Shown: piece after piece, positions 1 through 47,281 of the stretch
Layout: the number at the start of each line of letters is the position of its first letter
Numbering within the stretch: position 1 is the stretch's first letter
The notes under the pieces: model-generated
Databases searched by the model: none
Seen by the model: the letters and a program-made list of their open reading frames with translations, nothing else
What the model was told of the DNA's origin: nothing
Translations under genes and position numbers: made by a program
Source: Prochlorococcus sp. AG-402-N17
GTDB taxonomy: Bacteria > Cyanobacteriota > Cyanobacteriia > PCC-6307 > Cyanobiaceae
Length of the DNA stretch: 47,281 nt
Direction of reading: 5' to 3'
NCBI GenBank assembly: GCA_003216455.1
Contig: QCIV01000009.1
Coordinates: 1-47,281, forward strand

Positions 1-124
1 GAAGGAATTTTAATAGTTTTTTAAATAATAAGAAACCTTTTTCAATTCTTTTTTGACCTAAAATTGAAAGTAAAATTACTAAAATTATGAATATTTCAGG
101 TGAATTTAAACCTAATAGTTTCAT
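1..124 (-). CDS. TatA-like small membrane protein, cut by the left edge
   Basis: The frame opens at ATG 124 (minus) and runs off the window with no stop, so only about 41 residues are visible. They begin MKLLGLNSPEIFIILVILL, then a Gly, then a basic amphipathic stretch (QKRIEKGFLLFKKLLKFL). This is the TatA/TatB layout: a short N-terminus with a Pro-Glu before one membrane helix, a Gly hinge, then an amphipathic helix. Tat proteins normally have an FG hinge, here LG, so this may be only a Tat-like small membrane protein. The call is inference from architecture. Confidence 0.5.
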   Translation of the reverse strand, partial: MKLLGLNSPEIFIILVILLSILGQKRIEKGFLLFKKLLKFL

Positions 125-171
125 AAAATTTCATATTCTATCTATATTTTAGTACATGCTAAAAATTTAAT

Positions 172-564
172 CTAATTATTCTCAAAAGTTGGTAAATAGA
201 GTTCTCTATTTGATGCAATTAAACCCTCTTCTTTAAAAAAAATCTCTAGGTCTTTTAGATCACTTATATCTACAAATTCACCACAATTATCTAATATATT
301 ATTGTGGGTGAAATTCCATAAATTATCCAAATATTCGTCATCGTCTGGAAATGCTACAAATTTTAAATATGTATTATTCAAAGCATATTCACTAGCAAAA
401 TCAGAATCTAATCCTTCCCTCTTAGCATCACAAAAAACTTTAGCAAATCTTTTGCCCACTGAAGTTTGAGCACTTGATAAATCTAAATTACCTTGAATAG
501 CTTTTACATTTATTGGTGCTATAAAAATAATTATTGGGAGAAAAATAGATACTAATATAAACAA
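172..564 (-). CDS. Secreted hypothetical protein, 130 aa
   Basis: Not recognised. The N-terminus (about residues 1-22) is a strongly hydrophobic segment ending ...INVKA, which looks like a signal peptide with a possible cut after VKA. The mature part is acidic and has two Cys residues (in FCDAKREG and DNCGEF) that could form a disulfide in the periplasm. It includes an acidic loop, FPDDDEYLDNLW. It is transcribed away from the dus gene on the plus strand, with about 170 bp of very AT-rich spacer between them. Confidence 0.6.
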   Translation of the reverse strand: MFILVSIFLPIIIFIAPINVKAIQGNLDLSSAQTSVGKRFAKVFCDAKREGLDSDFASEYALNNTYLKFVAFPDDDEYLDNLWNFTHNNILDNCGEFVDISDLKDLEIFFKEEGLIASNRELYLPTFENN

Positions 565-734
565 AAAAATTCCCTTTTTTAAATTTTAACTCAACATAAA
601 CTAGCAAAAAAATTAATCAATTAGGCCTATTTAAGTAAAAGCACTTATTATAAATTAAGAAATAAATAGAAAACATAAAATCAGCTCCATATCTGAATTT
701 ATAATAAAGAAAAATTAAATAAATTTAAAATTAT

Positions 735-1742
735 ATGTCTTCAAATATAAAGCTAAAAGGAAGGGGAGTTAACAGGATAATTACGAGTAAGGTCATGCTA
801 TCGCCATTAGCAGGAGTTACAGATAACATTTTTAGGCGACTTGTACGTAAATGGGCTCCAAACTCTTTACTTTTTACAGAAATGATAAATGCAACAAGTC
901 TTAAAAAAGGATTTGGAACACATAAAATCAATCAAATAGATTTAGAAGAAGGTCCAATTGGAGTACAAATATTTGATAACAGGCCATATGCTGTTTCTGA
1001 AGCCGCTAAACAAGCTGAGGAATCTGGAGCATTCTTAATTGATATAAATATGGGATGTCCAGTAAAAAAAATTGCAAAGAAAGGTGGAGGTAGTGCCTTA
1101 ATTAAAGACCGAAAACTTGCTATAGAATTAGTCAAAAATGTTGTAAAAGCTGTTAGGGTTCCAGTAACAGTAAAAACACGACTCGGATGGAATAGTAAAG
1201 AAGAAAATATAGAGGATTTCTTATTTAAACTTCAAGATGCGGGAGCAACGATGATCACACTTCATGGAAGAACTAGAAAACAGGGATTTTCAGGCAAGTC
1301 AGATTGGGAAATGATCGGGAGACTTAAAAAGTTGTTGGAAATTCCAGTAATTGCTAATGGAGATATCAAAAATCCAGATGACGCTCTTAATTGTTTAAAA
1401 AAAACAAATGCTGATGGTGTAATGATTGGACGAGGAATTTTAGGATCCCCATGGAAAATAGGAGAAATAGATTATGCCATTAGAGAAAATAAAAATTTTA
1501 AAGAACCAAACACAGAAGAAAAACTATATTTAATTATTGAGCATCTTGATGAATTAATAAAAGAAAAAGGAGATCACGGCTTGCTAATTGCAAGGAAACA
1601 TATCTCATGGACATGTAAAGACTTTAAAGGAGCATCAAATTTGAGAAATAACTTGGTTAGAGCTTCTGATAAAAATGAAGTTAAAAATTTAATAATTAAA
1701 ATGATTAAAACTTTGAATAATGAAAAAAGTACATTAGCTTAA
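735..1742 (+). CDS. dus: tRNA-dihydrouridine synthase, DusB/NifR3 type
   Basis: FMN-dependent reduction of uridine to dihydrouridine in the tRNA D-loop, in the cytoplasm. The 335-aa length is normal for the family. The FMN-binding TIM-barrel start is visible as LSPLAGVTDNIFRRL (residues 22-36). The catalytic Cys is C108 in DINMGCPVKKI, followed by the KGGGSAL loop, VKTRLGW, and the late barrel motifs IANGDI and DGVMIGRGILGSPW. The start at 735 is the only upstream ATG, and the first about 18 residues precede conserved sequence. The DUF2470 gene follows 18 bp downstream on the same strand and is probably cotranscribed. Family assignment is secure; the precise modified position is not. Confidence 0.93.
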   Translation: MSSNIKLKGRGVNRIITSKVMLSPLAGVTDNIFRRLVRKWAPNSLLFTEMINATSLKKGFGTHKINQIDLEEGPIGVQIFDNRPYAVSEAAKQAEESGAFLIDINMGCPVKKIAKKGGGSALIKDRKLAIELVKNVVKAVRVPVTVKTRLGWNSKEENIEDFLFKLQDAGATMITLHGRTRKQGFSGKSDWEMIGRLKKLLEIPVIANGDIKNPDDALNCLKKTNADGVMIGRGILGSPWKIGEIDYAIRENKNFKEPNTEEKLYLIIEHLDELIKEKGDHGLLIARKHISWTCKDFKGASNLRNNLVRASDKNEVKNLIIKMIKTLNNEKSTLA

Positions 1743-1760
1743 AACAAATTTATTTTTTAA

Positions 1761-2015
1761 ATGAAAATTATTAGTAAAGAAACAAGTAAAAGAGTTTGTG
1801 ATCATATGAACAAAGATCACATTGATTCGGTTTATAAATATCTTATTCATTATGGAAAGATATCAAAATTTGAGAATGCTTATATGGAAGAAATTAATAA
1901 CAGTTATATAAAAATCAATTATGATGGCCAGTCAGCAATTATCAATTTTAAAAATGAAATATCTGAAGAAGAAATTCATTCAACTTTAGTATCAATGATT
2001 AAAGAGATTAAATAA
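1761..2015 (+). CDS. DUF2470-family small protein
   Basis: An 84-aa protein with the motif CDHMNKDHIDSVYKYLIHYG (residues 13-32). This matches the start of the DUF2470 domain, found alone or at the C-terminus of heme-oxygenase-like or PNPOx-like heme-binding proteins in cyanobacteria and plastids. The rest fits the expected domain (a beta segment around YIKINYDGQSAIINF, then a C-terminal helix). It has no fused flavin- or heme-binding domain. A heme or tetrapyrrole link is family inference. It lies 18 bp after dus. Confidence 0.75.
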   Translation: MKIISKETSKRVCDHMNKDHIDSVYKYLIHYGKISKFENAYMEEINNSYIKINYDGQSAIINFKNEISEEEIHSTLVSMIKEIK

Positions 2016-2038
2016 TAAATATATTTATATAAAAAAAT

Positions 2039-2203
2039 CTAATTTTTATTTTCATAGTAATCAGTTATCTTTTTACATTCTTCAAATGAAAGCATACTTA
2101 ATCTAGATGTGGCATTTATTTTTAGAATTGCACATACAGCTAATAAGTCAGAGCTATCAAGATTAAGTGCTTCAGAAAGCTCTAGAACCCTAAGACCTTT
2201 CAT
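2039..2203 (-). CDS. Stand-alone IF-2 N-terminal-domain-like mini-protein, 54 aa
   Basis: Small ORF, ATG at 2203 and TAG at 2039-2041. The sequence starts MKGLRVLELSEALNLDSSDL and continues with LLAVCAILKIN and SRLSMLSFEECKKI. This follows the IF2_N pattern: a (R)V.ELA..L...S.ELL helix-turn-helix, 'L...GI', and '..S.L..EE...I'. IF2_N normally occurs as repeats at the N-terminus of translation initiation factor IF-2, not alone. There are no frameshifts, and codon use is like the neighbours. It is convergent with the DUF2470 gene and 45 bp downstream of the next minus gene. Function unknown; RNA or ribosome association is inference. Confidence 0.65.
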   Translation of the reverse strand: MKGLRVLELSEALNLDSSDLLAVCAILKINATSRLSMLSFEECKKITDYYENKN

Positions 2204-2248
2204 TAGTATTAAAAATAATCTTTTTCTAAATTATCAAGAACCTTGAAA

Positions 2249-2485
2249 TCAATGGGCTGCATTTTTCCCTAAACCTGCAACGAATGGAAAAGTTTGTTCA
2301 TCACCAAAAATATCTTCTGCTGAAGAATTAGAAATATTAGTTTTTTTATTATCAGGCTTAATTTCTTCAATTTCATTAGAAATATTCTCTTTAATGTTAT
2401 TTTCAATTTCTTTTGCTAATAAATTATTCGTATTAGAAAATATTGAAAAAGCTAAAAAACATAAAAACAAAATAATTCTTTTCAT
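2249..2485 (-). CDS. Secreted hypothetical protein, 78 aa
   Basis: Not recognised. Residues 1-24 form a signal peptide (KR, then IILFLCFLAFSIFS, ending ...NNLLAKE). A low-complexity Asn/Glu/Lys-rich spacer follows, then a more ordered C-terminus with SAEDIFGDEQTFPFVAGLGK. The contrast between a disordered middle and a compact tail suggests the C-terminal 25 residues are the functional, export-exposed part. Confidence 0.6.
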   Translation of the reverse strand: MKRIILFLCFLAFSIFSNTNNLLAKEIENNIKENISNEIEEIKPDNKKTNISNSSAEDIFGDEQTFPFVAGLGKNAAH

Positions 2486-2586
2486 AAAAAAAATTTATCT
2501 AATACTATTGTCATATGCCAATAAAGTTATTTAGAAAAACTAGATAATATTAAAACAAATCTAAATAAATCAAAATAAAAAAATAT

Positions 2587-2823
2587 TCATCTTCCCAACT
2601 TATTTCTATTTTTAAATCTAATTAAAAAATAAATACCTAGTAACAAAAGAATTGCCAAAGAGTACTGATTAAGAAAAACATAAACTATATAGACGAGAAA
2701 TGGGAATAAGCACCCCCTCTTGAAATTTAATTTCTGTTCCTTTGACATATTTTTCCAATTTAAATATTCCTCCCATTGAAAAATCTTCTTCATTTTTCTA
2801 CTTCTATTTTTACGATTAAACAT
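2587..2823 (-). CDS. Small membrane protein, 78 aa
   Basis: Not recognised. A basic N-terminus (RKNRSRKMKKIFQWEEYLNW) is followed by two hydrophobic stretches, about residues 40-52 (FPFLVYIVYVFLN) and 55-70 (SLAILLLLGIYFLIRF), with a basic tail. It probably forms a helical hairpin with both ends in the cytoplasm. An internal Met at residue 11 is an alternative start. Confidence 0.55.
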   Translation of the reverse strand: MFNRKNRSRKMKKIFQWEEYLNWKNMSKEQKLNFKRGCLFPFLVYIVYVFLNQYSLAILLLLGIYFLIRFKNRNKLGR

Positions 2824-2930
2824 AACTTTATAAATATAGTTTTGATGATTCTTATGTTAATAAACTAAATTAATCTACAATATCAAAATAAGTTTTTTTA
2901 AATTGAGTAAAAATATTTTTTAAATAAAAG

Positions 2931-3350
2931 ATGAACTCAAAACCAGTTTGGAAAATAGAAAAAATTGTTTTACCTCAACATGCAGATCATGCAGGCGTAA
3001 TGTGGCACGGTAAATATTTTAATTGGCTTGAAGAAAGCCGAATAAATGCACTTTCAGAAGTAGGTATAAGTTATTTCGAACTAACTAAAAATGGCTTAGA
3101 TTTACCTTTAATCAATACTTCAATAAAATATAAATCTCCTTTATTTCTTGGTGAAAAAATAAAAATTGAGAGCGAATTTAATATTGATAAAAGTCCTAGA
3201 ATTAATGTAATTTCAAAATTTCTTAACAACAAAAATGAAATCTTAACGATTGCTGAAGTCAATTTAGTCTTAATAAATAAACTGAATTTTTCTATAATAA
3301 GAAAAAGACCAGATTTCCTATCGGAAGCTTTTAGGAAATTAAACGGTTAA
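2931..3350 (+). CDS. Acyl-CoA thioesterase, hotdog fold (YbgC/4HBT family)
   Basis: Hydrolyses an acyl-CoA or acyl-ACP thioester; the substrate is not determined by sequence. The 139-aa length is typical. The hallmark active-site segment is ADHAGVMWHGKYFNWLEESR (about residues 18-37), equivalent to the usual 'D..GVV.H..Y..W.E..R', with the catalytic Asp and the His/Tyr pair. In cyanobacteria one member of this superfamily is the 1,4-dihydroxy-2-naphthoyl-CoA thioesterase of phylloquinone synthesis, so that role is possible. No menaquinone genes are nearby to support it. Confidence 0.85.
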   Translation: MNSKPVWKIEKIVLPQHADHAGVMWHGKYFNWLEESRINALSEVGISYFELTKNGLDLPLINTSIKYKSPLFLGEKIKIESEFNIDKSPRINVISKFLNNKNEILTIAEVNLVLINKLNFSIIRKRPDFLSEAFRKLNG

Positions 3351-3392
3351 AATTATAATCCGCCAATTGAACGATTTATTAAATTATTAATT

Positions 3393-3590
3393 ATGAATAT
3401 TTTTCAAGTTATTGACTCTTACCAATATGAAATGGAGTCAAGATATCAAGAAAAATCAATGCTTACAAATCTTTTTACAGAGCACAAATTCATAGGATGG
3501 TTAGGGTTGTTTATAGTATTTTTCTCTATCTTCGCGATTTTGGTTTTTCAATTTCTTGAGTGGGAAAGTAATGACAATAATAAAATTTAA
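3393..3590 (+). CDS. Single-pass membrane hypothetical protein, 65 aa
   Basis: Not recognised. It has a polar, acidic N-terminal half (SYQYEMESRYQEKS), then one membrane helix at about residues 33-54 (FIGWLGLFIVFFSIFAILVF), and a short acidic tail. It is in line with the thioesterase gene 42 bp upstream and with the next gene 40 bp downstream, so a loose operon is possible. Confidence 0.55.
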   Translation: MNIFQVIDSYQYEMESRYQEKSMLTNLFTEHKFIGWLGLFIVFFSIFAILVFQFLEWESNDNNKI

Positions 3591-3630
3591 GAAGATTTAA
3601 TGCTTATAATTAAATTGAATGATTTAAAAA

Positions 3631-3882
3631 ATGGCTATCTACTTAAAAATAACTAACCCTACAGAGGTTGTAAAAAAAAAGACCTCAAAATGGCTTTCAG
3701 ATATTACACCTGAAAGGATTGATAGGAAATTAGTCGAGGATGAAGTAATAAAAGGCATTATCGAGCAATTAAAATTAGAAGGTATAAAAGGAGAAATTTC
3801 AGCAATTAATGGGTTTGAAGTAAATGAATCTTCAGTAATAACAAAAAATAATTTTGTTATTAGAAAAACAAAAATTTTTTAG
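3631..3882 (+). CDS. Hypothetical soluble protein, 83 aa
   Basis: Not recognised. A charged cytoplasmic protein, probably mixed alpha/beta: TSKWLSDITPERIDRKLVED, a helix around VIKGIIEQLKLEG, then a strand pair in ...EISAINGFEV and the C-terminal NNFVIRKTKIF. No membrane segment or Cys. Its end overlaps the next frame by 29 bp. Confidence 0.5.
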   Translation: MAIYLKITNPTEVVKKKTSKWLSDITPERIDRKLVEDEVIKGIIEQLKLEGIKGEISAINGFEVNESSVITKNNFVIRKTKIF

Positions 3883-4108
3883 ATCGAAATTAAAAATCAT
3901 TAATGAAAATTTTTACTTTAAGTATTTTTATCATTTTTTAATTTTTATATTCCTAAGGAATTATCAAATTAAAAAGAAAAAGTTAGTTTTAAATAATGCT
4001 TTAAATTCCAATCTTTTTATTCAAACAATTAATAATTTAATAGAAGAAAACAAATACAATTTATTAGAGGAAAGGATTAGATTAAGGAGAAATAGACTCT
4101 TATGGTAA
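3854..4108 (+). CDS. Doubtful hypothetical ORF, 84 aa
   Basis: Open frame overlapping the end of the preceding gene. The first half is Phe/Tyr/Lys-rich (FYFKYFYHFLIFIFLRNYQI), as expected of translated AT-rich DNA. The second half is more protein-like: NALNSNLFIQTINNLIEENK followed by LLEERIRLRRNRLLW. A start inside the ORF, or decay of a once longer gene, would explain this. It directly precedes the restriction-endonuclease pseudogene and may be part of the same degraded locus. Confidence 0.35.
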   Translation: MLLEKQKFFRSKLKIINENFYFKYFYHFLIFIFLRNYQIKKKKLVLNNALNSNLFIQTINNLIEENKYNLLEERIRLRRNRLLW

Positions 4109-4151
4109 CGAGGATTATAAATGATGGATTAGCAATCCACTACTTGATTAA

Positions 4152-4767
4152 AAAGCTATAGAGAAAAATATATTAAATGGATCTAAGCGATTTAAAGAGG
4201 GAATTCCATACTTTTGGGAAAAAGTAATTTTAAAAAAATCTGGAAGTATGGAATTATTTTTCCAAAAGTGGAGATCGTATTGTAATGAAAATCCTAGAAT
4301 TGATGATGAGATAATTGGATGTATTAGAAAGGTCGAGGCTGAAGATTGATTTGTATTCATAGCAAGTCAAATAGAGAATTCATGCTTAAACCTAATAGAA
4401 AAAAACTACTCAGATAAAAACAAGGAAAACTACAAAAAAGGTATTAGATTTGAAAATCATTGTATAGAAATTCTCAAAAAAAATGGCTGGGAAGTAAAAG
4501 ACCCCTATTGCAGGAGATCAAGGGGTTGAATTAATTGCATCAATAAATGATTTAAGAATATGTATTCAATGCAAAGATCATGAAAAAGCTATTGGAAATA
4601 AAGCAGTTCAGGAAATTAAAGCTGGTAAATTATTTTGGAAAGGTACACATGCAATAATAGTTTCAAAATCTGGCTTTACAAAGTCTGCTCATCAACTAAC
4701 AAAATTAAATAAAGTCGAACTAATCAATGAATATCAATTAAAAGATTTAGAAAAGTTTATTGTTTGA
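4152..4767 (+). pseudogene. Decayed Mrr-like restriction endonuclease
   Basis: Two plus-strand frames together give one recognisable protein. The first frame runs from 4152 (straight after a TAA at 4149) through ...KRFKEGIPYFWEKVILKK to RKVEAED. It hits an in-frame TGA at 4347-4349, then continues in the same frame as FVFIASQIENSCLNLIEKNY and YKKGIRFENHCIEILKKNGW. A frameshift at about 4498-4505 moves the reading to TPIAGDQGVELIA, RICIQCKDHEKAIGNKAVQE, and on to the TGA at 4765. The G-D-x-G-x-[DE]-[LV] and [IV]-Q-C-K pair is the PD-(D/E)xK core of Mrr_cat nucleases. No usable start, one nonsense codon and one frameshift make this a pseudogene, barring sequencing error. No methyltransferase lies nearby. 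Confidence 0.8.
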
Positions 4768-4772
4768 ATAGT

Positions 4773-5177
4773 TTATATCAATTTTGTTAAACCCTCTTTA
4801 TATAGCAAAAGTGTTGTAAAAATTCCTGAGGCCCACATTAAACCTCTAGCTGTTGGAATATTAAATACATAAGCACCTATATATAAAAAACGAAAAATAG
4901 GATGAATCAATGCTGCAGTTATTGCAATATTAGAGTCAGTTAAAGTAATCAAACAAAGAAGACATGCGGGTGCATGTAGGGAAATACTTTCCCAACAATT
5001 TTGATGACACCAAACTGCTCTTTTACCAAAAGAAGGTAATCCATCGAACAAAGCCCTTGGAGCAGACATATTTTCAACCGAATATCCGGCTTTAACTCTC
5101 CCTATAGTTAATGGAATAATTGATAATAAAACAACTCCAACTGATAGACAAAGGCTCCAGGCAAAAGCTACTTGCAT
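4773..5177 (-). CDS. MAPEG-family membrane protein
   Basis: A 134-aa integral membrane protein of the family that includes microsomal glutathione S-transferases and related eicosanoid enzymes. Visible are four hydrophobic segments and the family-like RALFDGLPSFGKRAVWCHQN region after the first helix. Conserved-looking loops follow (NCWESISLHAPACL, then IHPIFRFLYIGAYVFNIPTA). Bacterial members are poorly characterised, and glutathione dependence is only family inference. The stop falls 5 bp beyond the end of the convergent nuclease pseudogene. Confidence 0.85.
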   Translation of the reverse strand: MQVAFAWSLCLSVGVVLLSIIPLTIGRVKAGYSVENMSAPRALFDGLPSFGKRAVWCHQNCWESISLHAPACLLCLITLTDSNIAITAALIHPIFRFLYIGAYVFNIPTARGLMWASGIFTTLLLYKEGLTKLI

Positions 5178-5297
5178 ATGATTTAAATAATATTATTAGC
5201 TTAATAATTGAGGCTCGTATTCGTGATAAATAAAAAAATCATTAATATGGATAAAACTTTGCAAAAAATGCTGTAATTTATATTAAAAAAATCATTT

Positions 5298-5423
5298 ATG
5301 GATATTTCAAAAATAGTTTTAATCTTTGGCATAAGTTTACTAATATATTTTGCTTTTCTGTTTTTAGGATTTTTTCTTAAGAATAATAATCTAAAGGCAC
5401 AGAATCTAAAAAAAGAAGAATAG
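5298..5423 (+). CDS. Small single-pass membrane protein, 41 aa
   Basis: ATG 5298 to TAG 5421. The sequence is MDISKIVLIFGISLLIYFAF, then LFLGFFLKNNN and a charged tail LKAQNLKKEE. One clear membrane helix with a Lys-rich cytoplasmic tail resembles the many tiny thylakoid or plasma-membrane proteins of picocyanobacteria. The overlapping minus-strand frame (5201-5437) has no comparable logic. Confidence 0.55.
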   Translation: MDISKIVLIFGISLLIYFAFLFLGFFLKNNNLKAQNLKKEE

Positions 5424-5554
5424 ATTATTAATGGCACGAAAATTTACTATTTTCTCAATATTTTTATATCATTTTGGATATATTTTGTGGAAATAAAATT
5501 GGATCCAAATAATAATTAGGGATATTTGAATTTCAATAAGACAGTTGCTGGTAT

Positions 5555-5848
5555 ATGAAAAAATTTTATAGATTTCTTAAAAGTTTTCTATTTATATCGC
5601 TTTGGCTTATTTTATCTTCATTTTTAACCCAATATTGGAATACCTTTCATTGGGAATATATTTACTTAAACTTCAGAATTTTATTTGATAAAGAATTTTG
5701 GTTTGTTGTAGAAAAACTTCTTTTAGGATTTGATATTGGTTACTGGTTAGAAGAAGCACTAAAATTCTTAAGTTATGAAATCCCTAAAGAATCTTTTAAA
5801 TATTTTCCAATTTATTTCGTATTAAAGTCTATTTGGATAAAGAATTAA
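5555..5848 (+). CDS. Aromatic-rich membrane-associated hypothetical protein, 97 aa
   Basis: Not recognised. The N-terminus (residues 1-25) is basic then hydrophobic (FLFISLWLILSSFL), a signal anchor or one membrane helix. The rest is unusually rich in Trp, Tyr and Phe (YWNTFHWEYIYLNF, DIGYWLEEALKFLSYEIP), suggesting association with membrane or pigment. It converges with the PAP/fibrillin gene, with 9 bp between the ends. Confidence 0.5.
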   Translation: MKKFYRFLKSFLFISLWLILSSFLTQYWNTFHWEYIYLNFRILFDKEFWFVVEKLLLGFDIGYWLEEALKFLSYEIPKESFKYFPIYFVLKSIWIKN

Positions 5849-5857
5849 TTTATATTT

Positions 5858-6400
5858 TTAATGGATTTTAATAAATTCCTTAAAATTCTTGAATAAAGTC
5901 GGTGAGTTTATTTTTCTTAAAACAAATAAAGTTCCTTTATCACCTCTGCAGATTCTAAGCTTATTACTTAAATAAGTTATTTCTAACCACCCTAATTGTT
6001 CATTATTTATTTCTTTCATAGCTTTTATATTTTTTCTTCCAAATTTAGGACCGATAACACCAGCATGTGTAAATTTGACCCCAATTTTTTTTTCATTTAT
6101 GTAATAAAGTCTTATTAAGATACAAGTACCGATAATTGATTTTATTCCTCTAGGTTTAAGTAAATTAAGACCATTTAAATTAAAGGGGTCAAGAATTTGA
6201 AGGTTATCAATAAAAGGAGAATATTTTAAAAAAGGACTATTAGAACTACTCCACCTAAGCTCCCAAACACCCTCTAAATCATTTCTATCTTTGCTAAAGG
6301 AAAAATTATGATCAATTTCAAGTTTTTCGGCAATAGTCTGTATAATCTCCGAATTTGGAGATTTAAGAAGTAAATTTAATAAATCATTTTCAGATTCCAT
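5858..6400 (-). CDS. PAP/fibrillin-family protein
   Basis: A 180-aa member of the plastid-lipid-associated protein (fibrillin) family, which forms lipocalin-like barrels on thylakoid membranes and binds lipids or quinones. The family pattern is visible: an N-terminal helix, then LEGVWELRWSSS (the 'L.G.W.L.YTS' motif, about residues 42-53), alternating strands, and the C-terminal ...LGWLEITYLSNKLRICRGDK and TLFVLRK, the usual 'YLD..LRI.RG..G..FV..R'. Its start lies 79 bp from the divergent DUF1330-like gene. This is the first of two family members in the window. Confidence 0.85.
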   Translation of the reverse strand: MESENDLLNLLLKSPNSEIIQTIAEKLEIDHNFSFSKDRNDLEGVWELRWSSSNSPFLKYSPFIDNLQILDPFNLNGLNLLKPRGIKSIIGTCILIRLYYINEKKIGVKFTHAGVIGPKFGRKNIKAMKEINNEQLGWLEITYLSNKLRICRGDKGTLFVLRKINSPTLFKNFKEFIKIH

Positions 6401-6478
6401 TTAATAACCGCTGAGTATATAGATAAGGATAAATACCCACCTCCATATGCTATATTCTACCCAGAATATGTTGATTTG

Positions 6479-6763
6479 ATGACAAAGAGCTATTGGCTAA
6501 AGAAAATTTCAATTCCAAATGCTGATTTATTTCTCGAATACATAAGGACAGTATTGCCTTGGATTAAATCGGTGGGAGGAGTAATAGTTAAAAGAGATTT
6601 GATACAAGAATCAAACTCAAATGAATGGGATGGAGGCCAGCTTGGATTAGTAATAGAATTCGAATCAAAATTTGCTGCTAAAAAAGCATTTTATTCTGAA
6701 GTATTTCAAAAATATCTGCAGTCCAGGGATTTAATGGAACTAGTTACTATAAGTACTCTTTAA
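6479..6763 (+). CDS. DUF1330-like dimeric alpha/beta-barrel protein
   Basis: 94 aa from ATG 6479; a TTG codon at 6476 directly before it gives one extra residue but is less likely. The ferredoxin-like layout of the DUF1330 family is visible: a first strand SYWLKKISI, a helix NADLFLEYIRTVLPWIKSVG, strand VIVKRDL, then WDGGQLGLVIEFESKFAAKK and the late AFYSEVFQKYLQSRDL ('Y..SPEYQ....R'). No cofactor residue is evident. Possibly a small monooxygenase-like or protective protein; function not established. Confidence 0.7.
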   Translation: MTKSYWLKKISIPNADLFLEYIRTVLPWIKSVGGVIVKRDLIQESNSNEWDGGQLGLVIEFESKFAAKKAFYSEVFQKYLQSRDLMELVTISTL

Positions 6764-6899
6764 AAAATCAGCCAATAGCGACCTCACACAAACAACTTAT
6801 AAGTATTTATTACTATTACATTATTTATGTAATATTTATAACTTCACTAGCAATTGTACATTTTGCAAAATTTGATTGAAATAGTAATTAGTTAATCAA

Positions 6900-7079
6900 A
6901 TGAACTACTCAACAGAACAAGATGATTATTTGATGACAACTCCATATACAAAAAAAATTCAGCAAAAATTTAAAAAAGTTAAATCTTTTTTAGAGCAAAA
7001 TGGATTTAATCCTTCATCAGAGAGCTTAATGCAAGATATAGTTAGTTCAGAAGAATATATTGCTAAAAATGGCTTGTAA
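6900..7079 (+). CDS. Small soluble hypothetical protein, 59 aa
   Basis: ATG 6900 to TAA 7077. Not recognised. Hydrophilic, probably helical: a Lys-rich helix TKKIQQKFKKVKSFLEQNGF followed by NPSSESLMQDIVSSEEYIAK. The even distribution of charged residues and the absence of low-complexity bias argue that it is translated. It converges with the Hli-like minus gene, with 4 bp between the stops. Confidence 0.55.
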   Translation: MNYSTEQDDYLMTTPYTKKIQQKFKKVKSFLEQNGFNPSSESLMQDIVSSEEYIAKNGL

Positions 7080-7083
7080 AATA

Positions 7084-7263
7084 TCAGAATATATTCAAAG
7101 TCCTTAAGTAATAAAAACCGCCTATTAGAAAAGGTAATAATATTCCAATAAATAAAAATATGGATTTCTTTGATTCTCCTTCTGATATGGGGTTGATTTC
7201 TGGTTCAATTGCGAAACCATTTTGTCTACCACCGCTTTCGGTTGTATAACCTTTTTTATTCAT
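7084..7263 (-). CDS. Small membrane protein with Hli-type N-terminus, 59 aa
   Basis: ATG at 7263, TGA at 7084-7086. The N-terminus has TTESGGRQNGFAIEPEINP, the soluble leader seen at the start of many Prochlorococcus high-light-inducible (Hli) proteins. What follows is a single hydrophobic helix (IFLFIGILLPFLIGGFYYL) without the ExxNGR..M chlorophyll-binding signature. It therefore shares the Hli leader but not the pigment-binding helix. It could be a diverged Hli or a partner delivered to the same complex; both are inference. Confidence 0.65.
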   Translation of the reverse strand: MNKKGYTTESGGRQNGFAIEPEINPISEGESKKSIFLFIGILLPFLIGGFYYLRTLNIF

Positions 7264-7343
7264 AAGAAAAATAATCTATGCAGATTATCTCATGTAAAAA
7301 CTTATTTAAAAAAATTTTTTACATTTAGAATTAAACTTTAGAT

Positions 7344-7478
7344 CTAATAATTTATTTCAATCTGAGATTTCAATTTGGCAGCTTTTTTTAAAAGACCTAC
7401 AACTTCCTTACGGCCAGTAGCAAAGTCAGCCTTATTAAGCAACTCACTATATTTTTTTGTGATTTCTCTATGGTTCAT
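7344..7478 (-). CDS. Small helical hypothetical protein, 44 aa
   Basis: ATG at 7478, TAG at 7344-7346. The sequence contains MNHREITKKYSELLNKADFA, TGRKEVVGLLKKAAKLKSQI and a short tail. It appears to be a two-helix charged protein with no Cys or membrane segment. Heptad-like Leu spacing (LL, LL, L) suggests a short helical hairpin or dimer. Not recognised, but the amino-acid composition is that of a real protein. Confidence 0.5.
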   Translation of the reverse strand: MNHREITKKYSELLNKADFATGRKEVVGLLKKAAKLKSQIEINY

Positions 7479-7564
7479 TTTTAATATACACTTAATAAAA
7501 CTATAAAGTTACTAAAAAAATTTTTTGTATAAAGGATATCAAAATAGAGTTTAAGTACCTTTAC

Positions 7565-7867
7565 CTATTTAAACCAACCTTTTTTCTTTGGTTTAATATC
7601 TTCTTTAATAACTTCTTTTTTTCTACCAAATAATCCCTTTTTTTGGACTGGTAAATTCTCTTCAACAGGTTTAGATTTTCTGCTAAATAAGCCTTTTTTA
7701 GTTTCTTTTTTAATTGATTCTTTTGTGTCGGAAATCTTTGTTTTTTTTGTATTTAATTTTGAATTTTTGGGTTTTCTATCTGCGAATAAAGTTTGATAAA
7801 CAAAAAAACCAAAAATGGCAAAGAAGCCTAATGCCTGTACTAAAGCAGTTCCAAGATTATCAAACAT
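7565..7867 (-). CDS. Membrane-anchored Lys-rich protein with KKGLF repeats, 100 aa
   Basis: An N-terminal membrane helix (LGTALVQALGFFAIFGFFVY, residues 5-24) is followed by a cytoplasmic, very basic tail. A short motif recurs three times in the tail: KKGLFSRK, KKGLFGRK and a final KKGWFK, separated by acidic/Pro linkers. Repeats of this kind suggest multivalent binding to an acidic partner or to membrane. The start codon abuts the stop of the upstream gene (7868), so the two are almost surely one transcript. Function unknown. Confidence 0.6.
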   Translation of the reverse strand: MFDNLGTALVQALGFFAIFGFFVYQTLFADRKPKNSKLNTKKTKISDTKESIKKETKKGLFSRKSKPVEENLPVQKKGLFGRKKEVIKEDIKPKKKGWFK

Positions 7868-8053
7868 TTAGGCCTCAACTTTGTATAGTGATTCTTTTTC
7901 TTTTGTATTTATACATTTTTTATCATCGGACAAGCATTCAATTTCTGCCTTCTTCTCAGTATAGGAACTGCAGCCACCTGCATTTGCGTTAGAAATTGAA
8001 AATAAAGTTAGTACACCTAAAATTAAGGCAAATGTGATGTTAATCGGTTTCAT
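7868..8053 (-). CDS. Secreted Cys-rich small protein, 61 aa
   Basis: A signal peptide is clear: MKPINITFALILGVLTLFSI, then SNANA with a likely cut before GGCSSY. The mature part of about 36 aa has three Cys (GGCSS, IECLSD, KKCINT), enough for a disulfide. Its TAA directly precedes the ATG of the KKGLF-repeat membrane protein, suggesting translational coupling and related function at the membrane. Not recognised. Confidence 0.6.
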   Translation of the reverse strand: MKPINITFALILGVLTLFSISNANAGGCSSYTEKKAEIECLSDDKKCINTKEKESLYKVEA

Positions 8054-8138
8054 GAGTTTTATTTTTATTATGGAAAAATAATTTTGTAATTGCGAAGATA
8101 ATCTTTTCTTCTACAAAAAATATCCCCTTTTTATATAC

Positions 8139-8318
8139 CTATTTGTAGTAATTAACTAAATCGATAATTAATATTGCTAGTAATGAAAAACCTAAAATGA
8201 AAGGTAAATAAGGATATTTATTTAAAATTTTGTTTAATTGATTTTTCGATGTTTGTTTTTCCTCTTTCTTTTCTCTAGGTGGTAAGCCTAACTCTTCCCT
8301 TCTCTTAGCTTCTCCCAT
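8139..8318 (-). CDS. DUF2839-family small membrane protein, 59 aa
   Basis: ATG at 8318, TAG at 8139-8141. It begins MGEAKRREELGLPPREKKEE, the hallmark start of the cyanobacterial DUF2839 family (MGEAKRR...LG). One membrane helix follows, YPYLPFILGFSLLAILIIDL, then a short tail. A tail-anchor-like topology with a basic cytoplasmic N-terminus is likely. Function unknown for the family. Confidence 0.75.
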   Translation of the reverse strand: MGEAKRREELGLPPREKKEEKQTSKNQLNKILNKYPYLPFILGFSLLAILIIDLVNYYK

Positions 8319-8445
8319 AATTTTTTAAACTATTTTAGACTATTTTATGCACTTAGAAAAAGTAGTGTATTGTTCTTGATTTAAATTATTAACGGTTAAT
8401 TTAGTTTAAATTTTGGATATATTAAAAAATATACAAAAAAATTAC

Positions 8446-8553
8446 ATGATAGAAGTAGTTTGGTCAGTAAATATAATGATTGCAATTCTGATTATTGGTG
8501 TTGCCTGGGTTCTTTATTACATATTTACTTATGATCAAAAATTTACTTCCTAG
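8446..8553 (+). CDS. Tiny membrane protein, 35 aa
   Basis: ATG 8446 to TAG 8551. The sequence MIEVVWSVNIMIAILIIGVA plus WVLYYIFTYDQKFTS is one membrane helix with a short polar tail, similar in size to small photosystem or cytochrome b6f subunits, but I do not recognise it as one. It lies 4 bp before the Nif11-family gene on the same strand, which supports cotranscription. Confidence 0.5.
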   Translation: MIEVVWSVNIMIAILIIGVAWVLYYIFTYDQKFTS

Positions 8554-8557
8554 ATAA

Positions 8558-8740
8558 ATGTCAGATAAAGATTTAAGTAATTTTCTAAAAAAAATAGAGC
8601 AACTTAATCAAATTGTTGAGCTAATAAAAAATAATCCTAGTAAAAAGTTATCCCTTTCAAAATGCAAGGATCATGAAGAAGTAATTAGATTAACCACTGA
8701 ATGGGGTTTTGATATTGGTAAAAGATGGGGAGAATATTAA
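8558..8740 (+). CDS. Nif11-family small protein, 60 aa
   Basis: The layout matches the Nif11-like domain: MSDKDLSNFLKKIEQLNQIV (a helix starting S..DL..FL), then KLSLSKCKDHEEVIRLTTEW ('..C.D.EEVI.LA.E.GF') and GFDIGKRWGE. Nif11-like domains are leader peptides of ribosomal peptides (for example prochlorosins) in some cyanobacteria. Here there is no double-Gly cleavage site and no core peptide after the domain, and no lanthionine synthetase lies nearby. It is best seen as an orphan Nif11 protein. Confidence 0.7.
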   Translation: MSDKDLSNFLKKIEQLNQIVELIKNNPSKKLSLSKCKDHEEVIRLTTEWGFDIGKRWGEY

Positions 8741-8825
8741 TTGATTTTATTACCAGCATTATTAAAATTGCCATCAACTTCAAATTAAATTCCTAAGATT
8801 AATTAGTATTTCTTGTTTTGGAGTT

Positions 8826-9596
8826 ATGAAAGAAATTGGAGAGATAAAGTCAAATATATATAAAATAGCTGCTGTTACAGATAGGGGGCAAAGATTAAAT
8901 AAATTAATTTCTCCTATGTATGAGGAAAAAGCTAATGAAATAGATGAATTGATTGATGTTCTTAAAGACTTTAGTTTTGAAATATCAGAAAAATTATTGT
9001 CTGGAGAGTGGGAATTGATTTTTTCTAATGTTGAATTATTTCGAAGTTCTCCTTTCTTCCTTGCTATTGAAAAGGCATTAAATGATGAATTTAAAAGTAA
9101 TCTTTTTTTTAAATTACATCAATTGCAAGTAGGATCCTTTGGCATATCAACTATTGGGAGAATTGCTCAAAAGATTGATTTTGACAAAAAAGAATTTATA
9201 TCTACTTTTGACACTACAATATTTGGGCTCACAACAATTCCTATCTTAGGTTGGTTCAAACTATTGCCTACTTTTGGTGGAAGAGTAATAACCCTAGCAA
9301 GTGATTTAGTTTTAAGAAATAATTTACTTGATATGAACTTACAAAAGACAAAAGTTTCCAAAGTTGATGGACTTAATAAGATTCCATTATTTAGTGAATT
9401 ACTTATGGATAGATGGTATCCAGTTAAAGAGGTATGGAATAAGTTACCTTGGAATAAAGATTCGCCAAATTGCCAGGTTTCAATTGTATATTTAGACGAA
9501 GATATGAGAATTATGCAGGATATGTATGGGTCTATTTTTATTTATATAAGGCCATCAATTTCGTTGTTGAATTCAAATGCAACCTCTAATAATTAA
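8826..9596 (+). CDS. PAP/fibrillin-family protein, long form
   Basis: A 256-aa member of the plastid-lipid-associated protein family. An N-terminal helical segment (GEIKSNIYKIAAVTDRGQRL) precedes the family motif LLSGEWELIFSNVELFRSSP (about residues 57-76). A beta-rich barrel follows, ending with ...CQVSIVYLDEDMRIMQDMYG and SIFIYIRP, the usual 'YLDE.LRI.R...G..FV...'. The internal hydrophobic stretch TTIPILGWFKLLPTFGG is more membrane-like than in the shorter paralogue at 5858-6400. Role at thylakoid lipids is family inference. Confidence 0.85.
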   Translation: MKEIGEIKSNIYKIAAVTDRGQRLNKLISPMYEEKANEIDELIDVLKDFSFEISEKLLSGEWELIFSNVELFRSSPFFLAIEKALNDEFKSNLFFKLHQLQVGSFGISTIGRIAQKIDFDKKEFISTFDTTIFGLTTIPILGWFKLLPTFGGRVITLASDLVLRNNLLDMNLQKTKVSKVDGLNKIPLFSELLMDRWYPVKEVWNKLPWNKDSPNCQVSIVYLDEDMRIMQDMYGSIFIYIRPSISLLNSNATSNN

Positions 9597-9733
9597 TTAA
9601 ATAAAAGACTGACTAATGCTTTTAGTAATTTATAGAATAAATCCATTAAAAATTTATTTTAAAGATTAATTAATAAAAACATCTCACATCTCAAAGACAT
9701 AAAGTTTATGTTCATAATGAACATTTTTTTATT

Positions 9734-10048
9734 ATGCTTAGAAATCAAGAAAAAAATTCAGTTGTTAGAGGAATATTCTTAATAGGAGGCTGGGGCTTAG
9801 GTCTAGACAGATTCTACGAAGGAGATAAAAAAGGTGGTTTTTTATCAATTATTGGTTGGAGTATCACATTTTTTAGCTTCATCTTTCTTAAATGTTCAGG
9901 TTATGAATATGTTGAGGGTGTGAAAAATTATTCAGATTATTCCCCTAACCCATTAATAGTATTACCTTTACTTGGAGGAGCATATAGTGGCTTTCTAATA
10001 ATTAAGAAGGCATTTAGATTAGCAAAGCAATTTGAAAATGCTGAATAA
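9734..10048 (+). CDS. TM2-domain-like membrane protein, 104 aa
   Basis: Two or three hydrophobic segments. The TM2-domain signature is visible at the first: VRGIFLIGGWGLGLDRFYEG (residues 10-29, family '..L..flG.fG.drFY.G') followed by GGFLSIIGWSITFFSFIF. A polar loop (about residues 56-76) separates a last helix, LIVLPLLGGAYSGFLIIKKA. Function of TM2 proteins in bacteria is unclear. It converges with a small minus gene 17 bp away. Confidence 0.65.
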   Translation: MLRNQEKNSVVRGIFLIGGWGLGLDRFYEGDKKGGFLSIIGWSITFFSFIFLKCSGYEYVEGVKNYSDYSPNPLIVLPLLGGAYSGFLIIKKAFRLAKQFENAE

Positions 10049-10065
10049 TACTACCAGGAGGAAAT

Positions 10066-10227
10066 TCAAGATAATAATCCAGATCCTTTCAAATAAAATT
10101 TAAATAAAAGAATTACTAAAAGGTTTACTATGGCTAGGGCTACTAAACCATTTCTGTTTTTTACATCTAATTTCTTGACTAAATTAGAAAGATAAACAAC
10201 TGGATTTTCTGGTTCTTTATTATCCAA
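10066..10227 (-). CDS. Tail-anchored small membrane protein, 53 aa, TTG start
   Basis: No ATG is in frame. A TTG at 10227 gives (M)DNKEPENPVVYLSNLVKKL, DVKNRNGLVALAIVNLLVIL and LFKFYLKGSGLLS, ending at a TGA at 10066-10068. The polar N-terminus and single membrane helix near the C-terminus form a coherent protein, so TTG initiation is likely. Not recognised. Confidence 0.5.
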   Translation of the reverse strand: MDNKEPENPVVYLSNLVKKLDVKNRNGLVALAIVNLLVILLFKFYLKGSGLLS

Positions 10228-10322
10228 ATTTTATTTAAATATTAATTTGACAAAAAATATCACAGTTTCATTTGAAGAATCAAAATTGTAAAGATGCATA
10301 TCCAAAAAGAAATAAATAATTT

Positions 10323-10697
10323 CTAACCCATAATTCCTGCATTTCTTAAAAACGCTTTACCAATATTGCCAATTACAAAAAATAGAGACAAATTAATTAA
10401 AAGGATTATTAATAATGCCAACATTTTATAGTTTGGATTAGTTGAAATGCCATCAAATCCATTATTAAGAAATCTTTTAAAAAGTGATTTGTCAATTTTT
10501 AGTTTTTGTTGCTTAGTATCAAGTTTTACTTTTTCTTCTGAAGAATCTTTATTACTTGCTTTCTCTAGAAATTCTGTAAATGCCTTAACATTTTCTTCTT
10601 TTTTATTCCCCTCATTAAGATCTTTATTGTCTTCATTCAAATTGGGGGGCGATTCGATTGAATTATTTTCATCAGGATTAAGTTTTGAATCTTCCAA
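10323..10697 (-). CDS. Acidic protein with C-terminal membrane anchor, 124 aa
   Basis: Residues 1-75 are an Asn/Glu/Lys/Asp-rich disordered arm (NEDNKDLNEGNKKEEN, FTEFLEKASNKDSSEEK). Then a basic segment KSLFKRFLNNGF precedes one membrane helix, MLALLIILLINLSLFFVIGN (about residues 92-111). This is tail-anchor topology with a large cytoplasmic arm. The plus-strand frame covering the same bases is a Ser/Leu-rich mirror and not credible. A minus-strand terminator-like hairpin lies 35-70 bp upstream, within its possible leader. Confidence 0.55.
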   Translation of the reverse strand: MEDSKLNPDENNSIESPPNLNEDNKDLNEGNKKEENVKAFTEFLEKASNKDSSEEKVKLDTKQQKLKIDKSLFKRFLNNGFDGISTNPNYKMLALLIILLINLSLFFVIGNIGKAFLRNAGIMG

Positions 10698-10731
10698 ATT
10701 AGTAGTAAATGCTAGGAGTATATTACACCAT

Positions 10732-10766
10732 AAAAAAAACCCACTCGATCAATTGAAGAGAGGGTT
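10732..10766 (-). terminator. Rho-independent terminator-like hairpin, minus strand
   Basis: Read on the minus strand, AACCC and CTC pair with GAG and GGGTT (arms 10758-10766 and 10738-10746, one internal mismatch, 11-nt loop), followed by a run of eight T. The plus strand lacks a T run. No minus-strand gene lies upstream to be terminated. Upstream on this strand is a TATGCT box about 90 bp away, so the hairpin could end a short RNA (about 10732-10825) or act as an attenuator for the gene starting at 10697. Confidence 0.5.
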
Positions 10767-10871
10767 AGCTAAGGTTAAAGTTCTTAACTTGATATTAATT
10801 TATTTTATTTAAATTTGCGGTAATAGCATAAAGAAGTTTTAATTTAGCTTATAGTCAGGGTATTTTTACAT

Positions 10872-11078
10872 ATGCTAGATGCTAATACTAAAAAAGCATG
10901 TAAAGATGATCCCTCAATAAGAGAAATTAAAATTAGAAATATAGAACATGCTATTGAACAAGCCGAATTGATGATAAAAGAATCAACAATGAGCCAAGAA
11001 GAATTAATCTTCTTAAAAAGAAAAATATCGGACTCAAGACAGGATTTAGAAATACTTTATTTAATGAAAATTCAATGA
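10872..11078 (+). CDS. Small coiled-coil hypothetical protein, 68 aa
   Basis: Not recognised. Almost entirely helical and charged: SIREIKIRNIEHAIEQAELM, IKESTMSQEELIFLKRKI and SDSRQDLEILYLMKIQ, suggesting two antiparallel helices. One Cys near the start (KKACKDD). The upstream TATAGT, with AGCT before it, 17 bp before the ATG is a plausible -10 box. Confidence 0.55.
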   Translation: MLDANTKKACKDDPSIREIKIRNIEHAIEQAELMIKESTMSQEELIFLKRKISDSRQDLEILYLMKIQ

Positions 11079-11194
11079 ATATAAATTTTTTAATCTTTTA
11101 AAAGAATTGAATTTTTGCAAAGAACATTAATTTGTATATTTGAAGACTTATAAAGTTTAAAGAGAATGTAAGAATTTTCATAAAGGTTATAGTT

Positions 11195-11296
11195 ATGTCT
11201 AAAAATAATCTATATATACCTTTAAAGGTTGTTCCATACATCTTCATTTCAATTTCTGCTTTAGCAATAACAGCAGCTACATATGTAATTACTTAG
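11195..11296 (+). CDS. Tiny membrane protein, 33 aa
   Basis: ATG 11195 to TAG 11294: MSKNNLYIPLKVVPYIFISI followed by SALAITAATYVIT. One membrane helix. The AGGTTAT before the ATG is a weak ribosome site. Its size and Ala/Ile/Thr composition resemble thylakoid small subunits, but I do not recognise it. Confidence 0.45.
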   Translation: MSKNNLYIPLKVVPYIFISISALAITAATYVIT

Positions 11297-11359
11297 TTCT
11301 GTAATCTATGTAAAGTTTTTGATATTAAATAAATTAAAATATTTGTAACAACTAATTGT

Positions 11360-11602
11360 ATGAATAAATTCAAAATAGCAATTTTTACAATATTAATAAT
11401 CATATTTTCCCTTATTGGGATTAAAAAATTAATTTATATAAATCAAGTTAAAGATTTAAAAAATAAAGAAGAATCATTCTTAAATGAATCTATACGTGTT
11501 TTAAGTGAATGCTTCGATCTAGAAAATAAAAATAAAAGAACTCTTAATAAATCAATTGAATTAATTGAGTATTGCTTAGAGGAATATAGATATAAAAACT
11601 GA
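11360..11602 (+). CDS. Signal-anchored helical protein, 80 aa
   Basis: An N-terminal membrane helix (KIAIFTILIIIFSLIGIKKL, residues 5-24) is followed by a charged helical domain outside the membrane: VKDLKNKEESFLNESIRVL, then CFDLENKNKRTLNKSIELIE and YCLEEYRYKN. Two Cys (SECFD, EYCLE) could form a disulfide if periplasmic. Not recognised. Confidence 0.5.
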   Translation: MNKFKIAIFTILIIIFSLIGIKKLIYINQVKDLKNKEESFLNESIRVLSECFDLENKNKRTLNKSIELIEYCLEEYRYKN

Positions 11603-11729
11603 TTTCAAAACTTGAATGATGAATTTATGTAATACTCCACTAATATGCAAATAAAAAAAGTCTCATCAATAATCTTGTTATGTTCCATCATTTTTTCTTA
11701 ATAAAATTTTCCTAATTTAATTTTTTAAA

Positions 11730-12137
11730 ATGACCAAAATTAAATGTTCTTATTTAGGAAATTTAAACTGTGAGGCTATTCATCTACAATCTGGAAGTCT
11801 TATTAGAACTGATGCACCTTTAGATCACTGCGGTAAAGGTGAAAGTTTTTCTCCAACTGATTTATTAGCAACATCTCTAGGTACTTGCCTGCTAACCATT
11901 ATGGCAATCAAAGCTAAATCGAAAGGATTTGATTTGAAAGGTATACATTTAAATATTGAAAAACTAATGACACAAAATAGCGAGAGGAAGATAAAAGAAC
12001 TAATAATTGATATTTTTATACCAGGGAGCACTTCTAATGAAACTATTAATTTTTTGAAAAAAGCTTCCAAAGAATGTCCAGTTACAAGAAATTTATCTCA
12101 AGAAATAGATATTAAAATTAGTTGGCATAATGAATAA
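11730..12137 (+). CDS. OsmC-family peroxiredoxin-like protein
   Basis: The OsmC/Ohr family reduces organic hydroperoxides with a two-Cys site, or has related thiol functions. The 135-aa length is typical. The first conserved Cys is in FSPTDLLATSLGTCLLTIMA ('SP.ELL.AALG.C....' helix, about residues 41-60). The second is in ASKECPVTRNLSQEI. A beta-rich N-terminus and the mid-strand GIHLNIEKLM fit the fold. It lies closer to the YhfA-type branch than to Ohr by eye. Cytoplasmic. Confidence 0.85.
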   Translation: MTKIKCSYLGNLNCEAIHLQSGSLIRTDAPLDHCGKGESFSPTDLLATSLGTCLLTIMAIKAKSKGFDLKGIHLNIEKLMTQNSERKIKELIIDIFIPGSTSNETINFLKKASKECPVTRNLSQEIDIKISWHNE

Positions 12138-12167
12138 ATCTCAAACATAGTAATTACATAAAAAATA

Positions 12168-12278
12168 ATGAAATACTTTATTGGAATAGTCATTCTTTTA
12201 TTTGGAATATATATAATGACAAACTTGGCATTAAAGACGAGGTATACGAGAAAAAGACTTTCAAAAGGAAAAAAATAA
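12168..12278 (+). CDS. Tiny membrane protein, 36 aa
   Basis: ATG 12168 to TAA 12276. The protein is MKYFIGIVILLFGIYIMTNL followed by the very basic tail ALKTRYTRKRLSKGKK. One helix with a polycationic cytoplasmic tail. It lies 30 bp after the osmC-like gene on the same strand. Not recognised. Confidence 0.45.
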   Translation: MKYFIGIVILLFGIYIMTNLALKTRYTRKRLSKGKK

Positions 12279-12354
12279 ATCTTATAAATTTTAATATTGC
12301 AGATTAAGGAAAATAGATTTATTTTTGTACTGACAATTAAAGCATATTATAGTT

Positions 12355-12639
12355 TTATTTTTTAACTATTTTTTGGTCAATCAAACTAATCAAAGGGATC
12401 ATGAAATTTACATTTATTCCAACAGTGCACCATGTATAAGTAATAAGAAAAAAAATTTTTACAACTAAATTAGGGGGTAAGGTGAAAAATATTTTGAAAA
12501 ACGCTCCAATGAATAATACCAATATTCCAATTTGAAAAAGACCTTTGATTATCCATTTAGATCCATTTTTTTTAATGTTTTTGTAAAACCAGAAAAAAAC
12601 AAAACTAGATAACAATAAATATATAAAATTTATGATCAT
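12355..12639 (-). CDS. Three-helix membrane hypothetical protein, 94 aa
   Basis: Not recognised. Three hydrophobic segments: FIYLLLSSFVFFWFY near the start, GLFQIGILVLFIGAFFKIFF in the middle and KIFFLITYTWCTVGINVNFM near the end, joined by short basic loops. Predicted plasma- or thylakoid-membrane protein. Confidence 0.55.
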   Translation of the reverse strand: MIINFIYLLLSSFVFFWFYKNIKKNGSKWIIKGLFQIGILVLFIGAFFKIFFTLPPNLVVKIFFLITYTWCTVGINVNFMIPLISLIDQKIVKK

Positions 12640-12778
12640 CTTTTCAGAGAGAATCTAATAAATTTGCCATCATCAAGACATGATGACAATTATCACTTTT
12701 TTATCTGCTAATTTTTTTTTAAAATGGAAAAATTACACAAAAAACAATAAAAACAAATTATTTTTTTTTACTTTATAT

Positions 12779-13168
12779 CTAAAACATTTTCGATTTTAAT
12801 AAATCAATTCTTTTTTGATTCACTCCTAAATCACTCTCTCCAACTCTTGATTCTGATCTTATTGATAAGATGTTTGATTCAGGCAGAAAGGATACTTCTA
12901 AGTCGTCTACATACTTCATCCATTTACTGGTTGCCTCAGCATGAAGATAATCGCCATCAATTTCTACAATCTCAGTTCTTGGAGTGTTTTCGATAAATGT
13001 TTTAATCTCTTCAAAAGGTTTCTCAATATTGTTTACCTCCCATTCTTCTCGTACACAATGAGCAATCTCTACACAAGGTTTTAGTTCTATATGTGAGGCA
13101 AATGATGAAGAAGGGAATAAAAAGCTTGAACAAATTAAAATTGCTAAAAAAAGTATTTGCATTAACAA
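12779..13168 (-). CDS. DUF1499-family secreted protein
   Basis: A 129-aa protein with a signal peptide (LMQILFLAILICSSFLFPSS, likely cut after SSFA). The family pattern follows: CVEIAHCVREEWEV, FEEIKTFIENTPRTEIVEID, the core DYLHAEATSKWMKYVDDLEV and the C-terminal ILSIRSESRVGESDLGVNQK. These match the DUF1499 signature ('Y.HAE..S....F.DD.EF', 'V.RSASRVG..D.G.N..R'). Exported to lumen or periplasm. Function unknown for the family. Confidence 0.85.
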   Translation of the reverse strand: MLMQILFLAILICSSFLFPSSSFASHIELKPCVEIAHCVREEWEVNNIEKPFEEIKTFIENTPRTEIVEIDGDYLHAEATSKWMKYVDDLEVSFLPESNILSIRSESRVGESDLGVNQKRIDLLKSKMF

Positions 13169-13293
13169 AAGAATTTAACAAATCACAATCTAACGAATTT
13201 AATTACTAATTTGTAATGACAACCTAATAATTTTGGAAGAAAGAATATATGTTTTTATATTCAAAATTTACTATATATTTATATCTAATAAAC

Positions 13294-13387
13294 AAAAAAA
13301 AGATCCCTCAGAGAGAGATCTTTTAAAATTGATTTATATCAAGTGTTTCCTTGTTTCCACTGAAATAAATCAATTACTCCTACACAC
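13294..13387 (-). ncRNA. yfr2: Yfr2-family small regulatory RNA
   Basis: Read on the minus strand, a stem TTGATTTAT/ATAAATCAA (13373-13365 with 13337-13329) encloses an inner AGTG...CACT hairpin whose loop carries the tandem motif GGAAACAAGGAAACA, diagnostic of Yfr2-type RNAs. A terminator follows: AAAAGATC-CTC paired with GAG-GATCTTTT (13324-13298), then eight T to 13294. A -10-like ATATTA at 13398-13393 would place the start near 13387. The 5' segment reads GTGTGTAGGAGT, near-complementary to the Yfr1/Yfr10 motif. Boundaries are estimated. Confidence 0.75.
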
Positions 13388-13457
13388 CTTTTTAATATCC
13401 CATCTAAATTTATAATATGTAATGCCTAATATACCTCTATCTTAACTGTCACATCTC

Positions 13458-13568
13458 AAAAAAAACAAAAAGTACTCAAACATCGAGGTCGAGTACTTTT
13501 AAAGTTATCAGAAAAAAATGTGTGAGGAGTTTCTGATTTACTTAATCTACTCCGTAGATAATTTAAAA
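13458..13568 (-). ncRNA. Yfr10-like small RNA carrying the Yfr1 motif
   Basis: On the minus strand the bases at 13530-13519 read ACTCCTCACACA, containing the invariant 11-nt Yfr1 motif. It sits in the loop of a hairpin (ATCAGAAA/TTTCTGAT, 13537-13530 with 13514-13507). A second hairpin precedes it (ATCTAC-GGA-GTAGAT, 13559-13545). A terminator follows: AAAAGTACTC/GAGTACTTTT (13500-13491 with 13477-13468), then TGTTTTTTTT to 13458. A -10-like TATACT lies at 13580-13575. The Yfr10 family is known to share the Yfr1 motif outside the guaB-trxA locus. No protein is encoded on this strand here. Confidence 0.65.
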
Positions 13569-13653
13569 GGCTACAGTATAAATTACTAATTATTTAAATC
13601 TTTCAGAAAAATTGGGCATTGATGAAAAAAATAGTCAAAAACATAAAAAATTC

Positions 13654-13788
13654 ATGAAAAGCATTTACAAAAAAATCATTTTTATTATTTCGGCAACTGC
13701 TCTTTTTTCAGTAATAGTAGGCGTTGTCAAATATTCGTTCACTTATATTGAAAATAATCCCGAAAAATACTTACCTACACAAAAGTAA
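13654..13788 (+). CDS. Small membrane protein, 44 aa
   Basis: ATG 13654 to TAA 13786: MKSIYKKIIFIISATALFSV, then IVGVVKYSFTYIENNPEKYL and a PTQK tail. One membrane helix follows a basic N-terminus, with a polar outer tail. The frame stays open upstream through LGIDEKNSQKHKKF, with a TTG available, so a longer form is possible. Not recognised. Confidence 0.5.
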   Translation: MKSIYKKIIFIISATALFSVIVGVVKYSFTYIENNPEKYLPTQK

Positions 13789-13865
13789 GACAAAAATTAA
13801 GTATAAATTCACTTCAAAAAATCTATAAAGTGTCTTAAATATGTTCTACAAAGACAGATTGAGTC

Positions 13866-14009
13866 ATGAAAATCAAAAATAGTTCAGTTCTTAATCAGAA
13901 TAATATTCATTTAAGTCAATTCAAAAATAAGCATAAATATCAAATACTTGAGAATTACTGGAAGAAAAGAAAGAAAGAATGTGAAAAAAATCTTTCAAAA
14001 TTTTGCTAA
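13866..14009 (+). CDS. Small basic hypothetical protein, 47 aa
   Basis: ATG 13866 to TAA 14007. Highly basic and polar: KIKNSSVLNQNNIHLSQFKN followed by KHKYQILENYWKKRKKECEK. Two Cys near the C-terminus. It has no membrane segment. Its character (Lys/Asn-rich, no hydrophobic core) would fit a nucleic-acid-binding peptide, or merely AT-rich DNA, so support is limited. It ends 9 bp before the next gene. Confidence 0.35.
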   Translation: MKIKNSSVLNQNNIHLSQFKNKHKYQILENYWKKRKKECEKNLSKFC

Positions 14010-14018
14010 ACGAGGGTT

Positions 14019-14267
14019 ATGAATTTTATTTTTTCTTTTTTATTAGCATCTGTGATGTGGGTACAAGTTCCACAGTGGGAAGCTGACTGGTCAAAATGTG
14101 CTGTAGATGTTCCCGATTCATCATGTCACTGGTACGTAGCTGCTCCCGATAATACGTTTGGGGAAGGATTTAATTGGGAAAACGCTCCTTGGTTTGATGC
14201 TAATGGATTACAGGATGTAGCTAAGATTGAGAAAGAATCTGTGGTAGAAAAACTTCAAAATAACTAA
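14019..14267 (+). CDS. Secreted Trp-rich picocyanobacterial protein, 82 aa
   Basis: A short N-terminal hydrophobic segment (FIFSFLLASVMWVQ) is followed by WEADWSKCAVDVPDSSCHWY, VAAPDNTFGEGFNWENAPWF and DANGLQDVAKIEKES. The mature region has six Trp and two Cys spaced by ten residues, which could form a disulfide. The composition is clearly protein-like and unlike the AT-driven small ORFs around it, arguing for real selection. I do not recognise a family. Confidence 0.65.
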   Translation: MNFIFSFLLASVMWVQVPQWEADWSKCAVDVPDSSCHWYVAAPDNTFGEGFNWENAPWFDANGLQDVAKIEKESVVEKLQNN

Positions 14268-14350
14268 AGTTTCTATTTCATCAATTAACTTTTAAAAGTA
14301 TTTAAATCTAGTTGCTTAGTAGTTAACTTTTGATTAATTAAAAAATTTTT

Positions 14351-14497
14351 ATGCGTTTCAAAGTAAGTCTCAAAAAAAATGGAAAGGAATTTGATGAAGT
14401 TGTTATAGCTAATAATAAAAAAGAGGCTATGGAAGTAGCTTTAAAAAACAATCCAGAAGCTCGAGCATTAAACTCTGATTGGACCTTTAAAATTTAA
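14351..14497 (+). CDS. Small soluble hypothetical protein, 48 aa
   Basis: ATG 14351 to TAA 14495: MRFKVSLKKNGKEFDEVVIA, NNKKEAMEVALKNNPEARAL and NSDWTFKI. Reads as strand-strand-helix-strand, a compact fold such as a small DNA-binding or dsRBD-like element. It ends immediately before the stop of znuB (14498) on the other strand. Not recognised. Confidence 0.6.
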   Translation: MRFKVSLKKNGKEFDEVVIANNKKEAMEVALKNNPEARALNSDWTFKI

Positions 14498-15283
14498 TTA
14501 TTTGCGAAGTTTAGGAATCAAAAGAGATGCAACACAAATAACACTAATTGCAGGCCCAGGGGATAAATTAAAGACTATAGAGAGAATAAATCCCAGAAGT
14601 GAGATACATAATCCAAAAAATGAAGACCTCATCATTGCAATTCTTAAACTAAGAGCCTTATTGAGCCCTAACAGAGTTGGTGTAGAAAGAAGAGCAATGA
14701 CAAGAATTACTCCCACTGCTGACATTGAACTAACAATTACTAATGCCGTTGTAAAACTCAAAGCAAGATTTAATAAAGAAACATTTATACCACTTGCGGA
14801 TGCACCTTCTGGATCCAATCCCACATAAACAACCTTTTCATATCCAAAAGTTATTAAAAGTATAAATACAAAAAAAGCAATTATTGTCCTAAGTAAATCT
14901 CCAAAATTTGCTGTCAATAAATCTCCAAATAATACTGCCTCCAAATCAATCCTTATTCCGAGTAGAGGGATAATAAGTACTCCAAAACCAAGCATTCCAG
15001 CGAGAATAGTATTCATAACTGCTTCATAATTTTCACTTTTTCTATTAGTTAAACTTTCCGCAATTACTGAGCCCAGAAGACCACTTATAACACCACCAAT
15101 TGAGGGGTGAATTCCAAGCGCTAATGCAAGAGCAAGTCCAGGCAACACACAATGAGAGATTAAATTAACTTGTAATAATCTCTTATGAGTGATTAATACA
15201 GTTCCCATAGCTGGGCATAAGATTCCGGAGAATATAGTTATTATTAATGGAACCAGCCACCAGTTGTTATTAATAAAAGACAT
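14498..15283 (-). CDS. znuB: Zinc ABC transporter permease
   Basis: A 261-aa inner-membrane permease of the metal ABC-3 family with about eight hydrophobic segments. Family landmarks: NNWWLVPLIITIFSGILCPA at the start, the LLQVNLISHCVLPGLALALA helix (usual 'D..SH...PG'), NTILAGMLGFGVLI, DPEGASASGINVSLL (EAA-like loop contacting the ATPase) and SMSAVGVILVIALLSTPTLL. With ZnuC and ZnuA it imports Zn2+ (Mn2+ homologues exist). The zur-like regulator gene begins 17 bp from its start on the other strand, and its ATPase partner gene lies beyond that regulator. Confidence 0.92.
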   Translation of the reverse strand: MSFINNNWWLVPLIITIFSGILCPAMGTVLITHKRLLQVNLISHCVLPGLALALALGIHPSIGGVISGLLGSVIAESLTNRKSENYEAVMNTILAGMLGFGVLIIPLLGIRIDLEAVLFGDLLTANFGDLLRTIIAFFVFILLITFGYEKVVYVGLDPEGASASGINVSLLNLALSFTTALVIVSSMSAVGVILVIALLSTPTLLGLNKALSLRIAMMRSSFFGLCISLLGFILSIVFNLSPGPAISVICVASLLIPKLRK

Positions 15284-15300
15284 TATTCGAAAGATTCGGT

Positions 15301-15735
15301 ATGATCAAAAATACGAGACAAAAAAAGATTTTGGAAACAATGGTAACTAAGTCTGACATTACCAAAAGACAAGAACAACTTCTTGAAGAACTTAATAAAT
15401 GCGAGGATGAATTGAGCGGTCAAGAATTGCATAGGCAGTTGATCACAAAAGGCAAATCTATGGGGTTGACCACTGTTTATAGAAATCTGCAAGTCTTGAT
15501 AAAGCATGGATTAATTCGTTCTAGACATCTCCCAACAGGAGAGGTTCTTTACACTCCCGTAGACAGAGATATTCATCATTTGACCTGCGTTCAATGCGGA
15601 GAGACGTCGAAAATGGAAGGTTGTCCTGTTAAAGATATTCATGCCCCTAAAAAAAATCCAAGAAAGTTTCAACTTTTGTTTCATACACTCGAATATTTCG
15701 GCCTTTGCCAAAACTGTTATCAAGCTCAAAATTAA
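15301..15735 (+). CDS. zur: Fur-family zinc uptake regulator
   Basis: A 144-aa Fur-family repressor. The winged helix is visible in TKRQEQLLEELNKCEDELSG and GLTTVYRNLQVLIKHGLIRS (recognition helix, about residues 55-74). The dimerisation domain has DRDIHHLTCVQCGETSKMEG and GLCQNCY. Cys pairs C96/C99 and C136/C139 form the structural Zn site; H92/H93 and C108 are near the sensing site. Its position among znu genes indicates Zur rather than Fur. The ATG at 15340 (residue 14) may be the true start, because 15301 leaves only 17 bp to the divergent znuB start. Confidence 0.9.
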   Translation: MIKNTRQKKILETMVTKSDITKRQEQLLEELNKCEDELSGQELHRQLITKGKSMGLTTVYRNLQVLIKHGLIRSRHLPTGEVLYTPVDRDIHHLTCVQCGETSKMEGCPVKDIHAPKKNPRKFQLLFHTLEYFGLCQNCYQAQN

Positions 15736-15748
15736 GAAGGAACACTTT

Positions 15749-16519
15749 TTAATCACAGAAATTATTTTCCTTTATAGAGCTTATGTTTATCGCATCTAAT
15801 TTATCTTTTATTTGATCAGGACTACCAACTGCTAAAACACTTTTATCAAGAACGATTACTTGATCGTAGTTATTTAGAGACTCGCCCCAATCATGGCTAC
15901 TTACTAGCAAAGAAAATCCCGCATCTGCGAGTTGACGAACAATTTTCAGGAAGTCCTCTTTTGCGGGGGGATCCAATGCCGCACAAGGTTCATCCAGAAG
16001 AAATATTTTTGCAGGGGACATAAGAGTTTTTGCTAATAGAGCTCTTTGTTGCTGTCCTCCTGAAAGAGAATCGAGTCTTCTATTAGCCAAATTAGCAATT
16101 CCTACTCTTTGCATTGTCGCTTCTAATTCACAACATTTATTAATCCAAGAATTAGGATATTCTAGAAGAGCCTTTATTTGAAAGGGGTTATTACTTTTTG
16201 ATTTTGAATACTTTATTTGACCAAGAGATACCAATTTTTCAACTGTAATGGGAAACTTCCAATTCATAGAACTTCTTTGAGGCATTAGTGCCACTAAAGC
16301 TCTAGATCTATACAAATTTTCACCGTCAATTTTTATTTCCCCTTTATCTGGAGTATTTTGTCCTTGCAATAACCTCAAAAGAGTGGATTTACCGGCACCA
16401 TTTGGACCTACTAGCGCTGTTAGAGTTCCAGGTTTAATCTCAACAGATACCTTATTTAAAGCTGGCTTACTTTTTTTTGTGTATGCAAATGTTAAATTTT
16501 CAGCGACTAAAGTAGCCAT
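15749..16519 (-). CDS. znuC: Zinc ABC transporter ATPase
   Basis: A 256-aa ABC ATPase: Walker A GPNGAGKST (residues 38-46), Q-loop region ALMPQRSSMNWKFP, signature LSGGQQQRALLAK, Walker B IFLLDEPCAALD, and the H-loop in LLVSSHDWGE. The Q-loop WKFP wording and the neighbours place it in the metal-ABC (Mnt/Znu) branch. It energises ZnuB. It converges with zur (13 bp gap) and is divergent from znuA, sharing the 139-bp intergenic region with the Zur-like operator. Some Cys-rich sequence (NKCCELEA) lies in the helical subdomain. Confidence 0.92.
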   Translation of the reverse strand: MATLVAENLTFAYTKKSKPALNKVSVEIKPGTLTALVGPNGAGKSTLLRLLQGQNTPDKGEIKIDGENLYRSRALVALMPQRSSMNWKFPITVEKLVSLGQIKYSKSKSNNPFQIKALLEYPNSWINKCCELEATMQRVGIANLANRRLDSLSGGQQQRALLAKTLMSPAKIFLLDEPCAALDPPAKEDFLKIVRQLADAGFSLLVSSHDWGESLNNYDQVIVLDKSVLAVGSPDQIKDKLDAINISSIKENNFCD

Positions 16520-16621
16520 TAATTAATCTTCATGAAAAAAGTCACTTTACAAGCTTACCAATAATATAAGGTGCGTATTATTTTCATAACATTTGATACC
16601 TTATTCTTGCCAGTTGTAATG

Positions 16622-16638
16622 AAAATGATTATCATTTT
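16622..16638. promoter_or_regulatory. Probable Zur operator (palindrome 8-1-8)
   Basis: The bases read AAAATGATTATCATTTT, a perfect inverted repeat of eight bases around a central T, matching the general form of cyanobacterial Zur boxes (TGATAATCATTTTCA-like). It lies 21 bp before the znuA ATG and 103 bp before the znuC start, so it could govern znuA directly and possibly the divergent znuC. I saw no equally good palindrome before znuB/zur or the COG0523 gene. Confidence 0.75.
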
Positions 16639-16658
16639 TAAGTATTTAATAATTTTTT

Positions 16659-18149
16659 ATGTCAATTTTTAAAAGACTTTTATCAAATAAAACATGTTCA
16701 AGTAAGTCAATTATTAAAAATTCCGTAATCGCTGGAACAATTATATTTTCTGGTTTTGGGCAGGATGTAATGGCTAAAGGGAAGTCATACGTAGCAGTAG
16801 AACCACTAGTTTGTGATTTAGTTAAATCAATTGCATTACCATCTGACGAAGTTACATGCTTAGTAGATAGAAAACAGGATGTTCATGATTTAAAGATCAA
16901 TCCAAGACAAGCTCAATTACTAAATAGCGCAGACAAAGTATTCACTCTTGGCAAAGAAATGACTCCAAGTATGAGAAATTGGGAAAGTAAAAAGAATACT
17001 GTTGTTGTAGGTGTTAGTGCAATAGACGTAGATGATCATTCTGATCATGAAGGTGACGATGACCACTCAGACCATGGTGGACATGATGATCATGCGGAAC
17101 ATTCAGCTAAGGTAGATGATGATCATGCTGAGGGTGCTTTCGAATGGGCAGGTAAATTCCAACTTTCTAAGGGTTCATACAAATGGTCATTTGAAAAAGT
17201 CGATGGCGAATATGCAGATCCTGCAATGAAGATGGTGATTCTCAAATCTAATGACATAGAAGGGTCTGAAGATTTAGCCAAAGAATTATTAGGATCTAAA
17301 GACTCAATAAGCAGAAAAAATGATGGTACTTTGATAGCAAGTAATAAAGCTTTTGTTCTTAACTTTGATCAAAGAAAAGAAAGTACTGTTTTTAACGTGG
17401 ATATCAAAGAAGATGGTGAATATATATTTTTTACTGAACACATGCCTTTTGAGTTTGAAGCAACTCAACACTTTTTTAAAGACGTATCAAATAGTGATGT
17501 AGAACCAATAGCACAAGTTCCAGACGAAGGAGAGGGGCATCATCATCATGACCATGGAGGTCTAGATCCACATGTATGGCATGATCCACATAACATCATA
17601 AAAATGGGAGATCTTATAAGCAAAAGTTTAAAGAAAGATATTTCAGTTTTTAATAGAGGTGACAGAAAACTAATTAATGAAAGATTCGAAAAAGCTGATT
17701 CTCTCTTAGAAGGCTTAGATAGTTGGATCGTCGAACAAGTAAGCTCTATTCCTGAGGAAAACAGAGTAATTGTCTCTAAACACAAAGCAATGGAATACTA
17801 TGGGGATGCATTTGGTTTTGAAACCATTAGTTTACTTGACTTTCTTGGAGACTCCTCAAGCTTAAGGCCAGACAACATAAGTTCTACTTTAAAAATGTTA
17901 GATGAAGAGAAAGTTCAGTCAATATTTCCTGAACAAATTCCAGCATCTAAGTTATTAAGGAACTTAAGTAGACAAAGTTCAGTTCCTTTAGCTTCTAATC
18001 AAATATTCGTTGATGGATTAATGATGGATGGTAATACGGTTTCAGTAGCCGTACACAACACTTGTACAATTGTTGATTCATTAGGTGGAAGCTGTGATAA
18101 AGAATCTGGCTCCAATCTTGAGTCTGAATGGTACAAACTTTCAGATTAA
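16659..18149 (+). CDS. znuA: Zinc ABC transporter solute-binding protein with inserted domain
   Basis: A periplasmic Zn-binding protein of 496 aa, far longer than the usual about 300. The N-terminus has a signal-like hydrophobic stretch ending ...FSGFGQDVMA. The TroA fold begins VAVEPLVCDLVKSI. The metal ligands expected are H76 (KQDVHDLKINP), the DPHVWHDPHN motif (303-312), the KHKAMEYYG His, and a late Asp. The classical His-rich loop is expanded to 124-156 (repeated DHSDH/HDDH), then residues 160-288 form an extra domain similar to residues 220-340 of the neighbouring COG0523 protein, then HHHHDHGG. Regulated by the adjacent Zur box. Confidence 0.93.
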   Translation: MSIFKRLLSNKTCSSKSIIKNSVIAGTIIFSGFGQDVMAKGKSYVAVEPLVCDLVKSIALPSDEVTCLVDRKQDVHDLKINPRQAQLLNSADKVFTLGKEMTPSMRNWESKKNTVVVGVSAIDVDDHSDHEGDDDHSDHGGHDDHAEHSAKVDDDHAEGAFEWAGKFQLSKGSYKWSFEKVDGEYADPAMKMVILKSNDIEGSEDLAKELLGSKDSISRKNDGTLIASNKAFVLNFDQRKESTVFNVDIKEDGEYIFFTEHMPFEFEATQHFFKDVSNSDVEPIAQVPDEGEGHHHHDHGGLDPHVWHDPHNIIKMGDLISKSLKKDISVFNRGDRKLINERFEKADSLLEGLDSWIVEQVSSIPEENRVIVSKHKAMEYYGDAFGFETISLLDFLGDSSSLRPDNISSTLKMLDEEKVQSIFPEQIPASKLLRNLSRQSSVPLASNQIFVDGLMMDGNTVSVAVHNTCTIVDSLGGSCDKESGSNLESEWYKLSD

Positions 18150-18226
18150 ATTTTTCTAATAAAAACGGTTTTCATTTCTTATTATTACTATTATTAAATT
18201 ATTGTTTATTTGGTAAAAATCATTAA

Positions 18227-19576
18227 ATGAGCATCAAAGATAAAGTTCCAGTTACTATTCTCACTGGATTTTTAGGTTCAGGGAAAACTACTTTACTTAA
18301 TAGAATATTAAGTGAAGAGCACGGGAAAAGAATCGCAGTAATTGAGAATGAATACGGAGAAGTAGGGATAGATCAAGGGCTTGTAATTAATGCCGATGAA
18401 GAAGTGTTTGAGATGTCAAACGGGTGCATTTGTTGTACTGTTCGCGGTGATTTAATAAGAGTCCTTGGCAACCTTATGAAAAGAAGAGATAAGTTTGACT
18501 ATGTTTTAGTAGAAACGACCGGATTAGCAGATCCTGGGCCAGTCGCTCAGACATTTTTCATGGATGAAGAAATTAGTTCTGAATTTACTCTTGATGGAAT
18601 TGTAACTTTAGTTGATGCTGCTCATATTGATCAGCAGCTAGGAAGAAGTGATGAAAGTTCAGAACAAGTTGCATTCGCAGATGTTCTTGTCCTTAATAAA
18701 ACTGATTTAGTCTCTGATGATGCAATAGATACCCTTGAATCAAGATTGAGAGATATGAATCGAATGACTCGAATTATCAGAGCCGAGAATGCCAAAGTAC
18801 CAATTGAAACAGTCTTAAATCTAAGTGCATTTGATCTCGATCAGATCCTTAAACGCAGACCAACATTTCTTGAACCAGAATATCCTTTTGAATGGACAGG
18901 TGTTTACGATCTAGATGCAGGTAAATATGAATTAATGCTAGAAGAAGGACCCGATCCAGAAATGTCCCTAGTAGCTATCGCTAACCAAGGTGAGAGTGAA
19001 GAGGAACTTAAAGATGGTGCTGAATCCTCTGTAAGACTTTATGCAGAAAAAGCTAATACTTTAGAGCCTGGAAATACTATCCAATATGGAGAACATATAA
19101 ATCTCAAATTGGAGGATAAAGGAAATAAATCCTTCATCCTGAACATAGAAAAGCCAACAAAAATAGGTTTATTTACACAGCACACTGCTGAAGAATTTAA
19201 TATGAAAATCATTAAAAGTGACGAAAATAAAGAGATTCCATTTAATACTGAAAGGTTCTGGCAAGCAGAGCATGAACATGATGATGAGGTAGGCTCAATT
19301 GCTATAGAGCGTTTTGGAGATGTTGACCCAGAAAAACTAAATACTTGGATGGGAAGGCTTCTTTCAGAAAAAGGGGTGGATATATTCAGAACTAAAGGGT
19401 TCATAAGTTACTCAGGCAACCCAAGGCGAATAGTTTTCCAGGGAGTACACATGTTATTTACGGCACAACCTGATAAAGAATGGGGTAACGAACCTCGTAG
19501 AAATCAACTTGTTTTTATCGGTAGAAATCTAAATAAGAAAGAGATGCAAGAAGGCTTTGATAAATGCCTGATATAG
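18227..19576 (+). CDS. COG0523/CobW-like GTPase, putative zinc metallochaperone
   Basis: A cytoplasmic G3E GTPase of 449 aa. Walker A GFLGSGKTT (14-22), the metal-binding motif GCICC (66-70), ETTGLADP (96-103) and the guanine-specificity NKTD (157-160) are all visible. The C-terminal CobW_C domain (about 355-440) is preceded by HEHDDE. Between the GTPase and CobW_C lies an additional segment (about 220-340: FEWTGVYDLDAGKYELMLEE ... IGLFTQHTAEEF) also found in ZnuA next door. Location after znuA implies a Zn-responsive allocation role rather than cobalamin synthesis. It overlaps the WD40 gene by 13 bp. Confidence 0.9.
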   Translation: MSIKDKVPVTILTGFLGSGKTTLLNRILSEEHGKRIAVIENEYGEVGIDQGLVINADEEVFEMSNGCICCTVRGDLIRVLGNLMKRRDKFDYVLVETTGLADPGPVAQTFFMDEEISSEFTLDGIVTLVDAAHIDQQLGRSDESSEQVAFADVLVLNKTDLVSDDAIDTLESRLRDMNRMTRIIRAENAKVPIETVLNLSAFDLDQILKRRPTFLEPEYPFEWTGVYDLDAGKYELMLEEGPDPEMSLVAIANQGESEEELKDGAESSVRLYAEKANTLEPGNTIQYGEHINLKLEDKGNKSFILNIEKPTKIGLFTQHTAEEFNMKIIKSDENKEIPFNTERFWQAEHEHDDEVGSIAIERFGDVDPEKLNTWMGRLLSEKGVDIFRTKGFISYSGNPRRIVFQGVHMLFTAQPDKEWGNEPRRNQLVFIGRNLNKKEMQEGFDKCLI

Positions 19577-20637
19577 AACCATTTAGCCCAAGAGGCATGT
19601 TCCACGACGGATGGACAGCTGAAGTTAGTGATTATGCCATAGCATGTGGCTGGGCTCTTAAAGGGAAACAATTTATTGTTGGCGACGTGGCAGGTGGTAT
19701 TTTTGCATTCGAAGGAGATACTGGAAAAATTATTTGGAAAAAAGAAAATACTCACTCTGGTGGTCTACTAGCAATGGCAATTCATCCAGAGGGTGAAATT
19801 TTTGCAACATCAGGTCAGGATGGAAATGTTCAAATTTGTAATTGCCATGAAGGTAAAGTTATTAAAACACTTGATCTTGGCAATGGTTGGGTAGAACACC
19901 TCAAGTGGTCTAATGACGGTTTATTTCTAGCGATAGCTTCCTCAAAAAAAGTATATGTTTTTAATGAAATTGGTGAAGAGAAATGGATCTCAGAAGATCA
20001 TCCAACCACAGTAAGTGCAATAACATGGTCAAATAAAAATGAGCTAGCTACTGCTTGCTATGGAAGAGTGACATTCTTTGACATAGTTAATAATAAAACG
20101 AATCAAAAACTCGAATGGCAAGGATCATTGGTATCTATGGAATTAAGTCCTGATGGAGATATAGTTGCCTGCGGTAGTCAAGACAATTCAGTACATTTTT
20201 GGAGAAGATCAACAGGACTGGATGCAGAGATGACGGGATACCCTGGCAAACCAAGTCACCTTTCTTTTGATGACAGCGGAAAATTATTAGCAACTAGCGG
20301 TAGCGAAAGAATAACAGTATGGAGCTTTATAGGAAATGGTCCAGAGGGGACTATGCCAGGAGAGCTATGTCACCATACAGAACCCATTTCGAGCCTAGCC
20401 TTTTCAAATAAAGGTATGCTTGTAGCCTCAGGATCTAGAGATGGTTCTGTTGTCGCAAGTTTCCTAAAAAAAGACGGCAATGGAGATCCTGTTGGGGCTG
20501 CATTCGCGGGAGATTTAGTAGGGGCAATATCCTGGAGACCTGATGATTGTGCACTTGCAGCAGTTAATGCAAAAGGTGTTGTAAATGTATGGAAATTTAA
20601 AGTTCGTACTAACCTTTTTTCTAAGGGGTTTAAGTAA
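19564..20637 (+). CDS. WD40-repeat protein linked to zinc genes
   Basis: A 357-aa beta-propeller. Repeats are visible through recurring 'S.D....A..S.D..V..W' units: HPEGEIFATSGQDGNVQICN, SPDGDIVACGSQDNSVHFWR, DDSGKLLATSGSERITVWSF and NKGMLVASGSRDGSVVASF, with about seven blades in all. No signal peptide, so it is cytoplasmic and probably a protein-binding scaffold. The start lies inside the COG0523 gene (13-bp overlap), indicating translational coupling and a shared role in zinc handling, possibly holding the metallochaperone and a client. That role is inference from context. Confidence 0.88.
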   Translation: MPDIEPFSPRGMFHDGWTAEVSDYAIACGWALKGKQFIVGDVAGGIFAFEGDTGKIIWKKENTHSGGLLAMAIHPEGEIFATSGQDGNVQICNCHEGKVIKTLDLGNGWVEHLKWSNDGLFLAIASSKKVYVFNEIGEEKWISEDHPTTVSAITWSNKNELATACYGRVTFFDIVNNKTNQKLEWQGSLVSMELSPDGDIVACGSQDNSVHFWRRSTGLDAEMTGYPGKPSHLSFDDSGKLLATSGSERITVWSFIGNGPEGTMPGELCHHTEPISSLAFSNKGMLVASGSRDGSVVASFLKKDGNGDPVGAAFAGDLVGAISWRPDDCALAAVNAKGVVNVWKFKVRTNLFSKGFK

Positions 20638-20655
20638 AAGTAGAAATTTATAAAA

Positions 20656-20811
20656 TTACCAATAATTAGCTTTTAAATGTCTTTCCATACAAATGACTTC
20701 ACAGTCATTATCTATACCTTTTGGGTGAATATCGCAATATGAGAGACATTGAAAATATTCGTCTATAGGATTAGATTGATCAGTTTTTCTAACTTCATTC
20801 GAATGATTCAT
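20656..20811 (-). CDS. Small Cys-rich soluble protein, 51 aa
   Basis: ATG at 20811, TAA at 20656-20658. The sequence has KTDQSNPIDEYFQCLSYCDI then HPKGIDNDCEVICMERHLKA. Four Cys in a CxxxC...CxxxC arrangement could bind a metal or form two disulfides. The end converges with the WD40 gene, 18 bp away. Composition (Asp, Cys, His) is not that of random AT-rich DNA. Not recognised; proximity to zinc genes is suggestive only. Confidence 0.6.
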   Translation of the reverse strand: MNHSNEVRKTDQSNPIDEYFQCLSYCDIHPKGIDNDCEVICMERHLKANYW

Positions 20812-21285
20812 AAAAGACTTCCTCAATTATTTAAAATCAAGATAGTCGAAATAAATATCAAAAGAAATAAGCAAAACTTACTAAAAATATCCCAAGAAAA
20901 TTAACGCAATTGATAACCACTCTCGGACATTTTTTATTAAAAAGCAATGCGTATAAAAACGGATTGTCTTTAGAGAAATATTTTCCTAATTTTATATTGT
21001 TGAGTTCTAGGAGGTCTTTTAAAATGATCGATAGCCTGCCTGAAATTTCGGAATAAACCGAACTAATTTAATTAACTGCTCCAATTATTTTTTATTAATG
21101 TCTAAGCTTCCTTCTTCTGCATCGTTTAGGTGCCCTTTAAGAAACAAGCTTAATGCTAGAGTTTTTGCCCCAGTTAAAGACAATTAGTTAATTTTGGTGA
21201 GCGTTAGCTTAAAAGAAGTTAGCAACAAGGATCCATGATTTAGGTGCGTTATTAACTTCAGTAAAAAATATAAGTAAGGGATAAA
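20812..21285. other. Stretch without a convincing gene
   Basis: About 470 bp with stops in all frames apart from one short plus-strand ORF (21098-21187). There are no tRNA-like or rRNA-like elements. The sequence is less AT-extreme than most spacers here, contains an AGGAGG at 21010-21015 before a ten-codon ORF starting at ATG 21024, and ends in a strong plus-strand terminator. It may therefore encode a noncoding RNA. Confidence 0.5.
21098..21187 (+). CDS. Candidate 29-aa peptide or part of a noncoding RNA
   Basis: ATG 21098 to TAG 21185: MSKLPSSASFRCPLRNKLNA then RVFAPVKDN. Composition (Ser, Pro, Arg, Ala) is unlike spurious ORFs in AT-rich DNA, which are Lys/Asn/Ile/Phe-heavy. There is no clear ribosome site. 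It could equally be part of a structured RNA ended by the terminator about 100 bp downstream. Confidence 0.25.
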   Translation: MSKLPSSASFRCPLRNKLNARVFAPVKDN

Positions 21286-21314
21286 AGAGGGCTTAAAGTA
21301 GCCCTCTTTTTTTA
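21286..21314 (+). terminator. Strong rho-independent terminator
   Basis: AGAGGGC (21286-21292), an 8-nt loop TTAAAGTA, then GCCCTCT (21301-21307) and a run of T. The stem is perfect, seven base pairs and GC-rich for this genome. The closest upstream plus-strand gene (WD40) ends 650 bp earlier, so this more likely ends an independent short transcript. Confidence 0.8.
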
Positions 21315-21370
21315 ATATGATGACTTTCTTCTTGTTTTATAGATAATGATTAAAACAATTAAATTTAAAA

Positions 21371-21646
21371 ATGGTTCGATATTATTGCCCATATTGTAAT
21401 CCTAAATATCAATTTCAGAAACAATCCTCAAAAGGTAATTTGATTTGTGGATTGTGCGGAGAGGATCTTGTAAAAAAACCATTTATTAGGTTGAACCAGA
21501 TAATCGCTTTAATTGCTGCGTCATCATTACTTCTACCTTTAATATATACTTTTATTTTTTTAATTAAAAATCAAATAAATCCTCCTAATAAAAACTATCA
21601 AGCAAAAAGTACTTTAATGAAAATTATCAAAGAAAGAATTTCATAA
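21371..21646 (+). CDS. Zinc-ribbon membrane protein, 91 aa
   Basis: An N-terminal zinc ribbon (YYCPYCNPKYQFQK then GNLICGLCGEDLVKKP): two CxxC pairs about 22 residues apart. This is followed by one membrane helix (IIALIAASSLLLPLIYTFIF, about residues 49-70) and a Lys/Asn-rich tail. A cytoplasmic metal-binding knuckle tethered to the membrane fits a small regulatory or assembly protein. Family not recognised. Confidence 0.7.
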   Translation: MVRYYCPYCNPKYQFQKQSSKGNLICGLCGEDLVKKPFIRLNQIIALIAASSLLLPLIYTFIFLIKNQINPPNKNYQAKSTLMKIIKERIS

Positions 21647-21670
21647 AACAAATTAAAAAATCTCGAGAGG

Positions 21671-21898
21671 TCAACCTCTACAAAGTGATTTATTTAAACA
21701 AGAATTTTTACTCTCAATATTTATTTGATCATCAATATTTTTTAATTTGTTTTTATTACTTATTACTTTAACTTTTTGCTCACAATGTTTTTTGCAACCA
21801 CCATTAAATAAATTATGTGCATATAAATTTGAAATATTCGTAAGTAATAAAAGAAAAATTATTTTATAAATTTGATAAAAATAAGACTTCATTCTCAA
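21671..21898 (-). CDS. Secreted Cys-containing small protein, 75 aa
   Basis: A signal peptide (basic MRMKSYFYQIYK then IIFLLLLTNISN, ending ...NLYAHN) and a short mature part. GGCKKHCEQKVKVI and KNSCLNKSLCRG provide four Cys in two CxxxC/CxxxxC pairs, probably disulfides in the periplasm. Not recognised. Convergent with the zinc-ribbon gene, 24 bp apart. Confidence 0.55.
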   Translation of the reverse strand: MRMKSYFYQIYKIIFLLLLTNISNLYAHNLFNGGCKKHCEQKVKVISNKNKLKNIDDQINIESKNSCLNKSLCRG

Positions 21899-21935
21899 TA
21901 TGATTTTCCCGTAATTAGTAAATAAATAATATCAG

Positions 21936-22172
21936 TTAATTCCAAGGAGTGTTTATAAGTCCCCAGATATCGAAGAAGAAAAATAAAACTGCAATAACAA
22001 CAAGATCCCATGCTCTTTCCCTAAAAGCCCAAGGCGCAATAAAAACTTCTCCAAGTCCATGAAGTGCCGCCCCTACTGGTAGATGATCAAGAACCAGCAA
22101 ACTGTGAGAGAGGATAAAAAGAAAGCTCGCGAAATATCTAAAAAACACAAATTGCCAATTGCCAGAATTCAT
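21936..22172 (-). CDS. Conserved-looking membrane protein, 78 aa
   Basis: Two hydrophobic helices (QFVFFRYFASFLFILSHSLL and DLVVIAVLFFFFDIWGLI) with a loop LPVGAALHGLGEVFIAPWAF between them. The loop is rich in Gly, His, Pro and Trp rather than AT-driven residues, so it is probably under strong selection and may hold a cofactor-binding His. Family not recognised. Confidence 0.6.
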   Translation of the reverse strand: MNSGNWQFVFFRYFASFLFILSHSLLVLDHLPVGAALHGLGEVFIAPWAFRERAWDLVVIAVLFFFFDIWGLINTPWN

Positions 22173-22302
22173 TCTTTTTTAGATTTTTAAGAAATATACT
22201 TCAATGATCCAAATAATTAAATAGATCGGGTTAAGAGATATTATTTTTGGTATCTATAAATACGAATATAGATTTTAAGCTAAAGTAAAAAATTACTAAA
22301 CG

Positions 22303-23745
22303 ATGAAATATATGTTTTCAAGTTATCAGCCTAAAAATAATTTTGATGAATACTTTAAGGATAATGTTAACTCTGCTAGAGAAATATTGATTCCACTTCT
22401 ATCCTCATTAGATAATATGGGTCTTGAAGAATTAAAGAGAAATCATTCTGCCGCAAAAAAATTATTACTAAGACATGGTGCAACTTTTAGATTAAACGAT
22501 ACTGGTTTAAAAGGTACTGAGAGAATTTTACCTTTTGATCCACTTCCTAGAATAATTAGTAAAGATGATTGGGTAACGTTAGAAAAAGGGCTAAAACAAA
22601 GGCTTGAAGCAATTGATTTATTCCTAGATGATATTTATAATTCTCAACAAATAATTAATGATGGAATCATTCCAAGAGAATTAATAGAGAGTTCAGAAGG
22701 TTGGAGACCTGAAATGATAGGTTTCAAACCTCCACTAAATAAATGGTGTCAAATTTCAGGACTTGATTTAATAAGAGGCAGAAATGGAGATTGGCATATT
22801 TTAGAAGATAATTTAAGGTGCCCTTCTGGGGTTGCTTATTTTTTAGAAAATAGATTAGTTATGAAAAATATTTTTCCTAATCTTTTCTCTGGCAGAATAG
22901 TAAAACCCATTGATGAATATCCATCATATCTTTTAAAAACTCTTCAAGAACTTGCAGTTTGGACTGATACTCCCAAGATAGTTCTACTTACTCCTGGAAT
23001 TTTTAATAGTGCTTATTTTGAACATAGTTATTTAGCTCAAGAAATGGGCATCCAACTAGTTCAGGGTCATGACTTAGTTTGTAATGATGATTATGTATAT
23101 TTAAAAACCACCTCTGGATTAAAAAGAGTAGACGTCATTTACAGACGAATTGATGATGAGTTCTTAGATCCTCTTAATTTCAGAAAAGATTCCTGCCTTG
23201 GTGTTAGCGGATTACTTGATGTTTTCAAGGCAGGTCATGTTGCTATAGCAAATGCCCCTGGAACTGGAATAGCAGATGACAAAATGATTTATTCATTTGT
23301 TCCAAAAATGATTAAATATTATCTTGATGAAGAAATTATTATTAAAAATGTAGAAACGTATATTTGTCATTACCAAAAGGATCGAGAGTATGTTCTAGAA
23401 AATTTATCTAAACTTGTTGTTAAGTCTGTAGCAGAAGCTGGGGGTTATGGAATGTTAATTGGACCGCACTCAACAACCAGTGAGATAGAAGAATTCGCTA
23501 ATAAAATTAAAAAAAATCCTAGAAATTTCATAGCACAACCAACGTTAGAATTATCTACTGTGCCATCGTTATGTGATGGAGAACTATATCCATGTCATGT
23601 TGATTTGAGACCATATATTTTGAGAGGTAAAGATTCATGGGTAAGCCCTGGTGGGCTTACAAGGGTAGCATTAAAAAAAGGATCATTAGTCGTCAATTCT
23701 TCTCAAGGTGGAGGATGCAAAGATACATGGGTTGTTGGTAAATAA
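22303..23745 (+). CDS. Circularly permuted ATP-grasp protein (DUF404/DUF407)
   Basis: A 480-aa member of the circularly permuted ATP-grasp group, predicted to join a carboxylate to an amine using ATP. Landmarks: FRLNDTGLKGTERILPFDPL and PRIISKDDWVTLEKGLKQRL at the N-terminus, KWCQISGLDLIRGRNGDWHI, LEDNLRCPSGVAYFLENR, RRIDDEFLDPL, IANAPGTGIADDKMIYSFVP and the late AQPTLELSTVPSL. These follow the pfam CP_ATPgrasp pattern. It is the first gene of a tight three-gene operon with an alpha-E protein (1-bp gap) and a transglutaminase-like protein. The true substrate is unknown. Confidence 0.88.
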   Translation: MKYMFSSYQPKNNFDEYFKDNVNSAREILIPLLSSLDNMGLEELKRNHSAAKKLLLRHGATFRLNDTGLKGTERILPFDPLPRIISKDDWVTLEKGLKQRLEAIDLFLDDIYNSQQIINDGIIPRELIESSEGWRPEMIGFKPPLNKWCQISGLDLIRGRNGDWHILEDNLRCPSGVAYFLENRLVMKNIFPNLFSGRIVKPIDEYPSYLLKTLQELAVWTDTPKIVLLTPGIFNSAYFEHSYLAQEMGIQLVQGHDLVCNDDYVYLKTTSGLKRVDVIYRRIDDEFLDPLNFRKDSCLGVSGLLDVFKAGHVAIANAPGTGIADDKMIYSFVPKMIKYYLDEEIIIKNVETYICHYQKDREYVLENLSKLVVKSVAEAGGYGMLIGPHSTTSEIEEFANKIKKNPRNFIAQPTLELSTVPSLCDGELYPCHVDLRPYILRGKDSWVSPGGLTRVALKKGSLVVNSSQGGGCKDTWVVGK

Positions 23746-23746
23746 T

Positions 23747-24688
23747 ATGCTTTTAAGTCGTGTAGCAGAATCTCTTTATTGGATCAATCGTTATTTAGAA
23801 CGTGCAGAAAACATATCTCGTTTCGTAGAAGTAAGTGAAGCAATGTCATTAGATTGTCCGCCAGGAAGTGCAGAACCTTGGCTCCCGTTAATTGATGCTT
23901 CAAGTGACAGAGAATCTTTTGATAAAAGATTCCCAGAAAAAAAACCTGATGATGTTATTAATTTTTTAATAAGAGATCGTTTAAACCCAAACAGTATAAT
24001 TTCTTGTATTCAAATGGCAAGAGAAAATGCACGACAAATCAGAGATGTCATGACCACAGAAATGTGGGAGCAGATTAATATTTTATATTGGAATATGCAA
24101 GAGGGAGAGGCAATATGGAATAAACCAAGACAAGAACAATTAAGTGAAATAAGGAGAGAATGTCAGCTTTTTTATGGAATTACAGATGCGACTCTAAGCA
24201 AAGATCTTGCTTGGAGATTTAGCATTCTTGGAAGATTAATCGAAAGAGCTGACAAAACATCAAGAATTTTAGATGTTAAATATTATTTACTCTTACCCAG
24301 CTTAGATGAACTTGGAGGAGTTCTTGATGAGCTTCAATGGATTGCACTTTTACGTTCAGCTGGAGCTTATCAAATGTTTAGGAAAGCAGTGCAGAATTCT
24401 ATAAAGCCAAATTCAGTTGCGAAATTTCTTTTACTTGATCCAATTTTTCCAAGATCAGTAAGATACTGTCTTGATGGGATAAGTAATACACTTAAAACGA
24501 TAGATACCACTCCATCTACTGAAAATCCTTCGGAATTAGAATGCATGAGAGGTTTGCTTAAAGCAAAGTGGAGTTATATCAGAATTGAAGATATAATCAA
24601 TGATGGTTTACATGAGGCAATCGATTCATTGCAAATGGATTTAAATAAATTAAATGATCTCATTCAAGAAAAATATTTTATTAATTAA
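23747..24688 (+). CDS. Alpha-E domain protein (DUF403)
   Basis: The start is ATG 23747, 1 bp after the ATP-grasp stop; an upstream in-frame ATG at 23708 lies inside the ATP-grasp gene and is less likely. 313 aa, almost entirely helical. The family start LLSRVAESLYWINRYLERAE is clear, then ARENARQIRDVMTTEMWEQI, LAWRFSILGRLIERADKTSR and the C-terminal helix. Alpha-E proteins always travel with circularly permuted ATP-grasp enzymes and a transglutaminase. The conserved Glu/Arg residues suggest an active or carrier role in peptide ligation, so far only predicted. Confidence 0.9.
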   Translation: MLLSRVAESLYWINRYLERAENISRFVEVSEAMSLDCPPGSAEPWLPLIDASSDRESFDKRFPEKKPDDVINFLIRDRLNPNSIISCIQMARENARQIRDVMTTEMWEQINILYWNMQEGEAIWNKPRQEQLSEIRRECQLFYGITDATLSKDLAWRFSILGRLIERADKTSRILDVKYYLLLPSLDELGGVLDELQWIALLRSAGAYQMFRKAVQNSIKPNSVAKFLLLDPIFPRSVRYCLDGISNTLKTIDTTPSTENPSELECMRGLLKAKWSYIRIEDIINDGLHEAIDSLQMDLNKLNDLIQEKYFIN

Positions 24689-24699
24689 GAAGTTTATTA

Positions 24700-25557
24700 A
24701 TGAGAATTAAATACATTCACAAACTTGAATATAAATACGAAGACCCTGTTCAATTAGGCGAGCATAGATTATGTATAAAGCCTAGGTCAAATGGCTTCCA
24801 AAAACTAAAGAATTTTGAATTAAATATAAACCCAGAACCAGAAATTATTTATCCATTACTTGCGGCCAGCGGAGAAGAGATTAATAGAATCAGATTCAAT
24901 GGATTAACAGATAAATTAATTATTGAATCAATTAGCGAAGTTGAAACTATTAAACATCCAAACATTATTGATGGAGTTAAAAATAGAGATTTAACATTAC
25001 CTTTTTGTAGAAGCATTATTAACAGAGATTTACAGGGAGCATTAGAGGGATGGATGCCAAATGGACAACACGATCCCTCTGCCGTAGAACTTGCCCAAGA
25101 AGCCTTAGCAGGAAGTATTAATAATGCATTATCATTTACCTACCAGCTAATAGAAATTATTCAAGATCGGGTCAAATATACTAAAAGACATACAGGTCCA
25201 GCATGGCCAGCTAGCAGAACACTTAGAGAACGTATAGGTTCATGCAGAGATTTAGCAATGCTGATGGTTGAAGCTTGCAGGTCTATAGGTATCCCAAGTA
25301 GGTTTGTAAGTGGTTATAATTTTGAAGATCCACTACCATCTGAGTTGGATTTACACGCTTGGGCTGAGTTATATATACCAGGTGCTGGTTGGAGAGGTTT
25401 TGATCCAAGCGGAAAAGGATTAATAGATGATAGATATTTAACATTGGTATCATCTTCAAAATCTAATTTAACCTCTGTAATTACAGGAAACTTTATAGGA
25501 AAAAATAATTTAGAAAATACTTTATCCTGGGAAATCAAACCTCTTGAAATTAACTAA
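24700..25557 (+). CDS. Transglutaminase-like cysteine protease/ligase
   Basis: 285 aa with an N-terminal beta domain (residues 1-about 90: HKLEYKYEDPVQLGEHRLCI) and a transglutaminase core. Catalytic triad visible as C182 (RIGSCRDLAMLMVEACRSIG), H219 (DLHAWAELYIPG) and D235 (WRGFDPSGKG). The ...TGPAWPASRTLRERIGSC approach segment is typical of this subfamily ('G.ARDFA'-type). It lies 11 bp after the alpha-E gene in the same operon and probably hydrolyses or transfers the amide made by the ATP-grasp partner. Cytoplasmic. Confidence 0.9.
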   Translation: MRIKYIHKLEYKYEDPVQLGEHRLCIKPRSNGFQKLKNFELNINPEPEIIYPLLAASGEEINRIRFNGLTDKLIIESISEVETIKHPNIIDGVKNRDLTLPFCRSIINRDLQGALEGWMPNGQHDPSAVELAQEALAGSINNALSFTYQLIEIIQDRVKYTKRHTGPAWPASRTLRERIGSCRDLAMLMVEACRSIGIPSRFVSGYNFEDPLPSELDLHAWAELYIPGAGWRGFDPSGKGLIDDRYLTLVSSSKSNLTSVITGNFIGKNNLENTLSWEIKPLEIN

Positions 25558-25683
25558 TCACTAAGTTTTTAAATTTTTAAAATAACAAAAAAATTTAAAT
25601 AATAATATGTTTCTTTTTTAGTGTTAATTGATACGTTCTTGGATATATATATCTGTTTTCATTTGTTTAATCTTTAAATAAAA

Positions 25684-26196
25684 TTGAACTCAAGTTTAGA
25701 AATTCCAGCTATCAAATCAAAAATGTTTGAATTGATAAGTTATGAAAAATTTCGCGATACAAAAGATGTCAGATTTTTTGATATCAGTGTTAATGAATCA
25801 AATTATAGAGATTTAGTTATTCACAGTGGTCCTGCGATTAGTCCTCCAAATGATGAAGATTTTAATAATTGGCAATTTTACATACATCACTATCAAGAAG
25901 ATAATCTATTGGCTATCTCTGGTGGTAGAACATTTTTTCTTGTCAATTTTGGTTGGGATTATCCCTTTTATAAAGTTAGATTAGAATCTTGCGGATATAT
26001 TTTAAGGATACCTAGAGGAACTTTTCATAGATCGGTATCTGACGTAAACGGTTCAATAGTTTTAAATCAAGCCATTAGAGATGAAGGAGGTACCGTTGAA
26101 TCTGAATTCAAAGTTACCAATAGCAAAGATAACAAAAAACTTCTAGATTGTATAACTAATTTAGAGCCTATATTTAAAATTTATAGTGTTAAATAA
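25684..26196 (+). CDS. Cupin-like hypothetical protein, 170 aa
   Basis: Starts at TTG 25684 or at ATG 25723 (residue 14, MFELISYEKF), the second being the safer start. Beta-rich: WQFYIHHYQEDNLLAISGGR, TFFLVNFGWDYPFYKVRLES, CGYILRIPRGTFHRSVSDVN. The pairs HH (about residue 62) and IPRGTFHRS recall the two cupin motifs ('H.H...E' and 'PPG..H'), although the first Glu is displaced. A metal-dependent or sugar-binding cupin is possible. Specific function not recognised. Confidence 0.6.
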   Translation: MNSSLEIPAIKSKMFELISYEKFRDTKDVRFFDISVNESNYRDLVIHSGPAISPPNDEDFNNWQFYIHHYQEDNLLAISGGRTFFLVNFGWDYPFYKVRLESCGYILRIPRGTFHRSVSDVNGSIVLNQAIRDEGGTVESEFKVTNSKDNKKLLDCITNLEPIFKIYSVK

Positions 26197-26279
26197 TCTT
26201 AAAAAGGGATTCTAAATTTATTCATCGATTTAAAAAAATATCTATTTGTTATAAAATACAATTATTCAAATTTTTTAGT

Positions 26280-26798
26280 ATGAAATCTCTTAAGTTTTTG
26301 AAATATTTTTTATGCCTAACTTTTTCTTTCTTAGTTCTAGCCTCTCCAGTTTTCGCTGGGGCAAATGTAGCTGTTAAAGGCGAGGGAGATGAAGTTCCAA
26401 GTTATGTGAGATCTAATATTACAGGATATAATTTCCATGGGGAGGATCTTCATTTGTCTTCTATAGCTGGAGCAGTGGCGAGAGACGCAGATTTTAGTGA
26501 CGTTGATTTACATGGGACAACCTTAACCCTATCTGATTTAAAAGGTTCTAATTTAAATGGAATTGACCTGACCGATACTCTTTCTGATCGAGTTAATTTC
26601 CAAAAAACAGATCTTAGAAATGCTGTTTTAATAAATATGATCGCCTCAGGTAGTAGTTTTGCAGGAGCTCAAATAGAAGGAGCAGATTTTTCTTATGCTA
26701 TTCTTGACAGCGAAGATCAAAGAAATCTTTGTGAAATTGCTGATGGGATCAATCCAAAGACAGGCGTTTCAACAAGAGAAAGTCTTGAGTGTAGTTAA
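26280..26798 (+). CDS. Luminal pentapeptide-repeat protein
   Basis: 172 aa with a signal peptide (basic N-terminus, FLCLTFSFLVLASPVFA, cleavage before GANV). Pentapeptide repeats of the A(D/N)LXX kind run from about residue 60 to 145: ADFSDVDLHGTTLTLSDLKG, SNLNGIDLTD, TDLRNAVLINMIASGSSFAG, AQIEGADFSYAILD. A C-terminal CEIADGINPKTG...LECS carries two Cys that could be oxidised in the lumen. Right-handed beta-helix expected. Similar short luminal pentapeptide proteins occur in cyanobacterial thylakoids; role unknown. Confidence 0.85.
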   Translation: MKSLKFLKYFLCLTFSFLVLASPVFAGANVAVKGEGDEVPSYVRSNITGYNFHGEDLHLSSIAGAVARDADFSDVDLHGTTLTLSDLKGSNLNGIDLTDTLSDRVNFQKTDLRNAVLINMIASGSSFAGAQIEGADFSYAILDSEDQRNLCEIADGINPKTGVSTRESLECS

Positions 26799-26807
26799 AA
26801 TTTAAAA

Positions 26808-27161
26808 TTATAAGTAAACTTTTTTTCCATTTTTAAATTTATAAATTCTTTGTTCATCATCTTGAAATATCATTTCACCATTTAATTTGGATTTCTTAAA
26901 TTTTGAAAGTCTAGCTCTGTGTATATTGGATTTTCTATTTATATTATCTTCGTTATCATAAATTCCAATATAAATATTTATATTAGGATTTGAAAAGGTT
27001 TTTTCTTCCTCTCTAAAAAAAATTCTGTCAATATTTGTTTGCGTGCTCTGCAGTTTATTTTTAAATTTATCTAATTTTAGGTTCTTTGTTTTTTTAGAAT
27101 TAATTTTTTTGTAGCCCAAAAAAATAACTCCGAAAATTAGAAAAACTAAAAATATATTCAT
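26808..27161 (-). CDS. Membrane-anchored hypothetical protein, 117 aa
   Basis: One N-terminal membrane helix (IFLVFLIFGVIFLGYKKI, residues 2-20), then a basic soluble domain: KLDKFKNKLQSTQTNIDRIF, IYIGIYDNEDNINRKSNIHR, and a small beta end NGEMIFQDDEQRIYKFKNG. Its ATG overlaps the stop of the upstream gene by one base (27161), so the two are translationally coupled. Not recognised. Confidence 0.55.
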   Translation of the reverse strand: MNIFLVFLIFGVIFLGYKKINSKKTKNLKLDKFKNKLQSTQTNIDRIFFREEEKTFSNPNINIYIGIYDNEDNINRKSNIHRARLSKFKKSKLNGEMIFQDDEQRIYKFKNGKKVYL

Positions 27162-27358
27162 TACTTGATTTTTATTTTTATATCTACGCCTAAGTTACTT
27201 TTAGTAGTTAATATTTCTTTCTTTATTATTCCATAGGTAAAAATTTTAGATAAAGTTTTTAAAGATTTAAAAACTAAAAAAACAGTAAACAAAATTAAAA
27301 TAATAATGTTTTCTACAAGTAGATTTTTATTTTTATTTATATTATCTAAATTGCTCAT
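27161..27358 (-). CDS. Single-pass membrane hypothetical protein, 65 aa
   Basis: A membrane helix at about residues 15-32 (VENIIILILFTVFLVFKS), flanked by a polar N-terminus (SNLDNINKNKNLL) and a basic tail. Stop and start overlap by one base with the next membrane-anchored gene, suggesting the two small proteins act together. It lies 16 bp after the PfkB gene, so a three-gene transcript is possible. Not recognised. Confidence 0.5.
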   Translation of the reverse strand: MSNLDNINKNKNLLVENIIILILFTVFLVFKSLKTLSKIFTYGIIKKEILTTKSNLGVDIKIKIK

Positions 27359-27374
27359 ATAAGTCTTAATTCAA

Positions 27375-28244
27375 TTATTTTTCATCACTATTTGCATATG
27401 GGCCGAAAAATTCACTAGCGTCTCTCCCCATTACTTTAGCAAGATTTAAACTTTTATCTATATCCCATTTAGATGCCATTCCATAAAGAATCCCAGCAGC
27501 AAAAGAATCGCCACATCCATAAGAATCAACTTTTAATTTTTTGTTTTTAAGAGCTTTATATCTTCCTCCTGGGAATAGTATGCCTCCATTCTCTCCCTCG
27601 GTTTTAACAGTATATTTGGGTTTTAACGATAATTCAGAAAAAGAAAAAACTTCCCCGGGATCAAGATTACTGCCTATTAATCCATCTAAAAGAACATTTG
27701 ATTTATTAATTGTATTTAATCCTACCCTTGGTGTTGTACAAAGTATTGAAGCTGATCTAGCCATTTTAAAAATCTCTGAGTCAGATGCAGTAATAAAAAT
27801 TCCGTCCATTTTTTTTAAAATGTTCCATGCTAACTTGTCTTTATGAGTTGGAGCTAACCTTTCTCCAATAACTGTTATTGCTCTTTCACCTTGAGAGTCA
27901 ATCAAACTGAATCCCCTTCTAGTTGGCTTATCACGCCAAGCTACATGCAACTTAATTCCCATATTTGAGAGAATCTTGAAACACTTATCTCCATAATCAT
28001 CATTACCTAATGACGTAAAAAAATGAATTTGGTTTAAAGTTAAATCAGAAAGTATTTTCGCAATAATAGAGCCACCACCAGCTGGATACTCAAGGGACTT
28101 TTCAGAATGAGAAATGACTCCAGGTTTTGGCAATTGATCGACCTTTAAGAAATTTATCCACTCAACATGACCAACAACAGCAAAATTTAAATTTCCTTTT
28201 TTAAATTTATAGTCTTCAAATTCATTATTCTTTTCAACAACCAT
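27375..28244 (-). CDS. PfkB-family carbohydrate kinase
   Basis: 289 aa, ribokinase/PfkB fold. N-terminal LNFAVVGHVEWINFLKVDQL, then the Gly-rich substrate loop LEYPAGGGSIIAKILSDL and the LTLNQIHFFTSLGNDDYGDK dimer/active-site segment. The C-terminal PfkB motif DSYGCGDSFAAGILYGM includes the catalytic Asp (GCGDSF; usual D-T-x-G-A-G-D, here one Ala replaced by Cys). GGILFPGG precedes it. The substrate (ribose, adenosine, fructose-6-P or other) cannot be read from sequence. Divergent from the DUF2834 gene. Confidence 0.88.
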   Translation of the reverse strand: MVVEKNNEFEDYKFKKGNLNFAVVGHVEWINFLKVDQLPKPGVISHSEKSLEYPAGGGSIIAKILSDLTLNQIHFFTSLGNDDYGDKCFKILSNMGIKLHVAWRDKPTRRGFSLIDSQGERAITVIGERLAPTHKDKLAWNILKKMDGIFITASDSEIFKMARSASILCTTPRVGLNTINKSNVLLDGLIGSNLDPGEVFSFSELSLKPKYTVKTEGENGGILFPGGRYKALKNKKLKVDSYGCGDSFAAGILYGMASKWDIDKSLNLAKVMGRDASEFFGPYANSDEK

Positions 28245-28285
28245 AAGCTTTTAAATACTATTATTAAAAGAAATATTTTTGACAA

Positions 28286-28657
28286 GTGAATTCATTTAAC
28301 ATTTTAAAAGATAATAAACAGATACTATCTTATCTTTACCTTTTTCTATCAATTTTGGGTGCTGTCCTTCCAATGATGGCAAATTTCGAATTTGCTAGGG
28401 AATATGGAAACAGCTTTGATATAAATAACTTCATTTCTTTGGCGAATGCAAACCCTGCAGCTCAGTCAATTTCTAGAGACTTATTAGTTGGTGCAAGCGC
28501 TATTTTTATATGGATAGTAAATGAATCAAAAAAACTAAACATGAAGAATATGTGGGTTGTATACATTGGAACTTTTCTTATAGCCTTCGCATTCTCTGCA
28601 CCTTTTTTCTTATTTCTAAGAGAGAGAAGAATTATTGAATTAGAAAAGATTAATTAA
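28286..28657 (+). CDS. DUF2834-family membrane protein
   Basis: 123 aa from a GTG start at 28286, which is the only start placing the whole family pattern in frame. Three hydrophobic helices: ILSYLYLFLSILGAVLPMMA, a middle AAQSISRDLLVGASAIFIWI, and MWVVYIGTFLIAFAFSAPFF, with PFFLFLRER at the end. These match DUF2834 ('LG...P...F..F', 'S..D......F..W'). Function unknown. Its TAA overlaps the stop of the convergent MFS gene by 4 bp. Confidence 0.78.
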   Translation: MNSFNILKDNKQILSYLYLFLSILGAVLPMMANFEFAREYGNSFDINNFISLANANPAAQSISRDLLVGASAIFIWIVNESKKLNMKNMWVVYIGTFLIAFAFSAPFFLFLRERRIIELEKIN

Positions 28658-29883
28658 AATGATCTCTTAAATAGAATTGCAAATACAATAAAGCAACAAC
28701 ATGAAATTGAAAGCCAGATTATTGAAGCATAACCAAATAGATCTAATATGCGTCCCGAAATAAATGGTCCAAAAAAATAACCCATAGCAAAACATTGTGA
28801 TAGTAGAGCAAGTGCAAAACCTTTTTTATTTGAAGGAGCTATTCTGAAAACGACATCTGTTGATGTTGGAAGAAATGAAGCAGTGCCTAAACTTACTAAT
28901 ATCAATGAAAAAGAAATTAAATAAAAAGCTGGGATTTTTAAATAACTAGAAATAAATAATAAAAATGAAGCGAAAGAAAAATTTATTAAACTAAATTTCA
29001 AGCCAAATAATCTTTCTTTCTGAGATATCCAAGAACCAACAGGCCATTGTAAAAACAACAATAAAATTAACTGAATAGAAATTATAATACTAATAATTTC
29101 TTTGCTTAATGTATTGCGATATACTCCACCTTTAACAAGATCCAGGGGCAAAGTTACTTGAATCAAAGCTAAAGAGGTAGTTATCAATAAAATAGATAAA
29201 ATTATTATTATTGAATTTTTATTCCATTTCAATTGTCCCTTATTAGTTGGATCTACTAATTTTTTTTGGAAATTTTCTAAGTTTCTATTAATAGTAGAAC
29301 TATTTCTAGATATTAAATATGTGATAACTAACATGCAAAATATATCATTAATAAAAATTGATTTGGAATACAAAAAATTCGTCATATAACCCCCTAGGAA
29401 TACCCCTAGAAATATTCCTAAAGCCTCCGAACTTCTTACAAGGGCATAAGCTTTGCGTGTTTCGATAGGATGGCAAAAATAGGGGACCCCAAACTCGGCA
29501 GCAGGCCAATATATTCCTGCAGCAGCTCCAACAAATGATTGTCCAATTATGTACAAAAACGTATCTCTTGAAAAAATGAGAAATAAGCTAGCGGTAATAC
29601 TTAGTATTGAAGAACTAACTATTGGAAATTGTATTTTCCCTGTTTTATTAAGATAATTTCCTGTAAAGAGTCTTGTTATCGTTCCAATTATTGCTGAAAT
29701 GGTAAACCCCAAACCAATATCTGTTGCCGATAATCCTATGTTATTAAAAATAAGTGATGTTAAATAAATAACACCACCTGCTCCAAATGCAGCATAAAAT
29801 CTTATCTTGGTTATTAACCTCAAATGATATGGAAATTGAATCCACCAATTTTTGCTAATTTGTAAACTATTTAGACTAATCAC
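28654..29883 (-). CDS. Major facilitator superfamily transporter
   Basis: 409 aa with about twelve hydrophobic helices and a central cytoplasmic loop (NRNLENFQKKLVDPTNKG). MFS landmarks: GLGFTISAIIGTITRLFTGN after helix 2 ('G...DR.GRR' zone, degenerate), then IGQSFVGAAAGIYWPAAEFG, and in the second half FLQWPVGSWISQKERLFGLK and SLGTASFLPTSTDVVF. Substrate unknown; drug/sugar-type family. Its ATG is only 2 bp from the GTG of the divergent hydrolase. Confidence 0.85.
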   Translation of the reverse strand: MISLNSLQISKNWWIQFPYHLRLITKIRFYAAFGAGGVIYLTSLIFNNIGLSATDIGLGFTISAIIGTITRLFTGNYLNKTGKIQFPIVSSSILSITASLFLIFSRDTFLYIIGQSFVGAAAGIYWPAAEFGVPYFCHPIETRKAYALVRSSEALGIFLGVFLGGYMTNFLYSKSIFINDIFCMLVITYLISRNSSTINRNLENFQKKLVDPTNKGQLKWNKNSIIIILSILLITTSLALIQVTLPLDLVKGGVYRNTLSKEIISIIISIQLILLLFLQWPVGSWISQKERLFGLKFSLINFSFASFLLFISSYLKIPAFYLISFSLILVSLGTASFLPTSTDVVFRIAPSNKKGFALALLSQCFAMGYFFGPFISGRILDLFGYASIIWLSISCCCFIVFAILFKRSF

Positions 29884-29885
29884 AA

Positions 29886-31436
29886 GTGAAGTACATTTTT
29901 ATAATTTTTTTTAGTTTTTGTAGTTTATTTTTTAATAATGGTTTAAGAGCGGCTGAAAAGATAAATATTAAATTTGAAGAGATGGAAATCCCTCTTACTA
30001 TAGAACAATTATCAAAATTAGAAAAATACAAAGATGATTCAACAGAATTAATAGATTGGTTAAAAAAAAATGGATTAATAAGAGTTTTTGAATTATCAAA
30101 ATTTTTAGAATTTCCAGTTTTCAAGGAAGAGGGATTAAATAGAAAAATATTAAGAAGTTGGGTTGGCCGTAAAATTCTTACAGAATTAAGCAAAAGCATT
30201 AAAGTTCCCAATGACAATAATGGCACAGAAATTTATAACACTATAGAAAATTTATTAGATCAAAAAAAAGAAGTTTCAACTTTAGAAATCATAAAGGCAT
30301 TACCATCAGAAGAAATTTCACTAGATGTTGATAATTTAATTTTAATAATTTCATCTTGGAAAAATGAATTATCAATGCAACAAGAACTTTTATCCAAATT
30401 AAATAAACTTGAAAGAACGAACCACAATACCTCCAAAAATAGTGAAGAAAAATCTACTCAAGATCTAATAAAAATTGATAAAAAAATCTATGCTCCTCAC
30501 CGAGTAAAACCTTTTAAAATTGAAATATGGAAAAGCAATAAAACAAATGATGAAAAAGAACTGATAATTTTTATGCCAGGACTTGGAGGCGAAATTAATA
30601 ATTTCAAATGGATAGGCAACGAATTGGCTAGAAGAGGTTGGCCAATATTATTTATAGATCATAAAGGGAGTAATTTAGAATCATTTATAAAAGTACTTGA
30701 AGGTAAAGAAACAATCCCAGGAAGTGCAGACTTTTTCTTATACAGAATTAAAGATTTAGATGCCGTATTAAAAGCTCATGAAAATGGAGAATTTGGTTTA
30801 ACTAATAATTCTTATATTTTAATGGGGCATTCACTTGGCGCATTAATAGCACTTTTATATGAAGGCAATAAACCAACTGATCAACTAGAAGATAAATGTG
30901 ATTCGGCATTAAAAGACTTTGCGGCAACAAATTTATCTAAATTACTCCAATGTCAGTTGAACGAAATACCATTCCCTGAGAAAAATAACACTAATAAGGC
31001 TAGTGCGATAATAGGTTTTAATCCATTTGGAAGTTTAGTATGGCCAAAAGAAAAAAGTACAGGCATTAAAACACCAACTCTTCTAATAGGTGGTACGTTT
31101 GACCTTATTACACCGTTAATGAATGAACAATTTGGAGTTTTTTCTGCTTTAGATAATCCATCAAATAGATTTCTAATTATTGAAGGAGCAAGTCATTTCT
31201 CTCCAATAAGAATTAATAAAAGTTATGGAGAAAATAATGACGTCTTCAAAATAAGTGAATCTTTTATTGGTTCAGATCCAATATTAGTACAAGATTTATC
31301 TGCGAAATTTATAGTTGAATTTTTAAAAAATATTAAATACAAAAAGTTCCCTTCTGTAGTTAAAAACCAAAGAGATTTGGGACTTGATTTCCATCTTTTA
31401 GATCTTGAAACAATAAAAGGAATTTCCAAAAATTAG
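29886..31436 (+). CDS. DUF1400 alpha/beta hydrolase, secreted
   Basis: 516 aa from GTG 29886, supplying a signal peptide (KYIFIIFFSFCSLFFNNGLR, cut near RAAEK). Residues about 24-140 match DUF1400, a cyanobacterial helical domain (MEIPLTIEQLSKLEKYKDDS). The hydrolase core then shows ELIIFMPGLGGEINNFKW, the nucleophile elbow LMGHSLGALIALL (GHSLG Ser), a probable acid in LLIGGTFDLITP, and a His in EGASHFSPI. Acts outside the cytoplasm; substrate unknown (lipase/esterase-type). It ends 4 bp into the convergent permease gene. Confidence 0.85.
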   Translation: MKYIFIIFFSFCSLFFNNGLRAAEKINIKFEEMEIPLTIEQLSKLEKYKDDSTELIDWLKKNGLIRVFELSKFLEFPVFKEEGLNRKILRSWVGRKILTELSKSIKVPNDNNGTEIYNTIENLLDQKKEVSTLEIIKALPSEEISLDVDNLILIISSWKNELSMQQELLSKLNKLERTNHNTSKNSEEKSTQDLIKIDKKIYAPHRVKPFKIEIWKSNKTNDEKELIIFMPGLGGEINNFKWIGNELARRGWPILFIDHKGSNLESFIKVLEGKETIPGSADFFLYRIKDLDAVLKAHENGEFGLTNNSYILMGHSLGALIALLYEGNKPTDQLEDKCDSALKDFAATNLSKLLQCQLNEIPFPEKNNTNKASAIIGFNPFGSLVWPKEKSTGIKTPTLLIGGTFDLITPLMNEQFGVFSALDNPSNRFLIIEGASHFSPIRINKSYGENNDVFKISESFIGSDPILVQDLSAKFIVEFLKNIKYKKFPSVVKNQRDLGLDFHLLDLETIKGISKN

Positions 31437-32458
31437 TACTCTATTCGTGGATCTAAATATGCGATTAAAATATCCACGAAGAGATTTAAAGAGACTATAA
31501 GCATAGAGGTAAAAATTACAATGCCTTGAACCAAGGTATAATCTCTTTGAGAAATAGCTTCATGCAATCTTAAAGCTATACCTGGCCATGAAAAAGTTAC
31601 TTCGAACAATAGAGTACCCCCTGCTAATGATGCCATAGTCAAGCCTGAAATAGTGACAATTGGCAATAGAGCATTAGTCAATGCATGGTTTAAAAATATT
31701 TTTTTCCTTGATACTCCTCTACATATGGCGGCATTTACGTAATCACTTTTTAATGTCTTATCCAAATTTACTCTTAATGAGCGGCTGAATGTACCACTTA
31801 ATAAAAAGCCAAGGGTAATCGAAGGAAGTGCGAGATGATAAAGACTATCTTTCAAAGCAATAAAATTATTTGAAAAAATACTATCTAAAACTATAAAACC
31901 TGTAATTTGAGGTTGTTGCTGAAATATTGGAAATCTTCCTCCAATAGGGGAAATATTAAAAAATACAGAAAATAATAATTGCGCTAACATTGCACCCCAA
32001 AAAGGAGGTATCGCGTATGTGGCAATTCCTAAAATTCTCGCAATATAATCAGTCTTTTTACCTCTATTTCTTAAGCCAATTAATCCCAATGGGAATCCTA
32101 TTAGTATGGCACTTAATATTGAAAAAAATCCAAGCTCAAGACTTGCAGGCAATGACTTAAGAATAATATTTAAGACTGGCTCTTGGGTACTAAGAGATTG
32201 ACCAAAATCTAGGTGCAATATATTTTTAATATATGAAAAATATTGATTAATTAAAGGTTCATTTAGCCCCAATTTATTTCTTAGAAATTCCCTTGAAACC
32301 TCATCTGCGCCAGATCCAAGTATGGCATCGACAGGATCGCCTGGAGCCACTCTTAATAAAATAAAAACTAATGAAGAAATTATCCATAACATTACCGGTA
32401 TTAATGAAATTTTTAATAAGGAATAATTTAGTATTTTATTTAAATTTCTACTCATCAA
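31433..32458 (-). CDS. Peptide-type ABC transporter permease (DppB/OppB family)
   Basis: 341 aa inner-membrane permease with six helices. Landmarks: LWIISSLVFILLRVAPGDPV at the start, LREFL..LGLN-type segment (EFLRNKLGLNEPLINQYFSY), GQSLSTQEPVLN, then the ATPase-contact EAA loop DYVNAAICRGVSRKKIFLNH and C-terminal ISQRDYTLVQGIVIFTSMLI. Normally pairs with a DppC permease and ATPases DppD/F, none of which are near here. Start overlaps the end of the lipoprotein gene upstream by 11 bp, so they form one transcript. Confidence 0.9.
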   Translation of the reverse strand: MMSRNLNKILNYSLLKISLIPVMLWIISSLVFILLRVAPGDPVDAILGSGADEVSREFLRNKLGLNEPLINQYFSYIKNILHLDFGQSLSTQEPVLNIILKSLPASLELGFFSILSAILIGFPLGLIGLRNRGKKTDYIARILGIATYAIPPFWGAMLAQLLFSVFFNISPIGGRFPIFQQQPQITGFIVLDSIFSNNFIALKDSLYHLALPSITLGFLLSGTFSRSLRVNLDKTLKSDYVNAAICRGVSRKKIFLNHALTNALLPIVTISGLTMASLAGGTLLFEVTFSWPGIALRLHEAISQRDYTLVQGIVIFTSMLIVSLNLFVDILIAYLDPRIEY

Positions 32459-34019
32459 TTAACTCAAGATCACTCAATGAAATTATTCCTGCACCATTAA
32501 AAATAGGTTTTGATATTTTATTTTGAGACCATGCTTTTTGAGAGGATATCCAAATAGGAATATAAGGGATTGAACTTGCTGCTATTTTTTCAATTTCAAT
32601 AAGTTTTTCTAATCTTTTAATTCCACTTATTTTTTCACTCTCAAGAAATAAACTTTCCACTTTTTTAGATCCCCAAAAACTACCACTGTAGACTGATTCT
32701 CCTTTTTTACAATTACCATCAACTATTTCATTACAACTTAAAAGAGGGGTGAGATAGGCTTCTGGATCTGAATAAGCTCCAGTCCAATCGAGAATAACTG
32801 CTGTATAAATTCCTAAACTTAGATTCTTATAAACAGTTGTAGATTCAACCCCATTAAGTTCAATATCAATACAATCTTTCAAAGAATTTTTAATTTCTTC
32901 CTGCCATGTCAGGGCAATAAGCTTGTCAGCTGGTACATTCGATCTATAAGTAAGAGGTATTTTCAGAACATTTCCATTACAATAATTTTCTTTTTGCAAT
33001 AACCTTCTCGCTTCTAAATAATCGTATTTAGGCCAGAGTTCTTGATTACCATTTTTTAATATTGGAGGAATAATTGATCTAGATGGCTTCCTTAATCCAT
33101 AACTTATTTTCTCACTAATTAATTTTCTATTAAGACTTTTTGCCAAAGCCAGTCTTAAATTAAGATTACTTAATGGATAAGAACTAGTTTTAAGGCTTAT
33201 AAAACTTAATTCAGTGAAAGGGCTATTACCTTCTTTAAACTGTTTATTTTTGCTTAAATTATTTAAACTTTTTCTCTGACTATCATCAATAGAATTTGAT
33301 AAGAGCACATCAATTTGTTTACTTTTTAAAGCCCCAAAAAGAGATGATGAATTTGAATACCCCACAAAATTTATGCCCTTATTTAAAGGCTTTTCACCCC
33401 AATAATTCAAATACGGTTCAATTGATTGAACTTCATTAGAAAAACTGGTAAGCACATACTTGCCAGTACCAACAAATTTTTCATTTAGAAACTTATCAGA
33501 ATATTCTTTGTAAAATGTAGGAGATATTGGAGTTAAATTTACTGATGTAAGTAAACCATTTAAAGAACTTGATGGCATATTCAAATTTATTATGACCGAA
33601 TATTCACTTGGCGTTTCTATTGATTTAATCTTATTTCCTAAAATATAATTCATCGTTCCAATTCTTTTGAACCTATCAAAAGAAAACTTTATTGCATTTG
33701 AGTTAAATGGAGTTCCATCGTGAAAAAAAACATTTTTTCTTAAATTGATAATTATCTGAAGTCTATCCTTTGTAATAATTGGCATCCCAGATGCCAATTC
33801 AGGTATTAATTCACCCTTAGAATTTAATTCATATAATGTATCTCCCAGAGAACTGATTAATTGAATTGCTTTAAGAGTATTAGCTCTAGCTGGATCTAAA
33901 GATTCAATTTTGCCAGAACTTGCTACTATGATTTTTTTAGATATTCTTTTTGAGCTGCAAGAAGTCTGTAGAAAAGAAATTAAAATAATAAAAATTGATA
34001 AAACAACTTTTTTTTTCAT
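32448..34019 (-). CDS. Extracellular solute-binding lipoprotein, family 5
   Basis: 523-aa periplasmic binding protein of the peptide/nickel family (SBP_bac_5). A lipoprotein signal (MKKKVVLSIFIILISFLQTS followed by C) has a lipobox with Cys at residue 21. Family landmarks: SLDPARANTLKAIQLISSLG, IINLRKNVFFHDGTPFNSNA, IKFSFDRFK, LRLALAKSLNRKLISEKISY ('R.A...AIDR'), then WTGAYSDPEAYLTPLLSC. Ligand (peptide, nickel or other) unknown. Overlaps the permease gene by 11 bp; a 90-aa unknown protein gene lies upstream. Confidence 0.9.
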   Translation of the reverse strand: MKKKVVLSIFIILISFLQTSCSSKRISKKIIVASSGKIESLDPARANTLKAIQLISSLGDTLYELNSKGELIPELASGMPIITKDRLQIIINLRKNVFFHDGTPFNSNAIKFSFDRFKRIGTMNYILGNKIKSIETPSEYSVIINLNMPSSSLNGLLTSVNLTPISPTFYKEYSDKFLNEKFVGTGKYVLTSFSNEVQSIEPYLNYWGEKPLNKGINFVGYSNSSSLFGALKSKQIDVLLSNSIDDSQRKSLNNLSKNKQFKEGNSPFTELSFISLKTSSYPLSNLNLRLALAKSLNRKLISEKISYGLRKPSRSIIPPILKNGNQELWPKYDYLEARRLLQKENYCNGNVLKIPLTYRSNVPADKLIALTWQEEIKNSLKDCIDIELNGVESTTVYKNLSLGIYTAVILDWTGAYSDPEAYLTPLLSCNEIVDGNCKKGESVYSGSFWGSKKVESLFLESEKISGIKRLEKLIEIEKIAASSIPYIPIWISSQKAWSQNKISKPIFNGAGIISLSDLELIDE

Positions 34020-34036
34020 ATTTCTTAGGTTCTTAA

Positions 34037-34309
34037 TTAATCTGAAGAATTATTTGAGCAAAAAATTTGTAAGGTTATTTGACTTATTTCTAAAGCAAAT
34101 GTTCTTTTAGAATTAAAGGCAAAAGGCCACTCTCTCACCCAACAAATTTTTTTTCCTATATTGATACCAATTACTTGAAAAGTCTTATTGCTATTTTTAA
34201 TTTTTACACAGGCACCTTTGTAAAGGTTTTCAGAACAAATTAAATTATTTTTTTCATTTTTATTGTCTAATAGTTTTGTATGAATCATTAAGGTGCTAAA
34301 TCCAAACAC
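34037..34309 (-). CDS. Hypothetical small protein, 90 aa
   Basis: Not recognised. The start may be MIHTKLL at residue 8. Beta-rich: YKGACVKIKNSNKTFQVIGI, NIGKKICWVREWPFAFNSKR, FALEISQITLQIF. Four Cys in all. The layout resembles a small SH3/KOW-like barrel ('GA.VKI...', '..FQVIGI...CWVR'), but that is inference. It lies 17 bp upstream of the ABC lipoprotein gene on the same strand. Confidence 0.55.
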   Translation of the reverse strand: MFGFSTLMIHTKLLDNKNEKNNLICSENLYKGACVKIKNSNKTFQVIGINIGKKICWVREWPFAFNSKRTFALEISQITLQIFCSNNSSD

Positions 34310-34358
34310 TTTCTTTCTTGGGTTTAACAGACTATAAAAAAATTTGCAAACTATTTTT

Positions 34359-35660
34359 TTAAATACAACTTAATTGACTTGCAATAATTTTAACTTCATT
34401 TAGCGAATTTATTTCATCTTTCGATTTCTCAAAATTTCCATTATTCACCTCATGAGTAATAACTACAATTTCAGCTTTGTCCTCACTTGCATCTAGTTGA
34501 ACAATTGATTCGATGGATACATTATTCGTTCCAAAAATATCTCCAATCTTTCCAATTACACCTGGAGTATCAAGACAAATAATTCTAAGGTAATTTTTTT
34601 TATTTATTTGGGAAGATTCTATGATATGACAGTTTCTCCAGAAATCAAAAGATAATAATTGATCGATTGAATTATTATTTTTTACTGAAGCGGCATGCAA
34701 ATTTAATATATCTGAAACTACTGATGCAGCAGTTGGGCCACTCCCTGCACCTGGACCATACAACATTATCTCTCCAAGAGGATCAGCCTCTATTAATAAA
34801 GCATTGTTAACTCCCTTAACTGTTGCCAATGGATGAGATTTTGGAATCAAAGAAGGTCCTACCCAAATATTTAAAGCAAGTGAATCATTACTATTAATTT
34901 GTCCCCTTTCGGAGAGCGCTAAAAGTTTTATTTCAAATCCTAATTTATTGGCATATTCGATATCTTTGAGATTAATTTTACTAATACCTTCAGAATGTAT
35001 CTGCTCTCTTTTGATTTTCCCTCCAAATGCAAGTTCACTAAGAATTGAAATCTTGTCAGCAGCATCGTGACCCTCAACATCTGCAGTTGGATCAAATTCT
35101 GCATACCCAAGGCTTTGGGCCAATTTTAAGGTCTCCTTATAATCAGCTTTTTCATTAGTCATCTTTGAAAGAATAAAATTTGTTGTGCCATTTATTATCC
35201 CAACCATTTTTTTTATGCTGTTACTTTTTAATGATCTTTTTAAGGGTTCAATTATAGGAATACCCCCGCAAACTGCCGCCTCTGACAATATATAAACGCC
35301 TTCATTAGACGCAGTTTTATATATTTCTTCTCCATATCTTGCAATGACTGCTTTATTAGCTGTAACAACAGATTTACCTAATTTTAATGATTGCAGAATA
35401 ATATCTTTCGCTAAATCAACCCCACCCATTACTTCAACAATTACATCTATAGAGGGGTCATTAATTAATTTAAATGGATCATCAGTTAATAAATTATTAT
35501 CTAGCTCAATGTCCCTTTTTTTATTGAGATCTTTAACAGCAATTTTAACAATTTCTATTTCTTTTAGAATTGGATGTGAATCAACTTCAGAAATTAATAT
35601 TTTATAAATCCCTGAACCTACAGTCCCAAAACCTACAATCCCAATTTTGCATTTTCTCAT
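34359..35660 (-). CDS. hom: Homoserine dehydrogenase
   Basis: Reduces L-aspartate-4-semialdehyde to L-homoserine with NAD(P)H, on the way to threonine and methionine. 433 aa, typical monofunctional length. NAD-binding GFGTVGSGIYKILISE near the start; VVTANKAVIA; the active-site region KKMVGIINGTTNFILSKMT and GYAEFDPTADVEGHDAADKI with the catalytic Lys/Asp zone; C-terminal ACT domain (GVIGKIGDIFGTNNVSIESI) for threonine feedback. Cytoplasmic. It is in a minus-strand series with sufE, but 45 bp apart. Confidence 0.95.
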   Translation of the reverse strand: MRKCKIGIVGFGTVGSGIYKILISEVDSHPILKEIEIVKIAVKDLNKKRDIELDNNLLTDDPFKLINDPSIDVIVEVMGGVDLAKDIILQSLKLGKSVVTANKAVIARYGEEIYKTASNEGVYILSEAAVCGGIPIIEPLKRSLKSNSIKKMVGIINGTTNFILSKMTNEKADYKETLKLAQSLGYAEFDPTADVEGHDAADKISILSELAFGGKIKREQIHSEGISKINLKDIEYANKLGFEIKLLALSERGQINSNDSLALNIWVGPSLIPKSHPLATVKGVNNALLIEADPLGEIMLYGPGAGSGPTAASVVSDILNLHAASVKNNNSIDQLLSFDFWRNCHIIESSQINKKNYLRIICLDTPGVIGKIGDIFGTNNVSIESIVQLDASEDKAEIVVITHEVNNGNFEKSKDEINSLNEVKIIASQLSCI

Positions 35661-35704
35661 TTTTTATTTCTTTTAACTTTGAGTTTAATTTTATATTATT
35701 AAAA

Positions 35705-36124
35705 CTACAAAAATTCATTTGCTTGAGACTTCATTTTCAATAATATATTTAAGAAACCATTTGATCGTGAAGGAGTTAAGCTTGCTTTCAAACCAGTATC
35801 TTCAATAAATTTCTTATCTATTGTAACAACCTCATTTGGTGTTAATTCATTCAACCCAGTAATTAAAAATGCTAATAAACCCTTAGTTATCAAGGCATCG
35901 GAAGATCCTTCCCAAAATAATTTACCGCTTTTAATATTTGCCTTAACAAAAACTTCTGAAACACATCCCTTAACTTTATTTTCTTCAACAAGAATTTCAC
36001 TATCTGGATCTTTCAATTTTTTGCCTAACCACAAAATGTATTCATATTTTCTTTTTGGATCTTCTGATTTCTTCAACTTTTCTACTAATTTTGATAAATT
36101 ATTGTATTTTTCCTGATTTTCCAT
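35705..36124 (-). CDS. sufE: Cysteine desulfuration protein SufE
   Basis: Accepts sulfane sulfur from the cysteine desulfurase SufS and passes it to the SUF Fe-S assembly scaffold. 139 aa. The fold begins NNLSKLVEKLKKSEDPKRKY EY, with the catalytic C54 in VKGCVSEVFVKANI ('V.GC.S.VW'), followed by FWEGSSDALITKGLLAFLIT (the usual 'F.A.SDA.I.KGL..LL'), and the C-terminal GLKASLTPSRSNGFLNIL ('HLSP.R.NG'). All hallmark elements are present. Confidence 0.93.
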   Translation of the reverse strand: MENQEKYNNLSKLVEKLKKSEDPKRKYEYILWLGKKLKDPDSEILVEENKVKGCVSEVFVKANIKSGKLFWEGSSDALITKGLLAFLITGLNELTPNEVVTIDKKFIEDTGLKASLTPSRSNGFLNILLKMKSQANEFL

Positions 36125-36159
36125 TTTTAAAACTATAAAAATATTACTTTAAAGACATT

Positions 36160-36750
36160 TTAATATACAAATATTTCTTTTTCTGTGATAAAACCCGATA
36201 AAGGAATATCCCACTCAGCTCTGGTTAATGGAATTGTACTTACACAATTAGAAGTTAACACTCCAATGCATGGAATATTTCTCCAATTATTATCTGACCT
36301 TAATTTATCAAAATAACCACCTCCATAACCTAATCTTGTTAAATTTTTATCTACAGAAAGACATGGGACAAGAATCATACTTATCTGGTAATAACTTAAT
36401 GAAAAAGAGTTATTTGGACTTAGTATCCCCTCAGAATCTTTTGTGAGAGGTTCTTCGTCCCATGGATAAAATAATAATTCATTTTTATCTTTACATCTTG
36501 GCAAAGCTAAAGAAAATTTTTTCTTGAGACTTCTTAGATCTACTTCATTTTTTAGAGGCCAATATATTGCTAAATAACCAATTTTTTTATATTCCTTAAT
36601 AAATGAATCAACATATAATTTTACATTCTTTTCAACATTTTCTCTTTGATTTAGAGAAATCTCATCTCTAAGTTTTCTAAAGGTATGCCTCTCCAATTTC
36701 TTTTTTTCAGAAATATTCATAATTGAATCTTCAGTTGATGCCATCTTCAT
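36160..36750 (-). CDS. 5-formyltetrahydrofolate cyclo-ligase
   Basis: Converts 5-formyl-THF to 5,10-methenyl-THF using ATP (the YgfA/MTHFS family; folate recycling). 196 aa. Landmarks: [20 protein letters not shown] at the N-terminus, [64 protein letters not shown] ('[17 protein letters not shown]', nucleotide site), and the final [15 protein letters not shown]. The start probably is the Met at residue 11 (36720), because 36750 gives a 20-bp overlap with ruvC. Confidence 0.92.
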
Positions 36751-37204
36751 TGAGTTTAGTGAGAGCTATGGCCAAGGCATCTGCTGAATCATCAGGTTTT
36801 GGAGGTTTTTTAAGTTCTAAGCAATACATAACAGCATCAAGAACTTCTTTCTTAGATGCCTTTCCAGACCCAGCAATGGTTAATTTTATCTGAGCAGGGG
36901 AATATTCACTAACATGAATTTTTTTTGAGGCCAATACCATCATAATCACGCCTCTAGCCTGCACGACACTAATGGTAGTGCTTGATCTGTAAAAGAAAAA
37001 TTTTTCTACTGCCGCTGATGTTGGATTCCAACGATTTATTAATTCATTAAGATCTTTGAAAATCTCATAAAGTCTATCTTCTTCTTTTTTATCTTTACCT
37101 GTCTCAATGACACCACAATCTAATAAAATCTTTTTTTCATTCTCTATTTCAATAATTCCATAACCAACTCTAGCTAATCCAGGGTCAATCCCAATTATTC
37201 TCAC
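36731..37204 (-). CDS. ruvC: Holliday-junction resolvase RuvC
   Basis: Endonuclease that cleaves Holliday junctions in recombination, with RuvAB. 157 aa, normal. Catalytic acids are visible at D7 ([12 protein letters not shown]), E67 (SAAVEKFFF) and the C-terminal Asp cluster [12 protein letters not shown] (about 138-142). The DNA-binding ...[20 protein letters not shown] and [20 protein letters not shown] segments fit. It lies 5 bp downstream of chlI, likely cotranscribed, and overlaps the cyclo-ligase gene by 20 bp. Confidence 0.95.
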
Positions 37205-37209
37205 TGTAA

Positions 37210-38298
37210 TTAAGCTTCTGCAGACAATTGAAATTTTGAAAGATTTTCTTTTTTATCTAAATCAAATACTTTACAAAAAGCTTGAACAACTCTTTCACCT
37301 GAATCAACTTGTTCTAAAGGATCTTTTCTTAGTCTGTGTCTTAAAGAGCAAGAAATAACCCTTGCTATGTCATCTTCTTGCACTTCAGTTCTGCCCTCAA
37401 AGGCCGCAATTGCCCTTGCCGAACGATTTGTAACAATATCTCCGCGTAAGCCATCAACATCTAGTTCTCCGCAAATTGCAGAAATATTCAATCTTAGGTC
37501 ATCATCCATTTGAACAGAATTTAATATTTCTTGTGCTTTAATAACCTTTTGTTGAAGTTCATCCTGTTCTTTCTCAACACTCAATGAAAACTCATCAGGA
37601 TCATCGTCAAAGGAAGTTCTTTGATCTACTACTTGAACTCTTAATTCAGCATCTCTAACTGTCTTAACCTCAACACTCATTCCAAACCTATCCAATAGTT
37701 GAGGCCTTAATTCACCCTCTTCTGGATTGCCTGAACCAATAAGGACAAATCTCGCAGGATGTCGAACTGAAACTCCCTCCCTTTCAACTGTATTCCATCC
37801 GGAAGCAGCCGAATCTAGAAGTACATCAACTAAATGATCATCAAGCAAATTCACTTCATCAACGTATAGTAAACCCCTATTAGCTTTAGCCAACAATCCA
37901 GGTTCGAATGCCTTAACACCTTCACTCAAAGCCTTTTCTATATCAATTGTTCCACAAAGCCTGTCTTCAGTAGCACCTAAAGGCAAGTCGACCATTGGTA
38001 CTTGTTTTTGAATACTCTCTAGATTTTCTCCTTGAGTAATTTTTTCCAAAACTTCTTTACTTTGTAGATCAGGATCGACTAGAGAACTATTATATGGATC
38101 GTCTTTAACAACATCGATTGCAGGCAACAAATCAGCCAAGGCTCTTATAGTAGTGGACTTTCCAGTCCCTCTATCACCCATTATCATCACTCCTCCAATT
38201 CTTGGATCAATAACATTTAACAAGAGAGCCAATTTCATTTCTTCTTGACCAATTACAGCTGTAAAAGGAAAAACTCTTCTTTTCTTTGTTGTAGGCAC
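37210..38298 (-). CDS. chlI: Magnesium chelatase ATPase subunit I
   Basis: AAA+ subunit of Mg-chelatase, which inserts Mg2+ into protoporphyrin IX, the first step specific to chlorophyll. 362 aa. [20 protein letters not shown] at the start, Walker [11 protein letters not shown] (41-50), [20 protein letters not shown], Walker [21 protein letters not shown], ...[19 protein letters not shown], sensor [20 protein letters not shown] (Arg finger/sensor region) and sensor-2 helix [13 protein letters not shown]. All conserved. Works with ChlD and ChlH at the thylakoid/plasma membrane. Confidence 0.96.
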
Positions 38299-38416
38299 TT
38301 TTTTAGTTTTCTTAAATTTTCTAAATAATCAGTAGATGTTACTTCAGAAAATGTTTTTAGTAAATATCCCTATCAAATTAAAAATACAGGGAAAAAATAA
38401 TTAATCAAATTTATAC

Positions 38417-39169
38417 TTACTTATTTTTTTTTGAATTGTTCAAAAACCATTTTATTTGATGGACAATTCCTCTTAAAAAATATATTTCTTGGGTTGATGT
38501 ATTTTCCCTCAAAATAAAATTCTTGAATTTATTTATTTTTGCTTTAGAAGTATGTTTTAAGAGATATCCTACTCTCAAAAGTATTTCCTCTATCTCCACA
38601 AATGTATCATGTACATCTTTCGGTGATGCTAAGTTAAAAACTTTTAATTCTTGATCAAAGTTTCTTTTTGAAGATTTTTTTAACTCATACAAAGCTATTG
38701 AAACTGCGTGAGAAAGATTTAAAGAGGGATTATTTATAGATGTAGGAATATTAAAAGTCTTATTTGCAAGAAGTAATTCATCATTAGTTAAACCACTATC
38801 TTCTCTTCCAAATATAATTGCTAAATTATTTATCTTTTTAAAAGATGTAGTCCAATTAAATACATCTTCTGAAGATTCAAAAAATGAATCTTTACTTACA
38901 TCAATTCTTCCACAAGATGCAAGAACTAAATCACAATCAAAAATAGCATTTTCAAGATTGTCAAAAATCTTACAAAATTCAAGAAATTTTTGACCTTTAA
39001 GGGCCATTTTTTTTGCATCTAAAGAGAATATATCGCATTTTGGAGAAACAATTCTTAATTCATCAACATCAAAGTTAGAGCATAATCTAGCAACGCTCCC
39101 TACATTTAAAGGGCCATTTGGTTCAACTAATATTACCTTTAAATTAGAAAAATTTTTTTCCAAAATCAT
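38417..39169 (-). CDS. SPOUT RNA methyltransferase, TrmJ/SpoU type
   Basis: Transfers a methyl group from SAM to ribose 2'-OH of tRNA or rRNA. 250 aa. The trefoil-knot SPOUT elements are visible: VILVEPNGPLNVGSVARLCS (motif 1, N and R), CDLVLASCGRIDVSKDSFFE, LAIIFGREDSGLTNDELLLA (motif 2) and IPTSINNPSLNLSHAVSIAL (motif 3). The C-terminal helical extension is as in TrmJ (Cm32/Um32 of tRNA). The exact target is family inference. Start overlaps the cytochrome gene by 4 bp (ATGA type). Confidence 0.9.
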   Translation of the reverse strand: MILEKNFSNLKVILVEPNGPLNVGSVARLCSNFDVDELRIVSPKCDIFSLDAKKMALKGQKFLEFCKIFDNLENAIFDCDLVLASCGRIDVSKDSFFESSEDVFNWTTSFKKINNLAIIFGREDSGLTNDELLLANKTFNIPTSINNPSLNLSHAVSIALYELKKSSKRNFDQELKVFNLASPKDVHDTFVEIEEILLRVGYLLKHTSKAKINKFKNFILRENTSTQEIYFLRGIVHQIKWFLNNSKKNK

Positions 39170-39552
39170 TCAAGGCTATGAAGATATTTTAATAAATTGG
39201 ACATATTTACAGGATCAATTTCAAAACTTGGCATAGGAGGAGTTTGGCCTCCAGTAACTTGTCTTATTATCTCTTTATCATTCAAACGTTGAGTTATTGA
39301 GTGTAAGTCTGGCCCCACTAATCCTCTTGCTGTAATCCCATGACATCCAACACAATTTATCTTAAAAAGAGCATCTCCTTCCTCAGCAGAGCCATTAAGC
39401 GCAAGAGTTTCAATAATATATTTGTTATTTTCTTGATTTTTTACGAAAAATATTGAGAAACAAATCACTAAAACTCCAAATACAATAAAAAAAATTTTTA
39501 AGAATTCTCTTTTAAAGTCTCTTTCTACTGCAGTTGATGAAGATGTTGACAC
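39166..39552 (-). CDS. cytM: Cytochrome cM-like membrane-anchored c-type cytochrome
   Basis: 128 aa with an N-terminal uncleaved anchor (residues 18-38, [20 protein letters not shown]), then a class-I cytochrome c domain. Heme attachment is C67-V-G-C70-H71 ([20 protein letters not shown]). The axial Met is probably M107 in [10 protein letters not shown]. It fits cytochrome cM, an electron carrier or regulator of unclear role in cyanobacteria, rather than soluble c6, which lacks an anchor. Overlaps the methyltransferase gene by 4 bp. Confidence 0.85.
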
Positions 39553-39607
39553 AAAAAATAGTCTCTATGTAACAATTGTGAATAAGAAATTCAAAAAAGG
39601 CAAAAAA

Positions 39608-39727
39608 ATGATCGAGCCTCTTCTATGTGGAATTGTTTTAGGTTTAGTTCCAATAACTCTTCTAGGATTATTCGTAAGCGCATGGAATCAATACAGAAGA
39701 GGTTCAGGGATGCTGGATATTGATTAA
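39608..39727 (+). CDS. petG: Cytochrome b6f complex subunit V (PetG)
   Basis: 39 aa, ATG 39608 to TAA 39725. [20 protein letters not shown] then [19 protein letters not shown] is a textbook PetG sequence: the short single-helix subunit needed for stability or assembly of the cytochrome b6f complex in the thylakoid. It is divergent from cytM, 55 bp away, so both electron-transport genes share one intergenic region. It overlaps the convergent rsmD by 24 bp. Confidence 0.95.
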
Positions 39728-40303
39728 AAATGTCAGTCTTGACTGCCCATAATTTCTTACATCTATAGTTTCCCACAAAGTACTTTTTTTAATAAATAGG
39801 TTTGGAGAATGTTCACAAATAACAATTGAATCTTTTTTTAAAAAATTACAATTGAATAATTGATTTAAAACTAAATCATGGAAATCCACACCATAGGGAG
39901 GATCTAGATAAACAAAATCAAATTTTAATTTGTTTAAATCCATATTTCTAGATGATAAGTTTCTCTCATAATTTGGTTTTGTCCATTTCAAAACGTCTTT
40001 ACAAATAACTTCGATATCATTCCTCCTATTCTCTGTGTTCTGCAACGAGAGTAAATTTTCTAAGCAAATTTTTGAGTTGATTTTATTTTTTTCAATTGCA
40101 AGTATTTTGCTTGCCCCATGATTATAGGCTTCACAAGATATAACCCCTGTTCCACTAAATAAATCTAACCAGTTGCTATTTTCAACTCTTTTATTCAATA
40201 TATTAAATATGGCCTCTCTCACCCTCAAAGTTGTAGGTCTGGTATAAGAATTATTTGGACTTTGGAGTTTTTTACCACCTATTAATCTTAAGTTAGTCTT
40301 CAT
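39704..40303 (-). CDS. rsmD: 16S rRNA guanine-N2 methyltransferase RsmD
   Basis: 199 aa, methylates G966 (E. coli numbering) in 16S r[23 protein letters not shown] and [12 protein letters not shown] form the N-terminal RNA-binding part; SAM motif [20 protein letters not shown]; the catalytic motif [15 protein letters not shown] (family N/D-P-P-Y). The C-terminal end folds back over petG's 3' end (24-bp convergent overlap). hisH lies 13 bp upstream on the same strand. Confidence 0.92.
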
Positions 40304-40316
40304 CCCTAAACATCTA

Positions 40317-40934
40317 TTATTGAATATTACTCAGCCATCTTCTCAAAAGTTTTTCACCAATTTTTCCAGATTTTTCTGGATGAAATTGACAGGCCAATAA
40401 ATTATCATTTTCAATCATTGCAGTCAATTTTTCAGAGCCATAATCAACCTGAGCTGCAATAATATTTAAATCATCTGGGATTGCATGATAGGAATGTACA
40501 AAATAGACCCAATTATTTAATTCTTCAAGCTCTAATAATGTATTTGGTTTTGTAGGTAAAAGTTGGCACCACCCCATATGTGGGATTCTTTGGTTAACAA
40601 TATTGGGTATTTTTTGTATTTTTCCTTTTAAAATTCCCAGCCCTTGAACTTTTCCTTCATCACTAGATTCAAAAAGGAGTTGGAGACCTAAACATATCCC
40701 AAAAAAGGACTTCCCACTTTTAATCCAATTTTTCAAATCAGATATCAAATCAGTATTTATGAGATTATTCATCGCTGGATCAAATGCTCCAACCCCAGGG
40801 AGTATTATCGCCTTACAAAGGTTGGAATCATTAAAGTTTTTAATTAATATAATTTCTTCTCCAAGATTTTCTAAAGATTTTGTTACGGAATGAATATTAC
40901 CCATTCCATAGTCTATTAGTCCAATTTTATGCAA
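40317..40934 (-). CDS. hisH: Imidazole glycerol phosphate synthase, glutaminase subunit
   Basis: Class-I glutamine amidotransferase supplying NH3 to HisF for histidine synthesis and AICAR release. 205 aa. IGLIDYGMGNIHSVTKSLEN at the start; oxyanion strand ILPGVGAFDPAM; nucleophile elbow FFGICLGLQLLFESS with C81; catalytic H185 and E187 in ACQFHPEKSGKIGEKLL. Complete and canonical. In line with trxA (11 bp) and rsmD (13 bp), so a plausible operon fed through the guaB-trxA region. Confidence 0.95.
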   Translation of the reverse strand: MHKIGLIDYGMGNIHSVTKSLENLGEEIILIKNFNDSNLCKAIILPGVGAFDPAMNNLINTDLISDLKNWIKSGKSFFGICLGLQLLFESSDEGKVQGLGILKGKIQKIPNIVNQRIPHMGWCQLLPTKPNTLLELEELNNWVYFVHSYHAIPDDLNIIAAQVDYGSEKLTAMIENDNLLACQFHPEKSGKIGEKLLRRWLSNIQ

Positions 40935-40945
40935 AGCTTTTAAAT

Positions 40946-41269
40946 TTATAAATGCTTAGTTAAAGTGCTCGAAAGAGTTGCTTTTGGCACAGCACCAACA
41001 ACGGTATCAACCTTTTGACCTCCTTTAAAGATCATTAATGTAGGAATACTTCTAATTCCGTATTGACTGGCTACATTTGGATTCTCATCTGTGTTTAATT
41101 TAAAAACTTTAATTTTCCCTTCAAAGTCTTTTGAGATTTCTTCTACAACTGGAGCGACCATCCTACATGGACCGCACCATGGTGCCCAAAAATCAACCAA
41201 TACTGGTAGATCACTTTGCAGTACATCCTTGTCAAATGAAGAATCAGTTACGGCTGGAGCTGATGACAT
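40946..41269 (-). CDS. trxA: Thioredoxin
   Basis: 107 aa, m-type thioredoxin. [20 protein letters not shown] contains the redox WCGPC (31-35); cis-Pro in [15 protein letters not shown]-terminal [14 protein letters not shown]. Disulfide reductase linking ferredoxin or NADPH reductases to Calvin-cycle and other targets in the cytoplasm. It lies directly downstream of the Yfr1 RNA locus on the same strand. Confidence 0.95.
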
Positions 41270-41360
41270 AGTTTAAGTATTCCTTTTTGAAAATTTAGCA
41301 GGCAATTCTTCTAAGTGATGATTTCATTACAGATAAAATAATATAAGTAACAAAATATCT

Positions 41361-41416
41361 AAAAAAGCCCGATTAATCGGGCGATTTAGTGTGTGAGGAG
41401 TATGGGGTTTCCCCCA
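41361..41416 (-). ncRNA. yfr1: Yfr1 small regulatory RNA
   Basis: Read on the minus strand: 5' hairpin GGGG-GAAA-CCCC (41415-41404 region), the ultra-conserved unpaired motif ACTCCTCACAC (41401-41391), a short linker ACTAAATC, then terminator GCCCGA-TTAA-TCGGGC (41382-41367) and T6. The 56-nt size, structure and position between guaB and trxA match the known cyanobacterial Yfr1, which represses outer-membrane porin mRNAs by pairing through this motif. Confidence 0.95.
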
Positions 41417-41500
41417 TTATTTCATAATAACTCCTAATGAGAAAATTTTTTCAATTTAATACTTAATTCACTAAGGTTTTATAATTTTGTTTTAAATGAA

Positions 41501-42664
41501 CTACTTACCCATCCCAAGCTGCTGAGCTTTTTGATAAACCTTACCTTCTGTAAGAAGCGATGGTGCAATAACTATTTCAACTTCTTGCATTTCTTTAATA
41601 TTTTTTGCCCCAAGAGTACTCATTGAGGTTCTAATGGCTCCTAATAAGTTATGTGTCCCATCATCAAGTAAGGCAGGGCCTTTAATTATTCTTTCTAAAG
41701 ATCCTGTAGAGCCAACTTCAATTCTTGTGCCCCTTGGCAATACTGGACTTGGAGTAGCCATACCCCAGTGAAATCCTTTACCTGGAGCGTTTGAGGATTT
41801 AGCTATTGGGGATCCAATCATTACAGCATCAGCTCCACATGCCAAACATTTACAGATATCTCCGCCCGTTACAATTCCTCCATCACCAATAATAGGAATA
41901 TAACGACCACTTTCTTTAAAGTAATCATTTCTTGCCGCACTACAATCAGAAATTGCAGTTGCTTGAGGGATTCCAATTCCCAATACTCCTCTTGATGTAC
42001 ATGCCGCTCCAGGTCCTATCCCAACCATTAATCCTGCAACTCCAGCATTCATCAGAAGTTTTGCAACTTCGTAAGTAACGCAATTTCCCGCTACAACTGG
42101 GGCATTCAAAGATTGGCAGAGATCTTTAATATTTAAGGTTTCCTTACCTTCCATACCAAGATGTTCAGTTGAAACAACTGTTCCTTGAAGAAAAAATAAA
42201 TCTATTTTGGAACTATTAAGTATTTCTTTAAACTTAATAGCAGCTTGAGGAGTCCCACTAAAAGCAGCAATACCTCCTCCTTCCTTGACCTCATTTATTC
42301 TTTTTAAAATCAATCCCTCCTTAACGGGTTCACTGTATATCTTCTGCATTAACGGAACGAAATCATTCTTCCCGACTGATGCTATTTGATTCAATATTTC
42401 ATCAGGATTTTCATATCTCGTTTGTATGCCCTCCATATTAATAACCCCTATGGAACCTAATTTTGTAAGTTCTAAAGCCGTATTGACATCGACAACACTG
42501 TCCATGGCACTAGCTACTATCGGAACTTCTCTTTTGATATCACCTATTGTCCAAGAAGGATCAGTCAAATCGTAATCAAGTGTTCTATTACCAGGGACTA
42601 AAGCTATTTCATCAATGCCATAAGCCCTTTTGACTTTTTTATTTAAACCAAGTTCAATATTCAC
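41501..42664 (-). CDS. guaB: IMP dehydrogenase-family protein, GuaB3 type
   Basis: 387-aa IMPDH/GMP-reductase superfamily barrel, shorter than classical GuaB (about 490) because the two CBS domains are absent. IVASAMDSVVDVNTALELTK; catalytic Cys C222 in IGPGAACTSRGVLGIGIPQA; NAD/phosphate loops IIGDGGIVTGGDICKCLACG and ADAVMIGSPIAKSS; the flap VGSTGSLERIIKG. This is the GuaB3 branch of cyanobacteria and actinobacteria, for which IMP-oxidising activity has been reported (from memory). It is upstream of Yfr1/trxA and divergent from gyrA. Confidence 0.9.
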   Translation of the reverse strand: MNIELGLNKKVKRAYGIDEIALVPGNRTLDYDLTDPSWTIGDIKREVPIVASAMDSVVDVNTALELTKLGSIGVINMEGIQTRYENPDEILNQIASVGKNDFVPLMQKIYSEPVKEGLILKRINEVKEGGGIAAFSGTPQAAIKFKEILNSSKIDLFFLQGTVVSTEHLGMEGKETLNIKDLCQSLNAPVVAGNCVTYEVAKLLMNAGVAGLMVGIGPGAACTSRGVLGIGIPQATAISDCSAARNDYFKESGRYIPIIGDGGIVTGGDICKCLACGADAVMIGSPIAKSSNAPGKGFHWGMATPSPVLPRGTRIEVGSTGSLERIIKGPALLDDGTHNLLGAIRTSMSTLGAKNIKEMQEVEIVIAPSLLTEGKVYQKAQQLGMGK

Positions 42665-42844
42665 GGGATTTTTCTTTTTATTTTGAATAAATTAACAACT
42701 AAAGGGGTAATAAGCCAAGGTTTATTTAAAAACAAAAGGTTTTATTTTGATTTGTGTGTAAATGTGAGTATTTGGGAATTAAATAAATATTTTTTTTTAT
42801 TCATTATGACAATCAGCGATTATTATTAAAAAAAGTATTTTTAT

Positions 42845-45442
42845 ATGTCTGATATTTTAGATTCTGATAACTCAGGATTAAGCGAAGATAACGAACGAAT
42901 TATTCAGACTGACCTAAGAAACGAGATGTCTCGCTCATATCTTGAATATGCAATGAGCGTTATAGTTGGTCGTGCTCTTCCAGATGCAAGAGATGGATTA
43001 AAACCTGTTCATAGAAGAATTCTTTATGCAATGTATGAACTTGGTTTAACTAGCGGTAGACCATACAGAAAATGTGCAAGAGTTGTTGGAGAAGTACTAG
43101 GTAAGTACCACCCTCATGGCGATACTGCTGTTTATGATGCTTTGGTTAGGATGGCACAGGATTTCTCTATGAGGATGCCACTCATAGATGGCCATGGAAA
43201 CTTTGGTTCTGTTGATAACGACCCTCCAGCAGCAATGAGATATACAGAGTCTCGTTTACAGTCTCTTACAGATGAAAGTTTATTAGAAGATATTGAATCT
43301 GAAACTGTAGATTTTGCTGATAATTTCGACGGTTCTCAACAAGAACCAACAGTCTTACCTGCTAGGATTCCTCAACTACTACTAAATGGATCATCTGGAA
43401 TAGCAGTAGGAATGGCAACTAATATTCCACCTCATAACCTAGGGGAATTAATTAATGGTCTTAAATCAATCATCAATAACCCTTCGATTGAAGATAGAGA
43501 ACTTTTTGAAATAATTAAAGGTCCTGATTTTCCCACAGGCGGTCAAATCTTAGGCAGAGATGGTATCAGAGAAACCTTCAAGACAGGAAGGGGTTCAATA
43601 ACCATGAGAGGTGTAGCAAATATTGAGCAAATTAAATCCAGTGGTAGAGCAGAAAAAGATGCAGTAATAATTACAGAGCTCCCATTTCAAACTAATAAAG
43701 CGGCATTGATAGAAAGAATTGCGGACTTGGTTAATGAAAAAAAATTAGAAGGTATTTCTGATATTAGAGATGAAAGTGATCGAGACGGAATGAGGATTGT
43801 TATTGAACTAAAAAGGGATGCCTACCCACAAGTAGTTTTAAATAATTTATTTAAGTTAACACCTCTGCAAAATAACTTCAGTGCAAATATCCTTGCTTTA
43901 GTAAAAGGAGAGCCCACAACACTATCACTCAGGAAAATGTTAGATGTATTTCTAGACTTCAGAGTGGAGACAATAAGGCGTAGAACAGGATTTTTATTAA
44001 AAAAGGCTGAAGAGAGGGATCATATTATAAAAGGTTTTTTATTAGCATTGGGCGCTATAGATGAGATTATTAATTTAATAAGATCAGCAAAAGATACAGT
44101 TTCAGCCAGGGAAAAATTACAAACTGATCATGAGTTATCTGCCACACAGGCAGAAGCTATTTTGCAAATGCAATTAAGAAGATTAACAGCACTAGAAGCA
44201 GACAAAATCAAAGGGGAACATTATGAGTTAACCAAAAAAATCAATTTATATCAGCAAATATTGAATAGTAAAGAAAGAATTTTAGAAATTATTCTTGAAG
44301 AACTTAATAAAATTGATGAAAGATTTTCTTCTCCGAGAAAAACAGAAATACTTGATTTAGGCGGTGGTCTAGATGATATTGATCTTATAGCTAATGACAG
44401 ATCTGTAGTTTTATTGACTGAAGCAGGTTATCTAAAAAGAATGCCTGTTAATGAATTCGAATCTACTAGTCGTGGGTCTAGAGGTAAAGCTGGAACAAAG
44501 ACACAAGAAGATGATGAAGTAAAACTATTTATAAGCTGTAATGATCATGATACTCTTTTGCTTTTTAGTGATAGAGGAGTATCCTATGCTCTGCCAGCAT
44601 ATAGAGTTCCCATGAGTAGCCGAACAGCTAAAGGTACTCCATCAGTTCAACTTCTCCCAATACCAAGAGAAGAGAAGATAACCTCGCTAGTTGCAGTAGA
44701 TTCTTTTGATAATGATTGTTATCTATTAATGCTAACCAAGGCTGGATTTATAAAAAGAACTTCACTTTCTGCTTTCTCAAAAATTCGATCAAATGGTTTA
44801 ATAGCAATAAATCTTGAGGATGGAGATGCTTTAACTTGGGTTAGATTATCAAAAGAAGGTGACAGTGTTTTGATTGGATCAAGAGCAGGAATGGCGATTC
44901 ATTTCAGACTAAATATTAACGAATTAAGGCCACTAGGCAGGACGGCAAGGGGGGTTAAATCTATGAACCTTAGAAAAGGAGACAATCTTGTGTCTATGGA
45001 TGTTTTAACATCTGATTTAGCTGATCAATTAGCTAAAAGTGATGATCTCACCCAAGAGTCTGATGAAAATCTTGAAGTCAACTCTTCAGAAGGTCCTTGG
45101 GTACTAATAGCCAGTGCATTTGGACTAGGTAAAAGAGTGCCTGTAACCCAGTTTAGATTGCAAAAAAGAGCTGGCATGGGTTTGAGAGCGATAAAATTCA
45201 GAATTAAAGATGATGTATTAGTTTGTTTGAAGGTCCTTGGAGAAGGGGAAGAATTACTTTTTGTGACCGAAAAAGGCGTGATAGTAAGAACAAATGCAGA
45301 TAAAATATCCCAGCAATCTAGAGCTGCTACTGGAGTAAAATTACAAAGATTAGATGAGGGTGATCATTTATCAGAAGTTGTATTGGTTCCTCATGAACAA
45401 ACAGAAGAAACAGACCAATTCAACCAAGGCAAAGAAAGTTAA
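42845..45442 (+). CDS. gyrA: DNA gyrase subunit A
   Basis: 865 aa. Catalytic Tyr Y133 in [11 protein letters not shown]; quinolone-pocket helix [17 protein letters not shown] (Thr where E. coli has Ser83). The tower and coiled-coil part runs to about residue 500, followed by a six-bladed C-terminal DNA-wrapping domain. The GyrA box there reads SRGSRGKAG, looser than the usual QRRGGKG. An acidic insert ([16 protein letters not shown]) lies late in the wrap domain. Introduces negative supercoils with GyrB. The lycopene cyclase gene follows 23 bp downstream. Confidence 0.96.
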
Positions 45443-45465
45443 AAGAAAATGGTTTATTAGATAAT

Positions 45466-46677
45466 ATGGAAATACTTGATATTCTAATTTTAGGTTCCGG
45501 GCCTGCAGCACTATGCTTGGCTTCAGAATTAGCCAAGCAAGATCTAAATATTAAGGGCATATCAACTAAATCTCCAAATGAAAAATGGGAGAATACATAT
45601 GGTATTTGGGCTTCTGAATTAGAGGAATTAGGATTAGAGTCTTTGTTATCTCATCGGTGGTGCAAAACAGTTAGTTTTTTTGGAAATGGTGAAAATAAAA
45701 AGGGAGATAATCCTACAAAACATAATTACGATTATGGTTTGATAAATCAAAAAGCTTTTCAAAATGAACTTTTAAAAAAGTGTAACGGGATTGAATGGTT
45801 AAATGAAACAGCAAAAGATATTAAAGAGAAAAATAAACTATCTGAAGTGATTTGTTTTTCAGGTCTAAGAATAAAGGCAAGGTTAGTCATTGACGCAAGT
45901 GGTCATAAAAGTAATTTCATAAAAAGACCAATCCAAAATGAAATCGCGCAACAAGCTGCGTATGGGATTGTCGGTAAATTTTCATCACCACCAGTTAATA
46001 AAGATCAGTTTGTTTTAATGGATTTTCGTCCAAATCATTTAAACAATGAAGAAAAGTTGTCATCACCTTCCTTTCTTTATGCAATGGATCTTGGAAATGA
46101 AACTTTTTTTGTTGAAGAAACATCATTAGCTAGTTATCCTGCCTTATCCCAAGAGAATCTCAAAAAAAGACTTTTTAAAAGATTGAATAGCAAGGGTATT
46201 CAGGTAAGTGAAATTTTTCATGAAGAGAATTGCCTTTTCCCAATGAATTTACCCCTCCCATTTAAAAAACAATTTGTACTTGGTTTTGGAGGGTCTGCAA
46301 GCATGGTGCATCCTGCATCAGGATACATGATCGGATCTTTATTAAGAAGAGCTCCGCTCCTTGCAAAAAAATTAGCAACCTTTTTAAAAGAACCTAATCT
46401 CAGTTCTCTTGAACTAGCAACAAAAGGTTGGGAGACCCTATGGCCTTACGAGTTAATACAAAGGCATAAACTTTACCAATATGGTTTAAGAAGACTGATG
46501 AGTTTTGACGAAAGTAGATTAAGAAGCTTTTTCTCAAATTTCTTTAGATTATCGACCAATGAATGGGTAGGTTTTCTTACTAATACACTTCCACTTCCAA
46601 AACTAATCTACGTGATGAGTAAGATGTTTATAAATTCTCCTCTAAAAGTAAAACTAGGGATGCTTAAGTTAAATTAG
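45466..46677 (+). CDS. crtL: Lycopene cyclase, CrtL type
   Basis: FAD/NAD(P)-fold cyclase of 403 aa that makes the ring ends of carotenes. Dinucleotide-binding IDILILGSGPAALCLASELA-type start (residues 4-22), the 'ENTYGIWASELEELGLESLL' segment typical of plant-type CrtL (N.YGVW..E), YDYGLINQKAFQNELL, VIDASGHKS, and the C-terminal VHPASGYMIGSLLRRAPLLA. Prochlorococcus has CrtL-b (beta) and CrtL-e-like enzymes; which one this is cannot be settled by eye, though beta is more likely. Membrane-associated. Confidence 0.9.
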   Translation: MEILDILILGSGPAALCLASELAKQDLNIKGISTKSPNEKWENTYGIWASELEELGLESLLSHRWCKTVSFFGNGENKKGDNPTKHNYDYGLINQKAFQNELLKKCNGIEWLNETAKDIKEKNKLSEVICFSGLRIKARLVIDASGHKSNFIKRPIQNEIAQQAAYGIVGKFSSPPVNKDQFVLMDFRPNHLNNEEKLSSPSFLYAMDLGNETFFVEETSLASYPALSQENLKKRLFKRLNSKGIQVSEIFHEENCLFPMNLPLPFKKQFVLGFGGSASMVHPASGYMIGSLLRRAPLLAKKLATFLKEPNLSSLELATKGWETLWPYELIQRHKLYQYGLRRLMSFDESRLRSFFSNFFRLSTNEWVGFLTNTLPLPKLIYVMSKMFINSPLKVKLGMLKLN

Positions 46678-46683
46678 TATTTT

Positions 46684-47281
46684 TTATTTTCGCCAATCAT
46701 CAATATTAATATCTGGGAAAACTTTATCTTCTTCCTCAATATCTTCAAGAAATTTTAAATTAATATTGGAATGATTTTTAATCATTTCAACTATTTTCCA
46801 GAACCTGAACAAATGTCTTTCTATCCTCTCTTTTGCAAGCTCAGTTGTAGTTCCAGCTCTTAGTATAAAGCTCCAATCAGAAGACTCAGAGAGAAGTAAT
46901 TCTCTTGCTGCTTGCTTGAAAAGTCTTGGAGATAAGTCATTATTAAAATTTTTCGAGCATAAATCAACAAAAGTTGAGCCTGCTTTTGTGATTTCCGGAA
47001 CAATCCACGCATTTGCATTATTAATCCAGTAGTTATGGTAACCTCCTTGTCCCCAGCTTGATGGTGATGGATCGCAAATCTGGAGATTTGGCTTTTGAAT
47101 TAAGAATTCTTTTAAATTTGTAAGCTTAATTGAATATTTATTTGAGTTTTTTAAAATATTTTCAATAAAAAAAGGGCCCTCATACCACCAATGGCCAAAT
47201 AACTCCGCATCAAATGGAGCCACCAATAATGGCTTAAAGGGAGAGGATAGTGTTAATTTTTCTAATTGTTTAGATCTCGCG
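46684..47281 (-). CDS. GH57 family glucan-branching-type enzyme, partial
   Basis: The frame is open past the right edge: residues LSSPFKPLL precede VAPFDAELFGHWWYEGPFFI. Thus the Met-like codon at 47226 is an internal GTG, not the start. The GH57 C-terminal portion is recognisable: PFDAELFGHWWYEG (the catalytic 'D.ELFGHWW.EGP' motif), PSPSSWGQGGYHNYWINNAN, and RAARELLL-like helices (LFKQAARELLLSESSDWSFI). These belong to the DUF1957/1,4-alpha-glucan branching enzyme group, linked to glycogen. Only the C-terminal about 199 residues are visible. Converges with crtL, 6 bp apart. Confidence 0.88.
   Translation of the reverse strand, partial: ARSKQLEKLTLSSPFKPLLVAPFDAELFGHWWYEGPFFIENILKNSNKYSIKLTNLKEFLIQKPNLQICDPSPSSWGQGGYHNYWINNANAWIVPEITKAGSTFVDLCSKNFNNDLSPRLFKQAARELLLSESSDWSFILRAGTTTELAKERIERHLFRFWKIVEMIKNHSNINLKFLEDIEEEDKVFPDINIDDWRK

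What the first reader, a model, noticed from the sequence alone, without database searches (positions are those of the whole stretch)
17136..19260. One inserted domain shared by periplasmic ZnuA and the cytoplasmic COG0523 GTPase next to it
ZnuA residues about 160-290 and COG0523 residues about 220-345 align by eye with the same ordered anchors: FEW-x-G, L-x(2)-G-x-Y, D-P-x-M-x(2)-V, L-N, a short strand then F-T-x-H-x(3)-E-F, and finally a H-x-H-D-rich stretch. Both proteins are otherwise unrelated and lie in different compartments, but are encoded side by side under a probable Zur operator. ZnuA is about 190 residues longer than usual because of it. The conserved H and E in FTxHxxxEF look like metal ligands. 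This suggests a mobile Zn-sensing or Zn-handover module used on both sides of the membrane. I know of no name for it.
Basis: partly seen in the sequence, partly recalled or inferred. Interest (0 to 1): 0.8.

Follow-up and report, generated by a model that had tools for sequence, protein, structure and literature searches.

The report
Shared metal-handling domain on both membrane sides
The same unnamed protein domain really is built into two otherwise unrelated metal-handling proteins of an ocean cyanobacterium, and it recurs in other proteins of very distant microbes, which makes it a likely but untested metal-binding module.

Summary
ZnuA residues 161-293 and COG0523 GTPase residues 221-352 are homologous: profile-profile E 1.7e-9 within close relatives, 6e-30 with wider sets, score 169 against at most 19.7 in 100 permuted controls. 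No Pfam or NCBIfam model covers the segment. The ~135-residue domain also occurs in COG0523 proteins of other cyanobacteria and Proteobacteria, in ZnuA-like proteins and stand-alone lipoproteins of haloarchaea (one beside a urease operon), and inside a membrane protein of Alicyclobacillus. H and E of the FTxHxxxEF core are invariant in 26 of 26 non-redundant copies. In ZnuA it sits inside the His-rich loop. Within the genus, ZnuA holds 0, 1 or 2 copies. A WD40 gene follows the domain-COG0523 gene in 18 of 19 loci examined, and a perfect Zur box precedes znuA. Predicted fold: beta-sandwich, low confidence. Most likely a folded metal-capture or relay module; metal binding is inferred, not shown. 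The tree suggests, without proving, that the neighbouring copies are no local duplication.

The parts
14498..15283 (-). znuB-type permease gene
   Evidence: ORF; name inferred from sequence and gene order
15301..15735 (+). Fur-family regulator, probable zur
   Evidence: ORF; identity inferred from sequence and context
15749..16519 (-). znuC-type ATPase gene
   Evidence: ORF; name inferred from sequence and gene order
16620..16640 (.). Zur box: perfect 8-1-8 palindrome at 16622-16638
   Evidence: 0 mismatches to the RegPrecise consensus quoted in PMC9337993; a sigma-70-like -10 overlaps it
16659..18149 (+). znuA, 496 aa, periplasmic (by inference) metal-binding protein with insert
   Evidence: Pfam ZnuA PF01297 2e-41 in two stretches
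17031..17138 (+). Asp-His-rich segment before the domain in ZnuA
17139..17537 (+). FEW domain in ZnuA, residues 161-293
17430..17456 (+). core FTEHMPFEF in ZnuA (H261, E265)
17538..17558 (+). His-rich end of the ZnuA loop (HHHHDHG)
18227..19576 (+). COG0523 (CobW-type) GTPase, 449 aa, with insert
   Evidence: Pfam cobW PF02492 4.3e-61 (8-184) and CobW_C PF07683 9.8e-25 (356-448); Walker A and CICC
18887..19282 (+). FEW domain in COG0523, residues 221-352, between G domain and CobW_C
19172..19198 (+). core FTQHTAEEF in COG0523 (H319, E323)
19564..20637 (+). WD40 beta-propeller gene, overlaps the GTPase gene by 13 bases
   Evidence: neighbour in 18 of 19 loci examined

Best explanation
ZnuA and the COG0523 GTPase carry homologous copies of one undescribed domain of about 135 residues, probably a beta-sandwich. 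In ZnuA it is inserted in the flexible His-rich loop outside the cytoplasm; in the GTPase it lies between the G domain and CobW_C, where haloarchaeal COG0523 neighbours without the domain have a His-rich stretch by eye. Shown: homology, insertion sites, distribution, invariant E, D, H and E, adjoining HxH in most copies, Zur box. Inferred: the domain binds a first-row metal (Zn, possibly Co or Ni) through some of these residues, concentrates it near the host protein's high-affinity site and passes it on, as a folded companion of the His-rich loop.
For: Homology. Hosts and neighbours: ZnuA-like proteins, COG0523 GTPases, His-rich lipoproteins one of which follows ureC-ureF, and a membrane protein among annotated metal regulators and transporters. 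H and E of the core and the following F invariant in 26 of 26 non-redundant copies, the E of FEW in 25 of 25 with letters there, D in 25 of 26, both His of the adjoining HxH in 23 of 26; 209 of 209 distinct sequences that reach the core keep HxxxEF (the search profile favours such hits). Insertion in the His-rich loop of ZnuA; His-rich stretch in domain-less haloarchaeal COG0523. Two-copy ZnuA has 9-10 loop His against 14-23 without the domain. Zur-box-like sites: within 3 mismatches before 8 of 8 znuA genes tested (one of them domain-less); with 2 mismatches before the domain-COG0523 in 3 of 16, one of these far from znuA; with 2 before the NicO-COG0523-WD40 set of the Gloeobacter-type genome. 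Four full-length COG0523 paralogues in the loci scanned lack the domain.
Against: No metal binding has been measured. Two of the three annotated stand-alone lipoprotein genes have no evident metal gene among their annotated neighbours. One-copy ZnuA keeps as many loop His (median 20, range 7-29, n=98) as domain-less ZnuA (median 18.5, n=6), so one copy adds to the loop and does not replace it; the two-copy proteins are close relatives, so their loss may be one event. The models are poor (mean pLDDT 61 and 67), so clustering of E, D, H and E could not be tested. Only one His is invariant inside the domain. Before 11 of 16 domain-COG0523 genes no Zur-like site within 4 mismatches was found; five of these follow znuA and one follows NicO, but five (two of them proteobacterial, where the consensus may differ) have neither.
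Confidence: 0.58

Rival explanations
1. The domain is a docking module without its own metal site: it holds a partner protein (for COG0523 perhaps the WD40 protein; for ZnuA a partner at the membrane).
For: WD40 gene directly after the domain-COG0523 in 18 of 19 loci examined, while none of four full-length domain-less COG0523 paralogues in those loci has one directly beside it. Predicted beta-sandwich, a fold often used for binding.
Against: The haloarchaeal ZnuA-type, lipoprotein and Alicyclobacillus copies have no WD40 gene among annotated neighbours; invariant His and acidic residues and the adjoining HxH are unexplained.
Confidence: 0.27
2. The domain is a metal-responsive brake: it binds metal when plentiful and blocks the ZnuA site or the GTPase, so it senses rather than delivers.
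For: The His-rich loop of ZnuA has been proposed as regulatory (title of Wei et al. 2007 in the reference list of PMC8786288).
Against: Zur already represses this kind of operon when zinc is plentiful (PMC9337993 passages); a stand-alone lipoprotein has nothing to brake.
Confidence: 0.1
3. The two neighbouring copies arose by recent copying within this operon (a rival on origin, not on function).
For: They are adjacent genes; the AU test does not reject a joint clade (p 0.116).
Against: All 14 COG0523-type domains of the tree form one clade (95/96.5) and cyanobacterial ZnuA domains fall with haloarchaeal extracytoplasmic ones (95/94); the tree holding the two neighbours together is 12 log units worse, though long branches are present.
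Confidence: 0.15
4. Chance or convergent similarity of two unrelated inserts.
For: Only about 23-30% identity between ZnuA-type and COG0523-type copies of the picocyanobacteria.
Against: Profile score 169 against at most 19.7 in 100 permuted controls; significant single-sequence hits across phyla.
Confidence: 0.01

Closest known systems
His-rich loop of ZnuA-type binding proteins
   Same: Same place in the protein; said to raise zinc near the cleft (PMC8786288 section 11)
   Different: Loop is low-complexity; here a conserved, probably folded domain is added to it
COG0523 GTPases with His-stretches, and subfamily 5 of Haas et al. 2009
   Same: GTPase with CICC motif; subfamily 5 clusters with WD40 and znuABC genes and partly with Zur sites (passages of PMC2770081)
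   Different: A 130-residue domain rather than a His stretch; the passages seen do not mention such a domain; membership of subfamily 5 was not tested
ZepA, zinc-handling exoprotein of Anabaena
   Same: Zur-linked extracellular zinc protein with a beta-sandwich domain, often near ZnuA or COG0523 genes (passages and section 12 of PMC10957091)
   Different: Its zinc motif H-X2-9-H-F/Y-H occurs in 0 of 26 domain copies; not found by its authors in Archaea
AztD, zinc chaperone for AztC
   Same: Extra protein of a zinc system (abstract in listing); that it is a beta-propeller is recalled
   Different: AztD serves a binding protein outside the cytoplasm; here the WD40 gene goes with the cytoplasmic GTPase
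Collagenase collagen-binding / pre-peptidase C-terminal and GOLD domains
   Same: Among the best Foldseek and VIA-align neighbours of the ZnuA-domain model
   Different: Weak (best E 0.05; Z 6.0 or less), no sequence match; may only be a common arrangement

Membership tests
ZnuA (PF01297) | ZnuA Pfam profile | tested here: met
   PF01297 2e-41, two stretches, best 263-471
ZnuA (PF01297) | high-affinity zinc transport | not testable with these tools
   no assay; PMC8786288 notes unresolved metal specificity of picocyanobacterial proteins
COG0523 G3E GTPase | cobW nucleotide-binding domain, Walker A, CxCC, CobW_C | tested here: met
Zur regulon | Zur box overlapping the promoter | tested here: met
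   binding not assayed
any Pfam-A family, for the insert | match of the isolated domain | tested here: not met
   ZnuA copy none; COG0523 copy one hit at E 0.26 below its cutoff; two stand-alone homologues none
any NCBIfam family, for the insert | match covering the domain | tested here: not met
   best stretches of whole-protein hits lie outside the domain or overlap its edge only; stand-alone homologues none
ZepA | H-X2-9-H-F/Y-H zinc motif | tested here: not met
   0 of 26 non-redundant copies
pre-peptidase C-terminal domain | Pfam profile match | tested here: not met
   not among matches at E up to 5; filters drop most above 0.1
pre-peptidase C-terminal domain | same fold | tested here: inconclusive
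   low-confidence model, Z 5.7 to 1nqj_A over 79 residues, rmsd 3.2; not among the 50 rows listed for the COG0523-domain model

The most novel reading that the evidence does not exclude
A widespread, folded metal-relay domain, present in cyanobacteria, Proteobacteria, Firmicutes and haloarchaea, has been inserted into importer proteins, GTPase chaperones and a membrane protein, and also works alone at the cell surface, so that the same module picks up the metal outside and loads it inside. In Prochlorococcus its copy number in ZnuA (0, 1 or 2) tunes metal scavenging to the ocean's scarcity.
Probability: 0.43. Interest if true: 0.85.

Novelty: new variant of a known kind. Interest (0 to 1): 0.67.

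Why it matters
It gives a testable handle on how cells keep scarce metals bound on the way from uptake to enzymes, a step usually credited to flexible His loops. It is present in Prochlorococcus and its relatives, abundant ocean phototrophs that live with very little zinc and cobalt, and it would add a family to Pfam-type libraries and flag some unnamed lipoproteins and membrane proteins as possible metal handlers.

Tried and rejected
Idea that diatom ZCRP-B is the same domain: dropped after passages of PMC9010474, which describe it as a NikA homologue. Idea that ZepA is a relative: its zinc motif is absent. Phage records: no match. Viral contigs: 30 stretches matched a pattern, none confirmed. 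Solved structures by sequence: best E 0.37 and 0.43, no relative. Local duplication: disfavoured but not rejected. The 873-aa ZnuA with two domains in G115 contains a run of unknown residues and repeats itself: a scaffold gap artefact. The Alicyclobacillus membrane protein could not be assigned to a transporter family (whole protein DUF2207_C at E 0.23; DsbD_2 at 0.063 for one half, nothing for the other). The two structure models share one mix of both types in their alignments, so their agreement in order of elements is not independent evidence; no coordinates were at hand to test whether the conserved residues meet. The one scan of genome contigs found 271 relatives and returned the best 80, all Prochlorococcus or uncultured Synechococcaceae, so the breadth outside cyanobacteria rests on plasmid records alone. 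A genome search centred on a plasmid locus was not accepted.

Full report
What is there. The window is Prochlorococcus DNA by its matches. It holds znuB, a Fur-family regulator, znuC, then znuA (16659-18149), a COG0523 GTPase (18227-19576) and a WD40 gene (19564-20637). Pfam finds ZnuA in two stretches, and cobW (8-184) plus CobW_C (356-448) in the GTPase; the segment between them and the ZnuA middle have no family in Pfam or NCBIfam.

Is the similarity real. Whole-protein BLASTP of the pair gives E 1e-4 over 113 residues. Profiles of 7 ZnuA-type and 6 COG0523-type domains match at E 1.7e-9. With non-redundant sets the extracytoplasmic copies (10) and COG0523 copies (14) match at E 6.1e-30, score 169; 100 column permutations gave at most 19.7. 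Single sequences connect as well: the domain of a COG0523 protein from a 4,659,019-base cyanobacterial chromosome (the size I recall for Gloeobacter violaceus) hits a haloarchaeal ZnuA-like protein at 7e-13 in the plasmid collection.

Where else it occurs. In a draw of 300 genomes of the window's family (80% complete or more, the window's own included) 105 have it; in a draw of 386 from the phylum, 31, of which 27 belong to the window's family. On plasmids it was found in haloarchaeal ZnuA-like proteins, in stand-alone haloarchaeal lipoproteins with His-rich ends, in COG0523 proteins of Paraburkholderia and Pantoea, and inside a 303-residue membrane protein of Alicyclobacillus that sits among metal regulators and transporters. 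One lipoprotein gene follows a urease operon; two others have no evident metal gene beside them. The COG0523 proteins beside the domain-bearing binding protein of Halorubrum and Haloarcula do not have the domain, nor do four full-length COG0523 paralogues in the cyanobacterial and Pantoea loci scanned. No match in phage records and no confirmed one in viral contigs.

Anatomy. Among 26 copies below 80% identity (one from a broken gene), H, E and F of the HxxxEF core are invariant, the E of FEW is in all 25 that have the position, D of DPxM in 25, and both His of the adjoining HxH in 23. Of 228 distinct sequences 209 have HxxxEF; the other 19 are cut before it. The search profile itself favours such hits. 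The ZnuA copy lies inside the Asp-His loop, the COG0523 copy between the two known domains. Two AlphaFold models, of the ZnuA and of the COG0523 copy, give the same order of elements, three strands, a helical part, then strands, at mean pLDDT 61 and 67; both used an alignment that mixes the two types, so this is a consistency check only. Foldseek neighbours are mostly generic beta-sandwich or jelly-roll chains with E 0.018 or worse.

Copy number. Of 61 genomes of the genus (60 at least 95% complete, plus the window's own), 59 have this ZnuA, in 60 frames (G232 has two). Six frames of 371-411 aa lack the domain and five of 615-624 aa have two copies, checked by sequence; the other 49 are 447-526 aa, the size of one copy, confirmed by sequence for the shortest and for the most divergent one. 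Among distinct proteins in hand, loop His outside the domain number 14-23 with no copy (n=6), 7-29 with one (n=98, median 20) and 9-10 with two (n=6). So one copy adds to the loop, and only the two-copy form has lost the Asp-His repeats; these are close relatives and may be one event.

Operon and regulation. A perfect 8-1-8 palindrome at 16622-16638 fits the cyanobacterial Zur consensus quoted in PMC9337993 (passages seen) with no mismatch and overlaps a -10-like hexamer. That paper reports that in Synechococcus WH8102 znuC, znuA and the two next genes, described as of unknown function, respond to Zur and zinc; that those two are the COG0523 and WD40 genes is my inference from gene order. The domain-COG0523 gene is followed by WD40 in 18 of 19 loci: the window and 17 of 18 fetched ones, in one of them in broken frames; 11 of the 19 are from the window's family. 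In the Gloeobacter-type genome a NicO permease (PF03824, 1.6e-13) precedes it, and a Zur-like site with 2 mismatches precedes the permease. Sites within 3 mismatches lie before 8 of 8 znuA genes tested. Before the domain-COG0523 gene, 3 of 16 have a site with 2 mismatches (L188, L191, L199), one with 3, one with 4, and 11 none; of these 11, five follow znuA, one follows NicO and five (L178, L179, L184, L185, L196) have neither. The control there was 200 single-base shuffles per stretch.

History. A tree of 25 copies puts all 14 COG0523-type domains together (95/96.5) and the cyanobacterial ZnuA copies with haloarchaeal extracytoplasmic ones (95/94). Holding the picocyanobacterial ZnuA and COG0523 copies together costs 12 log units but is not rejected (p-AU 0.116), and long branches are present. 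Three changes of host are needed, the least possible for four host types. The likeliest reading is that two old lineages of the domain meet in this operon.

How it works. My best account is a metal-capture and relay domain beside the host's main site, Zn most likely here, Co or Ni possible elsewhere. The homology, positions, conserved residues and Zur box are shown; metal binding, which residues bind, and transfer are inferred. The chief rival is a protein-docking role. PMC8786288 (section 11 read) notes that metal specificity of picocyanobacterial ZnuA-like proteins is unsettled; I could not place this protein in its clusters.

Print. Paper searches, and the passages or sections seen, gave no description of the domain. 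Barnett et al. 2012 on zinc genes of marine cyanobacteria was not held, so an earlier mention there cannot be excluded; eukaryotes were not searched.

Noticed in passing
L189 and L190 (genome G232): Two ZnuA genes: a domain-less one at the znuB-zur-znuC locus and a domain-bearing one elsewhere with its own perfect Zur box and no znuB, znuC or zur hit in the 10-kb stretch.
   Followed up: partly
L121 8227-8925: A NicO-family nickel/cobalt permease gene directly precedes the domain-COG0523 and WD40 genes in the Gloeobacter-type genome.
   Followed up: partly
L147 and L181 (Haloarcula halophila plasmid): The same metal operon occurs twice; at the record end the binding-protein frame is interrupted, at 63875-65464 it is intact.
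   Followed up: no
L180 7000-8700 (Pantoea soli plasmid): Domain-COG0523 and WD40 genes are in broken frames, near a nickel transporter, a transcriptional repressor and zigA.
   Followed up: no
L187 and L188 (genome G104): A short COG0523-like frame lies next to domain-bearing znuA, while the full domain-COG0523 and WD40 pair lies about 0.87 Mb away with its own Zur-like site.
   Followed up: no
L186 5727-8345: 873-residue ZnuA with two domains contains a run of unknown residues and repeats itself: an assembly gap artefact.
   Followed up: yes
L194 (genome G377): The domain-COG0523 frame on a 3.8-kb contig runs, by eye, into unrelated sequence and has no WD40 hit, the only such exception among 19 loci.
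   Followed up: partly
window 21371-21646: Small protein with two CxxC pairs and a likely membrane segment downstream of the WD40 gene.
   Followed up: no
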